From positions 310,001-374,000 of the forward strand of contig NZ_JABBWV010000001.1 of assembly GCF_012999535.1 (NCBI RefSeq): 64,000 nt of DNA, written 5' to 3'. A program made the position numbers and the translations under genes. The stretch comes from Microbispora sp. H11081. Its GTDB lineage: Bacteria > Actinomycetota > Actinomycetes > Streptosporangiales > Streptosporangiaceae. Shown piece after piece: positions 1-64,000 of the stretch; the stretch's first letter is position 1; every line of letters starts with the position of its first letter. The notes under the pieces were generated by a model. That model worked only from the letters and a program-made list of their open reading frames with translations, had not been told where the DNA came from and searched no databases.

Positions 1-120
1 GGCGGATCCACCGCGGACGTCCTGGACCGTCCGTCCCACGAGTACACGCGGCTGCTGCTGTCCGCCGCGCCGAGCCTGTCGGAGGACTGGCTCGGCCTGT
101 CCGAGGAGGCGAGTGCCTGA
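1..120 (+). CDS. Peptide ABC transporter ATPase, C-terminal end (truncated by window)
   Basis: Only the last 39 codons are visible. The stretch HEYTRLLLSAAPS matches the tail typical of DppD/DppF/OppD-type ATPases (P-x-H-x-Y-T-R-x-L-L-x-A-x-P), which lies after the ABC core; the Walker motifs would be outside the window. The stop TGA abuts the ATG of the following M20 peptidase with no gap, so the importer and the peptidase are probably translated from one mRNA. Assignment to the peptide-importer ATPase family rests on this short tail alone; the substrate cannot be told. Confidence 0.7.
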   Translation, partial: GGSTADVLDRPSHEYTRLLLSAAPSLSEDWLGLSEEASA

Positions 121-1467
121 ATGAGCACCGAGGTCGAGGAGCTGATCCGGGCTCACGAGGATCGCATGGTCGCGGACCTGCGGGAGGCGGCCGGGATCCG
201 GTCGATCTCGTCATCCGGAGATCCGCAACTGCGGGACATGGCCGAGTGGATCGCCGCCCGCCTCGGCGGCCTTCTCGACCAGGTGGCCCTGGTCCCGGTG
301 CCGGGCGCGCCCGAGGCGGTGCTCGGGCGCGCGTCCGGGCGAGGGGACCGGTGCGTTCTCCTCTACTCCCACTACGACGTCCAGCCGACCGAGCCGGACG
401 ACCGGTGGCGGCACGACCCCTTCGGGGGCGTGATCGAAGGCGGCCATCTCTACGGCCGGGGCGTCGTCGACGACAAGGCGGACATCCTCGCCCGCATCCA
501 CGCCCTGGAGATCTGGCGGGCGCTCGGCAGGGAACTCCCGTGCGACCTGGTCTGGCTGAGCGAGGGAGCCGAGGAGATCGGCAGCCCCGGTCTCGCGGAG
601 TTCACCCGCGAGCATCTGGCCGGGCTCGGCATCGACGCGTGCCTGTGGGAGTCGTACCTGCGGGGGGAGGACGGCGAGCCCGAGCTCGTCTTCGGGTGCC
701 GTGGCCTGGTGTACGTCGAGCTGCGGCTGCGCACGCTCGGCGCCGACCAGCACTCGTCCTTCGCGACCTTCCTGCGTTCCGCGACGGCCGAGATGGCGCG
801 CGCGCTCGCGAGCCTGACCGACGAGACCGGGCGATGCGTGATCCCCGGTTTCCACGACGGCATCACGCCCCCGGAGCCCAGGGCGCTCGAACTGATCGAG
901 CGGGCGCCGCTGCCTTCGCTGTCGGCGGCCACCGCCGGGGACGTATCCCCGCTCCTGCCGGGGGACGAGCGCGAGCTGCGCCGCCGGTTCGCCCTGGAGC
1001 CCACCTGCAACATCGCGGGCATCAGCGGCGGGTTCACCGGGCCGGGAGTGCAGACCGTCCTCGCGAGCGAGGCGACGGCGAGACTCGACTTCCGCCTCGT
1101 CCCCGGCCAGGACCCCGCCCGCGTGGTCCGGCTGCTGCGCGAACACCTCGCCAGACAGGGATACGGGGACATCACCGTACGGGAGATGGGTCTCGTCCCG
1201 CCCCACCAGAGCAGGCTCGACTTCCCGCTGGCCGAGGCCGTCAGGCGGGCCGCGAGCGAGGTGACGGGGCATGAGCCGGTGGTCCGGCCGATCATCCCGG
1301 GCACCGGCCCGTTCGCGTTCATCGCCGGTGAGCTCGGGGTGCCCGCGCTGTGCCCGCCGGGCGCCTTCCGCATGTCCAGCATGGTCCACGCGCCGAACGA
1401 GAACCTGTCCATCGCGGACTACTTCGACGCCGTACGGTTCAACGTGCGGCTGCTCGAACTGCTCTGA
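121..1467 (+). CDS. M20 family metallopeptidase
   Basis: A 448-residue zinc exopeptidase-like protein of the M20 (carboxypeptidase/dipeptidase) family. Visible metal-site motifs are SHYDVQP (about residues 82-88), the GRGVVDDKAD stretch (about 118-127) and the glutamate pair in LSEGAEEIGSPG (about 148-159), in the usual order; the dimerisation lid follows from about 195. Length is normal for the family. It starts immediately after the stop of a peptide-transporter ATPase gene, so it probably hydrolyses imported peptides or acylated amino acids in the cytoplasm. The exact substrate cannot be read from sequence. Confidence 0.9.
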   Translation: MSTEVEELIRAHEDRMVADLREAAGIRSISSSGDPQLRDMAEWIAARLGGLLDQVALVPVPGAPEAVLGRASGRGDRCVLLYSHYDVQPTEPDDRWRHDPFGGVIEGGHLYGRGVVDDKADILARIHALEIWRALGRELPCDLVWLSEGAEEIGSPGLAEFTREHLAGLGIDACLWESYLRGEDGEPELVFGCRGLVYVELRLRTLGADQHSSFATFLRSATAEMARALASLTDETGRCVIPGFHDGITPPEPRALELIERAPLPSLSAATAGDVSPLLPGDERELRRRFALEPTCNIAGISGGFTGPGVQTVLASEATARLDFRLVPGQDPARVVRLLREHLARQGYGDITVREMGLVPPHQSRLDFPLAEAVRRAASEVTGHEPVVRPIIPGTGPFAFIAGELGVPALCPPGAFRMSSMVHAPNENLSIADYFDAVRFNVRLLELL

Positions 1468-1497
1468 TCCGGCGCGTCCCGGACGCGGGTGGCGGCG

Positions 1498-2685
1498 TCA
1501 GCCCAGGTCGCCGCCACCCCTGTGCGGGCAGGTCCGCGCCAGGAAGCTGCGGTCGAGGTCCGCGACGTCGGCGCAGCCCAGGAGTTCGAGGGTGTTCCTG
1601 ATCTCGCCGGTGAGCAGGCGGAGCACCGCGCTGACGCCGTGCCGGCCGTCCGCGGCGAGACCGTAGAGCCAGGGGCGGCCGATCAGCACCGCGCGTGCCC
1701 CCAGGGCGAGAGCCTTGACCACGTCGGCTCCGCGCCGTACGCCGCCGTCGATCAGCACCTCGGTCGAGGTCCCCGCGAGCGCGTCGACGACGCCCGGGAG
1801 GGCCTCGACGGTCGCCTGGACACCGTCGAGCTGGCGGCCGCCGTGGTTGGAGACCACAACGGCGGCGGCGCCGAGCTCGTGCGCCCGCCGCGCGTCCGCG
1901 GGCGTCATGACGCCCTTGACCGCGACAGGGCCGCCCCACTGCTCCTGGATCCACTCCAGGTCGTCCCAGGTCTGGTTGCGGTTGAACAGGTGGCCGAACC
2001 AGCCGGCGACCCCGAGCGCCCCGGTCTTCGGCACCGCGCCGAGCCCGGAGATCGTGCCCAGGCGGATGCCGGGTCCCTGCCGGAACCGCCACGCCCAGCC
2101 GAGGTGACCCGCCACGTCCAGGGCGTTGCGCATGTTCACCTTCGGCGGGACGGTCATGCCGTTGCGCAGGTCGCGTTCCCGGATGCCGGCGGTCGGCGTG
2201 TCCACGGTGAACAGCAGTGCCCTGGCGCCGGCCTCGCGGGCCTGGGCGATGACCTCCGCGGTCAGCGCGCGGTCCTTCCAGGCGTAGAGCTGGAACCACA
2301 GCGGCCCGTCGGCGTGCTTCACCACCTCCGCGGCGGAGAAGCTCGACGTGGTGCTCATGGTGAACGCCGTGCCGTGTTCGTACGCGGCGGCGGCGGCGCC
2401 GAGTTCGGCGCTGGGGTGCACGAGCGCGGGCATGCCGGTCGGGCCCAGCACGACGGGGACGGACAGCGGGGTGCCGAGCACGGTCGTCTCCAGCCGGAGC
2501 TCCGACACGTCCACCAGGACCCTGGGCGCGAACCTGACGTCGGCGTACGCGCTCAGGTTCGCGCGGGCGCTCACCTCGTCTCCCGCGCCGCCGTCGACGA
2601 AGTCGAAGACCATCCGGGGCAGCGCCGCCCGGGCGGCCGCGCGCGCGTCGTGGAGGTTCGTCCACCGATCGGACGTTCTGGGCAA
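1498..2685 (-). CDS. FMN-dependent alpha-hydroxy-acid oxidase/dehydrogenase
   Basis: A member of the lactate oxidase / glycolate oxidase / lactate 2-monooxygenase flavoprotein family. It has the FMN barrel motifs: VLGPTGMPALVHP near the N-terminus, the catalytic His in VVSNHGGRQLDG, and IDGGVRRGADVVKALALGARAV followed by GRPWLYG for phosphate binding. I chose the TTG at 2685 because AGGAG lies 7 nt upstream; an earlier in-frame TTG at 2742 would overlap the D-aminoacylase gene and has no ribosome site. It lies 37 nt behind the D-aminoacylase gene on the same strand, so the two are likely one transcript. The substrate (a 2-hydroxy acid) is unknown. Confidence 0.88.
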   Translation of the reverse strand: MPRTSDRWTNLHDARAAARAALPRMVFDFVDGGAGDEVSARANLSAYADVRFAPRVLVDVSELRLETTVLGTPLSVPVVLGPTGMPALVHPSAELGAAAAAYEHGTAFTMSTTSSFSAAEVVKHADGPLWFQLYAWKDRALTAEVIAQAREAGARALLFTVDTPTAGIRERDLRNGMTVPPKVNMRNALDVAGHLGWAWRFRQGPGIRLGTISGLGAVPKTGALGVAGWFGHLFNRNQTWDDLEWIQEQWGGPVAVKGVMTPADARRAHELGAAAVVVSNHGGRQLDGVQATVEALPGVVDALAGTSTEVLIDGGVRRGADVVKALALGARAVLIGRPWLYGLAADGRHGVSAVLRLLTGEIRNTLELLGCADVADLDRSFLARTCPHRGGGDLG

Positions 2686-2722
2686 CTTTGTGCTCCTGTC
2701 TTGCAACTGGATAATGCGGGTG

Positions 2723-4315
2723 TCACGGGCGCCGAGGGACAAGACGCGTCCCGTGCCGGCCTCCGAGGTAACGTCCGTCGCGCGCGACGACTCGGCCTGC
2801 GAGCATCACCCAGGCGATTCCTTCGGGGAATCGTATGGGGTCGCCGAAAGTGGCGGTGTCCTGGACCGCGGCGGGGTCGAAGGCGACGAGGTCCGCCACC
2901 ATGCCCTGACGCACCGATCCCCTATCGGCCAGGCCGAACGCGGCGGCGGGCAGCGACGTCATGCGGCGCACCGCGTCCTCGATGGTCAGCAGGCCCTCGT
3001 GGCGCACGTACCGCGACAGCACCCGGGGGAACGTGCCGAACTGGCGGGGATGGGGCAGGCCGCGCGCCCCGGGCGGGAGGCCGTCGGAGCCGATCATCGT
3101 CTGGGGGTGGGCGAGAGCCGTACGCAGATCGCTCTCGCACATGGAGTGGATGACCATGCTGATCCGCAGGTGCTCGGTCAGCAGCAGGTGAAGCAGGGCG
3201 TCGGCGGGGTCCAGCGACAGTTCCTCGGCGATGCGCCGCAGGGACTTGCCGTCGTGCTCGCCCCGCATGGAGGAGGCGATGACGACGTTCTCCCAGCCGG
3301 AGCCGTACGCGAGGTTCTCCCAGTCGTCGCCCTCCCGCGCCAGGTCGGCCCGCAGGCGCCGCACCACCTCAGGATCCCGGAGACGGCGCATGACCTGCTC
3401 GGTGCTGCCGTCACGGACCCACGGCGGCAGCAACGCGGTCAGCACGGTGCTCCCGGCGGTGTAGGGGTAGACGTCGTGGCGGATGTCGTGGCCCTGCCGG
3501 CGGGCCTCGTCGATCCTGGCCAGGAGCTCGGGCATCGCGCCCCAGTAGGGGCGGCCCGCCACCTTCAGGTGGGAGATGTGCACGGGGCGGCCGGTGTCCC
3601 TGGCGACGGCCAGGGCCTCCTCCACGCTGCGCCGGACCTGGCGGCCCTCGCCGCGGATGTGGGTGGCGTAGACGCCGTCCTCGGGGAGCAGGGCCGCCAG
3701 CTCCGTCAGTTCCTCCGGAGAGGCGAACATGCCGGGGTCGTAGATCAGCCCCGAGGAGAGCCCGAATGCGCCCGCGTCGAGAGCTTCCCTGAGCAGGTCG
3801 CCCATCGCGGCCAGCTCCTGCCGGCCCGACCGGAGCGCGGAGCGCCCCGCCGTGCCCACCCTGAGCGCGTGGTGCCCGACCAGGGGCGCGATGTTGGTCA
3901 CGTACCCGAACTCGTCGGCGAGGCCGAGGAGCTCGGCGAAGGAGGGGCTGCTCGGGGTGCCGGGCGGAAAGAAGCGGGCGACGAGCTCCGCGAGCTCCTC
4001 GCGGTGGGTGGGGAGCGCGGGGCTCAGGCTGAACCCGCAGTTGCCGACCACCTCCGTGGTCACGCCCTGGAGGATCTTCGAGGTGTCCGGGTCGTCCAGG
4101 AAGGGGGCGTTGTCCGCGTGCGAGTGCACGTCGATGAAGCCGGGAGCCACGACCATCCCCGAGGCGTCCAGCACCTCGAAGGGCTCGTGCGGCACCGACC
4201 CGGGTGTCTCGACACCGGCGATCAGGCTCTCCTCCACCACGACGTCCGCGGGGAAAGAGGGACGGCCGTAGCCGTCGAGAACCACGGCACCGGTGATCAG
4301 CACGGGTCGGTTCAC
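2723..4315 (-). CDS. N-acyl-D-amino-acid deacylase (D-aminoacylase family)
   Basis: A 530-residue amidohydrolase-fold enzyme that would release D-amino acids from N-acyl-D-amino acids. Motifs: VVAPGFIDVHSHAD (HxH metal ligands, about residues 56-69), THIRGEG and ISHLKVAGRPYWG (further ligand/active-site region), HDVYPYTAGST, and the catalytic Asp in MIGSDGLPP. Length fits the family (about 480-540). The start is GTG, with GGAGG just upstream; an ATG two bases earlier is out of frame. First gene of a minus-strand pair with the alpha-hydroxyacid oxidase, and divergent from the ThDP enzyme. The neighbours suggest use of modified or D-amino acids as nutrients. Confidence 0.88.
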   Translation of the reverse strand: MNRPVLITGAVVLDGYGRPSFPADVVVEESLIAGVETPGSVPHEPFEVLDASGMVVAPGFIDVHSHADNAPFLDDPDTSKILQGVTTEVVGNCGFSLSPALPTHREELAELVARFFPPGTPSSPSFAELLGLADEFGYVTNIAPLVGHHALRVGTAGRSALRSGRQELAAMGDLLREALDAGAFGLSSGLIYDPGMFASPEELTELAALLPEDGVYATHIRGEGRQVRRSVEEALAVARDTGRPVHISHLKVAGRPYWGAMPELLARIDEARRQGHDIRHDVYPYTAGSTVLTALLPPWVRDGSTEQVMRRLRDPEVVRRLRADLAREGDDWENLAYGSGWENVVIASSMRGEHDGKSLRRIAEELSLDPADALLHLLLTEHLRISMVIHSMCESDLRTALAHPQTMIGSDGLPPGARGLPHPRQFGTFPRVLSRYVRHEGLLTIEDAVRRMTSLPAAAFGLADRGSVRQGMVADLVAFDPAAVQDTATFGDPIRFPEGIAWVMLAGRVVARDGRYLGGRHGTRLVPRRP

Positions 4316-4474
4316 GCATCCTCCAGGGGGTGCCGGCCGCGACAGGGCCGGTTGAGAACGGCGGCGTCGATCGCCGCGGACGCGACAACGTTAGGAAGGG
4401 CGGCATGTCGCCGGCCTCATGCGGTCCGACCAATCCAGGTGTCCGGAGTCTGTGGGATCACACGACATTTGTCA

Positions 4475-4505
4475 CTTATCCGGCAATTAAGGTCAGCGGG
4501 ATAAG
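4475..4505. promoter_or_regulatory. Inverted repeat in the divergent D-aminoacylase/ThDP-enzyme promoter region
   Basis: CTTATCC at 4475-4481 and its exact complement GGATAAG at 4499-4505, 17 bp apart, in the 244-bp gap between two divergent genes. This is a plausible operator for a dimeric regulator, for example the PucR protein encoded 2.7 kb away, but which protein binds is unknown. The local A+T content is raised, as expected for promoters. Confidence 0.35.
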
Positions 4506-4559
4506 AACCGGCGCAGTGGCCGTTTCCTGTTCGTCTGACGAACCCGTATGGGAGTAGCC

Positions 4560-6170
4560 GTGTATCTCCACCAGGCCTTGGCGCGCACGCTGCGTGACCA
4601 TCTCGACGCGACGACGCTGTTCGGCGTGATCGGAGAAGGGAACCTCTACCTGGTCGACACCTACCGCGAACTGCCGGGCGCGCGGTACGTCGCGGCCGCG
4701 CACGAGGCGGGCGCCGTTCTCATGGCGAACGGGTACGCCCAGGTGTCGGGGAAGGTCGGCGTCGCGACGGTCACGCACGGGCCGGGTCTCACCAACACCG
4801 TGACCGCGCTGGTCGAGGCGGTGCGCAACCGGTCGGCGGTCGTGCTCATCGCGGGTGACACCGCCGCCGGCGACCACGGGAACGTCCAGAACATCGACCA
4901 GGCGGCCGTGCTCGCCGGCACCGGGGTGACGCTCGTCCAGGTCACCGACGCCGCGCGGGCCCAGGTCGAACTGGTGGAGGCAGGGCGGCGTGCCCTGGCC
5001 GAACGCCGCCCTGTCGTCCTGAACCTGCCCGCCGACTTCCAGTGGGCCCAGGTCGAGCGGCTGAGCGACCTCCCGCCCCGGCTCCCCGCCGAGCTCCCCG
5101 GCGTGGCGGAGGACGACCTGAACGACGCGCTGGGCCTGCTGGCCGGCGCCCGACGGCCGGTGCTGCTCGCGGGATCGGGCGCCGCCAACCCCCGGGCCAG
5201 GCAGGCCCTCGTACGGCTCGCGGAGTGCCGGGGAGCGCGGCTCGCGACGACGCTCAAGGCCAAGGACCTCTTCCGCGGGCACCCCGCCGACCTGGGCGTC
5301 TGCGGGGGCTACGCGTCGGAGGCGGCCGTGACGGCGATCAGCGAGAGCGACTGCGTGGTGGCCTTCGGCGCGAGCCTGAACGACTGGACGACCGAGCGAG
5401 GGGGCCTGTTCCGCTCGGCGCGGGTGGTGCAGGTGGACATCGACCCGGCGAGCTTCGGCCGGCACCTGAAGGTCGAGGTCGGCCTGCTCGGCGACAGCGC
5501 CGCCGTCGCCGAGGAGATGCTCGCGTCGCTGGAGGCCGCGGGGATCGAGCCGAGCGCGTTCGCCGGCGAGCCCCAGGAGGCGCACGCCCCCGGCGGGAGC
5601 CGGCGCGGCCCGGACGCGGCACTCGACGGCGCGGCGGTGGTGGCGGCCGTCGAGTCGATGGTGCCGCGGGAGCGCACCCTGGCCATGGACGCCGGCCGGT
5701 TCCTCCACCTCGCGGTCCGGGGGTTCTCCAACCCGCCCCTCAACGCGTACGTGCACTCGCTGAACTTCGGAGTGATCGGGATCGGGCTCGCCAACGCGAT
5801 CGGAGCGTGGTTCGCGGCTCCGGAGCGGCCGGTGCTGCACGTCACCGGCGACGGCGGATTCATGCTGGGCGGGCTCACCGAGTTCCACACCGCGGTCCGG
5901 GAGGGCGCCGACCTGATCGCCGTCGTGCTCAACGACGGCTCGTACGGCGCCGAGCACATCCAGCTGCGCAACCGTGAGCTGCCCGTCGACGTCTCGATGA
6001 TGGCCTGGCCCGACCTGGCCGCGGTCGCGACGGCGCTGGGCGGGCAGGGGGTGACGGTGCGCTCCCTGGCGGACCTCGAGCGCGCCGGGGACGTGGTGCG
6101 GAACCGGGTCGCTCCGGTGCTCATCGACATCCGTCTCGACCCGGACCACCTCAACACGTTCGTCAGCTGA
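4560..6170 (+). CDS. Thiamine diphosphate-dependent enzyme, acetolactate synthase-like
   Basis: A 536-residue protein with the three-domain layout of the ThDP decarboxylase/synthase superfamily: an N-terminal PYR domain with the catalytic Glu in GVIGEGNLYLVD, a central nucleotide-binding-like domain, and a C-terminal PP domain with the Mg/ThDP motif running from GDGGFM to VVLNDGS. I chose GTG 4560 because GGGAG sits 5 nt upstream; ATG 4548 lacks a ribosome site. The family includes acetolactate synthase, benzoylformate decarboxylase and sulfoacetaldehyde acetyltransferase, and sequence alone does not settle which reaction it performs. No small regulatory IlvN subunit is nearby, so a biosynthetic ALS role is unlikely. 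It ends tail-to-tail with the next gene, overlapping by 8 bp. Confidence 0.82.
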   Translation: MYLHQALARTLRDHLDATTLFGVIGEGNLYLVDTYRELPGARYVAAAHEAGAVLMANGYAQVSGKVGVATVTHGPGLTNTVTALVEAVRNRSAVVLIAGDTAAGDHGNVQNIDQAAVLAGTGVTLVQVTDAARAQVELVEAGRRALAERRPVVLNLPADFQWAQVERLSDLPPRLPAELPGVAEDDLNDALGLLAGARRPVLLAGSGAANPRARQALVRLAECRGARLATTLKAKDLFRGHPADLGVCGGYASEAAVTAISESDCVVAFGASLNDWTTERGGLFRSARVVQVDIDPASFGRHLKVEVGLLGDSAAVAEEMLASLEAAGIEPSAFAGEPQEAHAPGGSRRGPDAALDGAAVVAAVESMVPRERTLAMDAGRFLHLAVRGFSNPPLNAYVHSLNFGVIGIGLANAIGAWFAAPERPVLHVTGDGGFMLGGLTEFHTAVREGADLIAVVLNDGSYGAEHIQLRNRELPVDVSMMAWPDLAAVATALGGQGVTVRSLADLERAGDVVRNRVAPVLIDIRLDPDHLNTFVS

Positions 6171-7191
6171 ACGCCGTCCGGTAGGCGAACAGGCCGGGCA
6201 CCCCGCCGGTGTGCAGGAACAGGACGTTCTCCTGCTCGGAGAGCCTGCCCTCGCGGATCCAGCGCAGGAGCCCGGCCATCGCCTTGCCGGTGTAGACCGG
6301 GTCGAGGAGCACGCCCTCGGTCCTGGCCACCAGGCGTACGGCGTCGAGCATCTCCGCCGTCGGGACGCCGTAGGCGGGACCGAGCGAGAGATCGTCGACC
6401 ACCACCGTGCCGGGATCGACGTCGGGGCCGTTCCGGTGGTCGCCGAGCTGGGCGAGCGTCTCCGCGGCCAGGGTCGTCACCGCCTCGCGGGTCGCCTCCG
6501 CGTCGCGGTAGACGGAGAAGCCGAGCACGGAGACGTCCGAGCCGAGCGCGGTGAAGCCGGACAGCAGGCCGGCGTGCGTCCCGGAGCTGCCGGTGGCAAG
6601 GACGACCCGGTCGACCGGCAGCCCCGACGTGACGATCTCCTGGGCGCACTCGACGTACCCCAGCGACCCCGTCGCGTTCGAACCTCCGACCGGCACGACG
6701 TAGGGCCGGTGGCCCTGCTCCTCCAGCGACGCGACGGCTCGCGCCACCGCGTCGTCCATGTCCTCGTCCGCCGCGACGGTGACGACGCGCGCGCCCAGCA
6801 GTTCGTCGAGGAAGACGTTGCCGCAGGCGTCGTACTCGACGTCCCTGGACAGCTTCCGCTGCAGCACGAGCGTGCAGGCGAGGCCGCTCACGGCCGCGGC
6901 CGCCGCGGTCTGACGGGCGTGGTTGGACTGGACCGCGCCGCTCGTGACGAGCGCGGTCGCGCCCCGGGCCAGGGCCTCGCCGACGAGGAACTCCAGCTTG
7001 CGGGCCTTGTTCCCGCCACCGGCGAGCCCGATCCTGTCGTCGCGCTTGATCCATAGATTCGGCACCCGTCGCCCGGATTCGGCCAGCGCCGCCTGCAGCC
7101 GCGGCAGCGGGTGCACCTCACTGGTGAGAGCGCCGAAGCGGCGTCGAGGACGACGGACGAGTTCCCGGAGTGGGGCAGGCGTTGTGGTCAT
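6163..7191 (-). CDS. D-cysteine desulfhydrase / ACC deaminase-family PLP enzyme
   Basis: A 342-residue fold-type II PLP enzyme. It shows the lysine motif GLAGGGNKARKLEF (about residues 54-67), SGAVQSNHARQTAAAAA, the phosphate loop region ATGSSGTHAGLLSG, and VLFLHTGGVPGLF at the end, all typical of D-cysteine desulfhydrase and 1-aminocyclopropane-1-carboxylate deaminase relatives. Such enzymes deaminate small D-amino acids to 2-oxo acids. Start ATG 7191 is where family similarity begins; the frame stays open far upstream but into the divergent pucR-type gene. Together with the D-aminoacylase it supports a D-amino-acid catabolic theme. Which substrate is used cannot be decided here. Confidence 0.85.
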   Translation of the reverse strand: MTTTPAPLRELVRRPRRRFGALTSEVHPLPRLQAALAESGRRVPNLWIKRDDRIGLAGGGNKARKLEFLVGEALARGATALVTSGAVQSNHARQTAAAAAVSGLACTLVLQRKLSRDVEYDACGNVFLDELLGARVVTVAADEDMDDAVARAVASLEEQGHRPYVVPVGGSNATGSLGYVECAQEIVTSGLPVDRVVLATGSSGTHAGLLSGFTALGSDVSVLGFSVYRDAEATREAVTTLAAETLAQLGDHRNGPDVDPGTVVVDDLSLGPAYGVPTAEMLDAVRLVARTEGVLLDPVYTGKAMAGLLRWIREGRLSEQENVLFLHTGGVPGLFAYRTAFS

Positions 7192-7286
7192 GTCCCAACG
7201 TTCCAATAACGGCCTGGGCCGCGGCGCTGGCCGATCCTCATAAGTCCTGATCGAATCTTGGTTCGATTCCACAAGCGGGGCGCGGC

Positions 7287-7292
7287 TAGTCT
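7287..7292 (+). promoter_or_regulatory. -10 box (TAGTCT) for leaderless PucR gene
   Basis: TAGTCT followed by exactly 7 nt and then the ATG at 7300. This matches the actinobacterial TAnnnT -10 placed so that transcription starts at the A of the start codon. No strong -35 hexamer is seen. Confidence 0.6.
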
Positions 7293-7299
7293 GCTGCTC

Positions 7300-8934
7300 A
7301 TGCCGACACGGATAGCGCCATCGGGGGCGCGGATCGGACGGATCGTCGACGATCTCGGTCTCATCCTGACCAAGGTGCTGCTCCCGGCCGATCTCGCGGG
7401 ACGGCTCGTGGACAGCGCCGAGATCCTGGAGATCGGGAAGGCGGGCGAGCCGCCGCCTCCGCGCTCGCTCGTGCTCGGCGTCGGCGTGGGGCCCGGCGAC
7501 CTGACCAAGGAGCTCGTCGAGCGGCTGGCCGGGCGCGGCGTCATCGCGCTGCTGGTGCGGGACGGGCCGGAGATGCAGCAGCGCTTCCGGGAGCTGGGAG
7601 GGCGGCCGCCGATCGGCCTGCTCGCGGTCGACAGGCAGGCGTCCTGGTTCCACGTCGCGGGCCTGATCCGTGAGCGCATCTCGATGGGCACGCTGGGCCT
7701 GGGGCACGCCGAGGACGCGAGCCAGGCGTACAAGGACCTCTCCCAGATCGCGAACGCGGTGGGCGCGCTGATCCGCGCGCCGCTGATCATCCAGGATCTG
7801 GACTTCCGGGTGCTCGCCTTCTCCCAGCACCAGGAGAACGTCGACCGGGCGCGGGCGGCCACCGTCCTCGGCCAGTCGCTTCCCGACGAGTACCGCCGGA
7901 TCCTGGACGAGGTCAACGCAATCGAACGGGTCTACGGGAGCCACGAGCCTGAGCTGATCACGCTGGGGTACGGTCTCCAGCCCCGTCTGGCCGTGGCCAT
8001 CCGCTCGGGGACCGACATCCTGGGCTCGATGTGGGCGGCGGTGCCGGGTCCCGTGGACGCCGCCCGCGTCTCGGCGTTCGCGGAGGCCGCCAGCGTGGTG
8101 GCGCTCGCGCTGCTGCGCTTCCGTGCCGAGGTCAGCGCCCGCAAACGGATTCGAAGCGGGCATATGGTGACCATGCTCTCCGACCAGCACGCGGCGCCCG
8201 ACGCCCGGGCGCGCCTTGGGCTGGCCGCGCGTGAGGTGGTCGTCCTCGCGGTCTCCGCCGACGATCTGGAACGTTCCTTCCCCGACGGGCTGCAACGTCT
8301 CGCCAGCGCGTTCGACCTGCACCTCAGCACCGCCGAGCAGCTCGCCGTGGCCGCGGCCATCGACAACGCCGTCTACGGCGTGGTGCCGACGCAGCCGGGA
8401 GGTCCGGGAACGTCGGCGGCGATCAGAATCGCGCGCGGCTTCCTCAGCCGCATGAAGCTGCCCGGCCTGCGCGTCGGGATCGGACGGCCCGCCCGCACGA
8501 CGGAGGGGATAATCCGGTCCAGGCGCGACGCCGAGGTGACCCTCATGTCGATGCGGGCGACCGGCGACCCCGAGCCGGTGCGGTCCTTCGAGGACGTCGT
8601 GCTCGGAGCGACCCTCCTCAACGTGCGGGAATACTACGTGCAGCAGGAGATACCGATTCCGAGCGGGGCGGTCGCCGCGATCCTGGAGTACGACCGGCGC
8701 CATCACTCCGACATGGTGGCGACGCTCGCGGCGTACCTCGGGTCCCTCGGAGACGTCGCCGAGACGGCCCGGCGGCTGAACGTGCACGTCAACACGGTGC
8801 GGTACCGGCTGCGCCGGCTGCGGGAGGTCGCCGGGCTCGACCACACCGACCCGGACCAGATGTTCCTCGCCGGCCTGCAGTTACGCCTGATGGACATGAC
8901 CGACCGCGGCGCCGGGGCGGATCCGGCCGGATGA
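7300..8934 (+). CDS. PucR family transcriptional regulator
   Basis: A 544-residue regulator with an N-terminal purine catabolism regulator-like sensory region and the C-terminal PucR-type helix-turn-helix, visible as TARRLNVHVNTVRYRLRRLREVAGLD shortened here to its key LNVHVNTVRYRLRRL core (about residues 497-511). PucR proteins usually control catabolic genes for nitrogen compounds encoded beside them. It is divergent from the D-cysteine desulfhydrase-like gene and adjacent to the D-aminoacylase/ThDP island, which are its likely targets. I set the start at ATG 7300, preceded by a TAGTCT -10 at leaderless spacing; an upstream in-frame TTG at 7258 has no ribosome site. Confidence 0.85.
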   Translation: MPTRIAPSGARIGRIVDDLGLILTKVLLPADLAGRLVDSAEILEIGKAGEPPPPRSLVLGVGVGPGDLTKELVERLAGRGVIALLVRDGPEMQQRFRELGGRPPIGLLAVDRQASWFHVAGLIRERISMGTLGLGHAEDASQAYKDLSQIANAVGALIRAPLIIQDLDFRVLAFSQHQENVDRARAATVLGQSLPDEYRRILDEVNAIERVYGSHEPELITLGYGLQPRLAVAIRSGTDILGSMWAAVPGPVDAARVSAFAEAASVVALALLRFRAEVSARKRIRSGHMVTMLSDQHAAPDARARLGLAAREVVVLAVSADDLERSFPDGLQRLASAFDLHLSTAEQLAVAAAIDNAVYGVVPTQPGGPGTSAAIRIARGFLSRMKLPGLRVGIGRPARTTEGIIRSRRDAEVTLMSMRATGDPEPVRSFEDVVLGATLLNVREYYVQQEIPIPSGAVAAILEYDRRHHSDMVATLAAYLGSLGDVAETARRLNVHVNTVRYRLRRLREVAGLDHTDPDQMFLAGLQLRLMDMTDRGAGADPAG

Positions 8935-8999
8935 GCGATCACATGGCGTGACCGGCGGGGAAGGCCCGGGGGTGGTCCGGCGCAGCGCCCGGGTGACGG

Positions 9000-9005
9000 C
9001 AGACT
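9000..9005 (+). promoter_or_regulatory. -10-like box (CAGACT) for leaderless hemW
   Basis: CAGACT lies 7 nt before the GTG at 9013, one base off the TAnnnT consensus. The GGGAGG between them is only 1 nt from the start codon, too close to act as a ribosome site, so leaderless initiation is likely. Confidence 0.4.
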
Positions 9006-9012
9006 GGGAGGC

Positions 9013-10233
9013 GTGCCTTCTGTGCTTCCCGACGGCGATCCCGTCCCCGCGAGCGGCGAACTGCCGCCAGGGGCCCTCGACGGGCTCGGCTCCCGTCCTT
9101 TCGGCTTCTACGTGCACGTGCCGTTCTGCGCGACGCGCTGCGGCTACTGCGACTTCAACACCTACACCGCCGCCGAGCTCGGCCCCGGCGCCGCGCAGCG
9201 GGACTACGCCGCCACCGCGGTCGAGGAGATACGGCTTGCCCGGCGCGTGCTCGGGGACGCCGCGCCGCCCGTGGAGACCGTGTTCTTCGGGGGCGGCACG
9301 CCGACGCTGCTGCCCGCCGCCGATCTCGTACGGATCCTCGACGCCATCGGCGAGGAGTTCGGCCTGCGGCCCGGCGCCGAGGTGACGACCGAGGCCAACC
9401 CCGAGTCCGTGGACCCGGCCTACCTCAAGGAGTTGCGGGCGGGCGGGTTCACCCGGGTGAGCTTCGGCATGCAGAGCGCGGGCGAGCACGTCCTCGCCGT
9501 CCTCGACCGCCGGCACACCCCCGGCCGCCCCGCCGAGGCCGTACGGGAGGCCCGCGAGGCGGGGTTCGAGCACGTCAACCTCGACCTGATCTACGGCACG
9601 CCGGGGGAGAGCGACGCCGACTGGCGGGCCTCGCTTGAGGCCGCGCTGGCCGCCGGGCCCGACCACGTCTCGGCGTACTCCCTGATCGTCGAGGACGGCA
9701 CCCGGCTCGCCGCCCGGATCCGGCGCGGCGAGCTGCCGATGCCGGACGACGACACGGCGGCCGACCGCTACCTGATCGCCGAGGAGACGCTGACGGCCGC
9801 CGGGCTGAGCTGGTACGAGGTCTCCAACTGGGCCGCGGGCGACGAGGCCCGCTGCCGCCACAACCTGCTCTACTGGACCGGCGGCGACTGGTGGGGGGCC
9901 GGGCCCGGCGCGCACAGCCACGTCGGCGGCACCCGCTGGTGGAACGTCAAGCACCCCGTGGCGTACGCCGCGCGCCTGGCGGAGGGGGCCTCGCCCGCGC
10001 ACGCCCGCGAGGTGCTGGGGGCGGAGGACCGGGCCGTCGAACGGGTCATGCTGGAGCTGCGCCTCGTCTCGGGCCTCCCGCTCGCGGACATCGCCCCCGA
10101 GGCCCGTACGGCGTGCGCGCGGGCGCTGGCGGACGGGCTCTTCGAGGTGGAGGCGTTCAAGGCCGGCCGGGCCGTGCTCACGCTGCGCGGCAGGCTGCTC
10201 GCCGACGCCGTCGTGCGGGACCTGGTTCCTTAG
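9013..10233 (+). CDS. hemW: Radical SAM protein HemW
   Basis: A 406-residue radical SAM protein formerly annotated as oxygen-independent coproporphyrinogen III oxidase. The CxxxCxxC iron-sulfur motif is C39, C43, C46 in HVPFCATRCGYCDF, followed by FFGGGTPTLL and the HemW-type region SFGMQSAGEHVLAVLDRRH. HemW proteins are thought to carry or insert haem rather than to oxidise coproporphyrinogen. Its position just before the hrcA-dnaJ cluster is the conserved actinobacterial arrangement. It converges on the DUF3097 gene, with a repeat array filling the gap. Start GTG 9013. Confidence 0.93.
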   Translation: MPSVLPDGDPVPASGELPPGALDGLGSRPFGFYVHVPFCATRCGYCDFNTYTAAELGPGAAQRDYAATAVEEIRLARRVLGDAAPPVETVFFGGGTPTLLPAADLVRILDAIGEEFGLRPGAEVTTEANPESVDPAYLKELRAGGFTRVSFGMQSAGEHVLAVLDRRHTPGRPAEAVREAREAGFEHVNLDLIYGTPGESDADWRASLEAALAAGPDHVSAYSLIVEDGTRLAARIRRGELPMPDDDTAADRYLIAEETLTAAGLSWYEVSNWAAGDEARCRHNLLYWTGGDWWGAGPGAHSHVGGTRWWNVKHPVAYAARLAEGASPAHAREVLGAEDRAVERVMLELRLVSGLPLADIAPEARTACARALADGLFEVEAFKAGRAVLTLRGRLLADAVVRDLVP

Positions 10234-10296
10234 CGGCCCCCGAGAGCGGCCCGGGAACGTGGCCGTGGCCCGGAGCCAGGCCGGTCGTCCGCGTCC

Positions 10297-10475
10297 CGTC
10301 ATCGGTGCAAGATCACCGCGCGCGCCGCCGCTGGTCAGGAGTGGTCCGTACGGAACTCTGCGAGATCACGGAGGGCGGGCCCGCAGGCCGGCGGGGGTGT
10401 GCGCGACAAACTGCAAGATCACCACATGTGAAAGCGCAGGCAGGCGGGGATGGGTGCGGCAAACTGCAAGATCAC
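10297..10475 (-). repeat. Four-unit 53-bp-period intergenic repeat array (set 1)
   Basis: Reading the minus strand, four units begin at 10475, 10422, 10369 and 10316, exactly 53 bp apart. Their first 20 bases are GTGATCTTGCAGTTTGCCGC, GTGATCTTGCAGTTTGTCGC, GTGATCTCGCAGAGTTCCGT and GTGATCTTGCACCGATGACG, so similarity fades with distance from the DUF3097 gene. A CCTGC/CCAGC block recurs at bases 36-40 of the first three units. The first unit contains the TGA stop of the DUF3097 gene. The array fills the gap between two convergent genes. A second array of the same period lies at 37.03-37.19 kb. Confidence 0.85.
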
Positions 10476-11281
10476 GGGGAGGGGGTGGTGACGAAGTCGA
10501 TGAGTTCTTCGACGCGGCCGAGGAGTTCGGGCTCCAGGTCGGCGTAGGTCGTGACCCGGCCCAGGATGTGCCGCCACGCCTCCTGGGGGTCCATCCGCCA
10601 GCCGAGGGCGGCGATCACGCCCTCCTTCCACGGCACGCCGCGCGGCACGTCGGGCCACGCGGGGATGCCAAGCGCCCGCGGCTTGACCGCCTGCCAGATG
10701 TCCACGAACGGATGCCCGACGACGAGCACGTCGTCCCCGGACACCCGGGCGGCGATGCGGCTCTCCTTCGAACCGGGCACCAGGTGGTCCACGAGCACCC
10801 CCAGCCGCCTGCCCGGTTCAGGGGCGAACTCCTCGACGATGGCGGGCAGGTCGTCGACGCCTTCCAGGTATTCGACGACGACCCCCTCCACCCGCAGGTC
10901 GTGCCCCCAGATCTTCTCGACCAGGGCGGCGTCGTGGACGCCCTCGACGTAGACGCGGCTCTCCTTGGCGACCCGCGCGCGCAGGCCCTCGACCGCGATC
11001 GATCCCGAGGCGCTCCGCAGCGGCCCCTTCTGGCCGGCCTTGGGGCGCACCAGCGTGACCGGCTTGCCGTCGAGGAGGAAACCGGCGGGGGTCAGCGGGA
11101 ACACCCGCCGCCGGCCGAACCGGTCCTCCAGTGTCACCGCCTCCTTGTCGCAGGCCACCACGGCGCCGCAGAAGCGGCCCTCGGCGTCCTCGACCACGAG
11201 GTCGGGCTCGGCCGGGATCTCGGGGATCGTCCCCCGCCGTGGCCGCCGCCAGTCTCCGGAAAGCACGTCCCGCCCGTACAT
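10472..11281 (-). CDS. DUF3097 family protein
   Basis: A 269-residue soluble protein of the actinobacterial DUF3097 family, which begins with the typical MYGRDVLSGDWRRP and lies beside hemW and hrcA in many actinomycetes. Features include a stretch resembling an archease/Toprim-like nucleotide domain around RVYVEGVHDAALVEKIWGHDLR (about residues 102-123) and DDVLVVGHPFVDIW. The molecular function is not established. Its stop codon lies inside the first unit of a 53-bp repeat array. ATG 11281 is preceded by TAGCGT at leaderless spacing. Confidence 0.85.
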   Translation of the reverse strand: MYGRDVLSGDWRRPRRGTIPEIPAEPDLVVEDAEGRFCGAVVACDKEAVTLEDRFGRRRVFPLTPAGFLLDGKPVTLVRPKAGQKGPLRSASGSIAVEGLRARVAKESRVYVEGVHDAALVEKIWGHDLRVEGVVVEYLEGVDDLPAIVEEFAPEPGRRLGVLVDHLVPGSKESRIAARVSGDDVLVVGHPFVDIWQAVKPRALGIPAWPDVPRGVPWKEGVIAALGWRMDPQEAWRHILGRVTTYADLEPELLGRVEELIDFVTTPSP

Positions 11282-11288
11282 GCGGGGA

Positions 11289-11294
11289 ACGCTA
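11289..11294 (-). promoter_or_regulatory. -10 box (TAGCGT) for leaderless DUF3097 gene
   Basis: On the minus strand TAGCGT is followed by 7 nt (TCCCCGC) and the ATG at 11281. There is no purine-rich ribosome site in that gap. Confidence 0.6.
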
Positions 11295-11299
11295 GCAAA

Positions 11300-11926
11300 T
11301 CACGCCATGCGACGGCGGGCTCCCGAGCGGCGCACCAGCACGACGATCGTCACGGTCACCGCGGCGAGGAAGCCGATGGCGGGCAGCGCCAGCAGCGCGA
11401 GCGCGCCGCCCACCAGCCCGCCGATGTCGCCGGCGAGCTGCTTGCCGACGCCGAACCGCACTCCGTCGCCCTCACAGGCGACCTGGTAGGTGCCCGCGCT
11501 CGGGACGCCGACCTCGAACAGCAGCTCCCAGGTGGTGCCGTTCAGCGTGATGGTCTGGGAGGCGGCGGGCCGGGTCAGCCGCACCTGCGGGTCGGAGCCG
11601 TCTCCGAGCCTGCAGCTGACGTCGGTGGGCTGGTCGACCGCGGCGTAGATCGCGGGGCTGTCCGCGGGGTCGAGCGCGACGTTCACCGACTGCCCGCCGG
11701 AGAAGGTCGTGGTGGGAGCGATGCCGCCGATCGTGGAGAACAGCCCGCCGGCGAACCCGCCGACCCCCGCCACCAGCAGGACGAAGAAGAGCGCCCAGGA
11801 GAGGAAGATCCACAGCAGGCGGGGCCGGATCGGCCGGGGGCCGCCGTACGGCGGGGGAGCGGGGTGCGGCGTCCACGGGAAAGCGCCGGGCGGCGCGGCG
11901 GGTGCGGGGTTCTGGTTCTCGTACAT
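11300..11926 (-). CDS. Hypothetical two-helix membrane protein
   Basis: A 208-residue protein I do not recognise by family. It has a proline-rich cytoplasmic N-terminus (about residues 1-34), a first membrane helix LLWIFLSWALFFVLLVAGVG (about 37-56), an extracellular region of about 110 residues with two cysteines (CRLGDGSD and VACEGDG), and a second helix near the C-terminus (LALLALPAIGFLAAVTVTIV), ending in a basic tail. The topology suggests a surface domain between two helices. I use ATG 11926; an upstream GTG at 11950 is possible. It lies divergent from hrcA. Confidence 0.65.
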   Translation of the reverse strand: MYENQNPAPAAPPGAFPWTPHPAPPPYGGPRPIRPRLLWIFLSWALFFVLLVAGVGGFAGGLFSTIGGIAPTTTFSGGQSVNVALDPADSPAIYAAVDQPTDVSCRLGDGSDPQVRLTRPAASQTITLNGTTWELLFEVGVPSAGTYQVACEGDGVRFGVGKQLAGDIGGLVGGALALLALPAIGFLAAVTVTIVVLVRRSGARRRMA

Positions 11927-12019
11927 GAGGTGAAGAATCGACCATGTCACTTGCCGTCGATTTGCAGCCCGCTTGTCCTGGTGTCCTTCGCGTTATCGCA
12001 CCACGCGGGGTGGTAGCCG

Positions 12020-12025
12020 TACACT
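12020..12025 (+). promoter_or_regulatory. Probable -10 box of hrcA-dnaJ operon
   Basis: TACACT overlaps the left end of the CIRCE inverted repeat, placing the expected transcription start inside the operator, so HrcA bound there would block transcription. A clear -35 hexamer is not seen. Confidence 0.5.
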
Positions 12026-12051
12026 TGGCACTCGGGAACACAGAGTGCCAG
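12025..12051. promoter_or_regulatory. CIRCE operator (HrcA binding site)
   Basis: TTGGCACTC, nine bases, then GAGTGCCAG. This is the CIRCE layout (canonical TTAGCACTC-N9-GAGTGCTAA) with paired changes in both arms. It lies 33 bp before the hrcA start and predicts HrcA autoregulation of the hrcA-dnaJ operon, released on heat shock. Confidence 0.92.
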
Positions 12052-12084
12052 AGTCGGTGTTTCCAGGCACAGGGAGGTGACACA

Positions 12085-13098
12085 TTGCTCGACGACCGCA
12101 AGCTCGCCGTTCTCCGCGCCATCGTCGAAGACCACGTGTCCACCAACGAGCCGGTGGGTTCCAAGGCCCTCGCGGACAGGCACAACCTCGGCGTCTCCCC
12201 GGCGACGATCCGCAACGACATGGCGGCGCTGGAGGAGCAGGGATATATCACCCAGCCGCACACCAGCGCCGGCAGGGTGCCCACCGACAAGGGTTACCGG
12301 TTGTTCGTCGACCGGCTGTCGCAGATCAAGCCGCTGTCGGGCGCGGAGCGCAGGGCGATCGAGACGTTCCTCGCGGGCGCGGTGGACCTCGACGAGATCG
12401 TCATGCGGACGGTGCGGCTGCTCGCGCAGCTCACCCGGCAGGTCGCGGTGGTCCAGTATCCATCGCTGACGAGGTCGTCCGTGCGTCACGTGGAGATCGT
12501 CCCGCTCGCCGAGCGGCGGGTGATGCTGGTGCTGATCCTGAACACGGGACGGGTCGAGCAACGGGTGGTCGACCTGCCCGAGGACATCGCCGACGACCGC
12601 ATCGCCCACCTGCGCGCCGAGCTCAACTCGTGCCTGGACGGGTGCGGGCTCTCCCAGGTGCCGGAGACCGTGGCCGACATCCCCGAGCGGCTGCCCCCCG
12701 AGGACAGGCCGGTGGCGGCTACGATCCTTTCCGTGCTGCTCGAGACGCTCGTGGAGCGGCACGAGGAGAAACTCGTGTTCGGGGGCACGGCCAACCTCGC
12801 CGCGGCGGACTTCAGCGTCGGCCTTCGCGACGTGCTGGAGGCGCTGGAGGAACAGGTCGTGCTCATCCGCCTGCTGGGGGAGACCGGCGGGCTGTCCGAC
12901 ATCACCGTCAGAATCGGATCCGAGAATCCCTACAGCGGGCTGCGCGGCACCTCTATCGTGGCCGCCGGGTACGGTTCGGGCGACAAGGAACTGGCCCGGC
13001 TCGGAGTGCTGGGCCCGACGCGAATGGACTATCCGGTGACGATGGGTGCGGTGCGCGCGGTGGCGCGTTACGTTGGCCAGATCCTGGCGGGGTCATAA
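12085..13098 (+). CDS. hrcA: Heat-inducible transcription repressor HrcA
   Basis: A 337-residue repressor of class I heat-shock genes. The winged helix is at the N-terminus ([20 protein letters not shown], then [14 protein letters not shown], about residues 21-54), followed by the GAF-like dimerisation domain; [23 protein letters not shown] near the end is typical. The start is TTG 12085 ([17 protein letters not shown]), because AGGGAGGTGA is directly upstream at good distance and family members begin there; the frame is open further upstream but through the CIRCE operator. Its stop abuts the dnaJ start. Confidence 0.95.
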
Positions 13099-14235
13099 GT
13101 GTCCAACGACTACTACGCGACCCTGGGCGTTCGGCGCGACGCCAGCCAGGAAGAGATCAAGAAGGCGTATCGCCGTCTCGCCCGTGAGCTGCACCCGGAC
13201 GTCAACCCCGATCCGGAGACGCAGGAGCGGTTCAAGGAGATCAACCAGGCGTACGAGGTGCTGTCCGACGCGGGCAAGCGCCGCATGTACGACATGGGCG
13301 CCGACCCGTTCGGCGGCGCCGGGGGCGCCGGGGCCGCCGGTTTCGGCGCGGGCTTCCCGTTCAGCGACATCATGGACGCCTTCTTCGGCTCGGCGGGCGG
13401 CGGGGCGCGTGGTCCCCGCTCGCGCGCCCGCCGGGGCCGCAACGCCACGATCCGGGTCGAGCTCGACCTGTCCGAGGCGGCCTTCGGCACGACCCGCGAG
13501 ATCACGGTCGACACGGCCGTGGTCTGCGACGTCTGCCAGGGCTCGGGGGCGGCGGCCGGCACCCACCCCGACACCTGCGACATGTGCCACGGGCGCGGCG
13601 AGGTCTCGCAGGTGACCCGCTCGTTCCTCGGCCAGGTCATGACCTCCCGCCCCTGCCCCCAGTGCGGCGGGTACGGCAGCGTCATCCGGCAGCCCTGCAT
13701 GGAGTGCTCGGGCGAGGGCCGCGTGCGGACCCGGCGCACGATCAAGGTCAGGATCCCGGCCGGTGTCGAGGACGGCACGCACATCCAGCTCGCCGGCGAG
13801 GGCGAGGTCGGCCCCGGCGGCGGACCTCCCGGCGACCTGTTCCTGGAGATCGTGGAGCGGCCGCACCAGATCTTCGAGCGGCGCGGCGACGACCTGCACT
13901 GCACGGTGCACATCCCGATGACCGCCGCCGCGCTCGGCACCCTGATCACGATCGAGACCCTCGACGGGGCCGAGGAGATCGACGTACGGCCCGGCACCCA
14001 GGCCGGCCAGGTCATCCCGCTGTACGGCAAGGGCATCCAGCGGCTCAACGAGACCGGCAGGGGCGACCTGCTGATCCACGTGAACGTCGAGACGCCGGCC
14101 AAGCTCGACCCGCAGCAGGAGGAACTGCTGCGCGAGCTGGCGAAGCTGCGTGGGGAGGAGCGGCCGCCCGGCAAGTTCTCCCCCGGTCAGCAGGGCTTCT
14201 TCTCCCGCCTGCGGGACGCCTTCAACGGCCGCTGA
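13099..14235 (+). CDS. dnaJ: Molecular chaperone DnaJ
   Basis: A 378-residue type I J-protein, the HSP70 co-chaperone. The J domain occupies residues 1-70 with HPD at 32-34, followed by a Gly/Phe-rich linker ([19 protein letters not shown]). Four zinc motifs follow: [24 protein letters not shown] and CMECSGEG, then the C-terminal substrate domains. It begins with GTG at the base after the hrcA stop, so translation is probably coupled. In actinomycetes this hrcA-linked copy (often called DnaJ2) is distinct from the one in the dnaK operon; no dnaK or grpE is here. Confidence 0.95.
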
Positions 14236-14324
14236 TCGGGTGGCATGAGCGAGCGCGGCGAGCAGGCCGGCAGGCACAGGGCGTTTCGCGAACGCGGCTC
14301 CGAGCCGTCGGGCGAGGAGGTGGC

Positions 14325-15059
14325 ATGAGCGTTCCGGTGTTCCTGTCGGAGGCGGCGGGCCTGGCGGCGGACACCGTCGTCCTGGACGGGCCCGAGGGCC
14401 GGCACGCGGCCGCCGTGCGCCGTCTGCGCCCGGGGGAGCGGATCGACCTGACCGACGGCGCGGGACGGGTGGCCGAGTGCACCGTCACGGCGGTGGGCAA
14501 GGACTCGCTGACCGCCGAGGTGCTGCGCCGGTTCGAGGTCGCGCCGCCCCGGCCGAGGCTGGTGGTCGTGCAGGGACTGCCCAAGGGCGACCGGGGTGAG
14601 CTCGCGGTCGAGATGATGACCGAGGCCGGGGTCGACGTGATCGTCCCGTGGGCCGCCGCCCGCTGCGTCACGCAGTGGAAGGGCGACCGGGCCGCCAAGT
14701 CCCTCGCTCGCTGGCGCGCGACGGCCCGCGAGGCGGCCAAGCAGGCCAGGCGCTTCCACCTGCCCGAGGTGACCGAGCAGGCCACGACCGCGCGGGTCCG
14801 TTCGCTGGTCTCGGCGGCGGCGCTCGCGGTGGTGCTGCACGAGGAGGCCGCCGAGCCGCTGAGCCGCCTGCCGCTGCCGGAGCGGCCGGGTGACATCGTG
14901 ATGATCGTGGGCCCTGAGGGCGGCGTCGCCGAGGAGGAGATCGCCGCGTTCAGGGAGGCGGGAGCCGTACCGGCCCTGCTCGGGCCCACGGTGCTGCGCA
15001 CCTCGACGGCCGGCCTGGCGGCGGCCGCCGTCCTGCTGTCCCGCTGCGGCCGCTGGTGA
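14325..15059 (+). CDS. rsmE: 16S rRNA (uracil(1498)-N(3))-methyltransferase RsmE
   Basis: A 244-residue SPOUT-class methyltransferase that modifies U1498 of 16S rRNA. The N-terminal PUA-like domain (HAAAVRRLRPGERIDLTDG) is followed by the SPOUT domain with QGLPKGDRGELAVEMMTEAGV, the SAM-binding trefoil-knot motif MIVGPEGGVAEEEI, and LLGPTVLRTSTAGLAA. ATG 14325 has AGGAGG 4 nt upstream. It follows dnaJ after 89 bp, the usual actinobacterial order, and is likely in the same operon. Confidence 0.94.
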   Translation: MSVPVFLSEAAGLAADTVVLDGPEGRHAAAVRRLRPGERIDLTDGAGRVAECTVTAVGKDSLTAEVLRRFEVAPPRPRLVVVQGLPKGDRGELAVEMMTEAGVDVIVPWAAARCVTQWKGDRAAKSLARWRATAREAAKQARRFHLPEVTEQATTARVRSLVSAAALAVVLHEEAAEPLSRLPLPERPGDIVMIVGPEGGVAEEEIAAFREAGAVPALLGPTVLRTSTAGLAAAAVLLSRCGRW

Positions 15060-15080
15060 GGGCTACCGGCGGCTGACCGG

Positions 15081-15749
15081 TCAGGGCGAGGGCGTCGTGT
15101 GGTTCGCCGAGTCCATCAGGGCAGTGTCCGACGGCGTCGGGCTCGGGGCCGCCGAGGGGGCGGCCGTCGTGGGCGGAGCCGTCGAGGGGCGGGGCGACAC
15201 CGAGGGCACCACCGTGGGCGGCTGCGTCACCGGCGCGGGCGTGCACGACGGCGGCAGGGACACGTCGGGTTCGACGACTCCCGGCTGGGTCGTGGGTGTG
15301 GCGCAGGGGTCGGACGGCGACGGCGCCGGCCTGGTGGTCATGCCCGTCTTGTGCGTCGGGGACGGGGTCGGCCGCTCCCGCGACGGGCTCGGCGTCACCG
15401 GCACGATCACGACCGGCTGCGAGGGCGCCGAGTGGGGCGGCCGGGTCACCGTCGAGGTGTCCCTCTTGTCCTCCTGCTCGTCGCCGGCGGGGGCGATTCC
15501 CGTCGACTGCGCCACCTGGTCGCGCAGGCCGGGGACGATCGCGACGACCGTGCCCGCCACGAGCACGGCCCCGGTGACGGCCGCTCCGACGCGCCACCAC
15601 AGCATGTTCCGCAGGCCGCGCAGGCCGCGCTGGTCGATTCGCCGGCGGATGATCTCTAGTCCATCGGGAGACGGCACGACCGCGTCCGCCTCCGCGCGCA
15701 GGGCACGGCGGAGCGACTCGCCGTACTCGTCGTCGGGCGGGAAGGTCAT
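15081..15749 (-). CDS. Single-pass membrane protein, partner of the upstream ECF sigma factor
   Basis: A 222-residue protein with a cytoplasmic N-terminal part of about 50 residues, one membrane helix (VGAAVTGAVLVAGTVVAIVPG, about residues 54-74; key hydrophobic core only) and a long Thr/Pro/Ser-rich, probably extracellular C-terminus. The ATG overlaps the stop of the sigma-factor gene (ATGA), so the two are translationally coupled. The topology and coupling suggest an anti-sigma-like sensor, although the zinc-binding HxxxCxxC motif of ZAS anti-sigma factors is absent. The function is inferred only from context. Confidence 0.65.
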   Translation of the reverse strand: MTFPPDDEYGESLRRALRAEADAVVPSPDGLEIIRRRIDQRGLRGLRNMLWWRVGAAVTGAVLVAGTVVAIVPGLRDQVAQSTGIAPAGDEQEDKRDTSTVTRPPHSAPSQPVVIVPVTPSPSRERPTPSPTHKTGMTTRPAPSPSDPCATPTTQPGVVEPDVSLPPSCTPAPVTQPPTVVPSVSPRPSTAPPTTAAPSAAPSPTPSDTALMDSANHTTPSP

Positions 15750-16351
15750 GAGAACTGCTCCAGTGCCATCCGTAGTGCGGCCATGCCGCGGGCCGTGTGA
15801 CTTTTCACCGCGCCCTTGCTGATGCCCATCGCGTGCGCGATCTCGGCCTCCGAGAGATCGCCGTAGTATCGCAGCACCAGCGCCTCGCGCTGCCGGGTGG
15901 GTAAGCCGCGCAGCGCCTCGATGACGGCGGAACGCTCGAGCTCACCGATCGCGCCGTTCTCCGCGCTCGGCGCGTCCGGCAGGCCCTTGGGGGCGTACTT
16001 CTCGACGACCGCGCGGTGCCGCAGCACGGATCGCGATCGGTTAACGACCGATTGGCGAAGGTAGGCCAGTGCCTTGTCGGTGTCCCTCAGCCTGCGCCAG
16101 GCGCCGTGGATGGCGACGAACGCGTCCTGAACGACCTCTTCCGCGCTGGCCACGTCACGCACCAGCAGCACGGCGAGACGCACCAGTGACCGATAGTGAG
16201 CGCTGTACAGCGCCGTAACGGCCATGTCGGCATCCCACCCGACGGGCACCGTCCCCAACGACCTGTCGGCCACGAGGGTCTCGGTGGTCACATCGATAGG
16301 ACGCTCGTCATCCCCGGAGGGTTTACGTTCTTCCGATTCATGAGGGGGCAT
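15746..16351 (-). CDS. ECF-type RNA polymerase sigma factor (SigE-family-like)
   Basis: A 201-residue extracytoplasmic-function sigma factor. Region 2 is seen as LYSAHYRSLVRLAVLLVRD...AEEVVQDAFVAIHGAW, and region 4 as LPTRQREALVLRYYGDLSEAE plus IAHAMGISKGAVKSHTARGM. I chose ATG 16351 over the longer GTG at 16408 because a TAGTGT -10 candidate at 16374-16379 lies between them. Translationally coupled to a membrane protein that may hold it inactive. The regulon is unknown. Confidence 0.88.
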   Translation of the reverse strand: MPPHESEERKPSGDDERPIDVTTETLVADRSLGTVPVGWDADMAVTALYSAHYRSLVRLAVLLVRDVASAEEVVQDAFVAIHGAWRRLRDTDKALAYLRQSVVNRSRSVLRHRAVVEKYAPKGLPDAPSAENGAIGELERSAVIEALRGLPTRQREALVLRYYGDLSEAEIAHAMGISKGAVKSHTARGMAALRMALEQFS

Positions 16352-16373
16352 GGCCCAGCGGTGTCCTCGCCCG

Positions 16374-16379
16374 ACACTA
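16374..16379 (-). promoter_or_regulatory. -10 box candidate (TAGTGT) for ECF sigma operon
   Basis: On the minus strand TAGTGT lies 22 nt before ATG 16351 and would give a short leader containing GGCGAGGA. It supports the shorter sigma-factor start. Confidence 0.4.
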
Positions 16380-16455
16380 GGGGGGTTTTCTGGTGCAGTC
16401 TCGCACACTCACATTAGCCAGGGGGATCTTTGCGGTAATCACCTAACGCGACGGC

Positions 16456-16461
16456 TAGGCT
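16456..16461 (+). promoter_or_regulatory. -10 box (TAGGCT) for leaderless HIT gene
   Basis: TAGGCT is followed by 7 nt and then the GTG at 16469. A TTGCGG at 16430-16435 could be the -35 with a long 20-bp spacer. Confidence 0.6.
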
Positions 16462-16468
16462 TTCGCGC

Positions 16469-16813
16469 GTGAGTGACTGCCTGTTCTGCAAGATCGTGGC
16501 CAGAGAGGTCCCGGCGGAGATCGTGCTGGAGACCGGACGGGCGCTGGCCTTCCGCGACATCAATCCGCAGGCGCCCACGCACGTGCTCGTCGTGCCCAAG
16601 GCACATCACGAGAACGCCGCCGCGCTCGCGGCGGCCGACGACGGCCTGGCCGACGACCTGCTCAAGGCGTGCCACGCGGTCGCCGTGCAGGAGGGCGTGG
16701 CCGAGAGCGGTTACCGGATCGTGTTCAACACCGGGCCCGGCGCCGGGCAGACCGTCTTCCACGTGCACGCGCACGTGGTGGGCGGCCGGAGCCTCACCTG
16801 GCCGCCCGGCTGA
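16469..16813 (+). CDS. HIT (histidine triad) family protein
   Basis: A 114-residue HINT-like nucleotide hydrolase. It has CLFCKIV at the N-terminus (two cysteines, a CxxC often seen in bacterial HINT), FRDINPQAPTHVLVVPK, and the triad HVHAHVV with H98, H100 and H102. Such proteins hydrolyse adenosine phosphoramidates or similar nucleotides; the physiological substrate is unknown. It stands before phoH as in many actinomycetes. GTG start at leaderless spacing from TAGGCT. Confidence 0.92.
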   Translation: MSDCLFCKIVAREVPAEIVLETGRALAFRDINPQAPTHVLVVPKAHHENAAALAAADDGLADDLLKACHAVAVQEGVAESGYRIVFNTGPGAGQTVFHVHAHVVGGRSLTWPPG

Positions 16814-16934
16814 TCGGCGGCGCCCGGCCCGCGCGAGCCGCCCGTACGGAGCGGTGCTCCGGTGGGGGCGGGACGACGGCTCGGCGGGGCGCCGCTCCTG
16901 GCCACGCGAGGGGGCGCGGATCGAGCCAGGGCAC

Positions 16935-16940
16935 TAGAGT
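16935..16940 (+). promoter_or_regulatory. -10 box candidate (TAGAGT) for phoH operon
   Basis: TAGAGT lies 42 nt before the phoH ATG and would give a leader of about 36 nt. This suggests phoH-ybeY-CBS protein can be transcribed separately from the HIT gene. Confidence 0.35.
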
Positions 16941-16982
16941 GGGAAGGAACTAGGGAGGCGATCAGGGCCGCAAGGGCCGCCC

Positions 16983-18005
16983 ATGTCCGAGTCACAGCAA
17001 ATCAGCAAGACCCAGGCCAAGGTAGTCATCCCCGAGGGGCAGCCGATGGTCAGCCTCCTCGGGTCGGGTGACGAACTGCTGCGGGTCATCGAGGGCGCCT
17101 TCAGCGCCGACATCCACGTGCGGGGCAACGAGATCACGATCACCGGCAGTCCGGAGGAGAGCGGCGTCGTCGTGCGCCTCTTCGAGGAGCTGGTGGAATT
17201 GGTCGGCTCGGGTGCCGAGCTGTCCCCAGACGCGGTCGAGCGCAGCATCCACATGTTGCGGCAGGCCACCGACCGTCCGGCCGAGGTGCTGTCCCTGGAC
17301 ATCCTGTCCGCGCGGGGCCGCACCATCCGCCCGAAGACGGTCAACCAGAAGCGGTACGTCGACGCGATCGACAGGCACACCATCGTCTTCGGCATCGGGC
17401 CCGCCGGCACCGGCAAGACGTACCTGGCGATGGCGAAGGCCGTGAAGGCCCTGCAGAACAAGCGGGTCAACCGGATCATCCTCACCCGCCCCGCCGTCGA
17501 GGCGGGGGAGCGGCTCGGCTTCCTGCCCGGCACGCTCTACGAGAAGATCGACCCGTACCTGCGGCCGCTGTACGACGCGCTGCACGACATGCTCGACCCC
17601 GACTCGATCCCGCGGCTGATGGCGGCGGGGACGATCGAGGTCGCGCCGCTCGCCTACATGCGCGGCCGGACGCTCAACGACGCCTTCATCATCCTGGACG
17701 AGGCGCAGAACACCTCGCCCGAGCAGATGAAGATGTTCCTGACCCGGCTCGGCTTCAACTCGAAGATCGTGGTCACCGGCGACGTCACGCAGATCGACCT
17801 GCCGGGCGGCCAGGACAGCGGGCTGAAGGTCGTCCAGCACATCCTCGAAGGCATCGAGGACATCCATTTCAGCAGGCTGACCAGTGCCGACGTCGTACGG
17901 CACAAGCTGGTGAGCGACATCGTCGACGCCTACGGCCGATACGACGCCGCGATGGCCTCGGAGCCGCGCGCGATCGCCAAGCGGCCGCGGAACAGCCGGC
18001 GATGA
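16983..18005 (+). CDS. phoH: PhoH family P-loop ATPase
   Basis: A 340-residue PhoH-like protein with an N-terminal KH-like/PhoH leader domain and the ATPase core: Walker [14 protein letters not shown] (about residues 140-152), Walker B with [19 protein letters not shown] (about 239-257), and [19 protein letters not shown]. These proteins are related to helicase ATPases and are thought to act in RNA metabolism. Co-location with ybeY (16S rRNA maturation) and era supports a ribosome-biogenesis role. It ends 28 bp before ybeY. Confidence 0.93.
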
Positions 18006-18033
18006 TCACGAGCATGACGGGTGAGGAGACCCC

Positions 18034-18507
18034 GTGAGCATCGAGGTGGCCAACGAGTCCGGCGTCGAGGTCGACGAGTCGGCTCTGGTCGAGCTGGCCG
18101 GTCACGTCCTGGGCCGGATGGGGATCAACCCGCTGGCCGAGCTGTCGATCCTGGTGATCGACGAGGCGGCGATGGCCGAGCTGCACGAGCAGTGGATGGG
18201 GGAGCCCGGCCCCACCGACGTGCTGGCCTTCCCCATGGACGAGCTGCGGCCCAACTCCGGCGGCAGGGACGAGGACGACTCTCCCGACCCCGCGCTGCTC
18301 GGAGACGTGGTGCTGTGCCCCCACGTCGCGGCCAAGCAGGCCGCCGAGGCCGGGCACAGCGCGCAGGACGAGCTGGAGCTGCTGTGCACGCACGGCATCC
18401 TGCACCTGCTCGGCTACGACCACGCCGAGCCCGAGGAGCACGCCGAGATGTTCGGGCTGCAGGACGAGCTACTCGGCGCCTGGCGGGAGGTGCGGCGTAA
18501 GCCGTGA
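18034..18507 (+). CDS. ybeY: Endoribonuclease YbeY (rRNA maturation factor)
   Basis: A 157-residue metal-dependent endoribonuclease involved in 16S rRNA 3' processing and ribosome quality control. The zinc triad is H120, H124 and H130 in [11 protein letters not shown], preceded by the conserved [13 protein letters not shown] start with GAGGAG upstream. Its last bases overlap the GTG of the next gene (GTGA), indicating coupled translation in a phoH-ybeY-CBS-protein operon. Confidence 0.95.
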
Positions 18508-19799
18508 ACGACGGCTGGCTGATCTCCGCCGTCTTCCTGATCGTGGCCGGCGGTCTGCTGGCCAGCGCGGAGACGGCGCTGACCCGCATCTCGAGGGTGC
18601 GCGCGGATGAGTTCGTCAAGGAGGGCCGGCGCGGCGGGGTGCGGCTGCGGGCGATCGTCGCCGATCCGCCGCGCTACCTCAACCTGGTGCTCCTGCTGCG
18701 GCTGAGCTGTGAGCTCGTCGCCACGGTCATCGCGACGCTGCTGTTCGTCGACTGGGTGGGCGACCGCGGCCAGGCGTATGCCGGGGCGGCCGTGGTCATG
18801 ATCCTGGTGAGCTACGTCATCGTCGGGGTCATGCCGCGTACGCTCGGCCGCCAGCACGCCGAGCCCGTCGCGCTGGCGAGCGCTCCGATCGTGTACGGGC
18901 TGACCCGGATCCTCGGCCCGCTGCCCTCACTGCTGATCCTGCTGGGCAACGCGCTCACGCCGGGCAAGGGCTTCCGCGAGGGCCCGTTCACCTCCGAGGC
19001 CGAGCTGCGCGACCTGGTCGACCTCGCCGAGCAGCGCCGGGTCATCGAGCCCGACGAGCGGGAGATGATCCACTCGGTCTTCGAGCTGGGTGACACGCTG
19101 GTGCGCGAGGTGATGGTGCCGCGCACCGACATGGTGTTCATCGAACGCGGCAAGACGCTCCACCAGGCGCTCTCGCTCGCCCTGCGCAGCGGGTTCTCCC
19201 GTGTGCCCGTGGTCGGGGAGAACGAGGACGACGTGGTGGGCATCGCCTATCTCAAGGACATCGTCCGCCGCATCCAGGACACCGGCGACGGCGGCGTCCG
19301 GGTGGACGAGCTGATGCGTCCCGCGACGTACGTGCCGGAGAGCAAGCCGATCGACGAACTGCTGCGCGAGATGCAGGCGCGGCAGATCCACCTCGCCATC
19401 GTCATCGACGAGTACGGCGGCACGGCCGGCCTCGTCACCATCGAGGACGTCATCGAGGAGATCGTCGGCGAGATCGCCGACGAGTACGACCAGGAGCCTC
19501 CGCGGGTCGAGTGGCTCGACGACGGGGCGGCCCGGGTGACCGCGCGGCTTCCTGTCGACGAACTCGGCGAGCTGTTCGACACCGAGCTCGAGGTCGAGGA
19601 CGTCGACACGGTCGGCGGCCTGCTGGCGCACGCGCTGGGCCGGGTGCCGATCGCGGGCTCCGAGGCGGTCGTCGGGGGGTTGCGCCTGACGGCGGAGAAC
19701 CTGGCGGGACGCCGCAACCGGATCAGCACGGTGGTGGTGCGCCGCGAGGAGCACGCGACGGGCGAGGAGGTCGTGGCCGCCGAGGCCGGCCACGAGTGA
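18504..19799 (+). CDS. CNNM/CorC-like CBS-domain membrane protein (hemolysin family)
   Basis: A 431-residue protein with a DUF21/CNNM transmembrane domain (first helix [19 protein letters not shown], then three more up to about residue 140), a CBS pair ([15 protein letters not shown] and [15 protein letters not shown], about 205-330), and the C-terminal CorC_HlyC domain. The helix-breaking [10 protein letters not shown] motif is typical. Members are linked to magnesium or cobalt export and were once called hemolysins. It is usual between ybeY and era. GTG start overlaps the ybeY stop. Confidence 0.92.
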
Positions 19800-19821
19800 C
19801 GACGGCCGCCCGGCCACTCCG

Positions 19822-19848
19822 CAAGTGTCTTTCAAGTAGGTCGCAAGT
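19822..19848. repeat. Three CAAGT direct repeats with 11-bp period
   Basis: CAAGT begins at 19822, 19833 and 19844, exactly one helical turn apart, starting 22 bp after the CBS-protein gene. The layout (GCAAGTGTCTT, TCAAGTAGGTC, GCAAGTGAG) resembles tandem 11-bp sites of OmpR/PhoP-type response regulators. The likely target is the downstream secreted-protein gene. Confidence 0.45.
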
Positions 19849-19962
19849 GAGCCCGGCCAGTGTTGTCCCAGGCGCTCAGAAGGGGTTCGGGGCGCCTCGT
19901 CGGGGAGGCCGGCGCGCCGGAGGGGTTGACGGCGCACCTGAGCCTCCCCTGGGGGTCTGTTG

Positions 19963-20010
19963 ATCGATACGGGGCTCTCACCCGGCGCGGGGTGAGGGCC
20001 CCGTATCGAT
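19963..20010. repeat. 21-bp inverted repeat with 6-nt loop
   Basis: The left arm (19963-19983, beginning ATCGATACGGGGC) and right arm (19990-20010, ending GCCCCGTATCGAT) pair at 20 of 21 positions around GGCGCG. It lies 164 bp after the CBS-protein gene and 65 bp before the secreted-protein gene. No T-run follows, so it is either a U-less terminator or a large operator. Confidence 0.75.
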
Positions 20011-20075
20011 TACGCAATGTGATTACCCGTGCGCGGTCCGGGGAAGGAAACCTCCGGCAAAGCGGGGAGGCGGGT

Positions 20076-20735
20076 ATGCGCATCGTCCACACGGCCGTCG
20101 CGGGCTGCCTGGTGCTGGCCACCGGCGGGTGTGGCGCCGGCGAAGTCACCTACGCCGCCGTCCGGCCTCAGGGGAAGACGGGCGAGGCGAGCGCCGCGCG
20201 GGCGGCGCTCGGCCGGCTGGACGGCCTCCCCGACGGGTTCTTCAGCCACGCAAGGGCGCCGTGGCGCCCGCCGTTCCGTCCCAGGTCCCGCGCCTGCCGC
20301 GTGCTGTTCGACGCGGCGGCGGGCAGGCTTCCGAGCGAGGGGCTCGGGGGCAGGGCCGCCGCCACCTACCAGGGCGCGCACACCGGCGAGCTGGCCGGGG
20401 TCGGCGTCGGCGTCTACGACGGCGGTGAGGCGGCCGAGCATCTCGCCGCGCTGCGCGAGGCCCTCGCCGGCTGCGCGACGGCCGACGCCGGCACGCCGTA
20501 CGACCGCCTGGCGGCCACGCGGACGCCGCTGCCCGGGATCGGCGGCGCGGACGCGGCCGCCCGCGCCCTGACCGGCCGGGTGGGCGGCTACCCCTACCGC
20601 ATGCACCTGGTCGTCGCCCGCTCCGGCCGCACGCTGATCACGCTCGTGCACGCGGGCCTGACCCCGCCCGACCCTGCCCGTACGGCCGAACTGACACGGC
20701 TGCTCGTCCGCGAGGTCGGTACGCTTGACGCGTGA
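20076..20735 (+). CDS. Hypothetical secreted protein or lipoprotein
   Basis: A 219-residue protein with no recognised family. The N-terminus MRIVHTAVAGCLVLATGGCGAG looks like a signal peptide; a lipobox-like GGC is present, but position -3 is not the usual Leu, so lipidation is uncertain. The mature part is rich in Ala/Gly/Arg. I chose ATG 20076, which has GGGGAGG 5 nt upstream; the frame is open further up through the 21-bp inverted repeat. Its stop overlaps the GTG of the next gene (GTGA). Possible regulation by the CAAGT repeats or the inverted repeat upstream is inference. Confidence 0.6.
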   Translation: MRIVHTAVAGCLVLATGGCGAGEVTYAAVRPQGKTGEASAARAALGRLDGLPDGFFSHARAPWRPPFRPRSRACRVLFDAAAGRLPSEGLGGRAAATYQGAHTGELAGVGVGVYDGGEAAEHLAALREALAGCATADAGTPYDRLAATRTPLPGIGGADAAARALTGRVGGYPYRMHLVVARSGRTLITLVHAGLTPPDPARTAELTRLLVREVGTLDA

Positions 20736-21067
20736 CAGAGACGCTGGACCCCGAGGACGGGAAGATCATCGCGCTGGCCAGGTCGGCGCGGGCGCGTGGC
20801 GGCACTCCCGAGGGCGCCGCGGTGCGCGACGAGACCGGCCGGACGTACGCCGCGACCACGGTGGCGCTGCCCTCGCTCCGGCTCTCGGCCCTGCAGGCGG
20901 CCGTTGCCATCGCCGTGTCCAGCGGGGCGAAGTCCCTGGAGGCGGCCGCGGTGGTCACCGAGGCCGACGACCCGGCGGAGCCCGACCTGGCCGTGGTCGA
21001 GGACCTGGGGAACGGCACGCTGTTCCTGGCCGCTCCCGACGGCACGCTGAAGGGCCGGTACATCTGA
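20732..21067 (+). CDS. Small cytidine deaminase-like fold protein
   Basis: A 111-residue protein between the CBS protein and era, the place where actinomycetes usually carry a small protein annotated as cytidine deaminase-like. It has the alpha/beta pattern of that fold (GKIIALARSARARGG, ALPSLRLSALQAAVAIAVSSG), but the catalytic HAE and PCxxC zinc motifs of real cytidine deaminases are absent, so it is probably not a deaminase. GTG start overlaps the preceding stop. Two bases separate it from era. Confidence 0.65.
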   Translation: MTETLDPEDGKIIALARSARARGGTPEGAAVRDETGRTYAATTVALPSLRLSALQAAVAIAVSSGAKSLEAAAVVTEADDPAEPDLAVVEDLGNGTLFLAAPDGTLKGRYI

Positions 21068-21069
21068 CG

Positions 21070-21981
21070 ATGAACGCCGAACCCAGCGGTTTCCGTGCGG
21101 GCTTCGCCTGCTTCGTCGGCAGGCCCAACGTCGGCAAGTCGACGCTGATGAACGCCCTGGTGGGCGCCAAGGTGGCGATCACCTCGTCGAAGCCGCAGAC
21201 GACGCGGCGGGCCATCCGCGGCATCGTCCACCGGCCGGACGCCCAGTTGGTGATCGTGGACACCCCCGGTTTCCACCGTCCCCGCACGCTGCTGGGGGAG
21301 CGGCTCGACAGCCTGGTGCTGTCCACGCTCACAGAGGTCGACGTGATCGGGTTCTGCGTCCCCGCCAACGAGCCGATCGGCAAGGGCGACCGGTTCATCG
21401 CCGAGAAGCTCGCGGCGGTCAAGAAGACCCCGGTGGTGGCGGTCGTCACCAAGTGCGACCTGGCCACCCGCGAGCAGATCGCGCACCAGCTTCTTGCGGT
21501 GTCCGCGCTGGCCGACTTCGCGGAGATCGTCCCGGTGTCCGGGCAGAGCGGCGAGCAGCTCGACGTCCTCACCCGCGTGCTCGTCGAGCGGCTGCCCGAG
21601 TCGCCCCCGCTGTACGCGGGAGGGGAGCTGACCGACGAGCCGGAGCAGGTGCTGGTCGCCGAGCTGATCAGGGAGGCCGCGCTGGAGGGCGTGCGGGACG
21701 AGCTGCCCCACTCGATCGCGGTGGTCGTCGAGGAGATGAACCCCCGGGAGGGCCGTGACGACCTCCTCGACGTGTACGCCCACATGTTCGTCGAGCGCCC
21801 CTCGCAGAAGGCGATCGTGATCGGCCCCGGCGGCGCGCGGCTCAAGGACGTGGGCACCCGCGCCCGGCAGCAGATCGAGGCGCTGCTCGGCACCCGGATC
21901 TACCTCGACCTGCGGGTGAAGGTCGCCAAGGAGTGGCAGCGCGACCCCAAGCAGCTGCGGCGGCTCGGCTTCTACGACTGA
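21070..21981 (+). CDS. era: GTPase Era
   Basis: A 303-residue GTPase that assists 16S rRNA processing and 30S assembly. G1 GRPNVGKST (residues 17-25), switch region SSKPQTTRRAIRG, G3 DTPGFH, G4 TKCD, and a C-terminal KH domain with VIGPGGARLKDVGTRARQQI and the typical end KDPKQLRRLGFYD-like KQLRRLGFYD. Start ATG 21070, two bases after the preceding gene. It ends tail-to-tail with a membrane-protein gene, 4 bp apart. Confidence 0.96.
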   Translation: MNAEPSGFRAGFACFVGRPNVGKSTLMNALVGAKVAITSSKPQTTRRAIRGIVHRPDAQLVIVDTPGFHRPRTLLGERLDSLVLSTLTEVDVIGFCVPANEPIGKGDRFIAEKLAAVKKTPVVAVVTKCDLATREQIAHQLLAVSALADFAEIVPVSGQSGEQLDVLTRVLVERLPESPPLYAGGELTDEPEQVLVAELIREAALEGVRDELPHSIAVVVEEMNPREGRDDLLDVYAHMFVERPSQKAIVIGPGGARLKDVGTRARQQIEALLGTRIYLDLRVKVAKEWQRDPKQLRRLGFYD

Positions 21982-21985
21982 CGGG

Positions 21986-22468
21986 TCACCGGCGGCGCAG
22001 CAGCGCGGCGGAGGCCAGCACGGCCAGCGCGACCGAGGCCAGCAGGCCGGCGAACCAGCCGTACTGGATCGTGGGATGCACCCGCAGCAGCCCGGAGACC
22101 TGGAAGTCGAGCCGGCCCACGAGGTCGTGCGGGTCGGCGAGGAACATGGCCAGCGCGAAGGCCGCCACCGCGCCGGGCAGGATCGCCAGCCCCGTGAACA
22201 GCCAGCTCCGCGCCGCGCCGAGCACGCCGAGCACCATGGCGGTGATCCCGGCGCCCAGCACGAACCAGCCGGAGCCCGCGTCGACCCCGCGCACGGCGTG
22301 TGTGAGGGACGCGTCGAGGATGCCGAACTCGGCGGTGAGGCCGGCCCAGGGGAGCAGGGCGGTCACGGCCAGCGCGAACCCCGCGGCGACGACGCCGGCG
22401 GCCCGCAGGGCGCCGGCCACGCTGGTGTCTCGCCGCGGCCTGCCGGGATGCTGCGTGGGTTCCGACAC
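21986..22468 (-). CDS. Hypothetical four-helix membrane protein
   Basis: A 160-residue protein not recognised by family. It has about four membrane helices (around AAGVVAAGFALAVTALLPW, GWFVLGAGITAMVLGVLG, LAILPGAVAAFALAMFLA and WFAGLLASVALAVLASAALL) and a basic tail LLRRR. The layout, with an outside loop after helix 1, resembles small actinobacterial Trp-associated/DUF-type membrane proteins. I chose GTG 22468, preceded by TAGCCT at leaderless spacing, over GTG 22474. Confidence 0.6.
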   Translation of the reverse strand: MSEPTQHPGRPRRDTSVAGALRAAGVVAAGFALAVTALLPWAGLTAEFGILDASLTHAVRGVDAGSGWFVLGAGITAMVLGVLGAARSWLFTGLAILPGAVAAFALAMFLADPHDLVGRLDFQVSGLLRVHPTIQYGWFAGLLASVALAVLASAALLRRR

Positions 22469-22475
22469 GATCACC

Positions 22476-22481
22476 AGGCTA
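22476..22481 (-). promoter_or_regulatory. -10 box (TAGCCT) for leaderless membrane-protein gene
   Basis: On the minus strand TAGCCT, then GGTGATC (7 nt), then GTG 22468. This spacing decides the start. Confidence 0.55.
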
Positions 22482-22573
22482 CGGCGCGGGGCGGCGGGTT
22501 TCAGCCCCCCGCGACCGACTGCCGGTGCGGCGGCGGCCTATCCGGCGACCTTCCTGACGACCTTCGCGACGGC

Positions 22574-23437
22574 CTACGCGACGGTGGACGGCCCGGCTGT
22601 GGCGGCGTCCGGTGCGACGTCCGGCGGCCCGCATGGCGGCCCGGGTGGCGGGTCGGGTGGTGTGCCGGGCGGCGGGAGGGAGGCCGCGGCCTCCTCGCCG
22701 CGCCGCAGCCGCTCCCTGAGCTCGACGGCGTCCGCGCCGAGCGCGGAGACCTGCACGCCTGGACCGGCCAGGGGCAGCGCCGCCCAGCCGTCCCCCACGA
22801 AGGCCCGCCGCTCCCGCTTGGCGTCCGGTTCGTCGGGCGGGGCCCAGGCCGGGCCCGCGAGGAGAGTCGAGCCGACGCATCGGGCGTCCCCGTAGACGGC
22901 CGGGCTGCCGTCCACCGCCTCCTCGCCGACCAGGAGATCCTGGCGGAGCAGCGGGCGTCCGGCCACGGTGGCGTCGAACCGCGCGTGGCCGCGTCCCGGC
23001 CGTTCGCCGTGCCGCCCGAACACGATCTCCTCCCGCCAGAAGACCGTGGCGTCCTCGGCGAGCGAGAGCCGTACGACGAGACGGTGCGCGCATCCGGCGG
23101 CGAGGATCGTCGGCTCGGGGGTGAAGCGCAGGGCGGCGCCCGCCCCGACCCGCGCCCGTACGACCATGACCGAGGGGGTGTCCGCGAGACCGGGCAGCAC
23201 CAGCGTGGCGGCCACCGAGCGGACCTCCAGCGAGGTGCCGGGGGCGACGTCCACGGCGAGGTCGAGGCGGTCGCCGCGCAGCGGGCCCGCGCCCGTCGAG
23301 ACGAGGTGGACCCGCCGTGGGCCGGTCTGCCGCAACGTCAGCGGCGGGTCGGAGCGGAGCGTCTCCAGCCGGGTGCGGCCTCCGCTCGCCGCCTCCGTGC
23401 GGATCAGCGCCCGCGCCGTGACGGCGCCGGATGCCAT
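22574..23437 (-). CDS. ureD: Urease accessory protein UreD (UreH)
   Basis: A 287-residue urease maturation scaffold that with UreF and UreG delivers nickel to apo-urease. The family is recognisable from GPLRGDRLDLAVDVAPGTSLEVRS, TPEPTILAAGCAH and LVVRLSLAEDATVFWREEIVFGRHG (cut here to key parts). The C-terminus carries an unusual proline/glycine-rich tail (PPPGTPPDPPPGPPCGPP) encoded by repetitive DNA. Last gene of the ureABCFGD operon; ATG lies 1 bp after the ureG stop. Confidence 0.88.
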   Translation of the reverse strand: MASGAVTARALIRTEAASGGRTRLETLRSDPPLTLRQTGPRRVHLVSTGAGPLRGDRLDLAVDVAPGTSLEVRSVAATLVLPGLADTPSVMVVRARVGAGAALRFTPEPTILAAGCAHRLVVRLSLAEDATVFWREEIVFGRHGERPGRGHARFDATVAGRPLLRQDLLVGEEAVDGSPAVYGDARCVGSTLLAGPAWAPPDEPDAKRERRAFVGDGWAALPLAGPGVQVSALGADAVELRERLRRGEEAAASLPPPGTPPDPPPGPPCGPPDVAPDAATAGPSTVA

Positions 23438-23438
23438 G

Positions 23439-24149
23439 TCAGGGAGCCGTGGCCGTGTGGGGGCTGGGGGCGGAGTGGTGATGCGGCTCCCCGTGCTGAT
23501 GCAGCCAGACGTCGACCATGGTCGTCACCCACTCGGCGACGGTGCGCGCGCCCCTGTCCTCCCTGATCGACGTGAACAGCACCGGCTTGCCGTCCCGTAC
23601 GGCCGCCGCGTCGCGGGACATCACGGTCAGGTCGGCGCCGACCATCGGCGCGAGGTCGGTCTTGTTGACCACGAGCAGGTCGGCCGAGGTGACCCCGGGC
23701 CCGCCCTTGCGCGGCACCTTGTCGCCGCCCGACACGTCCAGCACGAAAATCTGCCGGTCGGCCAGGCCCCGGCTGAAGGTGGCGGTGAGGTTGTCGCCGC
23801 CGCTCTCGACGATGACGAGGTCGAGCGGCCCGAACCGCTCCTCCAGCGTCTCGACGGCGTCCAGGTTGGCCGCGATGTCGTCGCGGATGGCGGTGTGCGG
23901 GCAGCATCCGGTCTGCACGGCGAGGATGCGGTCGGGGTCGACGACCCCCGCGCGGCGCAGGAAGTCGGCGTCCTCGGTGGTGTAGATGTCGTTGGTCACG
24001 ACCCCCAGCCGCAGGGTCGGCCCGAGTGTCCGGCACAGCGCCGCCACCAGGGCGGTCTTGCCGCTTCCGACGGGCCCGCCGATGCCGAGGCGGAGCGCCC
24101 GCCCGTGCGGCTCCGCCGGGTCGTGCACGTCGTCGTGGTGAGCGCCCAT
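23439..24149 (-). CDS. ureG: Urease accessory GTPase UreG
   Basis: A 236-residue SIMIBI-class GTPase that powers nickel insertion into urease. Walker [11 protein letters not shown] (about residues 25-34), the metal-binding CPH in [22 protein letters not shown], and NKTDLAP for guanine recognition. Both ends are histidine-rich ([16 protein letters not shown] and [15 protein letters not shown]), which may store nickel in place of UreE, for which no gene is present. It starts 39 nt after the ureF stop. Confidence 0.96.
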
Positions 24150-24188
24150 GGTGAACCTCGTCTTTCTCGTCGTTGGCGGGATGGGAGG

Positions 24189-25279
<1,091 letters not shown>

Positions 25280-25280
<1 letters not shown>

Positions 25281-26998
25281 CAGAAGAGGAAGTAGCGCTG
25301 CGCCATCGGCAGCGACTCGGCCGGGGCGGGCTCGATCAGCTCGCCGTCCACGTGCACGGCGAAGGTGTCGGGATCCACCCTGATGTCCGGCAGCGCGTCG
25401 TTGAGCGGCATCGCGTCCTTGCGCCTGGCGCGGACGTCGGCCACCGGGGCCAGCCGCCTGCGGACGGCCAGGCGGTCGGCAAGGCCGTCCTCCAGCGCGA
25501 GCGGCGCCACGAAGTGCAGCGAGGTCGCGGCGGCGGTGACCGGGGCCGCGCCGAACATGGGACGGGGCAGCACGGGCTGCGGCGTCGGGATCGACGCGTT
25601 CGCGTCGCCCATCTGGGCGTAGGCGATGACGCCGCCCTTGACGACGAGGTCGGGCTTGACCCCGAAGAAGGCCGGGCTCCACAGCACGAGGTCGGCGAGC
25701 TTGCCGGGCTCCACCGAGCCGATCTCCGCGTCCAGGCCGTGGGCGATCGCCGGGTTGATCGTGTACTTGGCCACGTACCTGCGGGCGCGGAGGTTGTCCG
25801 CGGGACCGTCGCCCGGCAGCGCGCCGCGGCGGCGCTTCATCACGTGCGCCGTCTGCCACGTGCGGATCACGGTCTCGCCGACCCGGCCCATGGCCTGGGA
25901 GTCCGAGCCGATCATCGAGATCGCGCCCATGTCGTGCAGGACGTCCTCGGCCGCCATCGTCGTCGGCCTGATCCGCGACTCGGCGAAGGCCAGGTCCTCG
26001 GGGATGGAGGGGTTGAGGTGGTGGCACACCATGAGCATGTCCAGGTGCTCGTGGTGGGTGTTGACGGTGTGCGGCCTGGTCGGGTTCGTGGACGAGGGCA
26101 GCACGTTGGCGTGGGAGGCCACCGTGATGATGTCGGGGGCGTGACCGCCTCCCGCGCCCTCGGTGTGGTAGGCGTGGATGGCCCTGCCGCCGATGGCCCG
26201 CAGGGTCGACTCCACGAAGCCGGCCTCGTTCAGCGTGTCGGTGTGGATGGCGACCTGCACCCCGGTGGCGTCGCAGACCCGCAGGCAGGCGTCGATCGCG
26301 GCGGGGGTGGTGCCCCAGTCCTCGTGCAGCTTGAAGCCGGAGGCCCCGGCCCTGAGCTGTTCGAGCAACCCTTCCTCGCTGACCGTGTTGCCCTTGCCGA
26401 GCAGGGCCACGTTCACCGGGTAGGAGTCCAGGGACTCCAGCATCCGGCCGAGGTACCAGGTCCCGGTCACGGTGGTGGCCTTCGTGCCCTCGGCGGGGCC
26501 GGTGCCGCCGCCGATGACGGTGGTCACGCCGGAGGCGAGCGCCTCGTCGAGGATCTGCGGGCAGATCAGGTGCACGTGGGAGTCGACCGCGCCCGCGGTG
26601 ACGATCTTGCCGTTGGCTGCGAGGATCTCGGTGGACGGGCCGATGACGAGGTCGGGGTGGACGCCGTCCATGGTGTCGGGGTTGCCGGCCTTGCCGATGG
26701 CGGCGATCCGGCCGTCGCGGACGCCGATGTCGGCCTTGACCACGCCCCAGTGGTCGAGGATCACCGCGCCGGTGATGACCAGGTCGGCCGCGCCCTCGGC
26801 CCGCGTGGTGCGCGCCTGTCCCATCGACTCGCGGATGACCTTGCCGCCGCCGAACACCGCCTCGTCGCCCGCTCCCGCGGGTCCCATCGACAGGTCCTCG
26901 GTCACCTCGACGTACAGGTCGGTGTCGGCCAGGCGCACCCGGTCGCCTGTGGTGGGGCCGTACAGCGCGGCGTAGCGGGCGCGCTCGACGCTAGACAT
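25280..26998 (-). CDS. ureC: Urease subunit alpha UreC
   Basis: The 572-residue catalytic subunit of urease, which hydrolyses urea to ammonia and carbamate. Nickel-site and catalytic motifs are all present: [11 protein letters not shown] (two His), the carbamylated lysine in [36 protein letters not shown], and the mobile flap [23 protein letters not shown] 26998 gives the usual [19 protein letters not shown] start and overlaps the ureB stop by 8 bp; the frame is open upstream through ureB. Length is standard. Confidence 0.98.
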
Positions 26999-27326
26999 CG
27001 GTCCTCCCGTCGAGGGGCCCGGCCCATTCGGGGCGCAGTCCGGGTACGACACGGTTCCCCGCGAGCGGGACCAGCGTGACGTCACGCTCAACTCCGGGCT
27101 CGAACCTGATCGCGGTGCCCGCCGGGATGTCGAGGCGGGTGCCCCAGGCCGCCTCCCGGTCGAACTCCAGGCCGGGGTTGGCGGCGGCGAAGTGGTAGTG
27201 CGACCCGACCTGCACCGGCCGGTCGGCGGTGTTGACGACTCTCAGGGTGATCCGCTCTCTGCCGGGGTTCAGCGGCACGTCGCCTTCGCCGCACAGGATC
27301 TCGCCCGGCACGCCCGCGCCGGTCAT
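26991..27326 (-). CDS. ureB: Urease subunit beta UreB
   Basis: A 111-residue beta subunit with the family start [18 protein letters not shown] and the conserved [19 protein letters not shown], followed by [20 protein letters not shown]. It assembles with UreA and UreC into the urease core. The ATG overlaps the ureA stop (ATGA), consistent with stoichiometric, coupled translation. Confidence 0.97.
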
Positions 27327-27625
27327 GTGATCGGGTTGTGGACGGTGACGAGCTTGGTGCCGTCGGGAAAGGTGGCCTCGATCTGGACCGACTCCAGCAT
27401 CTCGGGCACGCCCTCCATGACGTCCGCGCGCCGCAGGACCTTGCGGCCGGCGTCCATCAGGTCGGCGACGCTCCGGCCGTCACGGGCGCCCTCCAGGAGG
27501 AAGGACGCGATGAGAGCCGTCGCCTCCGGATGGTTGAGGCGAAGGCCGCGCTCCTTGCGCTCGCGGGCCACGCCCGCGGCGACGTGGATGAGGAGCCGTT
27601 CCTGTTCGTGTGGAGTGAGCCGCAT
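27323..27625 (-). CDS. ureA: Urease subunit gamma UreA
   Basis: A 100-residue gamma subunit: [41 protein letters not shown], and [20 protein letters not shown]. First gene of ureABCFGD. ATG 27625 is where the family begins; no ribosome site precedes it, so a short or absent leader is likely. A four-half-site GlnR-type box lies 22 bp upstream. Confidence 0.97.
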
Positions 27626-27647
27626 GGCGGGACGATAAGTACCCGGC

Positions 27648-27685
27648 GTTTCCCCGGCGTTACCCAGGGATTTCGTACGCGTATC
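27648..27685 (-). promoter_or_regulatory. GlnR-type box upstream of ureA
   Basis: Reading the minus strand: GATAC-N6-GAAAT-N6-GTAAC-N6-GAAAC, four half-sites at strict 11-bp steps. This fits the actinobacterial GlnR consensus gTnAC-N6-GaAAC repeated twice; the second pair is perfect. GlnR is known to control urease and nitrogen genes in actinomycetes. A TACTTAT -10 candidate lies between the box and the ureA ATG. Confidence 0.75.
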
Positions 27686-27716
27686 CCACCGGCGGTGAGC
27701 CCTCGCTAATGAGTTG

Positions 27717-27743
27717 TTAACGCACGGGATTTCGGCGGGAAAT
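27717..27743 (+). promoter_or_regulatory. Weak second 11-bp-phased site before urtA
   Basis: TTAAC, GATTT and GAAAT at 11-bp steps on the plus strand. It partly matches GlnR half-sites, but the order of a and b sites is irregular, so this is a tentative site for the urt operon. Confidence 0.25.
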
Positions 27744-27806
27744 ACCGCGCGCCCACCTTGACGGCAGACGGATCGGCGCGGGGGCCGTAGTGGCAAGGAG
27801 AGATAA

Positions 27807-29033
27807 TTGCGGAACTCATTATGGCGTGCCGGAGCGGCGTTCGCTCTGGCGACCGCGACGCTCACGGCATGTGGCGGACAATCCTCGACAACTGGAACAT
27901 CCGAAGCATCTGGTGGCTCGGACACCATCAAGGTCGGGCTCCTGCATTCCCTCAGCGGCACGATGGCCATCAGCGAGGTCACGGTCAGGGACGCGGAACT
28001 GCTCGCGATCGAGGAGATCAACGCGGCCGGCGGCGTGCTCGGCAAGAAACTGGAGCCCGTCGTCGAGGACGGCGCGTCCGACTGGCCGACGTTCGCGGAG
28101 AAGGCCACCAAGCTCATCGCCCAGGACAAGGTCGCGACCGTCTTCGGCGGCTGGACGTCGGCGAGCCGCAAGGCGATGCTCCCCGTCTTCGAGAAGCGCA
28201 AGGCGCTGCTGTGGTATCCGGTCCAGTACGAGGGCCTGGAAAGCTCGCCGTACATCTTCTACACGGGCGCGACGACCAACCAGCAGATCGTCCCCGGCCT
28301 CGACTACCTCAAGGAACAGGGAAAGAAGAAGCTTTTCCTCGTCGGCAGCGACTACGTCTTCCCCCGGACCGCGAACAAAATCATCAAGGCGTACGCCGCG
28401 GCGAACGGAATGGAGGTGCTCGGCGAGGAGTACACCCCGCTCGGGCACACCGAGTACAGCACGCTGGTCAACAAGGTCGTCGAGGCGAAGCCGGACGCGG
28501 TGTTCAACACGCTGAACGGCGACAGCAACGTCGCGTTCTTCAAGCAGCTCAAGAGCGCGGGGATCGGCGCCGACAAGATGCCGGTCATGTCGGTCTCCGT
28601 GGCCGAGGAGGAGGTCAAGGGCATCGGGATCGACAACGTCGCCGGGCACCTCGTGGCCTGGAACTACTACCAGACGACCGAGACCCCGGAGAACGAGAAG
28701 TTCGTCGCCGCGTTCAAGGCGAAGTATGGCGCGGACAAGGTGACCTCCGACCCGATGGAGGCCGGCTACAACGCCGTCCACCTGTGGGCCGAGGCCGTGA
28801 AGAAGGCCGGGAGCACCGACGTGGAGGCCGTCAAGAAGGCCGCGGGCGGAGTGTCCTTGGACCGCCCCGAGGGCAAGGTCACCATCGACGGCGAGAACCA
28901 GCACGTCTACAAGACCGCGCGCATCGGGGTCATCCAGCCGGACGGTCAGATCAAGGAGGTCTGGAACTCCGGTGAGCCGATCAAGCCGGATCCCTACCTC
29001 AAGACGTACGCCTGGGCCGGCGGCCTGGTCTGA
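27807..29033 (+). CDS. urtA: Urea ABC transporter substrate-binding lipoprotein UrtA
   Basis: A 408-residue type I periplasmic-type binding protein anchored as a lipoprotein: signal peptide with lipobox LTAC (Cys about residue 22). The urea-type family shows in [54 protein letters not shown] (key [10 protein letters not shown]) and [20 protein letters not shown] start with AAGGAG 6 nt upstream. First gene of urtABCDE, divergent from ureABCFGD, so uptake and hydrolysis of urea are joined in one locus. Confidence 0.96.
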
Positions 29034-29042
29034 CGGGCCGAA

Positions 29043-29897
29043 ATGGAGGGAATGGTCAACCAGCTGCCGATCGGGCTGTCGATCGGAGCGGTCCTGCTGC
29101 TCATCGCCCTCGGGCTGACGTTCACCTTCGGGCAGATGGGCGTGATCAACATGGCCCACGGCGAGTTCATCATGGCGGGGGCCTACACCGCCTATCTGCT
29201 CCAGGGCGTGGGCTTCCTGGTCGCCCTCCCGGTCGCCTTCGTGGTGGCCGGGGTCATGGGCCTCATCCTGGAGCGCACCCTGATCAGGCGCTTCTACGGC
29301 CGCCCGCTGGACACGCTGCTGCTCACCTGGGGTGTCAGCCTCATCCTCCAGCAACTGGCCCGTGACCTGTTCGGGGCGCCCAACGTGCAGGTCGCCTCGC
29401 CCGAGTGGCTGCGCGGCGGCCTCGGGATCCTGCCCTACAACCGGCTGTTCATCATGGGACTCGCCGCGGCGTCGGTGGTCGGGATCTGGGCGTACATGAA
29501 CAGGACAGGACAGGGACGGCGGATGCGGGCGGTGATGCAGAACAGGAGGCTCGCGGCCACGAGCGGCATCGACACCGGACGGGTCGACCAGCGGACGTTC
29601 TTCATCGGCTCCGGCCTCGCCGGAGTCGCGGGGGTCGCGCTCACGCTGATCGGGCCGGTCGGCCCGACGCTCGGGACGTACTACATCGTGGACGCGTTCC
29701 TCGTGGTCGTCGCGGGCGGCCTCGGCCAGTTGCGCGGCGCGGTGCTGGCCGCGATCGGCCTCGGCCTGCTGAACTCCTACGCCGAGTTCTGGAGCGACGC
29801 CAGCCTCGCCAAGGTGGCGGTGCTCGTGGCGATCATCGGCTTCCTGCAGATCCGGCCGCAGGGGCTGTTCTTCGTCCGATCGCGGGCACTCACATGA
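29043..29897 (+). CDS. urtB: Urea ABC transporter permease UrtB
   Basis: A 284-residue LivH-type inner-membrane permease with about eight helices. Typical motifs: LTFTFGQMGVINMAHGEFIMAG near the start (key part GVINMAHGEF), TWGVSLILQQLARDLFG, and the EAA-like loop with ATSGIDTGRVDQRTFFIGSGLAG (key part RTFFIGSGLAG). The N-terminus is shorter than in some UrtB proteins. It forms the channel with UrtC; the stop overlaps the urtC ATG (ATGA). Confidence 0.94.
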   Translation: MEGMVNQLPIGLSIGAVLLLIALGLTFTFGQMGVINMAHGEFIMAGAYTAYLLQGVGFLVALPVAFVVAGVMGLILERTLIRRFYGRPLDTLLLTWGVSLILQQLARDLFGAPNVQVASPEWLRGGLGILPYNRLFIMGLAAASVVGIWAYMNRTGQGRRMRAVMQNRRLAATSGIDTGRVDQRTFFIGSGLAGVAGVALTLIGPVGPTLGTYYIVDAFLVVVAGGLGQLRGAVLAAIGLGLLNSYAEFWSDASLAKVAVLVAIIGFLQIRPQGLFFVRSRALT

Positions 29898-30958
29898 CCG
29901 CCCTCCCGGTCTCGCGCCGGGTCCTGTCCGGACGGTGGCAGGGCCCGGCGGCCTTCACGGCGGTGGCGGTGCTCGCCCTCGTGGTGGCGCCGCTGCTCCT
30001 GGAGCCGTTCCGCCTCGGCCTGCTGGCCAAGTATCTCTGCTACGCGATCGTCGCGCTGGGCATCGGCCTCGCGTGGGGGCAGGGCGGCATGCTCACGCTC
30101 GGGCAGGGGGTGTTCTTCGGCCTCGGCGGCTACGCGATGGGCATGTATCTCAAGCTCAACGACGCCGGGGGAGACCTGCCCGACTTCATGGTCTGGAGCG
30201 GGGTCGAGAAGCTGCCCGCGCTGTGGAAGCCGTTCGGCAACCCCGTCTTCGCGCTCGCCATGGTCGTCGTCCTGCCGGTCGCGGTCGCGCTGCTGCTCGG
30301 CGTGCTGGTGTTCCGCCAGCGCGTACGGGGGGCGTACTTCGCGATCCTCACCCAGGCGCTCGCGGCGGCGCTGGTGATCCTGCTGGTCGGGCAGCAGGGG
30401 CTGACCGGCGGCACGAACGGCCTGACCAACTTCTTCGACTTCTTCGGCCGCGACGTGGCGGCCGACGAGACCCAGCGGGGCCTCTACCTGCTGGTGGCGG
30501 TCGTCCTCGGGGCGCTCTACCTGGGCGCCAGGCAACTCGTCCGCAGCCGGTTCGGGCGGTTGCTGCTCGCCGTCAGGGACGGCGAGGACCGGGTGCGCTT
30601 CCTCGGGTACGACCCCGCCACCGTGAAGACGCTGACCTTCGCCGTCTCGGCGGGCATGGCCGGCATCGCGGGGGCGCTGTTCGTGCCCGTGGTCGGCATC
30701 ATCTCGCCGGCCCTGCTCGGGGTCGTGCCCTCGCTCGAACTCGTCGTCGCGGTGGCCGTCGGCGGCCGGTTCGCGCTGGCCGGCGCGGTGCTCGGCGCGG
30801 TGGTGATGGGCTACGCGCGCACCTACTTCAGCGAGGAGCTCCCCGACGCCTGGCTGTACCTGCAGGGCGCGCTGTTCGTGCTGGTCATGACGCTGGCGCC
30901 CAAGGGCATCGCGGGCCTTGCCGCCGCCGTCGTACGCAGAAGGGAGGCGAGGGCGTGA
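29894..30958 (+). CDS. urtC: Urea ABC transporter permease UrtC
   Basis: A 354-residue LivM-type permease: LCYAIVALGIGLAWGQGGML, LTLGQGVFFGLGGYAMGMYL, GLTGGTNGLTNFFDFFG, and FAVSAGMAGIAGALFVPVVG. The stretch LPDFMVWSGVEKLPALWKPF in the first loop is characteristic of urea rather than amino-acid permeases. ATG 29894 overlaps the urtB stop, and the stop overlaps the GTG of urtD. Confidence 0.95.
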   Translation: MTALPVSRRVLSGRWQGPAAFTAVAVLALVVAPLLLEPFRLGLLAKYLCYAIVALGIGLAWGQGGMLTLGQGVFFGLGGYAMGMYLKLNDAGGDLPDFMVWSGVEKLPALWKPFGNPVFALAMVVVLPVAVALLLGVLVFRQRVRGAYFAILTQALAAALVILLVGQQGLTGGTNGLTNFFDFFGRDVAADETQRGLYLLVAVVLGALYLGARQLVRSRFGRLLLAVRDGEDRVRFLGYDPATVKTLTFAVSAGMAGIAGALFVPVVGIISPALLGVVPSLELVVAVAVGGRFALAGAVLGAVVMGYARTYFSEELPDAWLYLQGALFVLVMTLAPKGIAGLAAAVVRRREARA

Positions 30959-31716
30959 CCGAGCCGCTCTTGGAGATCCGCGGGCTGGAGGTCGCCTTCG
31001 GCGGCTTCCGGGCGCTCGACGGGGTGGACCTGTCCGTCGGCCGGGGCGAACTGCGCTTCCTGATCGGGCCGAACGGCGCGGGGAAGACCACGCTCATCGA
31101 CGTGATCACGGGCCTGACGAAGCCAACCGCGGGCACGGTGCGGTTCGAGGGGCAGGACCTCGCGGGCCGCAGGGAGCACGAGATCGTCCGGCTCGGCGTG
31201 GGCCGGACCTTCCAGACCTCGGTGGTCTTCGAGGAGCTCACCGTGCTGGAGAACCTGGACCTCGCGGCGTCGTTCCGCCGCCCCCTGTGGTCGCTGCTGC
31301 GGCGCAGGCGCGGGGTGTCGGAGGAGGTGGCGGCGGCGCTGGAGACCACCGGCCTCGACGCGCTGGCCGGCAGCAGGGCCGGGGTGCTCTCCCACGGGCA
31401 GCGGCAGTGGCTGGAGATCGGCATGCTGATCGTCCAGCGGCCGCGGCTGCTGCTGCTCGACGAGCCGGTCGCCGGGATGTCGTCCGGCGAGCGTGAGCGC
31501 ACCGGCGAGCTGCTCACCGAGGTCGCCCGCGACCACACCGTGGTCGTGGTGGAGCACGACATGGACTTCCTGCGCCGTTACGCCTCCCAGGTCACCGTCC
31601 TGCACGAGGGCAAGGTGCTGACGGAGGGCTCGGTGGAGCAGGTGCGGGCCGACCCGCGCGTGCAGGAGATCTACTTGGGACGGGCGCGGGAGGATGCCGA
31701 GGATGTTGTCGGTTGA
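30955..31716 (+). CDS. urtD: Urea ABC transporter ATPase UrtD
   Basis: A 253-residue LivG-type ATPase: Walker A GPNGAGKTTLID, Q-loop region RTFQTSVVFEELTVLENL, signature LSHGQRQWLEIGML, Walker B RLLLLDEPVAGMS, and the switch His in VVVVEHDMDFLR. GTG start overlaps the urtC stop (GTGA). It works with UrtE to energise urea import. The 3' end runs slightly past the urtE start. Confidence 0.95.
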   Translation: MTEPLLEIRGLEVAFGGFRALDGVDLSVGRGELRFLIGPNGAGKTTLIDVITGLTKPTAGTVRFEGQDLAGRREHEIVRLGVGRTFQTSVVFEELTVLENLDLAASFRRPLWSLLRRRRGVSEEVAAALETTGLDALAGSRAGVLSHGQRQWLEIGMLIVQRPRLLLLDEPVAGMSSGERERTGELLTEVARDHTVVVVEHDMDFLRRYASQVTVLHEGKVLTEGSVEQVRADPRVQEIYLGRAREDAEDVVG

Positions 31717-32395
31717 GGGACTGGAGTCGGGGTACGGCCGGGCCCGGGTGCTCTTCGGCGTCTCGCTGGAGGTGCCCGCCGGGAGCCTCGTCTGCGTGAT
31801 GGGCCGCAACGGGGTCGGCAAGACGACCCTGCTCGACACCGTGATGGGCGTGCTGCCCGCGACCGGCGGGACGGTGCGGTTCGAGGACAAGGACGTCACC
31901 CGGCTGCGCCCTGACCAGCGCGTACGGCTCGGCATGGGCTACGTGCCGCAGGGGCACGACACCTTCCCCCAGCTCACCGTGATGGACAACCTCCTGGTCA
32001 CGCTGGAGGCGTCCGCGCATCGTGAGCACGCGGCGCTGGAGGAGGCCCTGGAGGTCTTCCCCCGGCTCAAGCCGCTGCTTAAACGCCCGGCGGGCTTCCT
32101 GTCCGGCGGTCAGCAGCAGCAGCTCGCGATCGCCCGCGCCCTCGTCACCCGGCCGAAGCTGCTGATCCTGGACGAGCCGACCGAGGGCATCCAGCCCTCG
32201 ATCATCCTGGAGATCGAGGAGGCGATCGAACGGCTGCACGCGACCGGTCTCGCGATCCTGCTGGTGGAGCAGTATCTCGACCTCGCGCTGCGACTGGCCG
32301 ACGGGTTCGTGATCCTCGACGCCGGGCGGGTGGTCAGGTCGGGCCCCGCGCGGGAGCTTCAGGACGAGGAGGTCCACCGGCTGTTGTCGGTCTGA
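31703..32395 (+). CDS. urtE: Urea ABC transporter ATPase UrtE
   Basis: A 230-residue LivF-type ATPase: Walker A GRNGVGKTTLLDT, GYVPQGHDTFPQLTVMDNLL, signature LSGGQQQQLAIARAL, Walker B LLILDEPTEGIQPSI, which is typical of UrtE. I chose the ATG at 31703 (MLSVEGLESGYG), matching the family start and having GGGAGG 9 nt upstream; the ATG at 31694 has that sequence directly adjacent. Overlaps the urtD end by 14 bp. Last gene of the transporter operon. Confidence 0.95.
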   Translation: MLSVEGLESGYGRARVLFGVSLEVPAGSLVCVMGRNGVGKTTLLDTVMGVLPATGGTVRFEDKDVTRLRPDQRVRLGMGYVPQGHDTFPQLTVMDNLLVTLEASAHREHAALEEALEVFPRLKPLLKRPAGFLSGGQQQQLAIARALVTRPKLLILDEPTEGIQPSIILEIEEAIERLHATGLAILLVEQYLDLALRLADGFVILDAGRVVRSGPARELQDEEVHRLLSV

Positions 32396-32562
32396 GCCCG
32401 GAGCTTACGCTGGAGGGGAGGAAGCGATCGCACGTGTGAACGCCTTCGGCCGTGCCGGAGGCTCCGCACCGCCCACGCGGTGAGGGCCCGTCCGGACCCG
32501 GCATTGCGCACGGCCCGACCGCTTCCTCCGCTGTCTCCCGCCTCGCATGTCCGAGGCGCCGG

Positions 32563-33645
32563 TCACCCACCGAGGCCGGTTTCGGTCCGGGCACGCCGGA
32601 GATGGCCGAGTATCACCCTGACGACCAGTTCGGGCCGGTCCCTGTGGATCTGATGCCCCGCATGCTCCGCGACGACGTGCTCGGCGTTCGAGGACAGGCG
32701 GGCCAGGTCGGCCTGGAGCGGAGACCAGACGGAATAGAAGCGGCGCTGTTCCGCGATCGCCCCGATGTCGGCTCCCGGCGGTTCGTCGGGACTGGAAGAG
32801 ATGACCGTGAGCGGGATCGACCCCAAGCTCGGCGCTCGGCGGCGTACTTGCCAGGGATTGACGGTGATCGCGGCCGCCGCCTCACACAGCTCCGCGCGGC
32901 GTTGCCGGTCGCCGAGGTCGAAGGCGATCCTGGTGGAGAGGAGCTTCGACGGCAGGCGCCGGGCTTCGGCTTCGCGGCGGACGCGGTTGCTCCATCCCAC
33001 GTCGAAGGCCAGGCGTCGAAGCCCCAGTGGCGTCAGGCGTGAGCGCACCATTTCTCGGGTGATGGCGCCTCTCGTCCCGTGCAGCAGGCGGATCTGCTCA
33101 GGATGGCTGGAATCGACAAGGACGACCGCTGCCACGACACCGGGCCTTTCGGCCGCGAACAGCCGGACGACGTTGCCCCCGGCCGAATGCCCTACCAGAA
33201 CGTACGGCGGAGCGATCCCCGCCTCGTCCAGTGCGCGTCGCAGGTCGCGAGCGGCTCCCAGCGCCGTTCCCGCACACGGAGACGGGTCGCTCCACCCGAG
33301 ACCGGCGCGGTCGTAGAGGACGACCGACGACTCCGCCGCCAGTTCGGGTAACAGGGCGGCCCAGTTCAAACCCGGCTCCCCCAGTCCCGGCACGATGACG
33401 ACGGTCGGCGAGCCCGTGCCCGCGGTCCACAGATGGATCCGGCGGCCGCCGACGTCGACCGTCCGTCCTGGGGGAGGAAACCGGCGCCGATCACGCCGGG
33501 CTCCGTAAGCCTGGTACACGGCGCTCAGGGCGGCACCGGCGATCGCTCCCGCGACGAGCCCGGTCAGGGTCTTGACGATGATCCCCCTGCTGCCGACTCG
33601 GCAGGGGCCTCGGCGCCGGTCAGGTGTTGGCAGCGCAGATCTCAT
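32563..33645 (-). CDS. Alpha/beta hydrolase with N-terminal membrane anchor
   Basis: A 360-residue alpha/beta-hydrolase-fold protein. An N-terminal hydrophobic helix (about residues 25-45, LTGLVAGAIAGAALSAVYQA) suggests membrane anchoring or export. Catalytic parts: oxyanion region VIVPGLGEPGLNW, nucleophile elbow VGHSAGGNVV (Ser about 153), and the His in AEHAGHQIHRDRPE. The substrate is unknown. It starts at ATG 33645, just downstream of a double-GNAT gene on the same strand (19-bp gap), so the two may be co-transcribed. It converges on the urt operon across 167 bp in which I see nothing else. Confidence 0.82.
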   Translation of the reverse strand: MRSALPTPDRRRGPCRVGSRGIIVKTLTGLVAGAIAGAALSAVYQAYGARRDRRRFPPPGRTVDVGGRRIHLWTAGTGSPTVVIVPGLGEPGLNWAALLPELAAESSVVLYDRAGLGWSDPSPCAGTALGAARDLRRALDEAGIAPPYVLVGHSAGGNVVRLFAAERPGVVAAVVLVDSSHPEQIRLLHGTRGAITREMVRSRLTPLGLRRLAFDVGWSNRVRREAEARRLPSKLLSTRIAFDLGDRQRRAELCEAAAAITVNPWQVRRRAPSLGSIPLTVISSSPDEPPGADIGAIAEQRRFYSVWSPLQADLARLSSNAEHVVAEHAGHQIHRDRPELVVRVILGHLRRARTETGLGG

Positions 33646-33664
33646 CGCCGGCCCGCGCCCGTGG

Positions 33665-34666
33665 TCAGATGTCGAGCTGCCACTGGTGCCAGGTGTCGAA
33701 GACCTCGAACCCCAGCGCCTCGTTGATCGCGAGCATGTGCGGGTTCTCCACCGAGTTCCACGTGATCACCCGCTCGATCGACGACTCGCAGGCGCGGAAC
33801 CAGGTGAGGTTGGCGAGCTTCAGCACCAGCCCGAGCCGGCGGCCGCGGTGCGGGGCGAGGACCGTGGTCGCGCCCTGGCGGGCCCATCCCTCCGGGCGCT
33901 CCGCGTCCACCACCAGCTGGGTGAACCCCGCGGGCTCCCCACTGGCGGTGTGCCGTGCGATCACGGTGTAGGTCCGCTGGCCCGCCCGCCCGAGCATCTC
34001 CTCGCGTGCGCGCACGCGCTCGGGGGTCCACCGCTCGTCCTCCATCGCGAGGTCGCCCAGCGGATGGTCGTTCATGCCCTCCGTCAGGCGGGCCATGTCG
34101 CCGAGCAGGTCGTCGGGGGTCGGCCCGGCCCACCGTTCGAGTGAGTAGCCCGTGGCGTGCCGTGTGGCCCGGCCACGGAGGAGTTCGAGGCCCGACCAGT
34201 CGGCCGTGCGCAGGTCGAGCACCAGCCGGGTCTCGGTGGAGGCCGGGGAGAAGCCGCGGGCCTTGGCGAAGGCCGTGCCCGGTCCGTCCGACGGCGCCTC
34301 GGCGATCAGCACGCTTCTGCCCAGGTCGCGCACCCGGCCGATCGCGTGGTCCAGCAGCGCGCCGCCGACCCCCGCACGCCGCCGCGAAGGATGCGTCATC
34401 AGCCGGAGCATGGCCAGGTGGGTGTTGTCGTCCTGCGGAAGGTGGAGGATGTGGCCGCCGACGACCCGGTCGCCGTCGCGCGCCGCCCACGCCTCGGCCC
34501 GCTCGCCGCCGGATCCGCTTCGTACGCTCGCCGCGAAGTGCCGCCACGACATCGCGGGCCCCGCGTCGTCGCAGGCCCGCGACACGGCGTAAAGACCGGC
34601 CAGAAGTGAGTGACCGTCCGGATCGTCTTCCTCCTGCGCCGTGGGGGCGACGCGCGTCATCTGCAT
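33665..34666 (-). CDS. Tandem GNAT acetyltransferase-domain protein
   Basis: A 333-residue protein with two GNAT-like halves. The first has the acetyl-CoA loop RLMTHPSRRRAGVGGALLDHAI (key part RRRAGVGGALL, about residues 95-105) and the second the loop TTVLAPHRGRRLGLVLKLAN (key part PHRGRRLGLVLK, about 273-284), ending in NPHMLAINEALGFEVFDTWHQW, a typical GNAT closing strand. Such two-domain forms resemble mycothiol synthase in layout, but the sequence does not let me assign a substrate. Confidence 0.82.
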   Translation of the reverse strand: MQMTRVAPTAQEEDDPDGHSLLAGLYAVSRACDDAGPAMSWRHFAASVRSGSGGERAEAWAARDGDRVVGGHILHLPQDDNTHLAMLRLMTHPSRRRAGVGGALLDHAIGRVRDLGRSVLIAEAPSDGPGTAFAKARGFSPASTETRLVLDLRTADWSGLELLRGRATRHATGYSLERWAGPTPDDLLGDMARLTEGMNDHPLGDLAMEDERWTPERVRAREEMLGRAGQRTYTVIARHTASGEPAGFTQLVVDAERPEGWARQGATTVLAPHRGRRLGLVLKLANLTWFRACESSIERVITWNSVENPHMLAINEALGFEVFDTWHQWQLDI

Positions 34667-34739
34667 GCCGACAAGAATTCCCTACATCCTGTCAGGACGC
34701 GACCGATTTTTCACATCGTGGAACAGTGGGAGTGAGGGC

Positions 34740-34985
34740 CTACTGGACGTAGTTCTCGACCTCGTCGGCCGGCCGGGGGGACGCGTGGTCGGGGTCCTCG
34801 CCCGCGTCGCGCCGGGCCCGGCGCTGGCGCAGCAGGTCCCAGCAGCGGTCGAGTTGCTCCTCCAGCGAGGCGATCCTGCCGTGCTCCTCCTCGGAGGTCA
34901 CCTCGCCGGCGACCAGTCGTTCGCGCAGCGAGTGCTCCTCGTCGACCAGTTCGCTGATCCGCCTGAGGATGTCGTTGTCCTTCAT
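34740..34985 (-). CDS. DUF2630 family small protein
   Basis: An 81-residue charged, mostly helical protein of the actinobacterial DUF2630 family, recognised from ILRRISELVDEEHSLRERL and EEQLDRCWDLLRQRRARRDAG, and ending in EVENYVQ. AAGGAGG lies 4 nt before the ATG. Probably forms a helical hairpin; the function is unknown. It is divergent from the leuA leader. Confidence 0.88.
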   Translation of the reverse strand: MKDNDILRRISELVDEEHSLRERLVAGEVTSEEEHGRIASLEEQLDRCWDLLRQRRARRDAGEDPDHASPRPADEVENYVQ

Positions 34986-35072
34986 GCGGCCTCCTTCACG
35001 TCACGGCTCACCCTAACCCGCCGGCTCGTCTCGCAATGTGATCGGGTGTCTCTCGCGGTGGAGGGCGTCTGC

Positions 35073-35078
35073 TAGTCT
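35073..35078 (+). promoter_or_regulatory. -10 box (TAGTCT) of the leuA leader transcript
   Basis: TAGTCT is followed by 7 nt and the ATG of the leader peptide at 35086, so the mRNA probably begins at the leader's start codon. Confidence 0.65.
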
Positions 35079-35085
35079 GCTTGGC

Positions 35086-35111
35086 ATGCTGCGCGGACTC
35101 CTTCTTATCCG

Positions 35112-35130
<19 letters not shown>
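35086..35130 (+). CDS. Leucine-rich leader peptide of leuA
   Basis: A 14-codon ORF, MLRGLLLIRRGEGL, 154 bp before leuA. It has five leucines, three in a row at codons 5-7 (CTC CTT CTT), using CTT, which is rare in this GC-rich sequence. The stop TAA lies in the loop of a long hairpin. This is the arrangement of ribosome-mediated attenuation, which is known for leuA in actinobacteria: slow translation at Leu codons when leucine is scarce would alter folding of the downstream hairpins. Confidence 0.8.
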
Positions 35131-37008
<1,878 letters not shown>

Positions 37009-37031
37009 CGCCCCCCCACACCCAACCCCCC

Positions 37032-37190
37032 GTGATCTTGTAGTTTGTCGCAGTGATGTGGCATGACCTGCGCCTTCACTGTTCGTGATCTTGCAGAAAA
37101 TCGCAAGACTACGCCCTGACCTGCCCAAAAGGCATCCGTGATCATGCGATAGGCGGCACCCGGGAGATCCCCGTCTGCCGCCTTTCGCAT
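37032..37190 (+). repeat. Three-unit 53-bp-period intergenic repeat array (set 2)
   Basis: Units begin at 37032, 37085 and 37138, exactly 53 bp apart, on the plus strand. The first 20 bases are GTGATCTTGTAGTTTGTCGC, GTGATCTTGCAGAAAATCGC and GTGATCATGCGATAGGCGGC. CCTGC recurs at bases 36-40 of the first two units and CTGC one to two bases later in the third. The first unit differs by one base from unit 2 of the array at 10.4 kb. It lies 23 bp after leuA, in leuA orientation, and conservation falls with distance. The third unit also contains an 8-bp stem, AGGCGGCA with TGCCGCCT. Confidence 0.85.
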
Positions 37191-37304
37191 GTCCTGAGGT
37201 TTCCGGCCGGGCGTACATCGCCGCATGAGGTCCCCATGCCGCTGGGATGGTACGCATGCGGTTCGCTTGTGTACCGCCGGCTTCCTTCGTGGACCTGGTT
37301 CGGT

Positions 37305-37310
37305 TAGCCT
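37305..37310 (+). promoter_or_regulatory. -10 box (TAGCCT) of the toxin-antitoxin operon
   Basis: TAGCCT lies 6 nt before GTG 37317, again at leaderless spacing. A second in-frame GTG at 37311 directly follows the box and is less likely to be used. Confidence 0.5.
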
Positions 37311-37316
37311 GTGTAC

Positions 37317-37610
37317 GTGGAGGATGAGGTCGTCAGCGTCGGCGTCCGGGAGTTGCGTGACCGGCTCGCGCACTATCTGGAGCTGGTCCAGGCGGGCAAC
37401 ACGGTCGAGATCACGGAGAGGGGCCGACCTGTGGCGCAGCTCACCGCACTGCCGCACGATCGTGTCGTCACCGAGAGGCTCGTGGCGGAGGGCCGCATGA
37501 CGCTGCCCGAGGTGGAGATCGACTGGACCGCCTGGCACGCGATGCCCGCGGAACCCGGACAGCCGCTGCCCAGCGAGGTGCTGGCGGAGCTCAGAGCGGA
37601 CGAGCGTTGA
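37317..37610 (+). CDS. Phd/YefM-type antitoxin
   Basis: A 97-residue antitoxin of the prevent-host-death/YefM family: VSVGVRELRDRLAHYLELVQAG (key SVGVRELRDRL), NTVEITERGRPVAQLTALP, followed by an acidic, probably disordered toxin-binding tail (PEVEIDWTAWHAMP...). It would bind its own promoter and neutralise the PIN-domain toxin whose TTG start overlaps its stop (TTGA). GTG 37317 is preferred. Confidence 0.87.
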   Translation: MEDEVVSVGVRELRDRLAHYLELVQAGNTVEITERGRPVAQLTALPHDRVVTERLVAEGRMTLPEVEIDWTAWHAMPAEPGQPLPSEVLAELRADER

Positions 37611-38014
37611 TCTATTTGGACTCTTCCGCGCTGGTCAAGCTGGTCGTCAGGGAAGAGGAGACGGCGGCGCTCGAAGGGTGGCTGGCGGCACAGGCCAGGC
37701 CGGTCGCCACCTGTGAGCTGGCCAGGACCGAGGTGGTCCGGGCGGTGCGGTCCGCCGGACCCGAGGCGGTCACACGGGCGAGAGCGTTGCTGTCGCGGCT
37801 GAGAACGCTGCCCGTGGACACACGGCTTCTCGACACGGCCGCCGAGATCGGGCCCTCCGGGCTGCGGACTCTCGACGCGCTGCACCTGTCCGCCGCGGGA
37901 GTGCTGGAGCGGGCTCTCGACTGGTTCGTGGCCTACGACAAGCGGTTGCTCGCGGCGGCCGGGGAGGCGGGCCTTCCCACCGCAGCCCCCGGTTCGGACT
38001 GGTCCGGCTCATGA
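37607..38014 (+). CDS. PIN-domain toxin (VapC-like ribonuclease)
   Basis: A 135-residue PIN-domain protein. Acidic active-site residues: Asp in IYLDSSALVKLVV, Glu in ELARTEVVRAV, and the later acid pair in RTLDALHLSAA and VAYDKRLLAAA. Such toxins cleave tRNA or rRNA when freed from their antitoxin. Start TTG 37607 overlaps the antitoxin stop. The cognate RNA target is unknown. Confidence 0.88.
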   Translation: MIYLDSSALVKLVVREEETAALEGWLAAQARPVATCELARTEVVRAVRSAGPEAVTRARALLSRLRTLPVDTRLLDTAAEIGPSGLRTLDALHLSAAGVLERALDWFVAYDKRLLAAAGEAGLPTAAPGSDWSGS

Positions 38015-38103
38015 CGGCGAAGCCTGGCGTGACCGGCGGAGCATAGTGCCGGGCGGTGAGCGACGCGGAGGTGGGGGCCGCGGCGGCGAGCCGTGACCCG
38101 GGC

Positions 38104-38143
38104 GAGAGGCGGCGCCCCCGTCACTCCCCGGTTGCCGCCTCTC
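38104..38143. terminator. Bidirectional terminator-like hairpin
   Basis: GAGAGGCGGC (38104-38113) pairs perfectly with GCCGCCTCTC (38134-38143) around a 20-nt loop, between the convergent PIN toxin and CMD genes. There is no T-run. Confidence 0.5.
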
Positions 38144-38175
38144 ACCCGTCCTCAGCGCGTCACGCCCGGCATGTT

Positions 38176-38685
38176 CTACTTCCGGTAGCTCTTGCCGAGT
38201 GCCTCACCCGGGATCGGCCTGGCGATGAGGGCCACCGGGATGAAGAAGCAGATCTGGCCGATCGCGATCGTGAGCGTCCACAGGGCCTTCTCGTCGTAGT
38301 GCGCGGCGGCTCTGGCGTACAGCTCGTCGGGCACCCGCTCTCCGTACGGGTTCGGGGTGAGCACCGCCTCCACGAGCTCCAGCGCGACCCGTTCCGCGTC
38401 GGTGAAGTAGGGGGCGTCCCGCCAGGTCGCGACGGCGGTGATGCGCTCCTCGGTCTCCCCGGCCTTGCGGAGCTCGCCCGTCTGCCGGATGGCGTGGTAG
38501 GTGCTGCCGGCGATCTGCCCGGCGCGAAGTTGCACCAGGCCGATGGTGGTCCTCGGGATCGCGCCGTTCAGGGTGGCCTTGAGCATGGCTCCGGCGAGCG
38601 CGGCCACCTCTTCGGGAAAGAACTGGCCGGGGTCGGGCAGCCGCGACTGGAGGCTGTCTTGCCGGGTCGCTGTGGAAGAAGGCAT
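38176..38685 (-). CDS. Carboxymuconolactone decarboxylase (CMD)-like protein lacking the CxxC
   Basis: A 169-residue helical protein of the CMD/AhpD-like superfamily. ECF41-type sigma factors are typically encoded next to a CMD, oxidoreductase or epimerase gene, as here. The region that normally reads GCAYC...H is GSTYHAIRQTGELR, so the redox cysteines are replaced by Ser and His; a peroxidase-type reaction is therefore unlikely. ATG 38685 is chosen as the point where family similarity starts; the frame is open upstream through the promoter. Upstream lies a CCTCACA-N16-CGTC promoter. Confidence 0.75.
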   Translation of the reverse strand: MPSSTATRQDSLQSRLPDPGQFFPEEVAALAGAMLKATLNGAIPRTTIGLVQLRAGQIAGSTYHAIRQTGELRKAGETEERITAVATWRDAPYFTDAERVALELVEAVLTPNPYGERVPDELYARAAAHYDEKALWTLTIAIGQICFFIPVALIARPIPGEALGKSYRK

Positions 38686-38790
38686 GGTGGGGTCTTCCCT
38701 CCTGGGTTCCAGCGGTTTCCGGAGGCCCGGCGCGGATGGCCTGCCTCGGGGGACGGCGCGGGTTCCGCCCGTACGCCGTTCCTGTCGTCC

Positions 38791-38817
38791 GACGACGTGG
38801 CCGCCCGGAATGTGAGG
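38791..38817 (-). promoter_or_regulatory. ECF41-type promoter of the CMD-like gene
   Basis: On the minus strand CCTCACA (38811-38817), 16 bp, CGTC (38791-38794). This resembles the known ECF41 promoter TGTCACA-N16/17-CGTC. The leader would be about 100 nt. Confidence 0.65.
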
Positions 38818-38855
38818 CGCCGCTGCCAAGGTGCCCCGCCTCACACGCGCCCCGG

Positions 38856-38882
38856 CCTCACATTCGGGGTGGTCGCCTCGTC
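38856..38882 (+). promoter_or_regulatory. ECF41-type promoter of the sigma factor's own gene
   Basis: CCTCACA (38856-38862), 16 bp, CGTC (38879-38882): the mirror image of the CMD promoter. An extra CCTCACA at 38839-38845 has no CGTC at the right distance. Confidence 0.65.
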
Positions 38883-38924
38883 GTACCGGTGAGGGCGGAC
38901 GAGACCGAGGGAGCCGGCGAGACC

Positions 38925-39857
38925 ATGACCACCGAGTCCGAGCCAGTGGACGGCCCGGTCGATCCGGGGCTGAGCGCGATCATGAGCGAGCGGCGGCAGC
39001 TCATCAACCTGGCGTACCGGCTCCTCGGCTCCCTGGCCGAGGCGGAGGACGTCGTGCAGGAGACGTACGCCCGCTGGTACGCCATGTCCCCCTCGCGGCG
39101 GGAGGCCGTCGAGTCTCCCGGCGGCTGGCTGACGAGGGTGGCCGGCCGCATCTGCCTGGACCTGCTGGGCTCGGCGCGGGCACGGCGGGAGCGCTACGTG
39201 GGCGAGTGGATCCCAGAGCCGCTGCCCGACCGCACGGAGTGGGCGGCCGGGCAGGGGGCCGATCCGGCCGACCGGGTCACTCTCGACGAGTCGGTCGGCA
39301 TGGCCTTCCTTGTCGTGCTCGAATCGATGACCCCGGCCGAGCGCGTCGCGTTCGTCCTGCACGACGTGTTCCGCTACTCCTTCGCGGAAGTGGCCGAGAT
39401 CGTCGGCCGTACGCCGGGGGCGTGCCGCCAGTTGGCCTCCTCGGCCCGGCGCCGCGTCCGCGCGTCACGGCCCGCCGCGGCGGCGACGGCCCGGCAGGCC
39501 CGTGTCGTCAGGGACTTCAAGCGGGCATGGGAGGCCGGGGACATCGGCGCGCTCATCGGCGTCCTCGACCCCGGCGTCACCGTGACCGCCGACGGCGGCG
39601 GGGTGGTCGACGCGCTGCCGCACCCGCTCGAGGGTGCGGAGGAGGTCGCGCGTTACGCGGTCGCCCTCATCGCGAGGACGGCCGGGCTGACGTTCCTGGA
39701 GCGTACGGTCAACGGCCAGCCGGGCCTGGTGGGGCAGCGGGACGGCGTCACGGAGGTCGTGATGGCGTTCGACGTGGTGGACGACCGGATCAGGCGCGTC
39801 TGGGCGGTTCGCAACCCCGAGAAGCTCCAGCCGTGGAGGGCGGGCTCGCCGTCCTGA
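38925..39857 (+). CDS. ECF41-type (SigJ-like) RNA polymerase sigma factor
   Basis: A 310-residue ECF sigma factor with a C-terminal SnoaL-like extension, the ECF41 layout. Region 2: LINLAYRLLGSLAEAEDVVQETYARW (key SLAEAEDVVQETYARW); region 4: MTPAERVAFVLHDVFRYSFAEVAEI (key TPAERVAFVLHDVF) with GRTPGACRQLASSARRRV; SnoaL-like domain about residues 180-305. ECF41 factors use that domain instead of an anti-sigma factor to control themselves. ATG 38925 with GGGAG upstream; GTG 38889 lies 6 nt after the -10 and could be used on a leaderless mRNA. Confidence 0.88.
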   Translation: MTTESEPVDGPVDPGLSAIMSERRQLINLAYRLLGSLAEAEDVVQETYARWYAMSPSRREAVESPGGWLTRVAGRICLDLLGSARARRERYVGEWIPEPLPDRTEWAAGQGADPADRVTLDESVGMAFLVVLESMTPAERVAFVLHDVFRYSFAEVAEIVGRTPGACRQLASSARRRVRASRPAAAATARQARVVRDFKRAWEAGDIGALIGVLDPGVTVTADGGGVVDALPHPLEGAEEVARYAVALIARTAGLTFLERTVNGQPGLVGQRDGVTEVVMAFDVVDDRIRRVWAVRNPEKLQPWRAGSPS

Positions 39858-39889
39858 CGGCCGGGGAACCGTGGCCCGAGGGGAGCGCG

Positions 39890-40588
39890 TCAGCCAGGCA
39901 GGCCGAGGAGGCGGCCCAGGCTGGTCATGTTGTGGTCGAACAACTCGGCCCGATGGGTGATCGTGTTGTTGAACTGGCCGAAGAGCTCGAAGCTGACCAT
40001 CCCGAACAGGCCGGTCCACGCGACTATCGCCCGGGTGACCCCGTCGTCCGGCACGTCCGGCATCAGCGACCGTACGACCTCGGCGTCCTGCGACAGGACC
40101 GCGGGCGGCGGCGGGCAGCCAGGGGGAGGGGTGAGCCTGCCCGCGCGGTGGGCGTCGGAGACGATCCGTCCGAACACGGCCGTGTCCCGCGTCGCCGGCG
40201 CGATCGTGTCCTGCGGAGCGGCGTAGCCCGGCACGGGTGAGCCGTACAGCAGGGCGTACTCGTGCGGATGGGCCAGGGCCCACGCGCGTACGGCGCGGCA
40301 GACGGCGAGCCAGCGCCCGGTGAAGTCGTCGCGCGCGCAGGCGGCGTCGGCGCGCTCGACGGCCTCTCCGAGGGCGTTGTACCCGTCGATGATCAAAGTG
40401 GTCAGCAGGTCGTCGCGGCTGGGGAAGTAGCGGTAGATCGCGGAGGAGACCATCCCCATCTCGCGGGCCACCGCCCGCAGGGACAGGCCCGCCGCCCCCT
40501 CGGTCGCCAGCTGACGCCGGGCGATGTCCGTGATCTCTCTGATCAGCTCCGCTCTGACCCGCTCCCGGGCGGTACGGCTCGCGTTCAT
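39890..40588 (-). CDS. TetR family regulator
   Basis: A 232-residue TetR repressor. The helix-turn-helix is LSLRAVAREMGMVSSAIYRYFPSRDDLL (key AREMGMVSSAIYRYF, about residues 42-56), followed by a C-terminal ligand domain (TetR_C family with WLAVCRAVRAWALAHPHEYALLYG). It is divergent from the YrdB-like membrane gene, and two AGAGCA-N-TGCTCT operators lie between them. Its own -10 (TAGCCT) is 6 nt from the ATG. The inducer is unknown. Confidence 0.9.
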   Translation of the reverse strand: MNASRTARERVRAELIREITDIARRQLATEGAAGLSLRAVAREMGMVSSAIYRYFPSRDDLLTTLIIDGYNALGEAVERADAACARDDFTGRWLAVCRAVRAWALAHPHEYALLYGSPVPGYAAPQDTIAPATRDTAVFGRIVSDAHRAGRLTPPPGCPPPPAVLSQDAEVVRSLMPDVPDDGVTRAIVAWTGLFGMVSFELFGQFNNTITHRAELFDHNMTSLGRLLGLPG

Positions 40589-40594
40589 GCGGCC

Positions 40595-40600
40595 AGGCTA
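40595..40600 (-). promoter_or_regulatory. -10 box (TAGCCT) for leaderless TetR gene
   Basis: On the minus strand TAGCCT, 6 nt, then ATG 40588. The operators lie just upstream, over the expected -35 region. Confidence 0.5.
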
Positions 40601-40618
40601 GCAGAGCACCTGAGTGAT

Positions 40619-40637
40619 TCAAGAGCAGTGCTCTTGA
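40619..40637. promoter_or_regulatory. TetR operator 1
   Basis: A perfect 9-1-9 palindrome, TCAAGAGCA-G-TGCTCTTGA, between the TetR gene and its divergent neighbour. It overlaps a TTGACG -35-like hexamer (40634-40639) for the plus-strand gene. Confidence 0.75.
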
Positions 40638-40654
40638 CGCAGGCATCCACGTGA

Positions 40655-40669
40655 GAGAGCATTGCTCTC
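40655..40669. promoter_or_regulatory. TetR operator 2
   Basis: GAGAGCA-T-TGCTCTC, a perfect 7-1-7 palindrome sharing the AGAGCA-N-TGCTCT core with operator 1; the centres are 34 bp apart. Confidence 0.7.
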
Positions 40670-40700
40670 ATAACGGATCGATGACCTCAAAGGAGTACCC

Positions 40701-41048
40701 ATGCTCACCGTGATCAAAGGAACCGCCGCCGCGGTGATGTTCTTCCTGGAGCTGGGCGTGCTGATCTCGCTGGCCTACTGGGGGTTCACGCGGGAGGCGC
40801 ATCTCCTGGTCCGGATCCTCCTTGGGCTGGGCACGCCCGCGGTGTTCGCGACGCTCTGGGGGTTGTTCATGGCGGGCGGCAAGGCGCCGCACCAGTTGCA
40901 CGGGCTCGCCAGGGCCGCCTTCGAGGTCGTGTGGTTCGGGGCGGGGGCCGCCGCCCTGGCCGCCTCCGGACTGATCACGGCGGGCGTCGTGTTCGCGGTC
41001 GTGTACGTCGTGGACGGCGTGGCCCGGCTGCTGACGAATCAGGTTTGA
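40701..41048 (+). CDS. YrdB/DUF2568 family membrane protein
   Basis: A 115-residue protein with about four membrane helices (AAAVMFFLELGVLISLAYWGF, LLVRILLGLGTPAVFATLWGLF cut to LLGLGTPAVFATLWGLF, and two near the end), recognised as the DUF2568/YrdB family from FFLELGVLISLAYWGF and GTPAVFATLWGLFMAGGKA. The function is unknown. AAAGGAG lies 6 nt before the ATG. Likely repressed by the divergent TetR protein through the paired operators. Confidence 0.85.
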   Translation: MLTVIKGTAAAVMFFLELGVLISLAYWGFTREAHLLVRILLGLGTPAVFATLWGLFMAGGKAPHQLHGLARAAFEVVWFGAGAAALAASGLITAGVVFAVVYVVDGVARLLTNQV

Positions 41049-41085
41049 GGGGAGAGGGCCGCGAGAGGCGCCGGAGGGACGGCGA

Positions 41086-41091
41086 TAGTCT
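41086..41091 (+). promoter_or_regulatory. -10 box (TAGTCT) for leaderless oxidoreductase gene
   Basis: TAGTCT, 7 nt (CCGGGGC), then ATG 41099: the same arrangement as upstream of the PucR gene and the leuA leader. Confidence 0.6.
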
Positions 41092-41098
41092 CCGGGGC

Positions 41099-42019
41099 AT
41101 GAGAGTGGGGATCATCGGTCTGGGCGACATCGCGGAGAAGGCGTACCTGCCGGTGCTGGCGGCGACGCCGGGCGTCGAGCCGCTGCTGTGCACCCGCGAC
41201 CGTGCGACGCTCGACCGGCTCGGCGACGCGTACCGGATCGGCGCCCGCTTCCCCTCCGTGGACGCCCTCGTCGAGGCCGGGATCGACGCGGCCTTCGTGC
41301 ACGCGGCCACCACCGCGCACGTCCCGATCGTGACGACGCTGCTCGACGCGGGCGTGCACGTCTACGTGGACAAGCCGCTCGCCTACGACGCCGCCGCCTC
41401 CGCCGGGCTCGTACGGCTGGCCGCCGAGCGGAACAGGTCGCTGATGGTCGGGTTCAACCGCAGGCACGCCCCGGCGTACGCGGCCCTGCGCGACCTGCCG
41501 CGCGACGTGGTCGTGATGCAGAAGAACCGGCGTGACCTGCCCGGAGACCCGCGTGCCGTGGTCTTCGACGACTTCATCCACGTGGCCGACACGCTGCGCT
41601 TCCTCGCCCCAGGGCCGATCACCGCCACCTCGGTCAGGACCAGGGTGCGGGACGGCCTGCTCGACCACGTCGTGCTCACGCTCGGCGGCGACGGTTTCAC
41701 CGCCGTCGGCGTGATGAGCCGCACCAGCGGCGCGGCCGAGGAGACCTGCGAGGTCATGGGCGAGGGCGGGAAGCGGCGGGTGGTCAACCTCGGCGACCTG
41801 GTCGACTACGCCGGGGGCGAGACCGTGACGCGGCGGGGCGACTGGGTCCCGGCGCACCGGCAGCGCGGCATCGAGCAGATCTGCGGGGAGTTCCTCGCGG
41901 CGGTGCGGGAGGGCCGGATCCTCACGGCCGGCGACGCACTGCTGACCCACGAGCTGTGCGAGGAGATCGTCCAGGCCGCCGGCCCCACAGCCGGCCGGAC
42001 CGGGGCCCTGACGGCCTGA
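41099..42019 (+). CDS. Gfo/Idh/MocA family oxidoreductase
   Basis: A 306-residue NAD(P)-dependent oxidoreductase-like protein: Rossmann motif VGIIGLGDIAEKAYLPVLA at the N-terminus and the family signature VHVYVDKPLAYD (about residues 86-97, with the conserved Lys-Pro of EKP-type motifs), then the C-terminal beta-sheet domain. The substrate is often a sugar or inositol, but nothing nearby fixes it. The frame is open upstream, but ATG 41099 with its leaderless -10 is the clear start. The last codons lie in a 21-bp duplication. Confidence 0.87.
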   Translation: MRVGIIGLGDIAEKAYLPVLAATPGVEPLLCTRDRATLDRLGDAYRIGARFPSVDALVEAGIDAAFVHAATTAHVPIVTTLLDAGVHVYVDKPLAYDAAASAGLVRLAAERNRSLMVGFNRRHAPAYAALRDLPRDVVVMQKNRRDLPGDPRAVVFDDFIHVADTLRFLAPGPITATSVRTRVRDGLLDHVVLTLGGDGFTAVGVMSRTSGAAEETCEVMGEGGKRRVVNLGDLVDYAGGETVTRRGDWVPAHRQRGIEQICGEFLAAVREGRILTAGDALLTHELCEEIVQAAGPTAGRTGALTA

Positions 42020-42056
42020 CCGCCGGCGGCACCCTGGCCCTGACGGCCTGACCGCC
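42004..42056 (+). repeat. 21-bp direct repeat across the oxidoreductase stop codon
   Basis: A 21-bp sequence beginning GGCCCTGACGG and ending TGACCGCC occurs at 42004-42024 and again at 42036-42056. The first copy contains the TGA stop, so a duplicated gene end lies in the spacer. Confidence 0.8.
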
Positions 42057-42086
42057 TCCCGGAAGCCGCATATTCCCGGGAGGCGG
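42052..42086. terminator. Bidirectional terminator-like hairpin
   Basis: CCGCCTCCCGG (42052-42062) pairs perfectly with CCGGGAGGCGG (42076-42086) around a 13-nt loop, between the convergent oxidoreductase and glutamate dehydrogenase genes. Confidence 0.65.
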
Positions 42087-42116
42087 CCGTCAGCGCCGTC
42101 TTCGATGGCCCGCCCG

Positions 42117-43433
<1,317 letters not shown>

Positions 43434-43635
43434 TCTGTTGTTCTCCTGTTCGGAAGAGAGGCCGTCCCCCTGGGCCCCCGCGGTCGTCGACGTTGACGAC
43501 CGTGTACGTCGGGCCTGAGAGGAGCGACACCAGGATCAAATCGCGAGCCGTGGTGATCGCGATATAGGCCAATAAGGAGATCGTCAGGCGCGGTTTCGCC
43601 GTTCTGGTGAACTTTGTGGACGCTTGGCGCGCCTT

Positions 43636-43664
43636 TTGCTATAGGCGGGGTTTGGCAGTAGACA
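43636..43664 (+). promoter_or_regulatory. Promoter of the PhoD-like gene
   Basis: -35 TTGCTA (43636-43641), 17-bp spacer, -10 TAGACA (43659-43664), then 6 nt to ATG 43671. A near-leaderless mRNA is predicted. Confidence 0.55.
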
Positions 43665-43670
43665 GGGTGG

Positions 43671-45254
43671 ATGCCGGAACTTGTGCTTGGCCCGCTGCTG
43701 CGTCACGTGGACGCCGCCGCCGCGACCGTCTGGGTGGAGACGTCCGAGCCGTGCACCGTCCGCGTACGGGCGGGCGACGCGTGCTCTGAGGAGCGCACCT
43801 TCACCGTCCACGGTCACCACTACGCCCTGCTCGACGTCGGCCTCGACGGGCCGGTGGCCTACGAGGTGGAACTCGACGGCCGGCGGGTGTGGCCGGAGGA
43901 GGACCTGCCGCCGAGCGTGATCCGCCCGCTCACCCGCCTCGACCGGCTGATCTTCGGCTCCTGCCGCACCAGCGTCCCGCACGACGAGCCGTACGTGCGC
44001 ACGCACGGCCCGGACGTCCTTCGGGCGTACGGCCTGCGCCTGATGGAGTCGCCGGAGGAGCGGCCCGACCTGATCCTGCTGCTGGGCGACCAGGTGTACG
44101 CCGACGAGCTCACCCCGGACATGAAGGAGTTCATCGCCGGGCGCAGGGAGGAGGGCCCGCAGGAGGTCGTCGACTTCGAGGAGTACGCCGAGCTGTACCG
44201 CCAGGCGTGGTCGGACCCCCCGGTGCGCTGGCTGCTGGCCACCGTCCCGACCGCGATGATCTTCGACGACCACGACGTCAGGGACGACTGGAACACCTCG
44301 GCGGCGTGGCGCGAGCAGATGGCCGAGGTGGCCTGGTGGGACCGGCGCATCGTCTCGGCGCTCGGCTCCTACTACGTCTACCAGCACCTGGGAAACCTGC
44401 CCCCGGAGGAGCGGGCGGCCGATCCCGTGCTCGCCGCGCTGCGCGCGGGCGGGGGAGAGGAGGCGCTCGACTCCTTCGCCAGGCGGGCCGACCGGGAGCC
44501 CGACTCGGTGCGCTGGAGCTACCACAGGGACCTGGGCCACGCCCGGCTGATCGTGCTCGACAGCCGCAGCGCCCGGGTGCTGGAGCCGGGCCGCCGGCGG
44601 ATGCTCGACCCCGCCGAGTGGGACTGGTTCGACAAGCACGCCACCGGCGACTTCGACCACCTGCTCGTCGGGTCCTCGCTGCCGATCCTGCTGCCCACGG
44701 GCATCCACCACGTCGAGAGCTGGAACGAGGCGGTCTGCGACGGCATCTGGGGCCGCGCCGCCGCGCGGTGGGGCGAGCGGGTGCGGCAGTTCCTCGACCT
44801 GGAGCACTGGGGCGCCTTCCGCCGGTCCTTCGAGGACCTCGCACGGGTGGTGCTCGAGGTCGCCTCCGGCCGGCGGGGGGAGCCGCCCGCGAGCGTCCTG
44901 CTCCTGTCGGGCGACGTCCACTACTCCTACATGGCGTCCGTACGGCGCCTGGGCGGCGGGCGGGTCCACCAGATCGTCTGCTCGCCGATCCGCAACCCGC
45001 TCAGCCGCACCCTGCGCTTCGCCAACATCGTGGCGTCGTTCGGGCTGGCGGGCGTGCTCGGCGGGGTGCTGGCCAGGGCGGGCGGCCTTCCCCGGGCGCC
45101 GTTGAAGTGGCGGATCAGCAAGGGCCCCTGGTTCCCCAACATGATGACCGCCGTCGACCTCGCGCCCGGAGAGGCCAAGGTGACGTGGTTCACCGACACC
45201 GGCGACCACGACACCGTGACGATCAGGCCCGAGCCTCCCGCAGCACCGCGCTGA
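43671..45254 (+). CDS. PhoD-like metallophosphatase / phosphodiesterase
   Basis: A 527-residue calcineurin-like metallophosphatase of the PhoD family. An N-terminal fibronectin-like domain (residues 1-85) is followed by metal motifs FGSCRTS, LLLGDQVYADEL, IFDDHDVRDDW and LLSGDVHYSYMA. No signal or Tat peptide is visible, so unlike classical PhoD it is probably cytoplasmic, as in a large actinobacterial subgroup of unknown substrate. Its 3' end overlaps the convergent aminotransferase gene by 32 bp. Confidence 0.88.
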   Translation: MPELVLGPLLRHVDAAAATVWVETSEPCTVRVRAGDACSEERTFTVHGHHYALLDVGLDGPVAYEVELDGRRVWPEEDLPPSVIRPLTRLDRLIFGSCRTSVPHDEPYVRTHGPDVLRAYGLRLMESPEERPDLILLLGDQVYADELTPDMKEFIAGRREEGPQEVVDFEEYAELYRQAWSDPPVRWLLATVPTAMIFDDHDVRDDWNTSAAWREQMAEVAWWDRRIVSALGSYYVYQHLGNLPPEERAADPVLAALRAGGGEEALDSFARRADREPDSVRWSYHRDLGHARLIVLDSRSARVLEPGRRRMLDPAEWDWFDKHATGDFDHLLVGSSLPILLPTGIHHVESWNEAVCDGIWGRAAARWGERVRQFLDLEHWGAFRRSFEDLARVVLEVASGRRGEPPASVLLLSGDVHYSYMASVRRLGGGRVHQIVCSPIRNPLSRTLRFANIVASFGLAGVLGGVLARAGGLPRAPLKWRISKGPWFPNMMTAVDLAPGEAKVTWFTDTGDHDTVTIRPEPPAAPR

Positions 45255-46428
45255 ACTGGTCCATCGCCCACTCCAGGTCGTCCCTGGAGACGACGAGGGG
45301 CGGCGCGAGGCGGATCGTCGAGCCGTGCGTGTCCTTGGCGAGCACGCCGCGGCGCATGAGCGCCTCGCTGATCTGACGGCCCGTGCCGAGCGAGGGGTCG
45401 ATGTCGATGCCCGCCCACAGTCCGCGGCCGCGCACCGCCACCACGCCGGGGCCGAGGCCGGCCAGCCGCTCGTGCAGGACCGCGCCCATCTCGCGGGCCT
45501 TGGCCTGGTACTCGCCGGTCCTCAGCAGCCCGACGACCGCGTCGCCGACGGCGCACGCGAGCGGGTTGCCGCCGAAGGTGGAGCCGTGCTGACCGGGCCG
45601 GATCACGCCCATGACGTCGGCGTTCGCGACGACCGCGGAGACCGGGACCACCCCGCCGCCGAGCGCCTTGCCCAGGACGTACAGGTCCGGGACGACCCGC
45701 TCGTGGTCGCAGGCGAACGTGTCGCCGGTGCGGCCGAGGCCCGACTGGATCTCGTCGGCCACGAGCAGCACGTTGTTGTCGGTGCAGATCTCCCGCACCG
45801 CGGCCAGGTAGCCGTCCGGCGGGACCAGCACGCCCGCCTCGCCCTGGATGGGTTCGAGCAGCACGGCCACCGTGTTCTCGTCGATGGCCTCCCTGACCGC
45901 CTCGGCGGAGCCGTACTTGACGACCCGGAACCCGGGCGTGAACGGGCCGAACCCGTCGCGCGACTCGGGGTCGGTGGAGAAGCCCACGATCGTCGTCGTA
46001 CGGCCGTGGAAGTTGTCCTCCATCACGACGATGTTGGCCTGGCCGGGGGCGACGCCCTTGACCTCATAGCCCCACTTGCGGGCGACCTTGACGGCCGTCT
46101 CCACGGCCTCCGCGCCGGTGTTCATCGGCAGGACCATGTCCTTGCCGCACAGCTCGGAAAGGCCCGTCACGAACGACGCGAACCGGTCGTGGTAGAACGC
46201 CCGGCTGGTCAGCGTCAGCCGGTCGAGCTGCTCGCGCGCGGCATCGAGGATCGCGGGGTTGCCGTGGCCGAAGTTCAGCGACGAGTAGCCGGCCAGGCAG
46301 TCGAGATAGCGCTTGCCCTCCACGTCGGTGACCCACGCGCCCTCGGCGGAGCTGATCACGACCGGCAGCGGGTGGTAGTTGTGCGCGCTGTGGCTCTCGC
46401 TGAGCTTGATGAACTGCTCGGTCCTCAT
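45223..46428 (-). CDS. rocD: Ornithine--oxo-acid transaminase
   Basis: A 401-residue class III PLP aminotransferase converting ornithine and 2-oxoglutarate to glutamate semialdehyde and glutamate. Typical ornithine aminotransferase features: the start SHSAHNYHPLPVV, YLDCLAGYSSLNFGHGNP (key GYSSLNFGHGNP), MNTGAEAVETAVKVARKWGY (key NTGAEAVETA), NFHGRTTTIVGFS, and PLP lysine in VLGKALGGGVVPVSAV. ATG 46428 overlaps the stop of the upstream hydrolase gene (ATGA), so the two act in one pathway. Overlaps the PhoD-like gene at the 3' end. Confidence 0.92.
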   Translation of the reverse strand: MRTEQFIKLSESHSAHNYHPLPVVISSAEGAWVTDVEGKRYLDCLAGYSSLNFGHGNPAILDAAREQLDRLTLTSRAFYHDRFASFVTGLSELCGKDMVLPMNTGAEAVETAVKVARKWGYEVKGVAPGQANIVVMEDNFHGRTTTIVGFSTDPESRDGFGPFTPGFRVVKYGSAEAVREAIDENTVAVLLEPIQGEAGVLVPPDGYLAAVREICTDNNVLLVADEIQSGLGRTGDTFACDHERVVPDLYVLGKALGGGVVPVSAVVANADVMGVIRPGQHGSTFGGNPLACAVGDAVVGLLRTGEYQAKAREMGAVLHERLAGLGPGVVAVRGRGLWAGIDIDPSLGTGRQISEALMRRGVLAKDTHGSTIRLAPPLVVSRDDLEWAMDQFSAVLREARA

Positions 46429-47279
46429 CGGGTCTCCCTGCTCGGCCGGATCTCGAGGGTGCAGCACTTGGGGCCGCCGCCGGACTTGCGCAGCTCGCTG
46501 AGGTCGACCGTGACGACCTCGAAGCCGCGCCGCTTCAGCTCCAGGACCAGCCCGGTCGCCTCGGCGTTGACGACGACGTTGCGGCCGTCGCTCACCGCGT
46601 TGAGGCCCAGCACCTCCGCGTCCGCGGACGTGGCGATCACGGCGTCGGGGAACAGCCGCCGCAGCACCCTCCTGCTGCCCTCGCTGAACGCCTCAGGGTA
46701 GTACGCCACGTTGTGGCCGTTCAGCGGGAACAGGGCGGTGTCGAGGTGGTAGAACCTCGGGTCGACCAGGCGCAGCGTGACGACCGGGCGGCCGAGGAAC
46801 TCCTGGGCCTCCATGTGCGCCGCCACGTCGGTGCGGAAGCCCGTCCCGGCCAGGATCAGGTCGTCGAGCGTCAGGTAGTCGCCCTCGCCCTCGTTGGTGA
46901 AGGACGCCTCCAGTGTCTCGTATCCCCTCTCATCGAACCACCGCAGGTAGGCGGGGCCCTCGGCGGCACGCTCCGGGTGGGCGAACCTCGCGCCGTAGAC
47001 CCGACCGTCGACCACGAGCGCGCCGTTGGCGGCGAACACCATGTCGGGCAGGCCCGGGATCGGGTCGATCAGGCTGACGGTGTGACCCAGGCTCTCGTAC
47101 GCCTGCCGGAGGCTCTCCCACTGCCGCAGCGCCCGTGCGGTGTCGGTCTCCTTCTCCGGGTGCATCCACGGGTTGATGGAATACGAGACCGTGAAGAATT
47201 CGGGCCGGCACATCAGGAAATGCCGGACCGTACCCGAGCGGCCACTCAGCGTGGTCTCGGTGGCTGGCGCGAGCGTCAT
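46425..47279 (-). CDS. Guanidine-modifying hydrolase (dimethylargininase / arginine dihydrolase-like)
   Basis: A 284-residue protein of the pentein/amidinotransferase fold. Catalytic parts: substrate-binding FLMCRPEFFTVSYSINPW, PGLPDMVFAANGALV, GEGDYLTLDD, the catalytic His in RFYHLDTALFPL, and the nucleophilic Cys near the end in SGGGPKCCTLEIRPS. It resembles the Mycobacterium tuberculosis Rv2323c type, which also lies beside rocD and an AsnC/Lrp gene. It would convert arginine or methylated arginine toward ornithine or citrulline; which is not decidable here. ATG 47279 has GGAG 8 nt upstream. Confidence 0.8.
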   Translation of the reverse strand: MTLAPATETTLSGRSGTVRHFLMCRPEFFTVSYSINPWMHPEKETDTARALRQWESLRQAYESLGHTVSLIDPIPGLPDMVFAANGALVVDGRVYGARFAHPERAAEGPAYLRWFDERGYETLEASFTNEGEGDYLTLDDLILAGTGFRTDVAAHMEAQEFLGRPVVTLRLVDPRFYHLDTALFPLNGHNVAYYPEAFSEGSRRVLRRLFPDAVIATSADAEVLGLNAVSDGRNVVVNAEATGLVLELKRRGFEVVTVDLSELRKSGGGPKCCTLEIRPSRETR

Positions 47280-47385
47280 CGTCGACTCCAAGCGGGAATA
47301 GGGTGAACGAGTCCTCAGCCTAGGAACTGGGAGACGACTAGCCAACGCGCCCGCGTTGCGATCACCTGCGGATTGATTGCGTCCT

Positions 47386-47835
47386 TCACCCGTTTTGCGG
47401 CGATCCGTTAATCAGCCTGGACAGCACGATGGCGCTCTTGGTACGGACCACGAACGGCTCGGCCGCCAGGCGCTCTATCACCCGCTCCACGTGCCGTACG
47501 TCGGTCGCGCGGATGTGCAGCAACGCGTCCGCCTCGCCGGTGACCGTGCAGGCCGAGACGACCTCCGGATGCCGGGACACGGCCATGCCGATGTCCGTCG
47601 GGGAGGTCTTGCCCCGGCAGTACAGCTCGACGTACGCCTCGGTGGTCCAGCCGAGGGCCGAGGGCGCCACCCGGGCGCTGAACCCGGTGATCGCGCCACT
47701 GGCGACGAGCCGGTCCACCCGCCTCTTCACGGCCGGAGCCGACAGGCCCACCTGACCGCCTATCTCGGCGTACGTCGCTCGGGCGTCCTCGACGAGGGCC
47801 CGGATGATGGCGCGATCGAGCTCGTCCAACTTCAC
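47386..47835 (-). CDS. Lrp/AsnC family regulator
   Basis: A 149-residue regulator with an N-terminal helix-turn-helix (LDELDRAIIRALVEDARATYAEIGGQVGLSAPAVKRRVDRL, key GQVGLSAPAVKRRVDRL) and a C-terminal RAM ligand domain (ACTVTGEADALLHIRATD). It lies just upstream of, and in the same direction as, the hydrolase-rocD pair, so it is the likely arginine or ornithine-responsive activator. GTG 47835 gives standard length and follows TATACA at leaderless spacing; the frame is open further upstream. Confidence 0.9.
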   Translation of the reverse strand: MKLDELDRAIIRALVEDARATYAEIGGQVGLSAPAVKRRVDRLVASGAITGFSARVAPSALGWTTEAYVELYCRGKTSPTDIGMAVSRHPEVVSACTVTGEADALLHIRATDVRHVERVIERLAAEPFVVRTKSAIVLSRLINGSPQNG

Positions 47836-47842
47836 GTGGACC

Positions 47843-47848
47843 TGTATA
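47843..47848 (-). promoter_or_regulatory. -10 box (TATACA) for leaderless Lrp gene
   Basis: On the minus strand TATACA, 7 nt (GGTCCAC), then GTG 47835. This decides the start of the Lrp-type gene. Confidence 0.55.
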
Positions 47849-47958
47849 CCGCCGCCGCCGCCCGGCCGCCGCGTCCGGCATGCTCCCGCGCCCGGCATGC
47901 CACCCCGTCCGCGGCAGCGACGACGGCGGCGTTCTGTGCCTTGGAGCGGGTGCTTGGG

Positions 47959-48645
47959 TCAGGCGGCGGCGCGCTTGAGGATGTCCTCGTACACGCTCGG
48001 ATCGTCGGATGAGACGACCGGCCAGCCGATCCCGTACGCGCCGGCCCAGCCGACCTCGATTCCGGGGTTGGCGTGGTCGGTGCCGTCCGGCAGGAACAGG
48101 TGCGGGCTGCAGTTCACCCGGTCGGTCGCCGCGACGGCGGCCTGCTCGGACAGCGTCGCGCGTGCCCGGCCGTCGTCGAGCGCGGCCGCCAGTGCGGCCA
48201 CGTCCACCACGCCGGTGGACGCGGCGGCGTCCAGGATGACCTTGCGGTGGCTGATGCACCGCGACTCGGCCCAAAAGGCCCTCCGCAGCGCCAGGTCGAG
48301 CTGTTCCGAGGCGGTGAGTCCCTGCTCCTTGGCCGCCTGGACGGCCTCCAGCGCGGGCAATGTGGTGGACGGGTACAGCCAGTCCTTCGCCTGCCACAGC
48401 TGCCACCCCGCGCCGGGCTCGAGCGAGGCCATCCGGGCCACCTCGCTGTCGGTTCCCGGCCGGGGGCTGGGCGCCTCGTTGAGCAGTTCCAGAGGGAAGG
48501 CGTGATGGTCGAACCGGACCCGGCCGGTCAGGCCGAGCCGTTCCCGGGTCTTGTGGAGCCGGTGCACCGCGATGTGCGCGAAGGAGCACCAGATGTCGGA
48601 GAAGATGATGATGGTGCCGGGCTCCGGGGGCGGTGCCGTCGTCAT
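47959..48645 (-). CDS. DsbA-like thioredoxin-fold oxidoreductase with single active-site Cys
   Basis: A 228-residue protein of the DsbA/2-hydroxychromene-2-carboxylate isomerase family. The N-terminal strand IIIFSDIWCSFAHIAVHRL carries WCSFA, so the usual CxxC is C-S-F-A with one cysteine, favouring glutathione/mycothiol-dependent isomerase or transferase activity over disulfide formation. The helical insert and closing VNCSPHLFLPDGTDHANPGIEVGW (key CSPHLFLPDG) fit the family. AAGGAG precedes the ATG. No signal peptide. Confidence 0.8.
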   Translation of the reverse strand: MTTAPPPEPGTIIIFSDIWCSFAHIAVHRLHKTRERLGLTGRVRFDHHAFPLELLNEAPSPRPGTDSEVARMASLEPGAGWQLWQAKDWLYPSTTLPALEAVQAAKEQGLTASEQLDLALRRAFWAESRCISHRKVILDAAASTGVVDVAALAAALDDGRARATLSEQAAVAATDRVNCSPHLFLPDGTDHANPGIEVGWAGAYGIGWPVVSSDDPSVYEDILKRAAA

Positions 48646-48802
48646 CGGCGTTCTCCTTGTGTCGTCTCTTGTCCTGCGACGGTTCGTGCGAACTGAGGAT
48701 GTGCCGGGACGCCGGGCGGACCAGGTCGTCCGGGGGGTGTCGAATCCGGCCGGGTCGACCAGGTCGGTCAGGTCGGCCGGGGCGTCTCCGCGGTGACTTC
48801 GC

Positions 48803-49813
48803 TCAGGTGAGCTGGACGAGCGCCGACCCGGCGACGAGCAGGGCGAGACCGGACAGGCGCGGCGCGGTGAGCGGGCGGCGGGGCAGCCGCAGGAGGCCGC
48901 GGCCGTCGATCACGGCGGACGCGAGCTGCTGACCTGTCACGGTCAGCGCCACGGTGGTGGCGGCGCCGATCGCGGGGATGAGCGTGAAGGTGGCGCTGAC
49001 ATAGGCCGCGGCGCAGGCGCCGCCGAGCCAGCCCCACCACGGCATCGCGGGCAGCCCGCCGAGTCGAGGCGCGGGGGTGCGGCGTGTCGCCAGCAGGGCG
49101 ATCAGCACCACGGCGATGGTGACCGTGGCCACGATGAAGCTGATCATCGCGGTCGTCACCGGCTCGTGTATGTCCGCGCGGAGCGCGGCGTTGACCGCGC
49201 CCTGCACGGGCAGGACCGCGCCCGCGACGATGCCCAGCAGGATCCAGCCGCCCCGGCCGCCCGCCCGGCGTACGCCTGTGACGGCCGGGGAGGTGAGTGT
49301 CGCGGTCCGCGCCCCGCCTGCGGGTCCTTCCTGGGCCTTCGGCGCAGGTCCAGGGGTGGGCGGCGCCGTGCGCTGCTCGCGGACGACCACGGTGATGCCG
49401 GCCAGGACCGCGAGCGCGCCGAGGGCCATGCCGATGCTCGGCGGCCGGCGCGCGACGCCGAGCAGGCCGAACAGGTCGAGCCCCAGCGACGCGAACATCT
49501 GGCCGGTCACGAACAGCCCGGCCGCCGCGAGAGCGCCCAGGCGGGGGAAGAGCAGGATCCCGCTGGTGATGTAGAGCGGGCTGGCGAGACCCCCGAGCAG
49601 GTGCCAGACCGGGATGCCCGGCACGAGGCGGACCGCGCCGATCGCGCCGGCGGCGACCGCGAGGAGCGCCAGCAGGGCGGCCGCCACGCTCAACTGCAGC
49701 GTCGAGGCGCCGTACGGCGTGCCGACGGCCTTGTTGAGCTGGAGATTCGCCGACGCCTGCACGGCCAGGAGGCAGCCGGCCAGCAGCGCCGAGGCGAGGA
49801 ACAGGGCATGCAT
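48803..49813 (-). CDS. DMT-family transporter, duplicated YdcZ (DUF606) domains
   Basis: A 336-residue membrane protein with two DUF606/YdcZ repeats of about five helices each, joined by a Pro/Ala-rich cytoplasmic linker (about residues 145-185). Typical: LLAVQASANLQLNKAVGTPYGAS and the matching GAVLPVQGAVNAALRAD in the second half. Probably a small-molecule exporter. ATG 49813 has GGAGG 6 nt upstream, better than the ATG at 49831. Divergent from a TetR gene across paired operators, so it is probably that regulator's target. Confidence 0.82.
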   Translation of the reverse strand: MHALFLASALLAGCLLAVQASANLQLNKAVGTPYGASTLQLSVAAALLALLAVAAGAIGAVRLVPGIPVWHLLGGLASPLYITSGILLFPRLGALAAAGLFVTGQMFASLGLDLFGLLGVARRPPSIGMALGALAVLAGITVVVREQRTAPPTPGPAPKAQEGPAGGARTATLTSPAVTGVRRAGGRGGWILLGIVAGAVLPVQGAVNAALRADIHEPVTTAMISFIVATVTIAVVLIALLATRRTPAPRLGGLPAMPWWGWLGGACAAAYVSATFTLIPAIGAATTVALTVTGQQLASAVIDGRGLLRLPRRPLTAPRLSGLALLVAGSALVQLT

Positions 49814-49835
49814 GGCAATCCTCCACGACATAAGT

Positions 49836-49848
49836 GGACGCGGTGTCC
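49836..49848. promoter_or_regulatory. TetR operator for the DMT transporter (site 1)
   Basis: GGACGCGGTGTCC, an imperfect copy of the GGACAC-N-GTGTCC palindrome; with flanks it is an inverted copy of site 2 over 17 of 19 bp. The centre-to-centre distance is 34 bp. Confidence 0.65.
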
Positions 49849-49869
49849 GGATGAGCGTAAGCGAGAACC

Positions 49870-49882
49870 GGACACCGTGTCC
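49870..49882. promoter_or_regulatory. TetR operator for the DMT transporter (site 2)
   Basis: GGACAC-C-GTGTCC, a perfect 6-1-6 palindrome between the divergent TetR and transporter genes, about 20 bp upstream of the TetR -10 box. Confidence 0.7.
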
Positions 49883-49902
49883 ACATGGTTGAGGCGAAGG
49901 GC

Positions 49903-49908
49903 TACCAT
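49903..49908 (+). promoter_or_regulatory. -10 box (TACCAT) for leaderless TetR gene
   Basis: TACCAT, 6 nt, then ATG 49915. This supports the shorter TetR start. Confidence 0.5.
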
Positions 49909-49914
49909 GTCCTC

Positions 49915-50595
49915 ATGACCAACGGGTTGAGGGATCCCGGCGGGAACCGGGCGAACGGCCGCGTTCCCGCGGGACGGGAGATCCCGGCCGGCGCGGGCCG
50001 CGAACTGCCCGTGCTGGACCTCGAACCGGGCCGGCCGGTGCGGGAGCGGGCGGACGCCGCGCGCAACCGCATGCGGGTGCTGAAAGCGGCGGAGGAACTG
50101 TTCGCGACGAGGGACGCCAGGCACGTCACGATGGACGAGATCGCCAAGGCGGCGGGGGTGGGCCGGGCCACGCTCTACCGGCGCTATCCGGACCCGGCGT
50201 CGATCGCGACGGCCCTGCTCGACGAGCACGAGCGGCGGGTGCAGGAGCACATCCTGAGCGGCCCCCCGCCGCTCGGGCCGGGGGCCGCGCCCGCCGACCG
50301 GCTCGCCGCCTTTCACCTCGCCATGACCGACCTGCTGGAGCGCCACCTCCACCTCGTCCTGGGGGCCGAGACGGGAAGCGCGCGGTTCGCCACCGGCGCG
50401 TACCGCTTCTGGCGCCTGCATGTGCGGATGCTGCTGACCGAGGCGGGGGTGCCCGACCCGGACGCGGCGGCGGACGCCGTGCTGGCGCCGCTCGCGCCCG
50501 AGGTCTACCAGTTCCAGCGGCACACCCTCGGGCTGTCGCAGGCCCGCGTCACCGAGGCGCTGGTGTGGAGCGCCCGTCGGCTCACGGGAGGCTGA
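49915..50595 (+). CDS. TetR family regulator of the DMT transporter
   Basis: A 226-residue TetR protein with an unusual basic/Gly-rich N-terminal extension of about 45 residues before the helix-turn-helix (VTMDEIAKAAGVGRATLYRRYPDPASI, key AKAAGVGRATLYRRY). The C-terminal domain is of the TetR_C SCO1712/SbtR-like helical type. Start ATG 49915 with a leaderless -10; the longer frame from GTG 49885 runs through the operator region. Its 3' end overlaps the convergent TetR gene by 14 bp. Confidence 0.87.
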   Translation: MTNGLRDPGGNRANGRVPAGREIPAGAGRELPVLDLEPGRPVRERADAARNRMRVLKAAEELFATRDARHVTMDEIAKAAGVGRATLYRRYPDPASIATALLDEHERRVQEHILSGPPPLGPGAAPADRLAAFHLAMTDLLERHLHLVLGAETGSARFATGAYRFWRLHVRMLLTEAGVPDPDAAADAVLAPLAPEVYQFQRHTLGLSQARVTEALVWSARRLTGG

Positions 50596-51241
50596 GCGCC
50601 CCGGGCGCGGGGCGCGCGCAGTAGTCGCCGATCCCGCGTTCCAGCAGGTCGAAGGCGCGCTCGGCGTGCCGCCCGATGTCGGCCCTGATTCGCGCGGGGT
50701 CCTCGCCCGCCATCTGCCGGATGGCGAAGTGGCGGGTCAGCGCGTTCACGACGGCGCAGATCTGCGCCGACACCAGCCAGGGGTCCGGGTCGTCGTGGTC
50801 CGCGTCCGACTCCTCGGCGAGCGTGCGGGCCAGCCGTTCCTCGCGCTGGACGTCGAGCATCCGCACTCGCGACTGCAGGGCGACGCTCTCCCTGACCCGC
50901 TGCGCGAACAGGTCCATGCCCTCGCTCATCCCGTAGCGCCAGTCGCCGGACTCGAGCGACTCGAAGAAGTCCCGCCGCACGGCTCCGACCGCGGTCTCGC
51001 CCTCGCGGCGCTCGCGTACGGCGCGGGCCAGCAGGTCCTCGGTCTCCTCGCCGCGGTCGAGGAACAGGTCCTCCTTCGTGCGGAAGTAGTTGAAGACGGT
51101 GTTGACCGACACGTCGGCGGCTTTGGCCACCTCGGCCACCGTCACGTTGTCGAAGCCCCGTCGCAGGAACAGCCCCATCGCGATGTCGGCGATGCGCTGC
51201 CTGGTCTCCCGCTTCTTGCGCTCCCGCAGTCCCTCTTCCAT
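50582..51241 (-). CDS. TetR family regulator of the DrrAB-type exporter
   Basis: A 219-residue TetR repressor: RQRIADIAMGLFLRRGFDNVTV then AEVAKAADVSVNTVFNYFRTKEDLF (key AKAADVSVNTVFNYF). Start ATG 51241 follows TACAAT by 6 nt. Divergent from an ABC exporter of the daunorubicin-resistance type, the classic layout for ligand-induced efflux. An AT-rich palindromic region between them is the likely operator. Confidence 0.9.
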   Translation of the reverse strand: MEEGLRERKKRETRQRIADIAMGLFLRRGFDNVTVAEVAKAADVSVNTVFNYFRTKEDLFLDRGEETEDLLARAVRERREGETAVGAVRRDFFESLESGDWRYGMSEGMDLFAQRVRESVALQSRVRMLDVQREERLARTLAEESDADHDDPDPWLVSAQICAVVNALTRHFAIRQMAGEDPARIRADIGRHAERAFDLLERGIGDYCARPAPGALSLP

Positions 51242-51247
51242 GCCTCG

Positions 51248-51253
51248 ATTGTA
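51248..51253 (-). promoter_or_regulatory. -10 box (TACAAT) for leaderless TetR gene
   Basis: On the minus strand TACAAT, one base off TATAAT, lies 6 nt before ATG 51241. Confidence 0.6.
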
Positions 51254-51272
51254 AGGGTGAACACAATATTTA

Positions 51273-51296
51273 AGTGACTCCAAATTTGGTGCTACT
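51273..51296. promoter_or_regulatory. Candidate TetR operator for the ABC exporter
   Basis: A perfect CCAAATTTGG core (51280-51289) inside a larger imperfect dyad with AGT and ACT at the ends. It overlaps the -10 (TACTCT) of the exporter, so binding would block transcription. Confidence 0.55.
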
Positions 51297-51298
51297 CT
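51293..51298 (+). promoter_or_regulatory. -10 box (TACTCT) for leaderless ABC exporter operon
   Basis: TACTCT, 7 nt (AACCAGC), then ATG 51306. Confidence 0.6.
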
Positions 51299-51305
51299 AA
51301 CCAGC

Positions 51306-52049
51306 ATGATTCACACCAGAGGGCTCACCAAGACGTACGGCCAGGTCGAGGCCGTCCGCGGGATCGACCTCGACGTCTCCGCGGGGGAGATCGTCGGTTT
51401 CCTCGGACCGAACGGCGCGGGCAAGACCACCACGCTGCGCATGCTGACCACGCTGCTGCGTCCGACGTCCGGCACCGCCACGGTCGCGGGCGTCGACCTG
51501 TTCGCCGACCCCGCGGGCGTGCGCCGCCGCATCGGCTACGTCGCCCAGGGCGGCGCGTTCGCCCCGTTCTCGCCGGTCGGGGAGGAGCTCGTGCTCCAGG
51601 CCCGCCTGTACGGCCTGACCAGGGAGGAGGCCCGCGAGCGGGTGACCGCCCTGCTCGCCGGGCTGGACCTGCCCGGGGTCGAGGAGCGTACGACGGCCAC
51701 GATGTCGGGCGGCCAGAAGCGCCGGCTGGACATCGCGATGGGCCTGCTCCACCGGCCCGAGGTGCTCTTCCTCGACGAGCCGACGACCGGGCTCGACCCG
51801 CAGAGCCGCGCCGGCCTGTGGGACCACGTGCGGCGGCTGCGCGACCGGGACGGCCTGACGGTCTTCCTCACGACCCACTACCTGGAGGAGGCCGACGCGC
51901 TCTGCGACCGCGTTCTGATCGTCGACCACGGCCGGATCGTCGCCGCGGGCACTCCGGAGGAGCTGAAGTCCGCGCACGGCGCGCGCACGCTCGACGACGT
52001 CTTCCTGGCCGTAACCGGCCGTGAGCCGCGTGAGGGGGCCGCCGCGTGA
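51306..52049 (+). CDS. DrrA-type ABC transporter ATPase
   Basis: A 247-residue ATPase: Walker A GPNGAGKTTTLRML, Q-loop GYVAQGGAFAPF, signature MSGGQKRRLDIAMGLLHRP (key SGGQKRRLDIAMG), Walker B VLFLDEPTTGLDPQSR, switch TTHYLEEADAL, and the DrrA-like end TLDDVFLAVTGRE. It probably powers drug or natural-product export with the following permease. GTGA overlap couples it to that gene. Confidence 0.92.
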   Translation: MIHTRGLTKTYGQVEAVRGIDLDVSAGEIVGFLGPNGAGKTTTLRMLTTLLRPTSGTATVAGVDLFADPAGVRRRIGYVAQGGAFAPFSPVGEELVLQARLYGLTREEARERVTALLAGLDLPGVEERTTATMSGGQKRRLDIAMGLLHRPEVLFLDEPTTGLDPQSRAGLWDHVRRLRDRDGLTVFLTTHYLEEADALCDRVLIVDHGRIVAAGTPEELKSAHGARTLDDVFLAVTGREPREGAAA

Positions 52050-52774
52050 CCGCCCTCGCCGCCCTCACCGGCCACTACCTGCGCGCCTCGTTCGGGAACA
52101 AGTTCACCCTGGCCTTCGGCGCGCTGCAGCCGTTCCTCTACCTCGTGCTCTTCGGCCCGTTGTTCGCCAACAGCGGGGTGGGCTCGTGGGCCGTCCTCGT
52201 GCCCGGCCTGCTGGTGCAGCTCGCGCTGACCAGCGCGGGCATGGCGGGCTTCACCATCGTCTTCGACCATCGGTTCGGCGTGCTGGAGCGGCTGCGCGTC
52301 ACCCCGGTGAGCCGGGTGACGCTGCTGCTCGGCCGGGTGCTCAGGGACGCCGTGGTGCTGCTGATCCAGGCCGTGACCATCATCGTGGCGGCCTGGGCGC
52401 TGGGGTTGCGGGCCCCGCTCGCCGGAGTGCTCGCCGCCCTGCTGCTGGTCACCGTGCTGTCCGTCGGCATGGCGTCGCTGTCGTACGCGGCGGCGCTCAC
52501 GATGCGGCAGGAGCTGTTCGCGCCCGTGATGTCCACCGTCGTCATCCCGCTGATGCTGCTGTCGGGCGCGCTGCTGCCGATGTCGCTCGCCCCGGCCTGG
52601 CTGGACGTGGTGTCGAGGCTCACGCCGTTCCGGTACGCGGTCGAGGGACTGCGCGCGCTCTTCGCCGGTTCGTACGCGTCGTCCGCCCTGGTGTGGGGGG
52701 TCGTGGTGTCCCTGGTCTTCGCCGTTGTGGGCGTCGCCGTGGGCACCGGTCGCTTCCAAAGGGAAAACGCCTGA
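52046..52774 (+). CDS. DrrB-type ABC transporter permease
   Basis: A 242-residue ABC-2 type permease with six membrane helices, including FGALQPFLYLVLFGPLF, MAGFTIVFDHRFGVLERLRVTPVSR (key FGVLERLRVTPVSR, the coupling segment), and PLMLLSGALLPMSLAPAWLDVVSRLTPFRYAVEGLR (key LSGALLPM and LTPFRYAVEGLR). GTG start overlaps the ATPase stop. The substrate is unknown; no biosynthetic cluster is nearby. Confidence 0.9.
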   Translation: MTALAALTGHYLRASFGNKFTLAFGALQPFLYLVLFGPLFANSGVGSWAVLVPGLLVQLALTSAGMAGFTIVFDHRFGVLERLRVTPVSRVTLLLGRVLRDAVVLLIQAVTIIVAAWALGLRAPLAGVLAALLLVTVLSVGMASLSYAAALTMRQELFAPVMSTVVIPLMLLSGALLPMSLAPAWLDVVSRLTPFRYAVEGLRALFAGSYASSALVWGVVVSLVFAVVGVAVGTGRFQRENA

Positions 52775-52840
52775 TCAGGGCCAGGGAAAGGCATTCGAAG
52801 TTCATACCGCTTTGCGGGCGCCGCCGGGCGCGGGGGCGGT

Positions 52841-52846
52841 CACAAT
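52841..52846 (+). promoter_or_regulatory. -10-like box (CACAAT) for LysR gene
   Basis: CACAAT, 7 nt, then GTG 52854. The ATG inside this region (52845) overlaps the box, which favours the GTG. Confidence 0.35.
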
Positions 52847-52853
52847 GGGGGAC

Positions 52854-53753
52854 GTGGCGGACGCCAACTTCACCCTCGTCCAGCTGCGTTACTTCGTAAC
52901 CGCGGCCGAGCTCGGCAGCATGACCGCGGCCAGCAGGGAACTCATGGTGGCCCAGTCGGCGATCTCGGCCGCGATCGCCCAGGTGGAGCGCGAGCTGGGG
53001 GTCCAGCTCCTGATCCGCCATCACGCTCGCGGCCTGTCGCTGACCCGCGCCGGCGAGCGCTTCCTCGTGGAGGCGCGGGAGTTCCTGTCCCACGCCGCGG
53101 CGCTCGCCCAGTCGGCCCGGGGCCTGGCGGGCTCGCTGACCGGTGAGCTCGTCGTCGGCTGCCTGACCACGCTCGCGCCGTTCTACCTGTCCCGGTTGCT
53201 GCGCGAGTTCGCCGGGCGGTATCCGGGAGTGCGGGTCAGCGTCGCGGAGGGCGAGCTCTCCAGCATGGAGTCCGCCCTGCTCGACGGGAGATGCGAGGTC
53301 GCCCTCGTCTACGCCATCGACCTCGCCCTCGACCTCGACATCCGGCCGCTCACCCGGGCCAGGCCGTACGCGCTGCTGCCGCCGGAGCATCCGCTCGCGG
53401 GGGCGGAGGCGGTGTCGCTGGCGGAGCTGGCGGCCGAGCCGATGATCCTGCTGGACCTGCCGCGCAGCCGTGACTACTTCCGGACCATCTATCCGACCGA
53501 GCCGCGCGTGCGGTTCCGCACGTCGAGCTACGAGACGGCGCGCTCGCTCGTGGCCGGCGGGCACGGCTACTCGATACTGAACCAGCGGGCGGAGAGCGAC
53601 CTGACCTACGACGGCGGCCGGGTCGCGTGCGTTCCCATCAGCGACGACGTGCCATCGCTCGACGTCGTGCTGGCCTCGGTGCGCGGGGTGCGGCCCACCG
53701 CGCGCGCCGTCGCCTTCGCCGAGACCTGCCAGGCGTTCTTCTCCGGCAGGTAG
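52854..53753 (+). CDS. LysR family transcriptional regulator
   Basis: A 299-residue LTTR: winged helix-turn-helix at residues 5-62 (FTLVQLRYFVTAAELGSM, then MVAQSAISAAIAQVERELGV), and a periplasmic-binding-like effector domain (ELVVGCLTTLAPFYLSRLLREFAGRYPGV, key GELVVGCLTTLAPFY). The target is unclear because the flanking genes are a DrrAB exporter and a convergent XRE gene; it may act elsewhere. GTG 52854 is chosen from the -10 spacing; ATG 52845 is the alternative. Confidence 0.87.
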   Translation: MADANFTLVQLRYFVTAAELGSMTAASRELMVAQSAISAAIAQVERELGVQLLIRHHARGLSLTRAGERFLVEAREFLSHAAALAQSARGLAGSLTGELVVGCLTTLAPFYLSRLLREFAGRYPGVRVSVAEGELSSMESALLDGRCEVALVYAIDLALDLDIRPLTRARPYALLPPEHPLAGAEAVSLAELAAEPMILLDLPRSRDYFRTIYPTEPRVRFRTSSYETARSLVAGGHGYSILNQRAESDLTYDGGRVACVPISDDVPSLDVVLASVRGVRPTARAVAFAETCQAFFSGR

Positions 53754-53754
53754 C

Positions 53755-54675
53755 TCACCCGAGGTCCGCGAGCAGCTCCTGCAGGAACGCGCCGGTGTGC
53801 GAGGCGGGCCTGGCGTCCACGCACACCGCGTTCAGCACATGCGTGTACGCCTCGGTGTCCTCGGCCTTGTCCAGGTAGAGGGCGCTGGTGAGCTGTTCCA
53901 GGTAGACGACGTCGGGCAGTTCCGGCGCGTCGAAGCGCAGGATCGTGAAGGGCCCGCCGCACGCGGCGTGCCCGCCGTGGTCGAACGGCACGATCTGCAG
54001 CGTGATGTTCGGCTGCCTGGTCACCTCGATGAGGTGCTCCAGCTGGGCCCGCATGACCTTGCGGCCGCCGATCGGGCGGCGCAGCGCGCCCTCGTCCATC
54101 ACGGCCCACAGGGTCGCGGCGTCCGGGCCCGTCAGCCGCTCCTGCCGGCGCATCCGCAGGTCGACGTGCCGGTCGACGTCGTCGGCCGACCGCCTCGACG
54201 CGCCGCGCAGGAGGAGGGCCCGCGCGTACTCGGGCGTCTGCAGCAGTCCGGGTACGTGCTGCAGCTCGTAGCAGCGGATGACGGACGCCGCCTCCTCGAG
54301 CCCGACGTAGAACTCGAACCAGCCGGGCAGCACGTCGCTGTACTTGTGCCACCAGCCGGGGATGTTCGCCTGCCTGGCGAGGTCGAGCAGCACGGCCCGG
54401 TCGTCGGGGTCGGTGATGCCGTAGAGGGTGAGCAGGTCGGCGACGTCCCGCTCCTTGAAGCCGACCCGGCCGAGCTCGAGCCTGCTGATCTTGGCGTGCG
54501 ACGCGCGGATGGCGCCGGCCGCCTTCTCTGGGGTGATGCCGCTCTCCCGGCGCAGCCGCCTGAGCTGGGCCCCCAGCAGCAACCGCAGGGCGGTCGGGCC
54601 GCCGCGGGCGATCCCGGCAGGTGCGGCAGGTAAGGGGACGGTGCTGCCCGCCTGTCCGTTCACGTGGGGCTCCAT
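53755..54675 (-). CDS. XRE helix-turn-helix regulator with DUF5753
   Basis: A 306-residue protein: an XRE-type HTH at about residues 27-85 (LLGAQLRRLRRESGITPEKAA, then IRASHAKISRLELGRVGFKERDV, key ASHAKISRLELGR) and the DUF5753 domain (GLEEAASVIRCYELQHVPGLLQTPEYARAL, key ELQHVPGLLQTPEYARA). In Streptomyces, such proteins form developmental systems with a DUF397 protein and an Abi/HATPase anti-sigma-like protein, as in the whiJ-type clusters. Here the divergent gene encodes an HATPase partner, and no DUF397 protein is visible. ATG 54675 follows CGGAG. Confidence 0.88.
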   Translation of the reverse strand: MEPHVNGQAGSTVPLPAAPAGIARGGPTALRLLLGAQLRRLRRESGITPEKAAGAIRASHAKISRLELGRVGFKERDVADLLTLYGITDPDDRAVLLDLARQANIPGWWHKYSDVLPGWFEFYVGLEEAASVIRCYELQHVPGLLQTPEYARALLLRGASRRSADDVDRHVDLRMRRQERLTGPDAATLWAVMDEGALRRPIGGRKVMRAQLEHLIEVTRQPNITLQIVPFDHGGHAACGGPFTILRFDAPELPDVVYLEQLTSALYLDKAEDTEAYTHVLNAVCVDARPASHTGAFLQELLADLG

Positions 54676-54785
54676 ACGCTCCGGGGAGAAATGCTGGTAA
54701 ACCAACCGGACTGATCATCCTACCGGAGTGGGCTGCGCACGTCTTTCGGGGAAGTTCGACAGAAAGTCGGGGACCTCACGACATT

Positions 54786-54815
54786 TGCACGTGCACGCGT
54801 GCTTGCATCCGCAAG
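54786..54815. promoter_or_regulatory. Palindromes in the XRE/HATPase intergenic region
   Basis: TGCACGTGCA (54786-54795) is a perfect 10-bp palindrome, and CTTGC-ATCC-GCAAG (54802-54815) is a 5-bp inverted repeat. They lie between the divergent XRE and HATPase genes and may be operators for the XRE protein. Confidence 0.4.
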
Positions 54816-54884
54816 GCACAGGGCAAGATACACGACGGCAGGGAAATTCACATCATGTAATGGGTGAGACCTGAGGGATAGGCG

Positions 54885-55379
54885 ATGACTGCAGACCTTG
54901 CGGGGCCGGGAGCCGCGACGGCGCCTACGTGGTTGACCTCGATGTTCGAGCAGGACGATGTCGCCGGCTTGTCCCTGCCTCCGTCGGCGACGTGCACCTT
55001 CCGCGGGCGCACCATGTCCGCCGCCGCCGCGCGTGACTTCACCGCCAGGACGCTGAGCGGCTGGGGAGTTCCCGAGCTCGTGCCCGACGCGCAGATCGTG
55101 GTGTCGGAGTTGGTGACGAACGCGCTGCGGCACGCTCCGGGCGACCCCGCCGACGCCCCGCCGATCCGGCTGAGCCTGGTGAAGCACCGGTTTCATATCG
55201 GCTGCGGGGTGAGCGACGCCAGCGCCCGCGTGCCCGCGGTCTCGCCCTGGAGCGACCTGTCGGAGTCGGGCCGCGGGCTGCACCTGGTCGGCGCGCTGAC
55301 CGCGGCGTGGGGATGGATACTCACCCGCGGCGGCGGCAAGGTGGTCTGGGCCCTGTTCGACGCCTCGCCCGCCTCCTGA
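54885..55379 (+). CDS. HATPase_c anti-sigma-factor-like ATP-binding protein
   Basis: A 164-residue RsbW/SpoIIAB-like histidine kinase-type ATPase. The N box is IVVSELVTNALRHAPGDP (key ELVTNALRHA), and the G box region is SDLSESGRGLHLVGALTAAWGW (key SGRGLHLV). In streptomycetes such proteins pair with XRE-DUF5753 regulators. It lacks a sensor domain and probably acts by partner switching or phosphorylation of an unknown protein. Divergent from the XRE gene. Confidence 0.85.
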   Translation: MTADLAGPGAATAPTWLTSMFEQDDVAGLSLPPSATCTFRGRTMSAAAARDFTARTLSGWGVPELVPDAQIVVSELVTNALRHAPGDPADAPPIRLSLVKHRFHIGCGVSDASARVPAVSPWSDLSESGRGLHLVGALTAAWGWILTRGGGKVVWALFDASPAS

Positions 55380-55465
55380 CCGGCGCTTCCCGAGGCCGGC
55401 CCCTGACCGGTCCGGCCCCGGGGACGCCGCCGATCCCGGCGGGCCCCAGGGACGGGACTGGCGGG

Positions 55466-56182
55466 TCAGCCCTGCTCGGCGTCGCCGGTGACCTGCTCGG
55501 CGGCCTCCTCGGGAGACTGCTCCAGGTCCTGCTCGGCCTGGGCCTGCGCGGACGCGGATGCCTTGTCCAGCCGCACCCAGCTCGTGATGCTCTCGATCGC
55601 GAACAGCACGAGCAGGTACGCCGTGAGGACGACCGCCACGGGGGTCAGCCATCCGGCGGCGGCGCCCACGCCCAGGATCAGCAGGCGGACCTCCCAGCCG
55701 AGCCCGGCCTGGTACAGCCAGGCGGGGGGCCAGATGCCCTGCCGGGTGCGGTAGACGGTGTCGTACGTGTGGTAGCCGATCGCGTAGAGGAGCACGAACA
55801 GCAGCCACTTGGGCGTGTCCGCGGCCAGCCCGAGCAGGATGATCGTCGCGAACTCGGCCGCCCGCAACAGCGGGGGAGTGAGCCAGTCGAAGCGGCCCAG
55901 GTGGTCGCGGCCCGCGGTGGGGAGGACCAGCACGAGCAGCACGGCGACGGGCACCAGCAGGATCGGGCCGTCGGTGAGCGAGCCCGTGACGGCCAGCGCC
56001 ACGATCGCGAGCAGCGCCACCACGGTCGCGGGCACGGGCGGCAGCAGCCGGCCCAGGGCGCCCTTCAGCGCGGTGGCGAGCGGGCCGTCGTCGCGGTAGG
56101 CGAGCAGGCGCGCGGTCTGGACGCGGCGGCGCTCCTCGTCCGGGTCCGGGAGCGGCGTGGTGGTCTGCGGCTGAGTGATCAT
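55466..56182 (-). CDS. Membrane protein resembling the DUF5941 domain
   Basis: A 238-residue protein with about five membrane helices (VPATVVALLAIVALAV, PILLVPVAVLLVLVLP, FATIILLGLA, LLFVLLYAIGY, and one near 195-215) and a charged, Gln/Glu-rich tail. The conserved WLLFVLLYAIGYHTYDTVYRTRQG (key GYHTYDTVYR) and LGWEVRLLIL suggest the DUF5941 domain that in other actinomycetes is fused to CDP-alcohol phosphatidyltransferases. The ATG overlaps the stop of exactly such a gene, supporting a two-chain enzyme. Function unknown. Confidence 0.7.
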   Translation of the reverse strand: MITQPQTTTPLPDPDEERRRVQTARLLAYRDDGPLATALKGALGRLLPPVPATVVALLAIVALAVTGSLTDGPILLVPVAVLLVLVLPTAGRDHLGRFDWLTPPLLRAAEFATIILLGLAADTPKWLLFVLLYAIGYHTYDTVYRTRQGIWPPAWLYQAGLGWEVRLLILGVGAAAGWLTPVAVVLTAYLLVLFAIESITSWVRLDKASASAQAQAEQDLEQSPEEAAEQVTGDAEQG

Positions 56183-57774
56183 GCGAGCGACCTCAGGAGA
56201 CGTCCGGTGAGGGTGTAGGTGGCCGCGATGCCGCCCCAGACGATCAACGTCAGGAACGTCACCCGGGGGTCGAAGAACGCGGCGGTGATCGCGATCGCCG
56301 CGAAGCGCTCACCGATGGGGAACACGATCATCTTGCGGGCCCAGTGGACCGGGCGGAACTTGCCGGCCTTGGTCCAGAGCTTCAGGATTCCGCGCACGCC
56401 GGTGCTGCGGCTCGCCCTGCGCTCCTCAAGCGCCTCACGCAGCGGCCGGTCGTCGGCGACGGTCAGGTCCAGCGTGGGCAGCGGCACGGGCGCCTTGCGC
56501 CGGTTGGCCGCGCCGAACGAGAAGTCGAGCAGGTGCTTGACCGACTGGAGGGCCAGCGCGACCAGCGCCAGGGTCCAGATGCCCTCGCCATCGCCGAACT
56601 GCCCGGACACCGTCGCGCCGACCGCGAGGCCGACGAAGACGGCGTACTCCTTGAACCGGTCGAACGTGGCGTCCAGCCAGGCACCGAGCACGCCGAACTT
56701 GCGCGCGTACCGCGCGACCTGCCCGTCCACGCAGTCGAAGACGAACGCGAAGTAGATGAGCACGCCGCCGGCGATCGCCCCCCAGCGGGTGCCGGTCGCG
56801 AACGCGCCCGCCGCCAGCAGGCCGAGGGCGATCGAGATCAGCGTCACCTGGTTGGGGGTGAGCCCACGGCGGGCCGCCCAGCGGGCGATGAAGCGCGAGT
56901 AGGTGCTGACGAAGAACGTGGTGAAGAAGCCGTCGGCGCCCTTCACCGCGTTGTCGAGCCGGGCCCTGTCCTCGTCGAAACCGGCCATCTCGGCGAGCGC
57001 CTCGTCGGCCTCCGCCTGGCTGCGGACACGGCGGAAGAACAGGTCGCGCCGGCCGCGCCGGCCCACCGACACCCCGCGCCGGACGAGGCCGAGCACGAGA
57101 AGCTCGGTCACGTCGTCCTCGGGGCCGAACAGGTGGGCCATGTCCGCCAGTTCCCTGGCGACCTCGGCGAGGACCGGAAGGTGCCGCTGGTGGAGGTGGA
57201 GCGGCCCGAGCAGCGCCGCGTTCGGCCGGGTCACCGCGTGGTAGGCGGTGCCGACCGAGATGATCCGGCTGCGGCCGATGCGGGTGCGCTGGGGCAGGCC
57301 CTCGATGACCTTGTCGCCGATCTCGGGCGCCGCCTCCTCGATGGGCACGAGTTCGGGCGCGGACTCGTCCTCCAGTTCGTCGCGCTGCTCGCGGACGACC
57401 AGCGCGATGGCACCGCGCTTGGCCTTGGTGATCTGGTAGAGCAGCTCGTCGTGCACCAGCGAGTCGGCCGGCAGGATCAGCAGGTTCTCCTCGGCGCCCT
57501 CGACCACGTCGGCCAGCGCGCGCAGGTCTCCCGCGACGTCCGGGCTCTCCACCACCCGTCCGTACGGCCTGCGGTAGGCGGCGGCGTCCCCCGGCCGGGC
57601 GATCGTCGTCGGCTGGGGGTCCATGACGGCGGCCTGCGCGAGCAGCCTGTCGTACGCGGAGGGAGCCCCAGGCAGCGATTTGAGAGTGATGTCCGCGGGC
57701 AGGGCGGGCTGGCCGCCGGGCGGCGGGGGACTGATCGGGCCGGGCGGGGCGCCCAGCAGGACCACGCGGGTCAT
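56179..57774 (-). CDS. CDP-alcohol phosphatidyltransferase with N-terminal sugar-nucleotidyltransferase-like region
   Basis: A 531-residue membrane enzyme. The CDP-OH-P-transf motif D-x2-DG-x2-AR-x8-G-x3-D-x3-D is complete in DCVDGQVARYARKF then GVLGAWLDATFDRFKE (about residues 339-368), flanked by membrane helices. The first about 250 residues are soluble and include LLILPADSLVHDELLYQI, reminiscent of nucleotidyltransferases that make the activated alcohol, but key motifs are unclear. It transfers a phosphoalcohol from a CDP-activated donor to an alcohol or lipid acceptor. ATGA-coupled to the downstream DUF5941-like gene. Confidence 0.8.
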   Translation of the reverse strand: MTRVVLLGAPPGPISPPPPGGQPALPADITLKSLPGAPSAYDRLLAQAAVMDPQPTTIARPGDAAAYRRPYGRVVESPDVAGDLRALADVVEGAEENLLILPADSLVHDELLYQITKAKRGAIALVVREQRDELEDESAPELVPIEEAAPEIGDKVIEGLPQRTRIGRSRIISVGTAYHAVTRPNAALLGPLHLHQRHLPVLAEVARELADMAHLFGPEDDVTELLVLGLVRRGVSVGRRGRRDLFFRRVRSQAEADEALAEMAGFDEDRARLDNAVKGADGFFTTFFVSTYSRFIARWAARRGLTPNQVTLISIALGLLAAGAFATGTRWGAIAGGVLIYFAFVFDCVDGQVARYARKFGVLGAWLDATFDRFKEYAVFVGLAVGATVSGQFGDGEGIWTLALVALALQSVKHLLDFSFGAANRRKAPVPLPTLDLTVADDRPLREALEERRASRSTGVRGILKLWTKAGKFRPVHWARKMIVFPIGERFAAIAITAAFFDPRVTFLTLIVWGGIAATYTLTGRLLRSLA

Positions 57775-58044
57775 GGCAACCTTTCACGCAACGGGGGGAG
57801 ATCAGGCCCGCAGGCTTGACCGGCGTGGGGAAGCCCGCCGGAAGCCAAAGCTTAGTGAGCTTTCAGTTGAGCCGATGCATCCCAGGTTTACCGTACGGCC
57901 CTGTGATGTACAGCTCGGGGATGGTTTGTCACCGGGCATTGTCGCCGGATCATTACCGAATTTTCACCGTTTGTGTGCATATGCGGGGTCAAGGTCCGCG
58001 CCGACGAATGTCCCCGCGGCGCGGTGGGCGCCCGGCCGCGCCCA

Positions 58045-58050
58045 TACGAT
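58045..58050 (+). promoter_or_regulatory. -10 box (TACGAT) for leaderless recO
   Basis: TACGAT, 6 nt, then GTG 58057. Confidence 0.5.
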
Positions 58051-58056
58051 GGCGGG

Positions 58057-58824
58057 GTGAGTCTCTACCGGGACGAGGGCGTCGTGCTGCGCACCCAGAA
58101 GCTGGGCGAGGCGGACCGCATCATCACCATCCTCACCCGGCGCACGGGCAAGGTCCGCGGCGTGGCCAAGGGAGTGCGCAGGACCATGTCGCGCTTCGGC
58201 GCGCGGCTGGAGCCGTTCTCCCACGTCGACCTGCAACTCCACAGCGGCAGGTCGCTCGACGTGATCACCCAGGTCGAGACCCTCCACCCGTACGGCGAGG
58301 CGATCGTGGCCGACTACGCCAGGTACACCGCCGGCACCGCGATGCTGGAGACAGCCGACCGGCTGACGGTGGGGGAGAAGGAGCCCGCGCTGCGCCAGTT
58401 CCTGCTGCTGGTCGGCGGCCTGCGCACGCTCGCCCAGGACGGCCACGAGGCCCGGCTGGTGCTCGACGCGTTCTTCCTGCGCTCGCTGGCCGTGGCGGGG
58501 TACGCACCCGCGCTGTCGGAGTGCGCGCGGTGCGGCGCTGAGGCCGTGCGCGCCTTCGCGATCGTCGCGGGCGGCGTGGTGTGCGGCGCCTGCCGCCCGG
58601 CCGGCGCCGCGGTGCCCGCCGCGGAGACGATCGCGCTGATGATCGCCCTGCTGCGCGGCGACTGGGCGACCGCCGACGCCTCCGAGCCCAGGCACCGCGC
58701 GGAGTGCAGCGGCCTGGTGGCCGCCTACCTGCAGTGGCACCTTGAGCACGGCATCCGCTCGCTGCGCCACGTCGAGCGCGAATGGCCGGGTCAGCCGGCC
58801 CGCGGCGAGGCGAGGATCGTCTGA
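58057..58824 (+). CDS. recO: DNA repair protein RecO
   Basis: A 255-residue mediator that helps load RecA through the RecFOR pathway. N-terminal OB fold (SLYRDEGVVLRTQKLGEADRIITILTR, key GVVLRTQKLGEADRII), a helical core, and a zinc finger CARCGAE...VVCGAC. GTG 58057 matches the family start VSLYRDEGVVLRT and follows a leaderless -10; the frame is open upstream. Followed by uppS, the usual actinobacterial order. Confidence 0.95.
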   Translation: MSLYRDEGVVLRTQKLGEADRIITILTRRTGKVRGVAKGVRRTMSRFGARLEPFSHVDLQLHSGRSLDVITQVETLHPYGEAIVADYARYTAGTAMLETADRLTVGEKEPALRQFLLLVGGLRTLAQDGHEARLVLDAFFLRSLAVAGYAPALSECARCGAEAVRAFAIVAGGVVCGACRPAGAAVPAAETIALMIALLRGDWATADASEPRHRAECSGLVAAYLQWHLEHGIRSLRHVEREWPGQPARGEARIV

Positions 58825-58863
58825 CCCGCCCTCGGTGGCGCCTGCCACCCGGCCGGGCGGGGT

Positions 58864-58906
58864 CCGCACAGGACCCGCACAGCACTCGCACATGACCCGC
58901 ACCTCC
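58864..58906. repeat. Four 11-bp direct repeats upstream of uppS
   Basis: CCGCACAGGAC, CCGCACAGCAC, TCGCACATGAC and CCGCACCTCC in tandem with strict 11-bp period, ending about 30 bp before the uppS -10. The layout fits a row of response-regulator half-sites on one face of the DNA just upstream of a -35 region. Confidence 0.6.
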
Positions 58907-58935
58907 ACCGCGTCTGAGGACAGGTCAGGACGCAA

Positions 58936-58941
58936 TACCCT
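58936..58941 (+). promoter_or_regulatory. -10 box (TACCCT) for leaderless uppS
   Basis: TACCCT, 6 nt (CGACAC), then ATG 58948. This gives uppS its own promoter apart from recO. Confidence 0.55.
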
Positions 58942-58947
58942 CGACAC

Positions 58948-59757
58948 ATGGTCCGTCCTGTCACTCCACACCCGTCCGGGGCCGTGCCGCCCGCCATCCC
59001 GCGCGACCTGCTGCCGCGACATGTGGCGATCGTCATGGACGGCAACGGCCGCTGGGCCAAGACACGCGGGCTGCCCAGGACCGAGGGACACAAGATGGGT
59101 GAGGCGTCGCTGTTCGACGTCATCGAGGGCGCCATCGAGCTCGGCATCCCCTACCTGTCGGCGTACGCCTTCTCCACGGAGAACTGGAAGCGCTCGCCCG
59201 ACGAGGTGCGCTTCCTCATGGGGTTCAACCGCGACGTGATCCGCAGGCGGCGCGACCAGCTCCACGCGATGGGCGTGCGGGTCCGCTGGGCCGGGCGTCC
59301 CGGGCGGCTGTGGAAGAGCGTCATCAAGGAGCTCGAGGACGCCGAGCGGATGACGGCGGGCAACAGCACGCTGACCCTGCAGTTCTGCGTGAACTACGGC
59401 GGACGCGCGGAGATCGTGGACGCGGCGGTGCGGCTCGCCCGCGACGTCGCCGCCGGCCGGGTCAAGCCGGACAAGGTGACGGAGAAGATCTTCGCCCGCT
59501 ATCTGGACGAGCCGGAGATCCCGGACGTCGACCTGTTCCTGCGCTCCTCCGGCGAGCAGCGCACCTCCAACTTCCTGCTCTGGCAGTCCGCGTACGCCGA
59601 GATGGTCTTCCTCAACCGGCTGTGGCCCGACTTCGACCGCCGGGACCTGTGGCACGCGTGCGAGATCTACGCCAAGCGCGACCGCAGGTACGGCGGCGCC
59701 CTGCCCAACGCCGTCTCCGGCGCCGGTGCCGCCGACGGGTACGGCGAGGCGTCCTGA
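58948..59757 (+). CDS. uppS: Isoprenyl (polyprenyl diphosphate) synthase UppS
   Basis: A 269-residue cis-prenyltransferase that makes the polyprenyl diphosphate carrier for peptidoglycan synthesis. Catalytic Asp in [20 protein letters not shown] (key MDGNGRWA, about residues 31-38), [19 protein letters not shown] (key FSTENWKRS), [12 protein letters not shown], and [20 protein letters not shown] (key RTSNFLLWQ). Its likely control by the 11-bp repeats is inference. Confidence 0.95.
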
Positions 59758-59758
59758 C

Positions 59759-60307
59759 TCAGGAGGCGTCGCGGCGGCGGGCCCGGTACGCCGCGACGTG
59801 CATGCGGTTCCCGCAGGTGCGGCTGTCGCAGTAGACCCGGGAGCGGTTCCGCGACTCGTCCACGAAGACATGCCCGCAGTCGGGGGCGGCGCAGGTGCGC
59901 AGGCGCTCCCGCTCGTTCTCGACGAGCACGTGGGCGAGCGCGACGCCGCAGTCGGCGGCCAGATGCTCGGCGAGCGACGCGTCCGGCGCGAAGTAGTGGA
60001 CGTGGAGAGGGTGGCCGTCGTGCTCGGTCAGGCTCGGCGTGATGCGGGTGCGCCGCAGCAGCGTGTTGAGCAGTCCGACCGCCGTCGGCTGGTCCTCGGC
60101 GGTGAACACGGCGGTGAACTCCTCGCGCAGGGACCGGACCTCGGCGAGGTCGCGCCCGGTCAGCTCCCTGACTCCGCTGACCTCCCGCCTGCGGACGAAC
60201 TCCTCCAGGTCGCCGAGTTCGGCCAGCCCGTCGCGCTCGCCGGTGGCGGTGTTGATCAGCTCCACCACCGTCGCCAGCGAATACACCATGTCATGGCTGA
60301 ACGGCAC
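59759..60307 (-). CDS. CGNR zinc-finger protein
   Basis: A 182-residue protein of the ABATE/CGNR family. The N-terminal helical domain (SLATVVELINTATGERDGLAELGDLEEFV, key VVELINTATG) precedes a C-terminal zinc finger CAAPDCGHVFVDESRNRSRVYC (key CAAPDCGHVFVD) ending in CGNRMHVAAYRARRR. Members are thought to be DNA-binding regulators. GTG 60307 is set by GGGAG upstream; the frame extends further but without support. Its stop is 1 bp past the uppS stop (convergent). Confidence 0.85.
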   Translation of the reverse strand: MPFSHDMVYSLATVVELINTATGERDGLAELGDLEEFVRRREVSGVRELTGRDLAEVRSLREEFTAVFTAEDQPTAVGLLNTLLRRTRITPSLTEHDGHPLHVHYFAPDASLAEHLAADCGVALAHVLVENERERLRTCAAPDCGHVFVDESRNRSRVYCDSRTCGNRMHVAAYRARRRDAS

Positions 60308-60368
60308 GCCATCTCCCTCATGTCGCGGCGCAGGAAGCGTACCTCTCGAAAGGCCCGTGCGGGGCGGG

Positions 60369-60770
60369 TCAGCCCTTTCCCGGCGGCTCTCCGCAGGACT
60401 CCGCGCACGAGGAGCAGGTGCCGAAGACCTCCACGGTGTGCGTGACGTCGATGAAGCCGTGCTCGGCCCCGACGACCTCGGCCCAGCGCTCCACGTCGGG
60501 CCCGGCCACCTCGACCGTACGGCCGCAGACCCGGCACACCAGGTGGTGGTGGTGGGAGTCGGTCTGACAGGCGCGGTAGACCGACTCGCCCTCGTCGGTG
60601 CGCAGCACATCGACCCGGCCGGCGTCGGAGAGCGACTGGAGCGCCCGGTACACGGTCGTCAGGCCGATCTTCGAGCCGACCGAGCGCATCTCGGCGAACA
60701 CGTCCTGTGCGCTGCGGAACCCCCGGCTCTGCCGGAGGATCTCGTGCACGGCGTCGCGGCTCTTCGTCAT
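60369..60770 (-). CDS. Fur family regulator (Zur-like)
   Basis: A 133-residue metalloregulator. HTH in FRSAQDVFAEMRSVGSKIGLTTVYRALQSL (key GLTTVYRALQSL), regulatory metal site HHHHLVCRVCGRTVEVAG (key HHHHLVCRVC), and a second structural pair CSSCAESC. The C-x2-C...C-x2-C zinc set and HHHH resemble Zur, and this position before glyS is usual for zur in actinomycetes, but no Zur box is recognised here. ATG 60770 has AGGAG 5 nt upstream. Confidence 0.88.
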   Translation of the reverse strand: MTKSRDAVHEILRQSRGFRSAQDVFAEMRSVGSKIGLTTVYRALQSLSDAGRVDVLRTDEGESVYRACQTDSHHHHLVCRVCGRTVEVAGPDVERWAEVVGAEHGFIDVTHTVEVFGTCSSCAESCGEPPGKG

Positions 60771-60825
60771 CAAGACTCCTGTGTACGGCTTCGCCCTACG
60801 ACCTACAAGGTTAGGCCGGTTCGCG

Positions 60826-61248
60826 CTAAATCAGTCCGAAACGGGTGGCGGCGAGGAGGACCAGGAACGTCCCGACCACCACCCGCAGGAGCCGGCCCAC
60901 CGGGCGCAGGGACGGCCATGACAGGTAGGCCAGCCAGACGATGAACGCGAGCACCGGCAGCACGGCCACGCCGCCCCGCCAGTCCGGCATCACCAGTCCG
61001 GCGATCAGGAGGACCACCAGCACCAGCGGGGCGAGCCAGCGGGGCTGCTGGAACAGGAAGACCAGCGGGGTGGCGCTCCGGCGCTCGATCTCCGCGCGCA
61101 GCCCGGTCGCGCCGGGCGTGTAGAACTGCTCGCCGGGCGGCAGCGGACGCCGAGCCCGGGAGGACGCCTGGTTCGTCCGGGCGGGGGTCTTCCTCGCCAG
61201 CGGATGCGCCGGCACCTCACGGCGCGGCGGTTCTGTTTCGCTTCCCAC
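60826..61248 (-). CDS. Small membrane protein (DUF6703-like)
   Basis: A 140-residue protein with a basic N-terminal half (PAHPLARKTPARTNQ) and two to three membrane helices: WLAPLVLVVLLIAGLVMP, VLPVLAFIVWLAYLSW, and LLRVVVGTFLVLLAATRF. It resembles actinobacterial DUF6703 proteins found near fur and glyS; the family assignment is from memory and uncertain. GTG 61248 follows TAGGCT at leaderless spacing. Confidence 0.65.
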   Translation of the reverse strand: MGSETEPPRREVPAHPLARKTPARTNQASSRARRPLPPGEQFYTPGATGLRAEIERRSATPLVFLFQQPRWLAPLVLVVLLIAGLVMPDWRGGVAVLPVLAFIVWLAYLSWPSLRPVGRLLRVVVGTFLVLLAATRFGLI

Positions 61249-61255
61249 GCGTTCG

Positions 61256-61261
61256 AGCCTA
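61256..61261 (-). promoter_or_regulatory. -10 box (TAGGCT) for leaderless membrane-protein gene
   Basis: On the minus strand TAGGCT, 7 nt (CGAACGC), then GTG 61248. Confidence 0.6.
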
Positions 61262-61372
61262 GTCCCGCGACCGCCGAAGTTCGCCCGTCCCGTCGGGGTC
61301 GTCCGCCCGCGAGCGGACGGGCGCGTCGCCCCTCCCGGTGAGGCGCGGGGGCGGGGTGGCATGCTGGGCGGC

Positions 61373-61690
61373 ATGCTCGCCGTGATCCGTTACTCGGTGC
61401 CGGGCGCCCGCGCCGACGAGTTCGCCGCACAGGCGCAGGCCATCCTCGATCTGCTGGCCGCGCAGCCGGGATACCTGCGCGGGCAGATCGGCAGGTCGGT
61501 GGACGAGCCGGCCCTGTGGGCCGTGGTCAGCGAGTGGGAGGGCGCGGGCTACTACCGCCGCGCCCTGTCGGCGGCGCGAATGGTCATGTATCCGCTGATG
61601 ACTCTTATGATCAACGAGCCCAGCGCCTTCGAAGGCGTCTACGCGCTTCCTGACGAGGGGGCGAACGCGGGCGCACCGGGCAAGGCTTGA
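61373..61690 (+). CDS. Antibiotic biosynthesis monooxygenase (ABM)-domain protein
   Basis: A 105-residue protein of the dimeric alpha-beta-barrel type: VIRYSVPGARADEFAAQAQAILDLLAAQPG, with LRGQIGRSVDEPALWAVVSEWEGAGYYRRAL (key AVVSEWEGAGYYRRAL). Such proteins, conserved next to glyS in actinomycetes, may be small monooxygenases or haem-binding proteins; no catalytic role is shown. I use ATG 61373, preceded by CATGCT at 7 nt; ATG 61361 is the alternative. Confidence 0.8.
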   Translation: MLAVIRYSVPGARADEFAAQAQAILDLLAAQPGYLRGQIGRSVDEPALWAVVSEWEGAGYYRRALSAARMVMYPLMTLMINEPSAFEGVYALPDEGANAGAPGKA

Positions 61691-61712
61691 GCGCGAGGCC
61701 GCCGGATTCCCC

Positions 61713-61718
61713 TAAGCT
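61713..61718 (+). promoter_or_regulatory. -10 box candidate (TAAGCT) for glyS
   Basis: TAAGCT lies 142 bp before the glyS ATG and would give a leader of about 135 nt. The leader contains a GC-rich hairpin (GCCGCC with GGCGGC), but I see no T-box. Confidence 0.4.
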
Positions 61719-61859
61719 TGAGCACAGATCCGGGCAGGTGGCCGGACATTCCGCCGCCGCCGGCAGGCGGCCGGCAGGCCCGCCCGCTCAGCGAGCACCG
61801 ATCAGCGCATCGCTGAACCCGATCCCAACGCCGACACCCAGCCGGATGGAGTTCCACTG

Positions 61860-63245
<1,386 letters not shown>

Positions 63246-63268
63246 ACGAGCAGGTCACAAGTCGCCCA

Positions 63269-63298
63269 GGGCGGCCGTCCAGGATCGGACGGCCGCCC
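63269..63298. terminator. Strong bidirectional terminator after glyS
   Basis: GGGCGGCCGTCC (63269-63280) and GGACGGCCGCCC (63287-63298) form a perfect 12-bp stem with a 6-nt loop, followed by AATCACCTTTT. It separates convergent genes. Confidence 0.85.
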
Positions 63299-63300
63299 AA

Positions 63301-64000
63301 TCACCTTTTGTCGTCATCGGGGTTCCGGTGCCGCTCGGCGGTTCCGAGCAGCGTCGTCAGCTCCTCCACCTCGGGGTGGTTGTCGAGCTGCGCGAACAGC
63401 CGGCGGGCCGCGCTCCAGGCCGTACGGGCGCGGTCCGGGTCGGTGGCCGCGTGCAGGGCGCCGAGGAACTTGAGCGCCTGCGCCTCGTGGAAGGGGCTGG
63501 CGAGCTCGCGCCAGATCTCGACGGCGGCGACGGTGTGGGCGACGGCGAGGGCATGGTCGCCCTCGGCCTGTTCGAGCTCGCCGAGCGCGCCCAGCGACAT
63601 GGCCTCCTGGAACCGCGCGCCCCACTGGCGGGCCAGCCGGATGCTCCTGGCGAGCACGTCCCTGCCCCGCGGGTCGCCCAGCTTGACGTAGGTCATGCCG
63701 AGGTGCGGCAGGATCGTGATCTCGCCGCTCATGCTGCGGAGCGAACGGGCGAGTGTCACGCCACGTGTGAAGTGCGCCTCCGCCTCGGCGAGACGGCCCT
63801 CCTCCCGCCGTACGATGCCGAGCAGGCTGTGGATCCGGCACAGCTGCGACGGGAGGGGCACGTCCTCGGCCAGCCGCAGACTCGCCTCCAGGTGGGCGGC
63901 GGCCCTCGTGGGATCTCCGAGGACCCGGTGGCCGTACCCGAGCTGCCACTCGGCCTCGACCTGACCGAGCACGTAACCCGCGTGCCGCGCCTTCGCCAGC
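63301..64000 (-). CDS. TPR-repeat protein, 5' part outside the window
   Basis: Only the C-terminal 233 residues are present and the frame runs off the window end. They form a series of tetratricopeptide-like helical hairpins (for example GYGHRVLGDPTRAAAHLEASLRLAE, key RVLGDPTRAAAHLEASL; LGIVRREEGRLAEAEAHFTRGV, key RLAEAEAHF; ALGELEQAEGDHALAVAHTVAAV). The pattern fits the C-terminal part of actinobacterial SARP/LuxR- or NB-ARC-type regulators, but the defining N-terminal domains are not visible. Confidence 0.7.
   Translation of the reverse strand, partial: LAKARHAGYVLGQVEAEWQLGYGHRVLGDPTRAAAHLEASLRLAEDVPLPSQLCRIHSLLGIVRREEGRLAEAEAHFTRGVTLARSLRSMSGEITILPHLGMTYVKLGDPRGRDVLARSIRLARQWGARFQEAMSLGALGELEQAEGDHALAVAHTVAAVEIWRELASPFHEAQALKFLGALHAATDPDRARTAWSAARRLFAQLDNHPEVEELTTLLGTAERHRNPDDDKR

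Follow-up and report, generated by a model that had tools for sequence, protein, structure and literature searches.

What is the 53-bp repeat that takes in the stop codon of a DUF3097 gene in Microbispora sp. H11081, and what might it do at the end of that gene? In the window analyzed here, a stretch of 64,000 nucleotides, the first-pass annotation had described four minus-strand units exactly 53 bp apart, and this description was borne out. The units of array 1 start at positions 10475, 10422, 10369, and 10316 and form a lone minus arm at about 10305-10475. The DUF3097 gene (PF11296 and PF22845; 10472-11281, minus strand) is convergent with a HemN-like radical SAM gene (PF04055; 9013-10233, plus strand), beside which no plus arm was called. 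Unit 1 opens with the end box GTGATCTTGCAGTTTGCCGCA (10455-10475, minus strand), for which the family consensus over 184 arms is GTGATCTTGTAGTTTGTCGCA. As had been claimed, this first unit contains the DUF3097 stop codon, which is the TGA (10472-10474, minus strand) inside the first GTGATC of the end box, and the C-rich tract 5' of the box (10476-10490, minus strand) consists of the last DUF3097 codons. The boxes of units 2, 3, and 4, all on the minus strand, are GTGATCTTGCAGTTTGTCGCG (10402-10422), GTGATCTCGCA (10359-10369), and GTGATCTTGCA (10306-10316). Similarity to unit 2 over 41 nucleotides was 88% for unit 1 and 63% for unit 3, in agreement with the claimed decay away from the gene. The CCTGC block said to recur at bases 36-40 stood in part: units 1 and 2 agree in the offset of CCTG, which lies one base further in unit 4 and is altered (GACCAGC) in unit 3. 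In unit 1, the GACCTGC-type block reads TGCCTGC (10436-10442, minus strand; offset 33-39), and the family consensus over 184 arms has GACCTG at offset 33-38. The loose dyad proposed within each unit was not upheld, since other units do not conserve the inner half of it; the real dyad is made by the opposing arms of a complete array. A scan of window positions 9800-11000 for terminator-like sites with a T run returned none.

Searching the window for GTGATCTTGCAG with up to two mismatches gave 16 matches against 2.9 expected, of which six, including every match with at most one mismatch, fell in array 1 and in a second array at 37032-37148. Array 2 is likewise a lone arm and comprises three plus-strand units. 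Its end box is GTGATCTTGTAGTTTGTCGCA itself (37032-37052, plus strand), followed by the boxes GTGATCTTGCA (37085-37095, plus strand) and GTGATCATGCG (37138-37148, plus strand). The latter runs into a hairpin-like sequence that, by reading, is also present in congeners. Elsewhere in the window, at 26544-26838 on the plus strand and opposite to a called gene, an Rfam match to 5_ureB_sRNA exceeded the gathering score.

The repeat proved to belong to a genome-wide family. In the 7.38-Mb genome of the strain (G000; other G numbers denote compared genomes), the 15-mer GTGATCTTGCAGTTT with up to two mismatches was found 214 times (107 + 107), as opposed to twice (1 + 1) for the reversed control. Triples of GTGATC at 51-55 bp numbered 109 in G000, 32 in G008, 29 in G003, 18 in G006, and four in G004; none occurred in ten other congeners, and the reversed controls gave none in all 15 genomes. 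The first-pass annotation had left this whole-genome scan to decide whether a family exists, and the scan was strongly positive. Further copies, the 53-bp period, and a preference for gene 3' ends, any of which it had allowed might be missing, were all found.

The anatomy of the family was derived from 135 arrays at fetched loci (71 in G000, 22 in G003, 21 in G008, and 21 in G006). A full array is a dyad, usually with three boxes of the type GTGATC(T/A)TGCA in each arm; in the standard form, three boxes on the plus strand are followed by a centre and three boxes on the minus strand, and 59 of the 135 arrays matched this form exactly. Some others, including both window arrays, consist of a single arm with three to five units. 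At its outer end an arm has a 21-mer box, GTGATCTTGTAGTTTGTCGCA, which was nearly invariant over 184 arms except at offset 9 (T 0.70, C 0.25). GTAG stands at offset 8-11 of the end box in about 70% of arms, and inner boxes mostly have GCA. The 24 nucleotides outside the array contain 60% C and 14% or less G at both ends, as compared with 38% C and 33% G after stop codons of the array-free genome G010. Such arrays are not CRISPRs, as had been stated from the start: only boxes of 11-21 bp are conserved, the arms are inverted, and 71 short arrays occur at the fetched G000 loci.

Neighboring boxes on the same strand were 52-54 bp apart in 475 of 491 spacings, which extends the claimed 53-bp period to the whole genome. 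Eight of the remaining 16 were one turn off (41-44 or 62-65 bp), four lay at 49-51 or 55-57 bp, none at 45-48 or 58-61 bp, and four elsewhere (31 bp and about two units); part of these deviating spacings was common to orthologs. The centre spacing was 22-23 bp in 50 of 102 arrays and 32-36 bp in 22. When the main mode was left out, the centre spacings had a moderate periodicity of about 10 bp (R 0.43, n = 20, for G000; R 0.52, n = 52, for all arrays), values that are uncorrected for shared ancestry. As 53 bp is about five helical turns, the boxes would lie in one helical register. The helical phasing of the motifs that had been suggested is thus supported by the spacing and centre-spacing data, albeit more moderately than the period itself. 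Spacer sequence is a different matter. Mean spacer identity between different G000 arrays was 0.32, and because spacers diverge while the spacing is uniform, it is the 53-bp distance that is kept and not the sequence. The best spacer matches between G000 units had a median of 0.65 versus 0.61 after column shuffling, a few recent copies aside, indicating that common descent contributes something to the uniformity. Adjacent outer units were more alike in their spacers (0.78 at L033, 0.74 at L354, and 0.61 in the window at 10475-10370, versus the mean of 0.32), and units may have been added by duplication of the outermost one, as at these three places.

The anchoring at gene 3' ends that had been read from array 1 applies to the family as a whole. 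Genes were called with a home-made codon-based caller that was trained on the window and applied to other genera too. Among 127 arrays with called neighbors (eight of the 135 had none), 60 lay between convergent, 66 between tandem, and one between divergent genes, whereas 399 control gene pairs were 18.5% convergent and 18.5% divergent. For 163 of 186 array sides that face a stop codon, this codon was located within -60 to +40 bp of the array end, and in 62 of the 186 the TGA of the end box was the stop codon itself. Within G000, 85 stop-facing arms were distributed as follows: the stop codon was at the TGA in 30, at the TAG in four, at 0-40 bp in 39, elsewhere inside the array in five, and farther away or otherwise placed in seven.

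These positions bear on the idea that the arrays are sites of chromosome architecture, bound by a nucleoid-associated or topology protein in a gyrase-, IHF-, or SMC-like role, with gene ends merely being permitted places. Phasing, the dyad, and the 71 arrays at fetched G000 loci would all suit such a function, and BIMEs bind gyrase and IHF (PMC2817692). A stop codon supplied by the end box in 62 of 186 cases is nevertheless a tighter link to gene ends than this explanation needs, and a range of 0 to 109 triple boxes among congeners is odd for a core function, so that we regard it as rather unlikely. Gene-end location as such is shared with other intergenic repeats; REPs are intergenic, downstream of coding regions, and mostly between convergent or co-directional genes (PMC3733652).

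Of 33 lone arms, 29 had the same sense as the gene at whose stop codon they lie; the four that did not were an arm of L360 and three orthologous minus arms, those of L031, L122, and L160. At L031 (2398-5159), and also at L122 and L160, a plus arm and a minus arm are about 2.76-2.78 kb apart; genes for a glycerate kinase and an amidohydrolase lie between those of L031, as they do between arms in G003 and G006, where the locus was matched. A gene of the AbiEi / REase_MTES_1575 type stands between a plus and a minus arm at L134 (1598-2569; G003), L110 (G000), and L137 (G008), and a relative abuts an array at L223 (442-1444) of G131. It is a lead to a candidate array-associated nuclease; the family to which it belongs may simply be common.

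The sense orientation of lone arms also raises the question of whether the boxes act as DNA or in the 3' end of the mRNA, by way of a hairpin, protein binding, or stability. Inverted arms are able to pair, and in G131 and G037 the box forms near-perfect hairpins with matching changes, as judged by reading. Opposite arms were compared in 32 symmetric G000 arrays. Spacer identity was 0.373 within the same array versus 0.403 between different arrays for unit 1 and 0.284 versus 0.318 for unit 2, and covariation between the arms was confined to a few base pairs beside the central boxes. Fold z-scores of six lone-arm segments ranged from -1.97 to +0.53; array 2, at -1.97, folded somewhat better than shuffled sequences, eight of 200 shuffles being as good. 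The lack of arm complementarity beyond the boxes, these few central base pairs aside, and the lone-arm z-scores argue for DNA and against a single long RNA hairpin, which was rejected in view of the outer arms without covariation. The 53-bp spacing, kept although the spacer sequence is free, the absence of clear folds in lone arms, and the outcome of an Rfam search in six sources, in which two matches exceeded the gathering score and neither lay on an array, likewise speak against an RNA element, and we give this explanation a low probability. A selenocysteine tRNA was seen in G131 at L362 (17989-18080).

An exact scan of GTDB genomes for the 21-mer yielded 37 stretches, all from Microbispora, and the 20-mer of the end box with up to two mismatches was present in five of 60 genomes searched, including G000, all within the genus. 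A 53-bp box pair was found in five of 394 genomes of the class, namely G000, G003, and three distant genomes. Two of the distant ones, G131 and G069, contain 328 and 413 exact copies, respectively, of the core 11-mer GTGATCATGCA, with reversed controls of zero. In segments of these genomes (80 kb of G131 and 120 kb of G069), most of the boxes adjoined gene ends; they were C-rich on the 5' side and had extensions specific to the lineage. There were exceptions, such as the box at L369 (3306), which lies between divergent genes. The box spacings in G069 and G131 varied from locus to locus, and strict 53-bp phasing is thus a Microbispora trait. In G037, from the same order, the box was read as near-perfect single hairpins. 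Some arrays of G069 (L367-L370) enclose a second palindrome, AGAATGCTGG ... CCCAGCATTCT with GTGGCGCGACACGCCGG, in the manner of a nested repeat.

Hundreds of exact 11-mer copies and inverted pairs are also what DNA uptake sequences would present, that is, an over-represented oligomer for species-specific transformation that is often found as inverted pairs near gene ends. Uptake sequences are common within genes, and phased arrays of six boxes are not their usual layout. The core 11-mers, by comparison, fell in called genes in none of 28 cases in G131 (80 kb, 94% coding) and in two of 62 in G069 (120 kb, 86% coding), which leaves this explanation with hardly any probability. Two further candidates were rejected. 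Arrays of a variant motif in the array-free congeners were discarded, as ten genomes lacked any triples of GTGATC at 51-55 bp and a relaxed G-rich variant had counts in array-free G007 and G013 that resembled those in G004. An inverted pair of core boxes 0-30 bp apart gave no matches in viral contigs, so that a viral origin was dismissed.

Individual sites have been occupied differently in different species. At the hemN/DUF3097 locus, the array is present in G000 only. In G003, the place is taken by roughly 170 bp of dissimilar sequence, the G014 contig breaks off close to the gene, and the remaining 12 congeners have their two stop codons nearly touching or separated by a few tens of bp. At the site of array 2, ten congeners, including array-bearing G003, G004, G006, and G008, retain homologous sequence with weaker boxes, one box is intact in the outgroup-like G005, and only G000 has about 25 extra bp with the end box and several box-restoring differences. 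Since array-bearing G003, G006, and G008 do without an array there, no single site is needed in all. At locus B, an array was found in G000, G003, G004, G006, and G008; by reading, the array-free genomes G007, G010, G012, G013, and G014 have a similar ordinary hairpin, and G002 and G005 a short hairpin with the same box. Hairpin-like sequence, again by reading, persists beside the arrays at L033 and in window array 2, showing that the array is no simple replacement for a terminator at these two places. In trees of the flanks, array-bearing and array-free species were intermixed, which implies repeated gains, losses, or exchange. At locus A, in the place occupied by an array in array-bearing species, array-free congeners contain other repeat-like intergenic sequences (for example at L248, L250, L253, and L254) that were read as GTGCCGGAGGCGCGCC-type and CGAGCGAGCCGGAGGGGCGCG-type.

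Two pairs of copies illustrate how arrays have spread. One array of G000 is present at two loci, L035 and L356, with 91% identity over 245 bp and unrelated flanks, the homology ending at most 8 bp from the terminal boxes. L336 and L358 are 83% identical over 271 bp, and here the homology stops at most 10 bp from the end boxes. Bounded in this way, the pairs demonstrate that arrays disperse as units, and they have the common boundaries at terminal inverted repeats that are typical of dispersed MITE copies. No target-site duplication was seen by eye in L035/L356. Arms enclose genes at two kinds of locus, and the cargo comprises no known transposase. An autonomous transposon with the same ends was considered for the 2.76-kb pair at L031 and was rejected, the cargo being the amidohydrolase and glycerate kinase genes.

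The strongest rival is a selfish element of the REPIN or MITE kind, in which the boxes would be transposase recognition sites, the arrays would be non-autonomous and spread by an unseen, perhaps domesticated transposase, and constraint would arise from transposase-dependent maintenance and not from a function at individual genes. The unrelated flanks of both copy pairs, the all-or-none occurrence per genome, and the lineage-specific array at hemN/DUF3097 agree with it. The GTAG of about 70% of end boxes is a known tag of REPs (PMC3733652), and REPINs are inverted REPs with conserved ends and a diverse spacer that are duplicated and moved by a RAYT and kept for millions of years (PMC3116915 and PMC8049555). 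Set against this are the constraint on orthologous copies at fixed loci, which is unexpected unless each copy helps the host, the target-site duplication missing by eye, and outer arms that are devoid of the compensatory pairing described for REPINs. In addition, a scan of 2.18 Mb of fetched DNA for HUH/RAYT-type motifs returned 23 matches, of which one was doubtful and located far from any array (L377) and the other 22 were looser. We consider an element kept by its transposase a serious but less favored possibility.

The constraint was quantified with hand-picked pairs of flank-matched orthologous arrays, first 47 pairs and then a single pair at each of 24 loci; omitted pairs include E027/E042, E034/E096, E084/E098, E079/E101, and E068/E104. 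In the second set, in which spacer counts left out any other boxes, 71 of 1060 inner-box positions (6.7%) had changed as opposed to 370 of 1341 spacer positions (27.6%), and the proportion was lower in the boxes at 24 of 24 loci. The outer CCTG block had changed at 23 of 258 positions, lower than the spacer at 23 of 24 loci. Over the 47 pairs, the changes amounted to 13 of 775 positions in inner GATC, 140 of 2100 in inner boxes, 36 of 479 in outer CCTG blocks, and 455 of 2007 in spacers. Because the arrays were fetched via their end boxes, end-box conservation is partly ascertained; inner boxes are weakly ascertained, two good boxes being required per array, and the CCTG block is not. Neutral drift of fixed copies, which is expected of MITEs, was thus not observed. 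Locus B offers a contrast between species. Relative to G003, boxes and spacers had changed at 1 of 86 and 39 of 184 positions in G008, at 4 of 86 and 19 of 183 in G006, and at 14 of 86 and 34 of 167 in G004, where the spacing is lost too (gaps of 6 and 12 bp). At this one compared locus, box constraint is lost in G004, whose triples are down to four and whose boxes have changed nearly as fast as the spacers. In species that have retained the family, purifying selection acts strongly on the boxes of arrays at fixed loci. That the arrays constitute a selected, functional family is, in our opinion, almost certain. The first-pass annotation had considered a decaying transposable repeat: dispersal as units speaks for the transposable part, and purifying selection on the boxes at fixed loci against the decay. 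The arrays are best read as mobile-derived elements that would since have come under selection by the host.

What the host might gain is indicated by position and geometry. Probably, the arrays are bound as DNA and in phase. A putative sequence-specific protein would occupy the boxes on one face of the DNA and cooperate across the dyad. The resulting nucleoprotein block might halt RNA polymerases that come out of the gene on either side, immediately past the stop codon, the C-rich, G-poor end of the transcript perhaps admitting Rho, and the array would in this manner separate convergent or closely spaced genes as a two-way terminator or insulator. The reading that we put forward as the best one, with a confidence somewhat short of even, is a bidirectional roadblock terminator or insulator in the form of a nucleoprotein block that is phased, has dyad symmetry, and sits at stop codons; termination or insulation as the main role is regarded as equally tentative. 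Several observations weigh against it: some arrays retain a neighboring hairpin, other intergenic repeats also lie at gene ends, and most array-free congeners manage at hemN/DUF3097 with stop codons that nearly touch. The phased nucleoid-protein or termination site that had been suggested for array 1 fits these data as a candidate reading, the binding protein being putative. More speculatively, the arrays could represent a new gene-end system in which a trans-acting DNA-binding protein forms dyad, helically phased multi-box complexes over stop codons and so ends or insulates transcription. In such a system, copies of the arrays would be made at new gene ends, gain and loss would be genome-wide and shared with the protein, and related box systems, each with extensions of its own, would occur across Actinomycetes.

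High-G+C actinobacteria often do without U-tract terminators, and how their convergent genes are separated is a practical question. The family offers dozens of natural replicates per genome, close species with and without arrays, one species in which it has collapsed, and a clear code of boxes, 53-bp spacing, and end box; its function is thus directly testable. The binding protein, if found, would provide a portable, sequence-specific, two-way stop for transcription and would add a further case of dispersing repeats that have been turned into selected parts of gene ends.

In the searches made of open-licence publications, titles and the beginnings of abstracts contained no account recognizable as this family, and the same applies to the titles of papers matched by motif letters, one on ArgR of Streptomyces coelicolor (PMC5839063) among them. 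Comparison with known systems places the arrays as follows. Bidirectional intrinsic terminators are alike in position and symmetry, and the single-hairpin boxes of G131 and G037 look similar to them on reading; unlike such terminators, the arrays have sequence-specific boxes and free spacers, exist also as lone arms, and are accompanied by no T-run site around array 1 (9800-11000). MIRUs are actinobacterial intergenic tandem units, some of them 53 bp long, that lie near stop codons as near-identical direct repeats. The present family conserves only its boxes and has inverted arms, a distinction that is drawn from the general description of MIRUs. In eukaryotes, oriented terminator arrays such as the Sal boxes of TTF-I consist of repeated protein-binding sites immediately downstream of the transcription unit and function as roadblocks; the mechanism proposed for the arrays is alike, and common ancestry is not implied. 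With REPs, BIMEs, and REPINs, the arrays share high-copy extragenic inverted pairs downstream of genes, spread as units, and conserved ends around a diverse spacer. They differ from them in having arms of at least three boxes that keep a common helical register, an end box unlike the inner boxes, and an end box that often supplies the stop codon. Compensatory stem changes, characteristic of REPs and REPINs, were not found in the 32 symmetric G000 arrays. The REP tag (GTAG/CGTC) does not stand directly outside the palindrome consensus of the arrays; GTAG is instead inside the end box, where a fraction of 0.70 of the 184 arms has T at offset 9, and is absent from the inner boxes. As stem covariation fails and three boxes per arm share one register, we file the array family as a new variant among extragenic palindromic elements.
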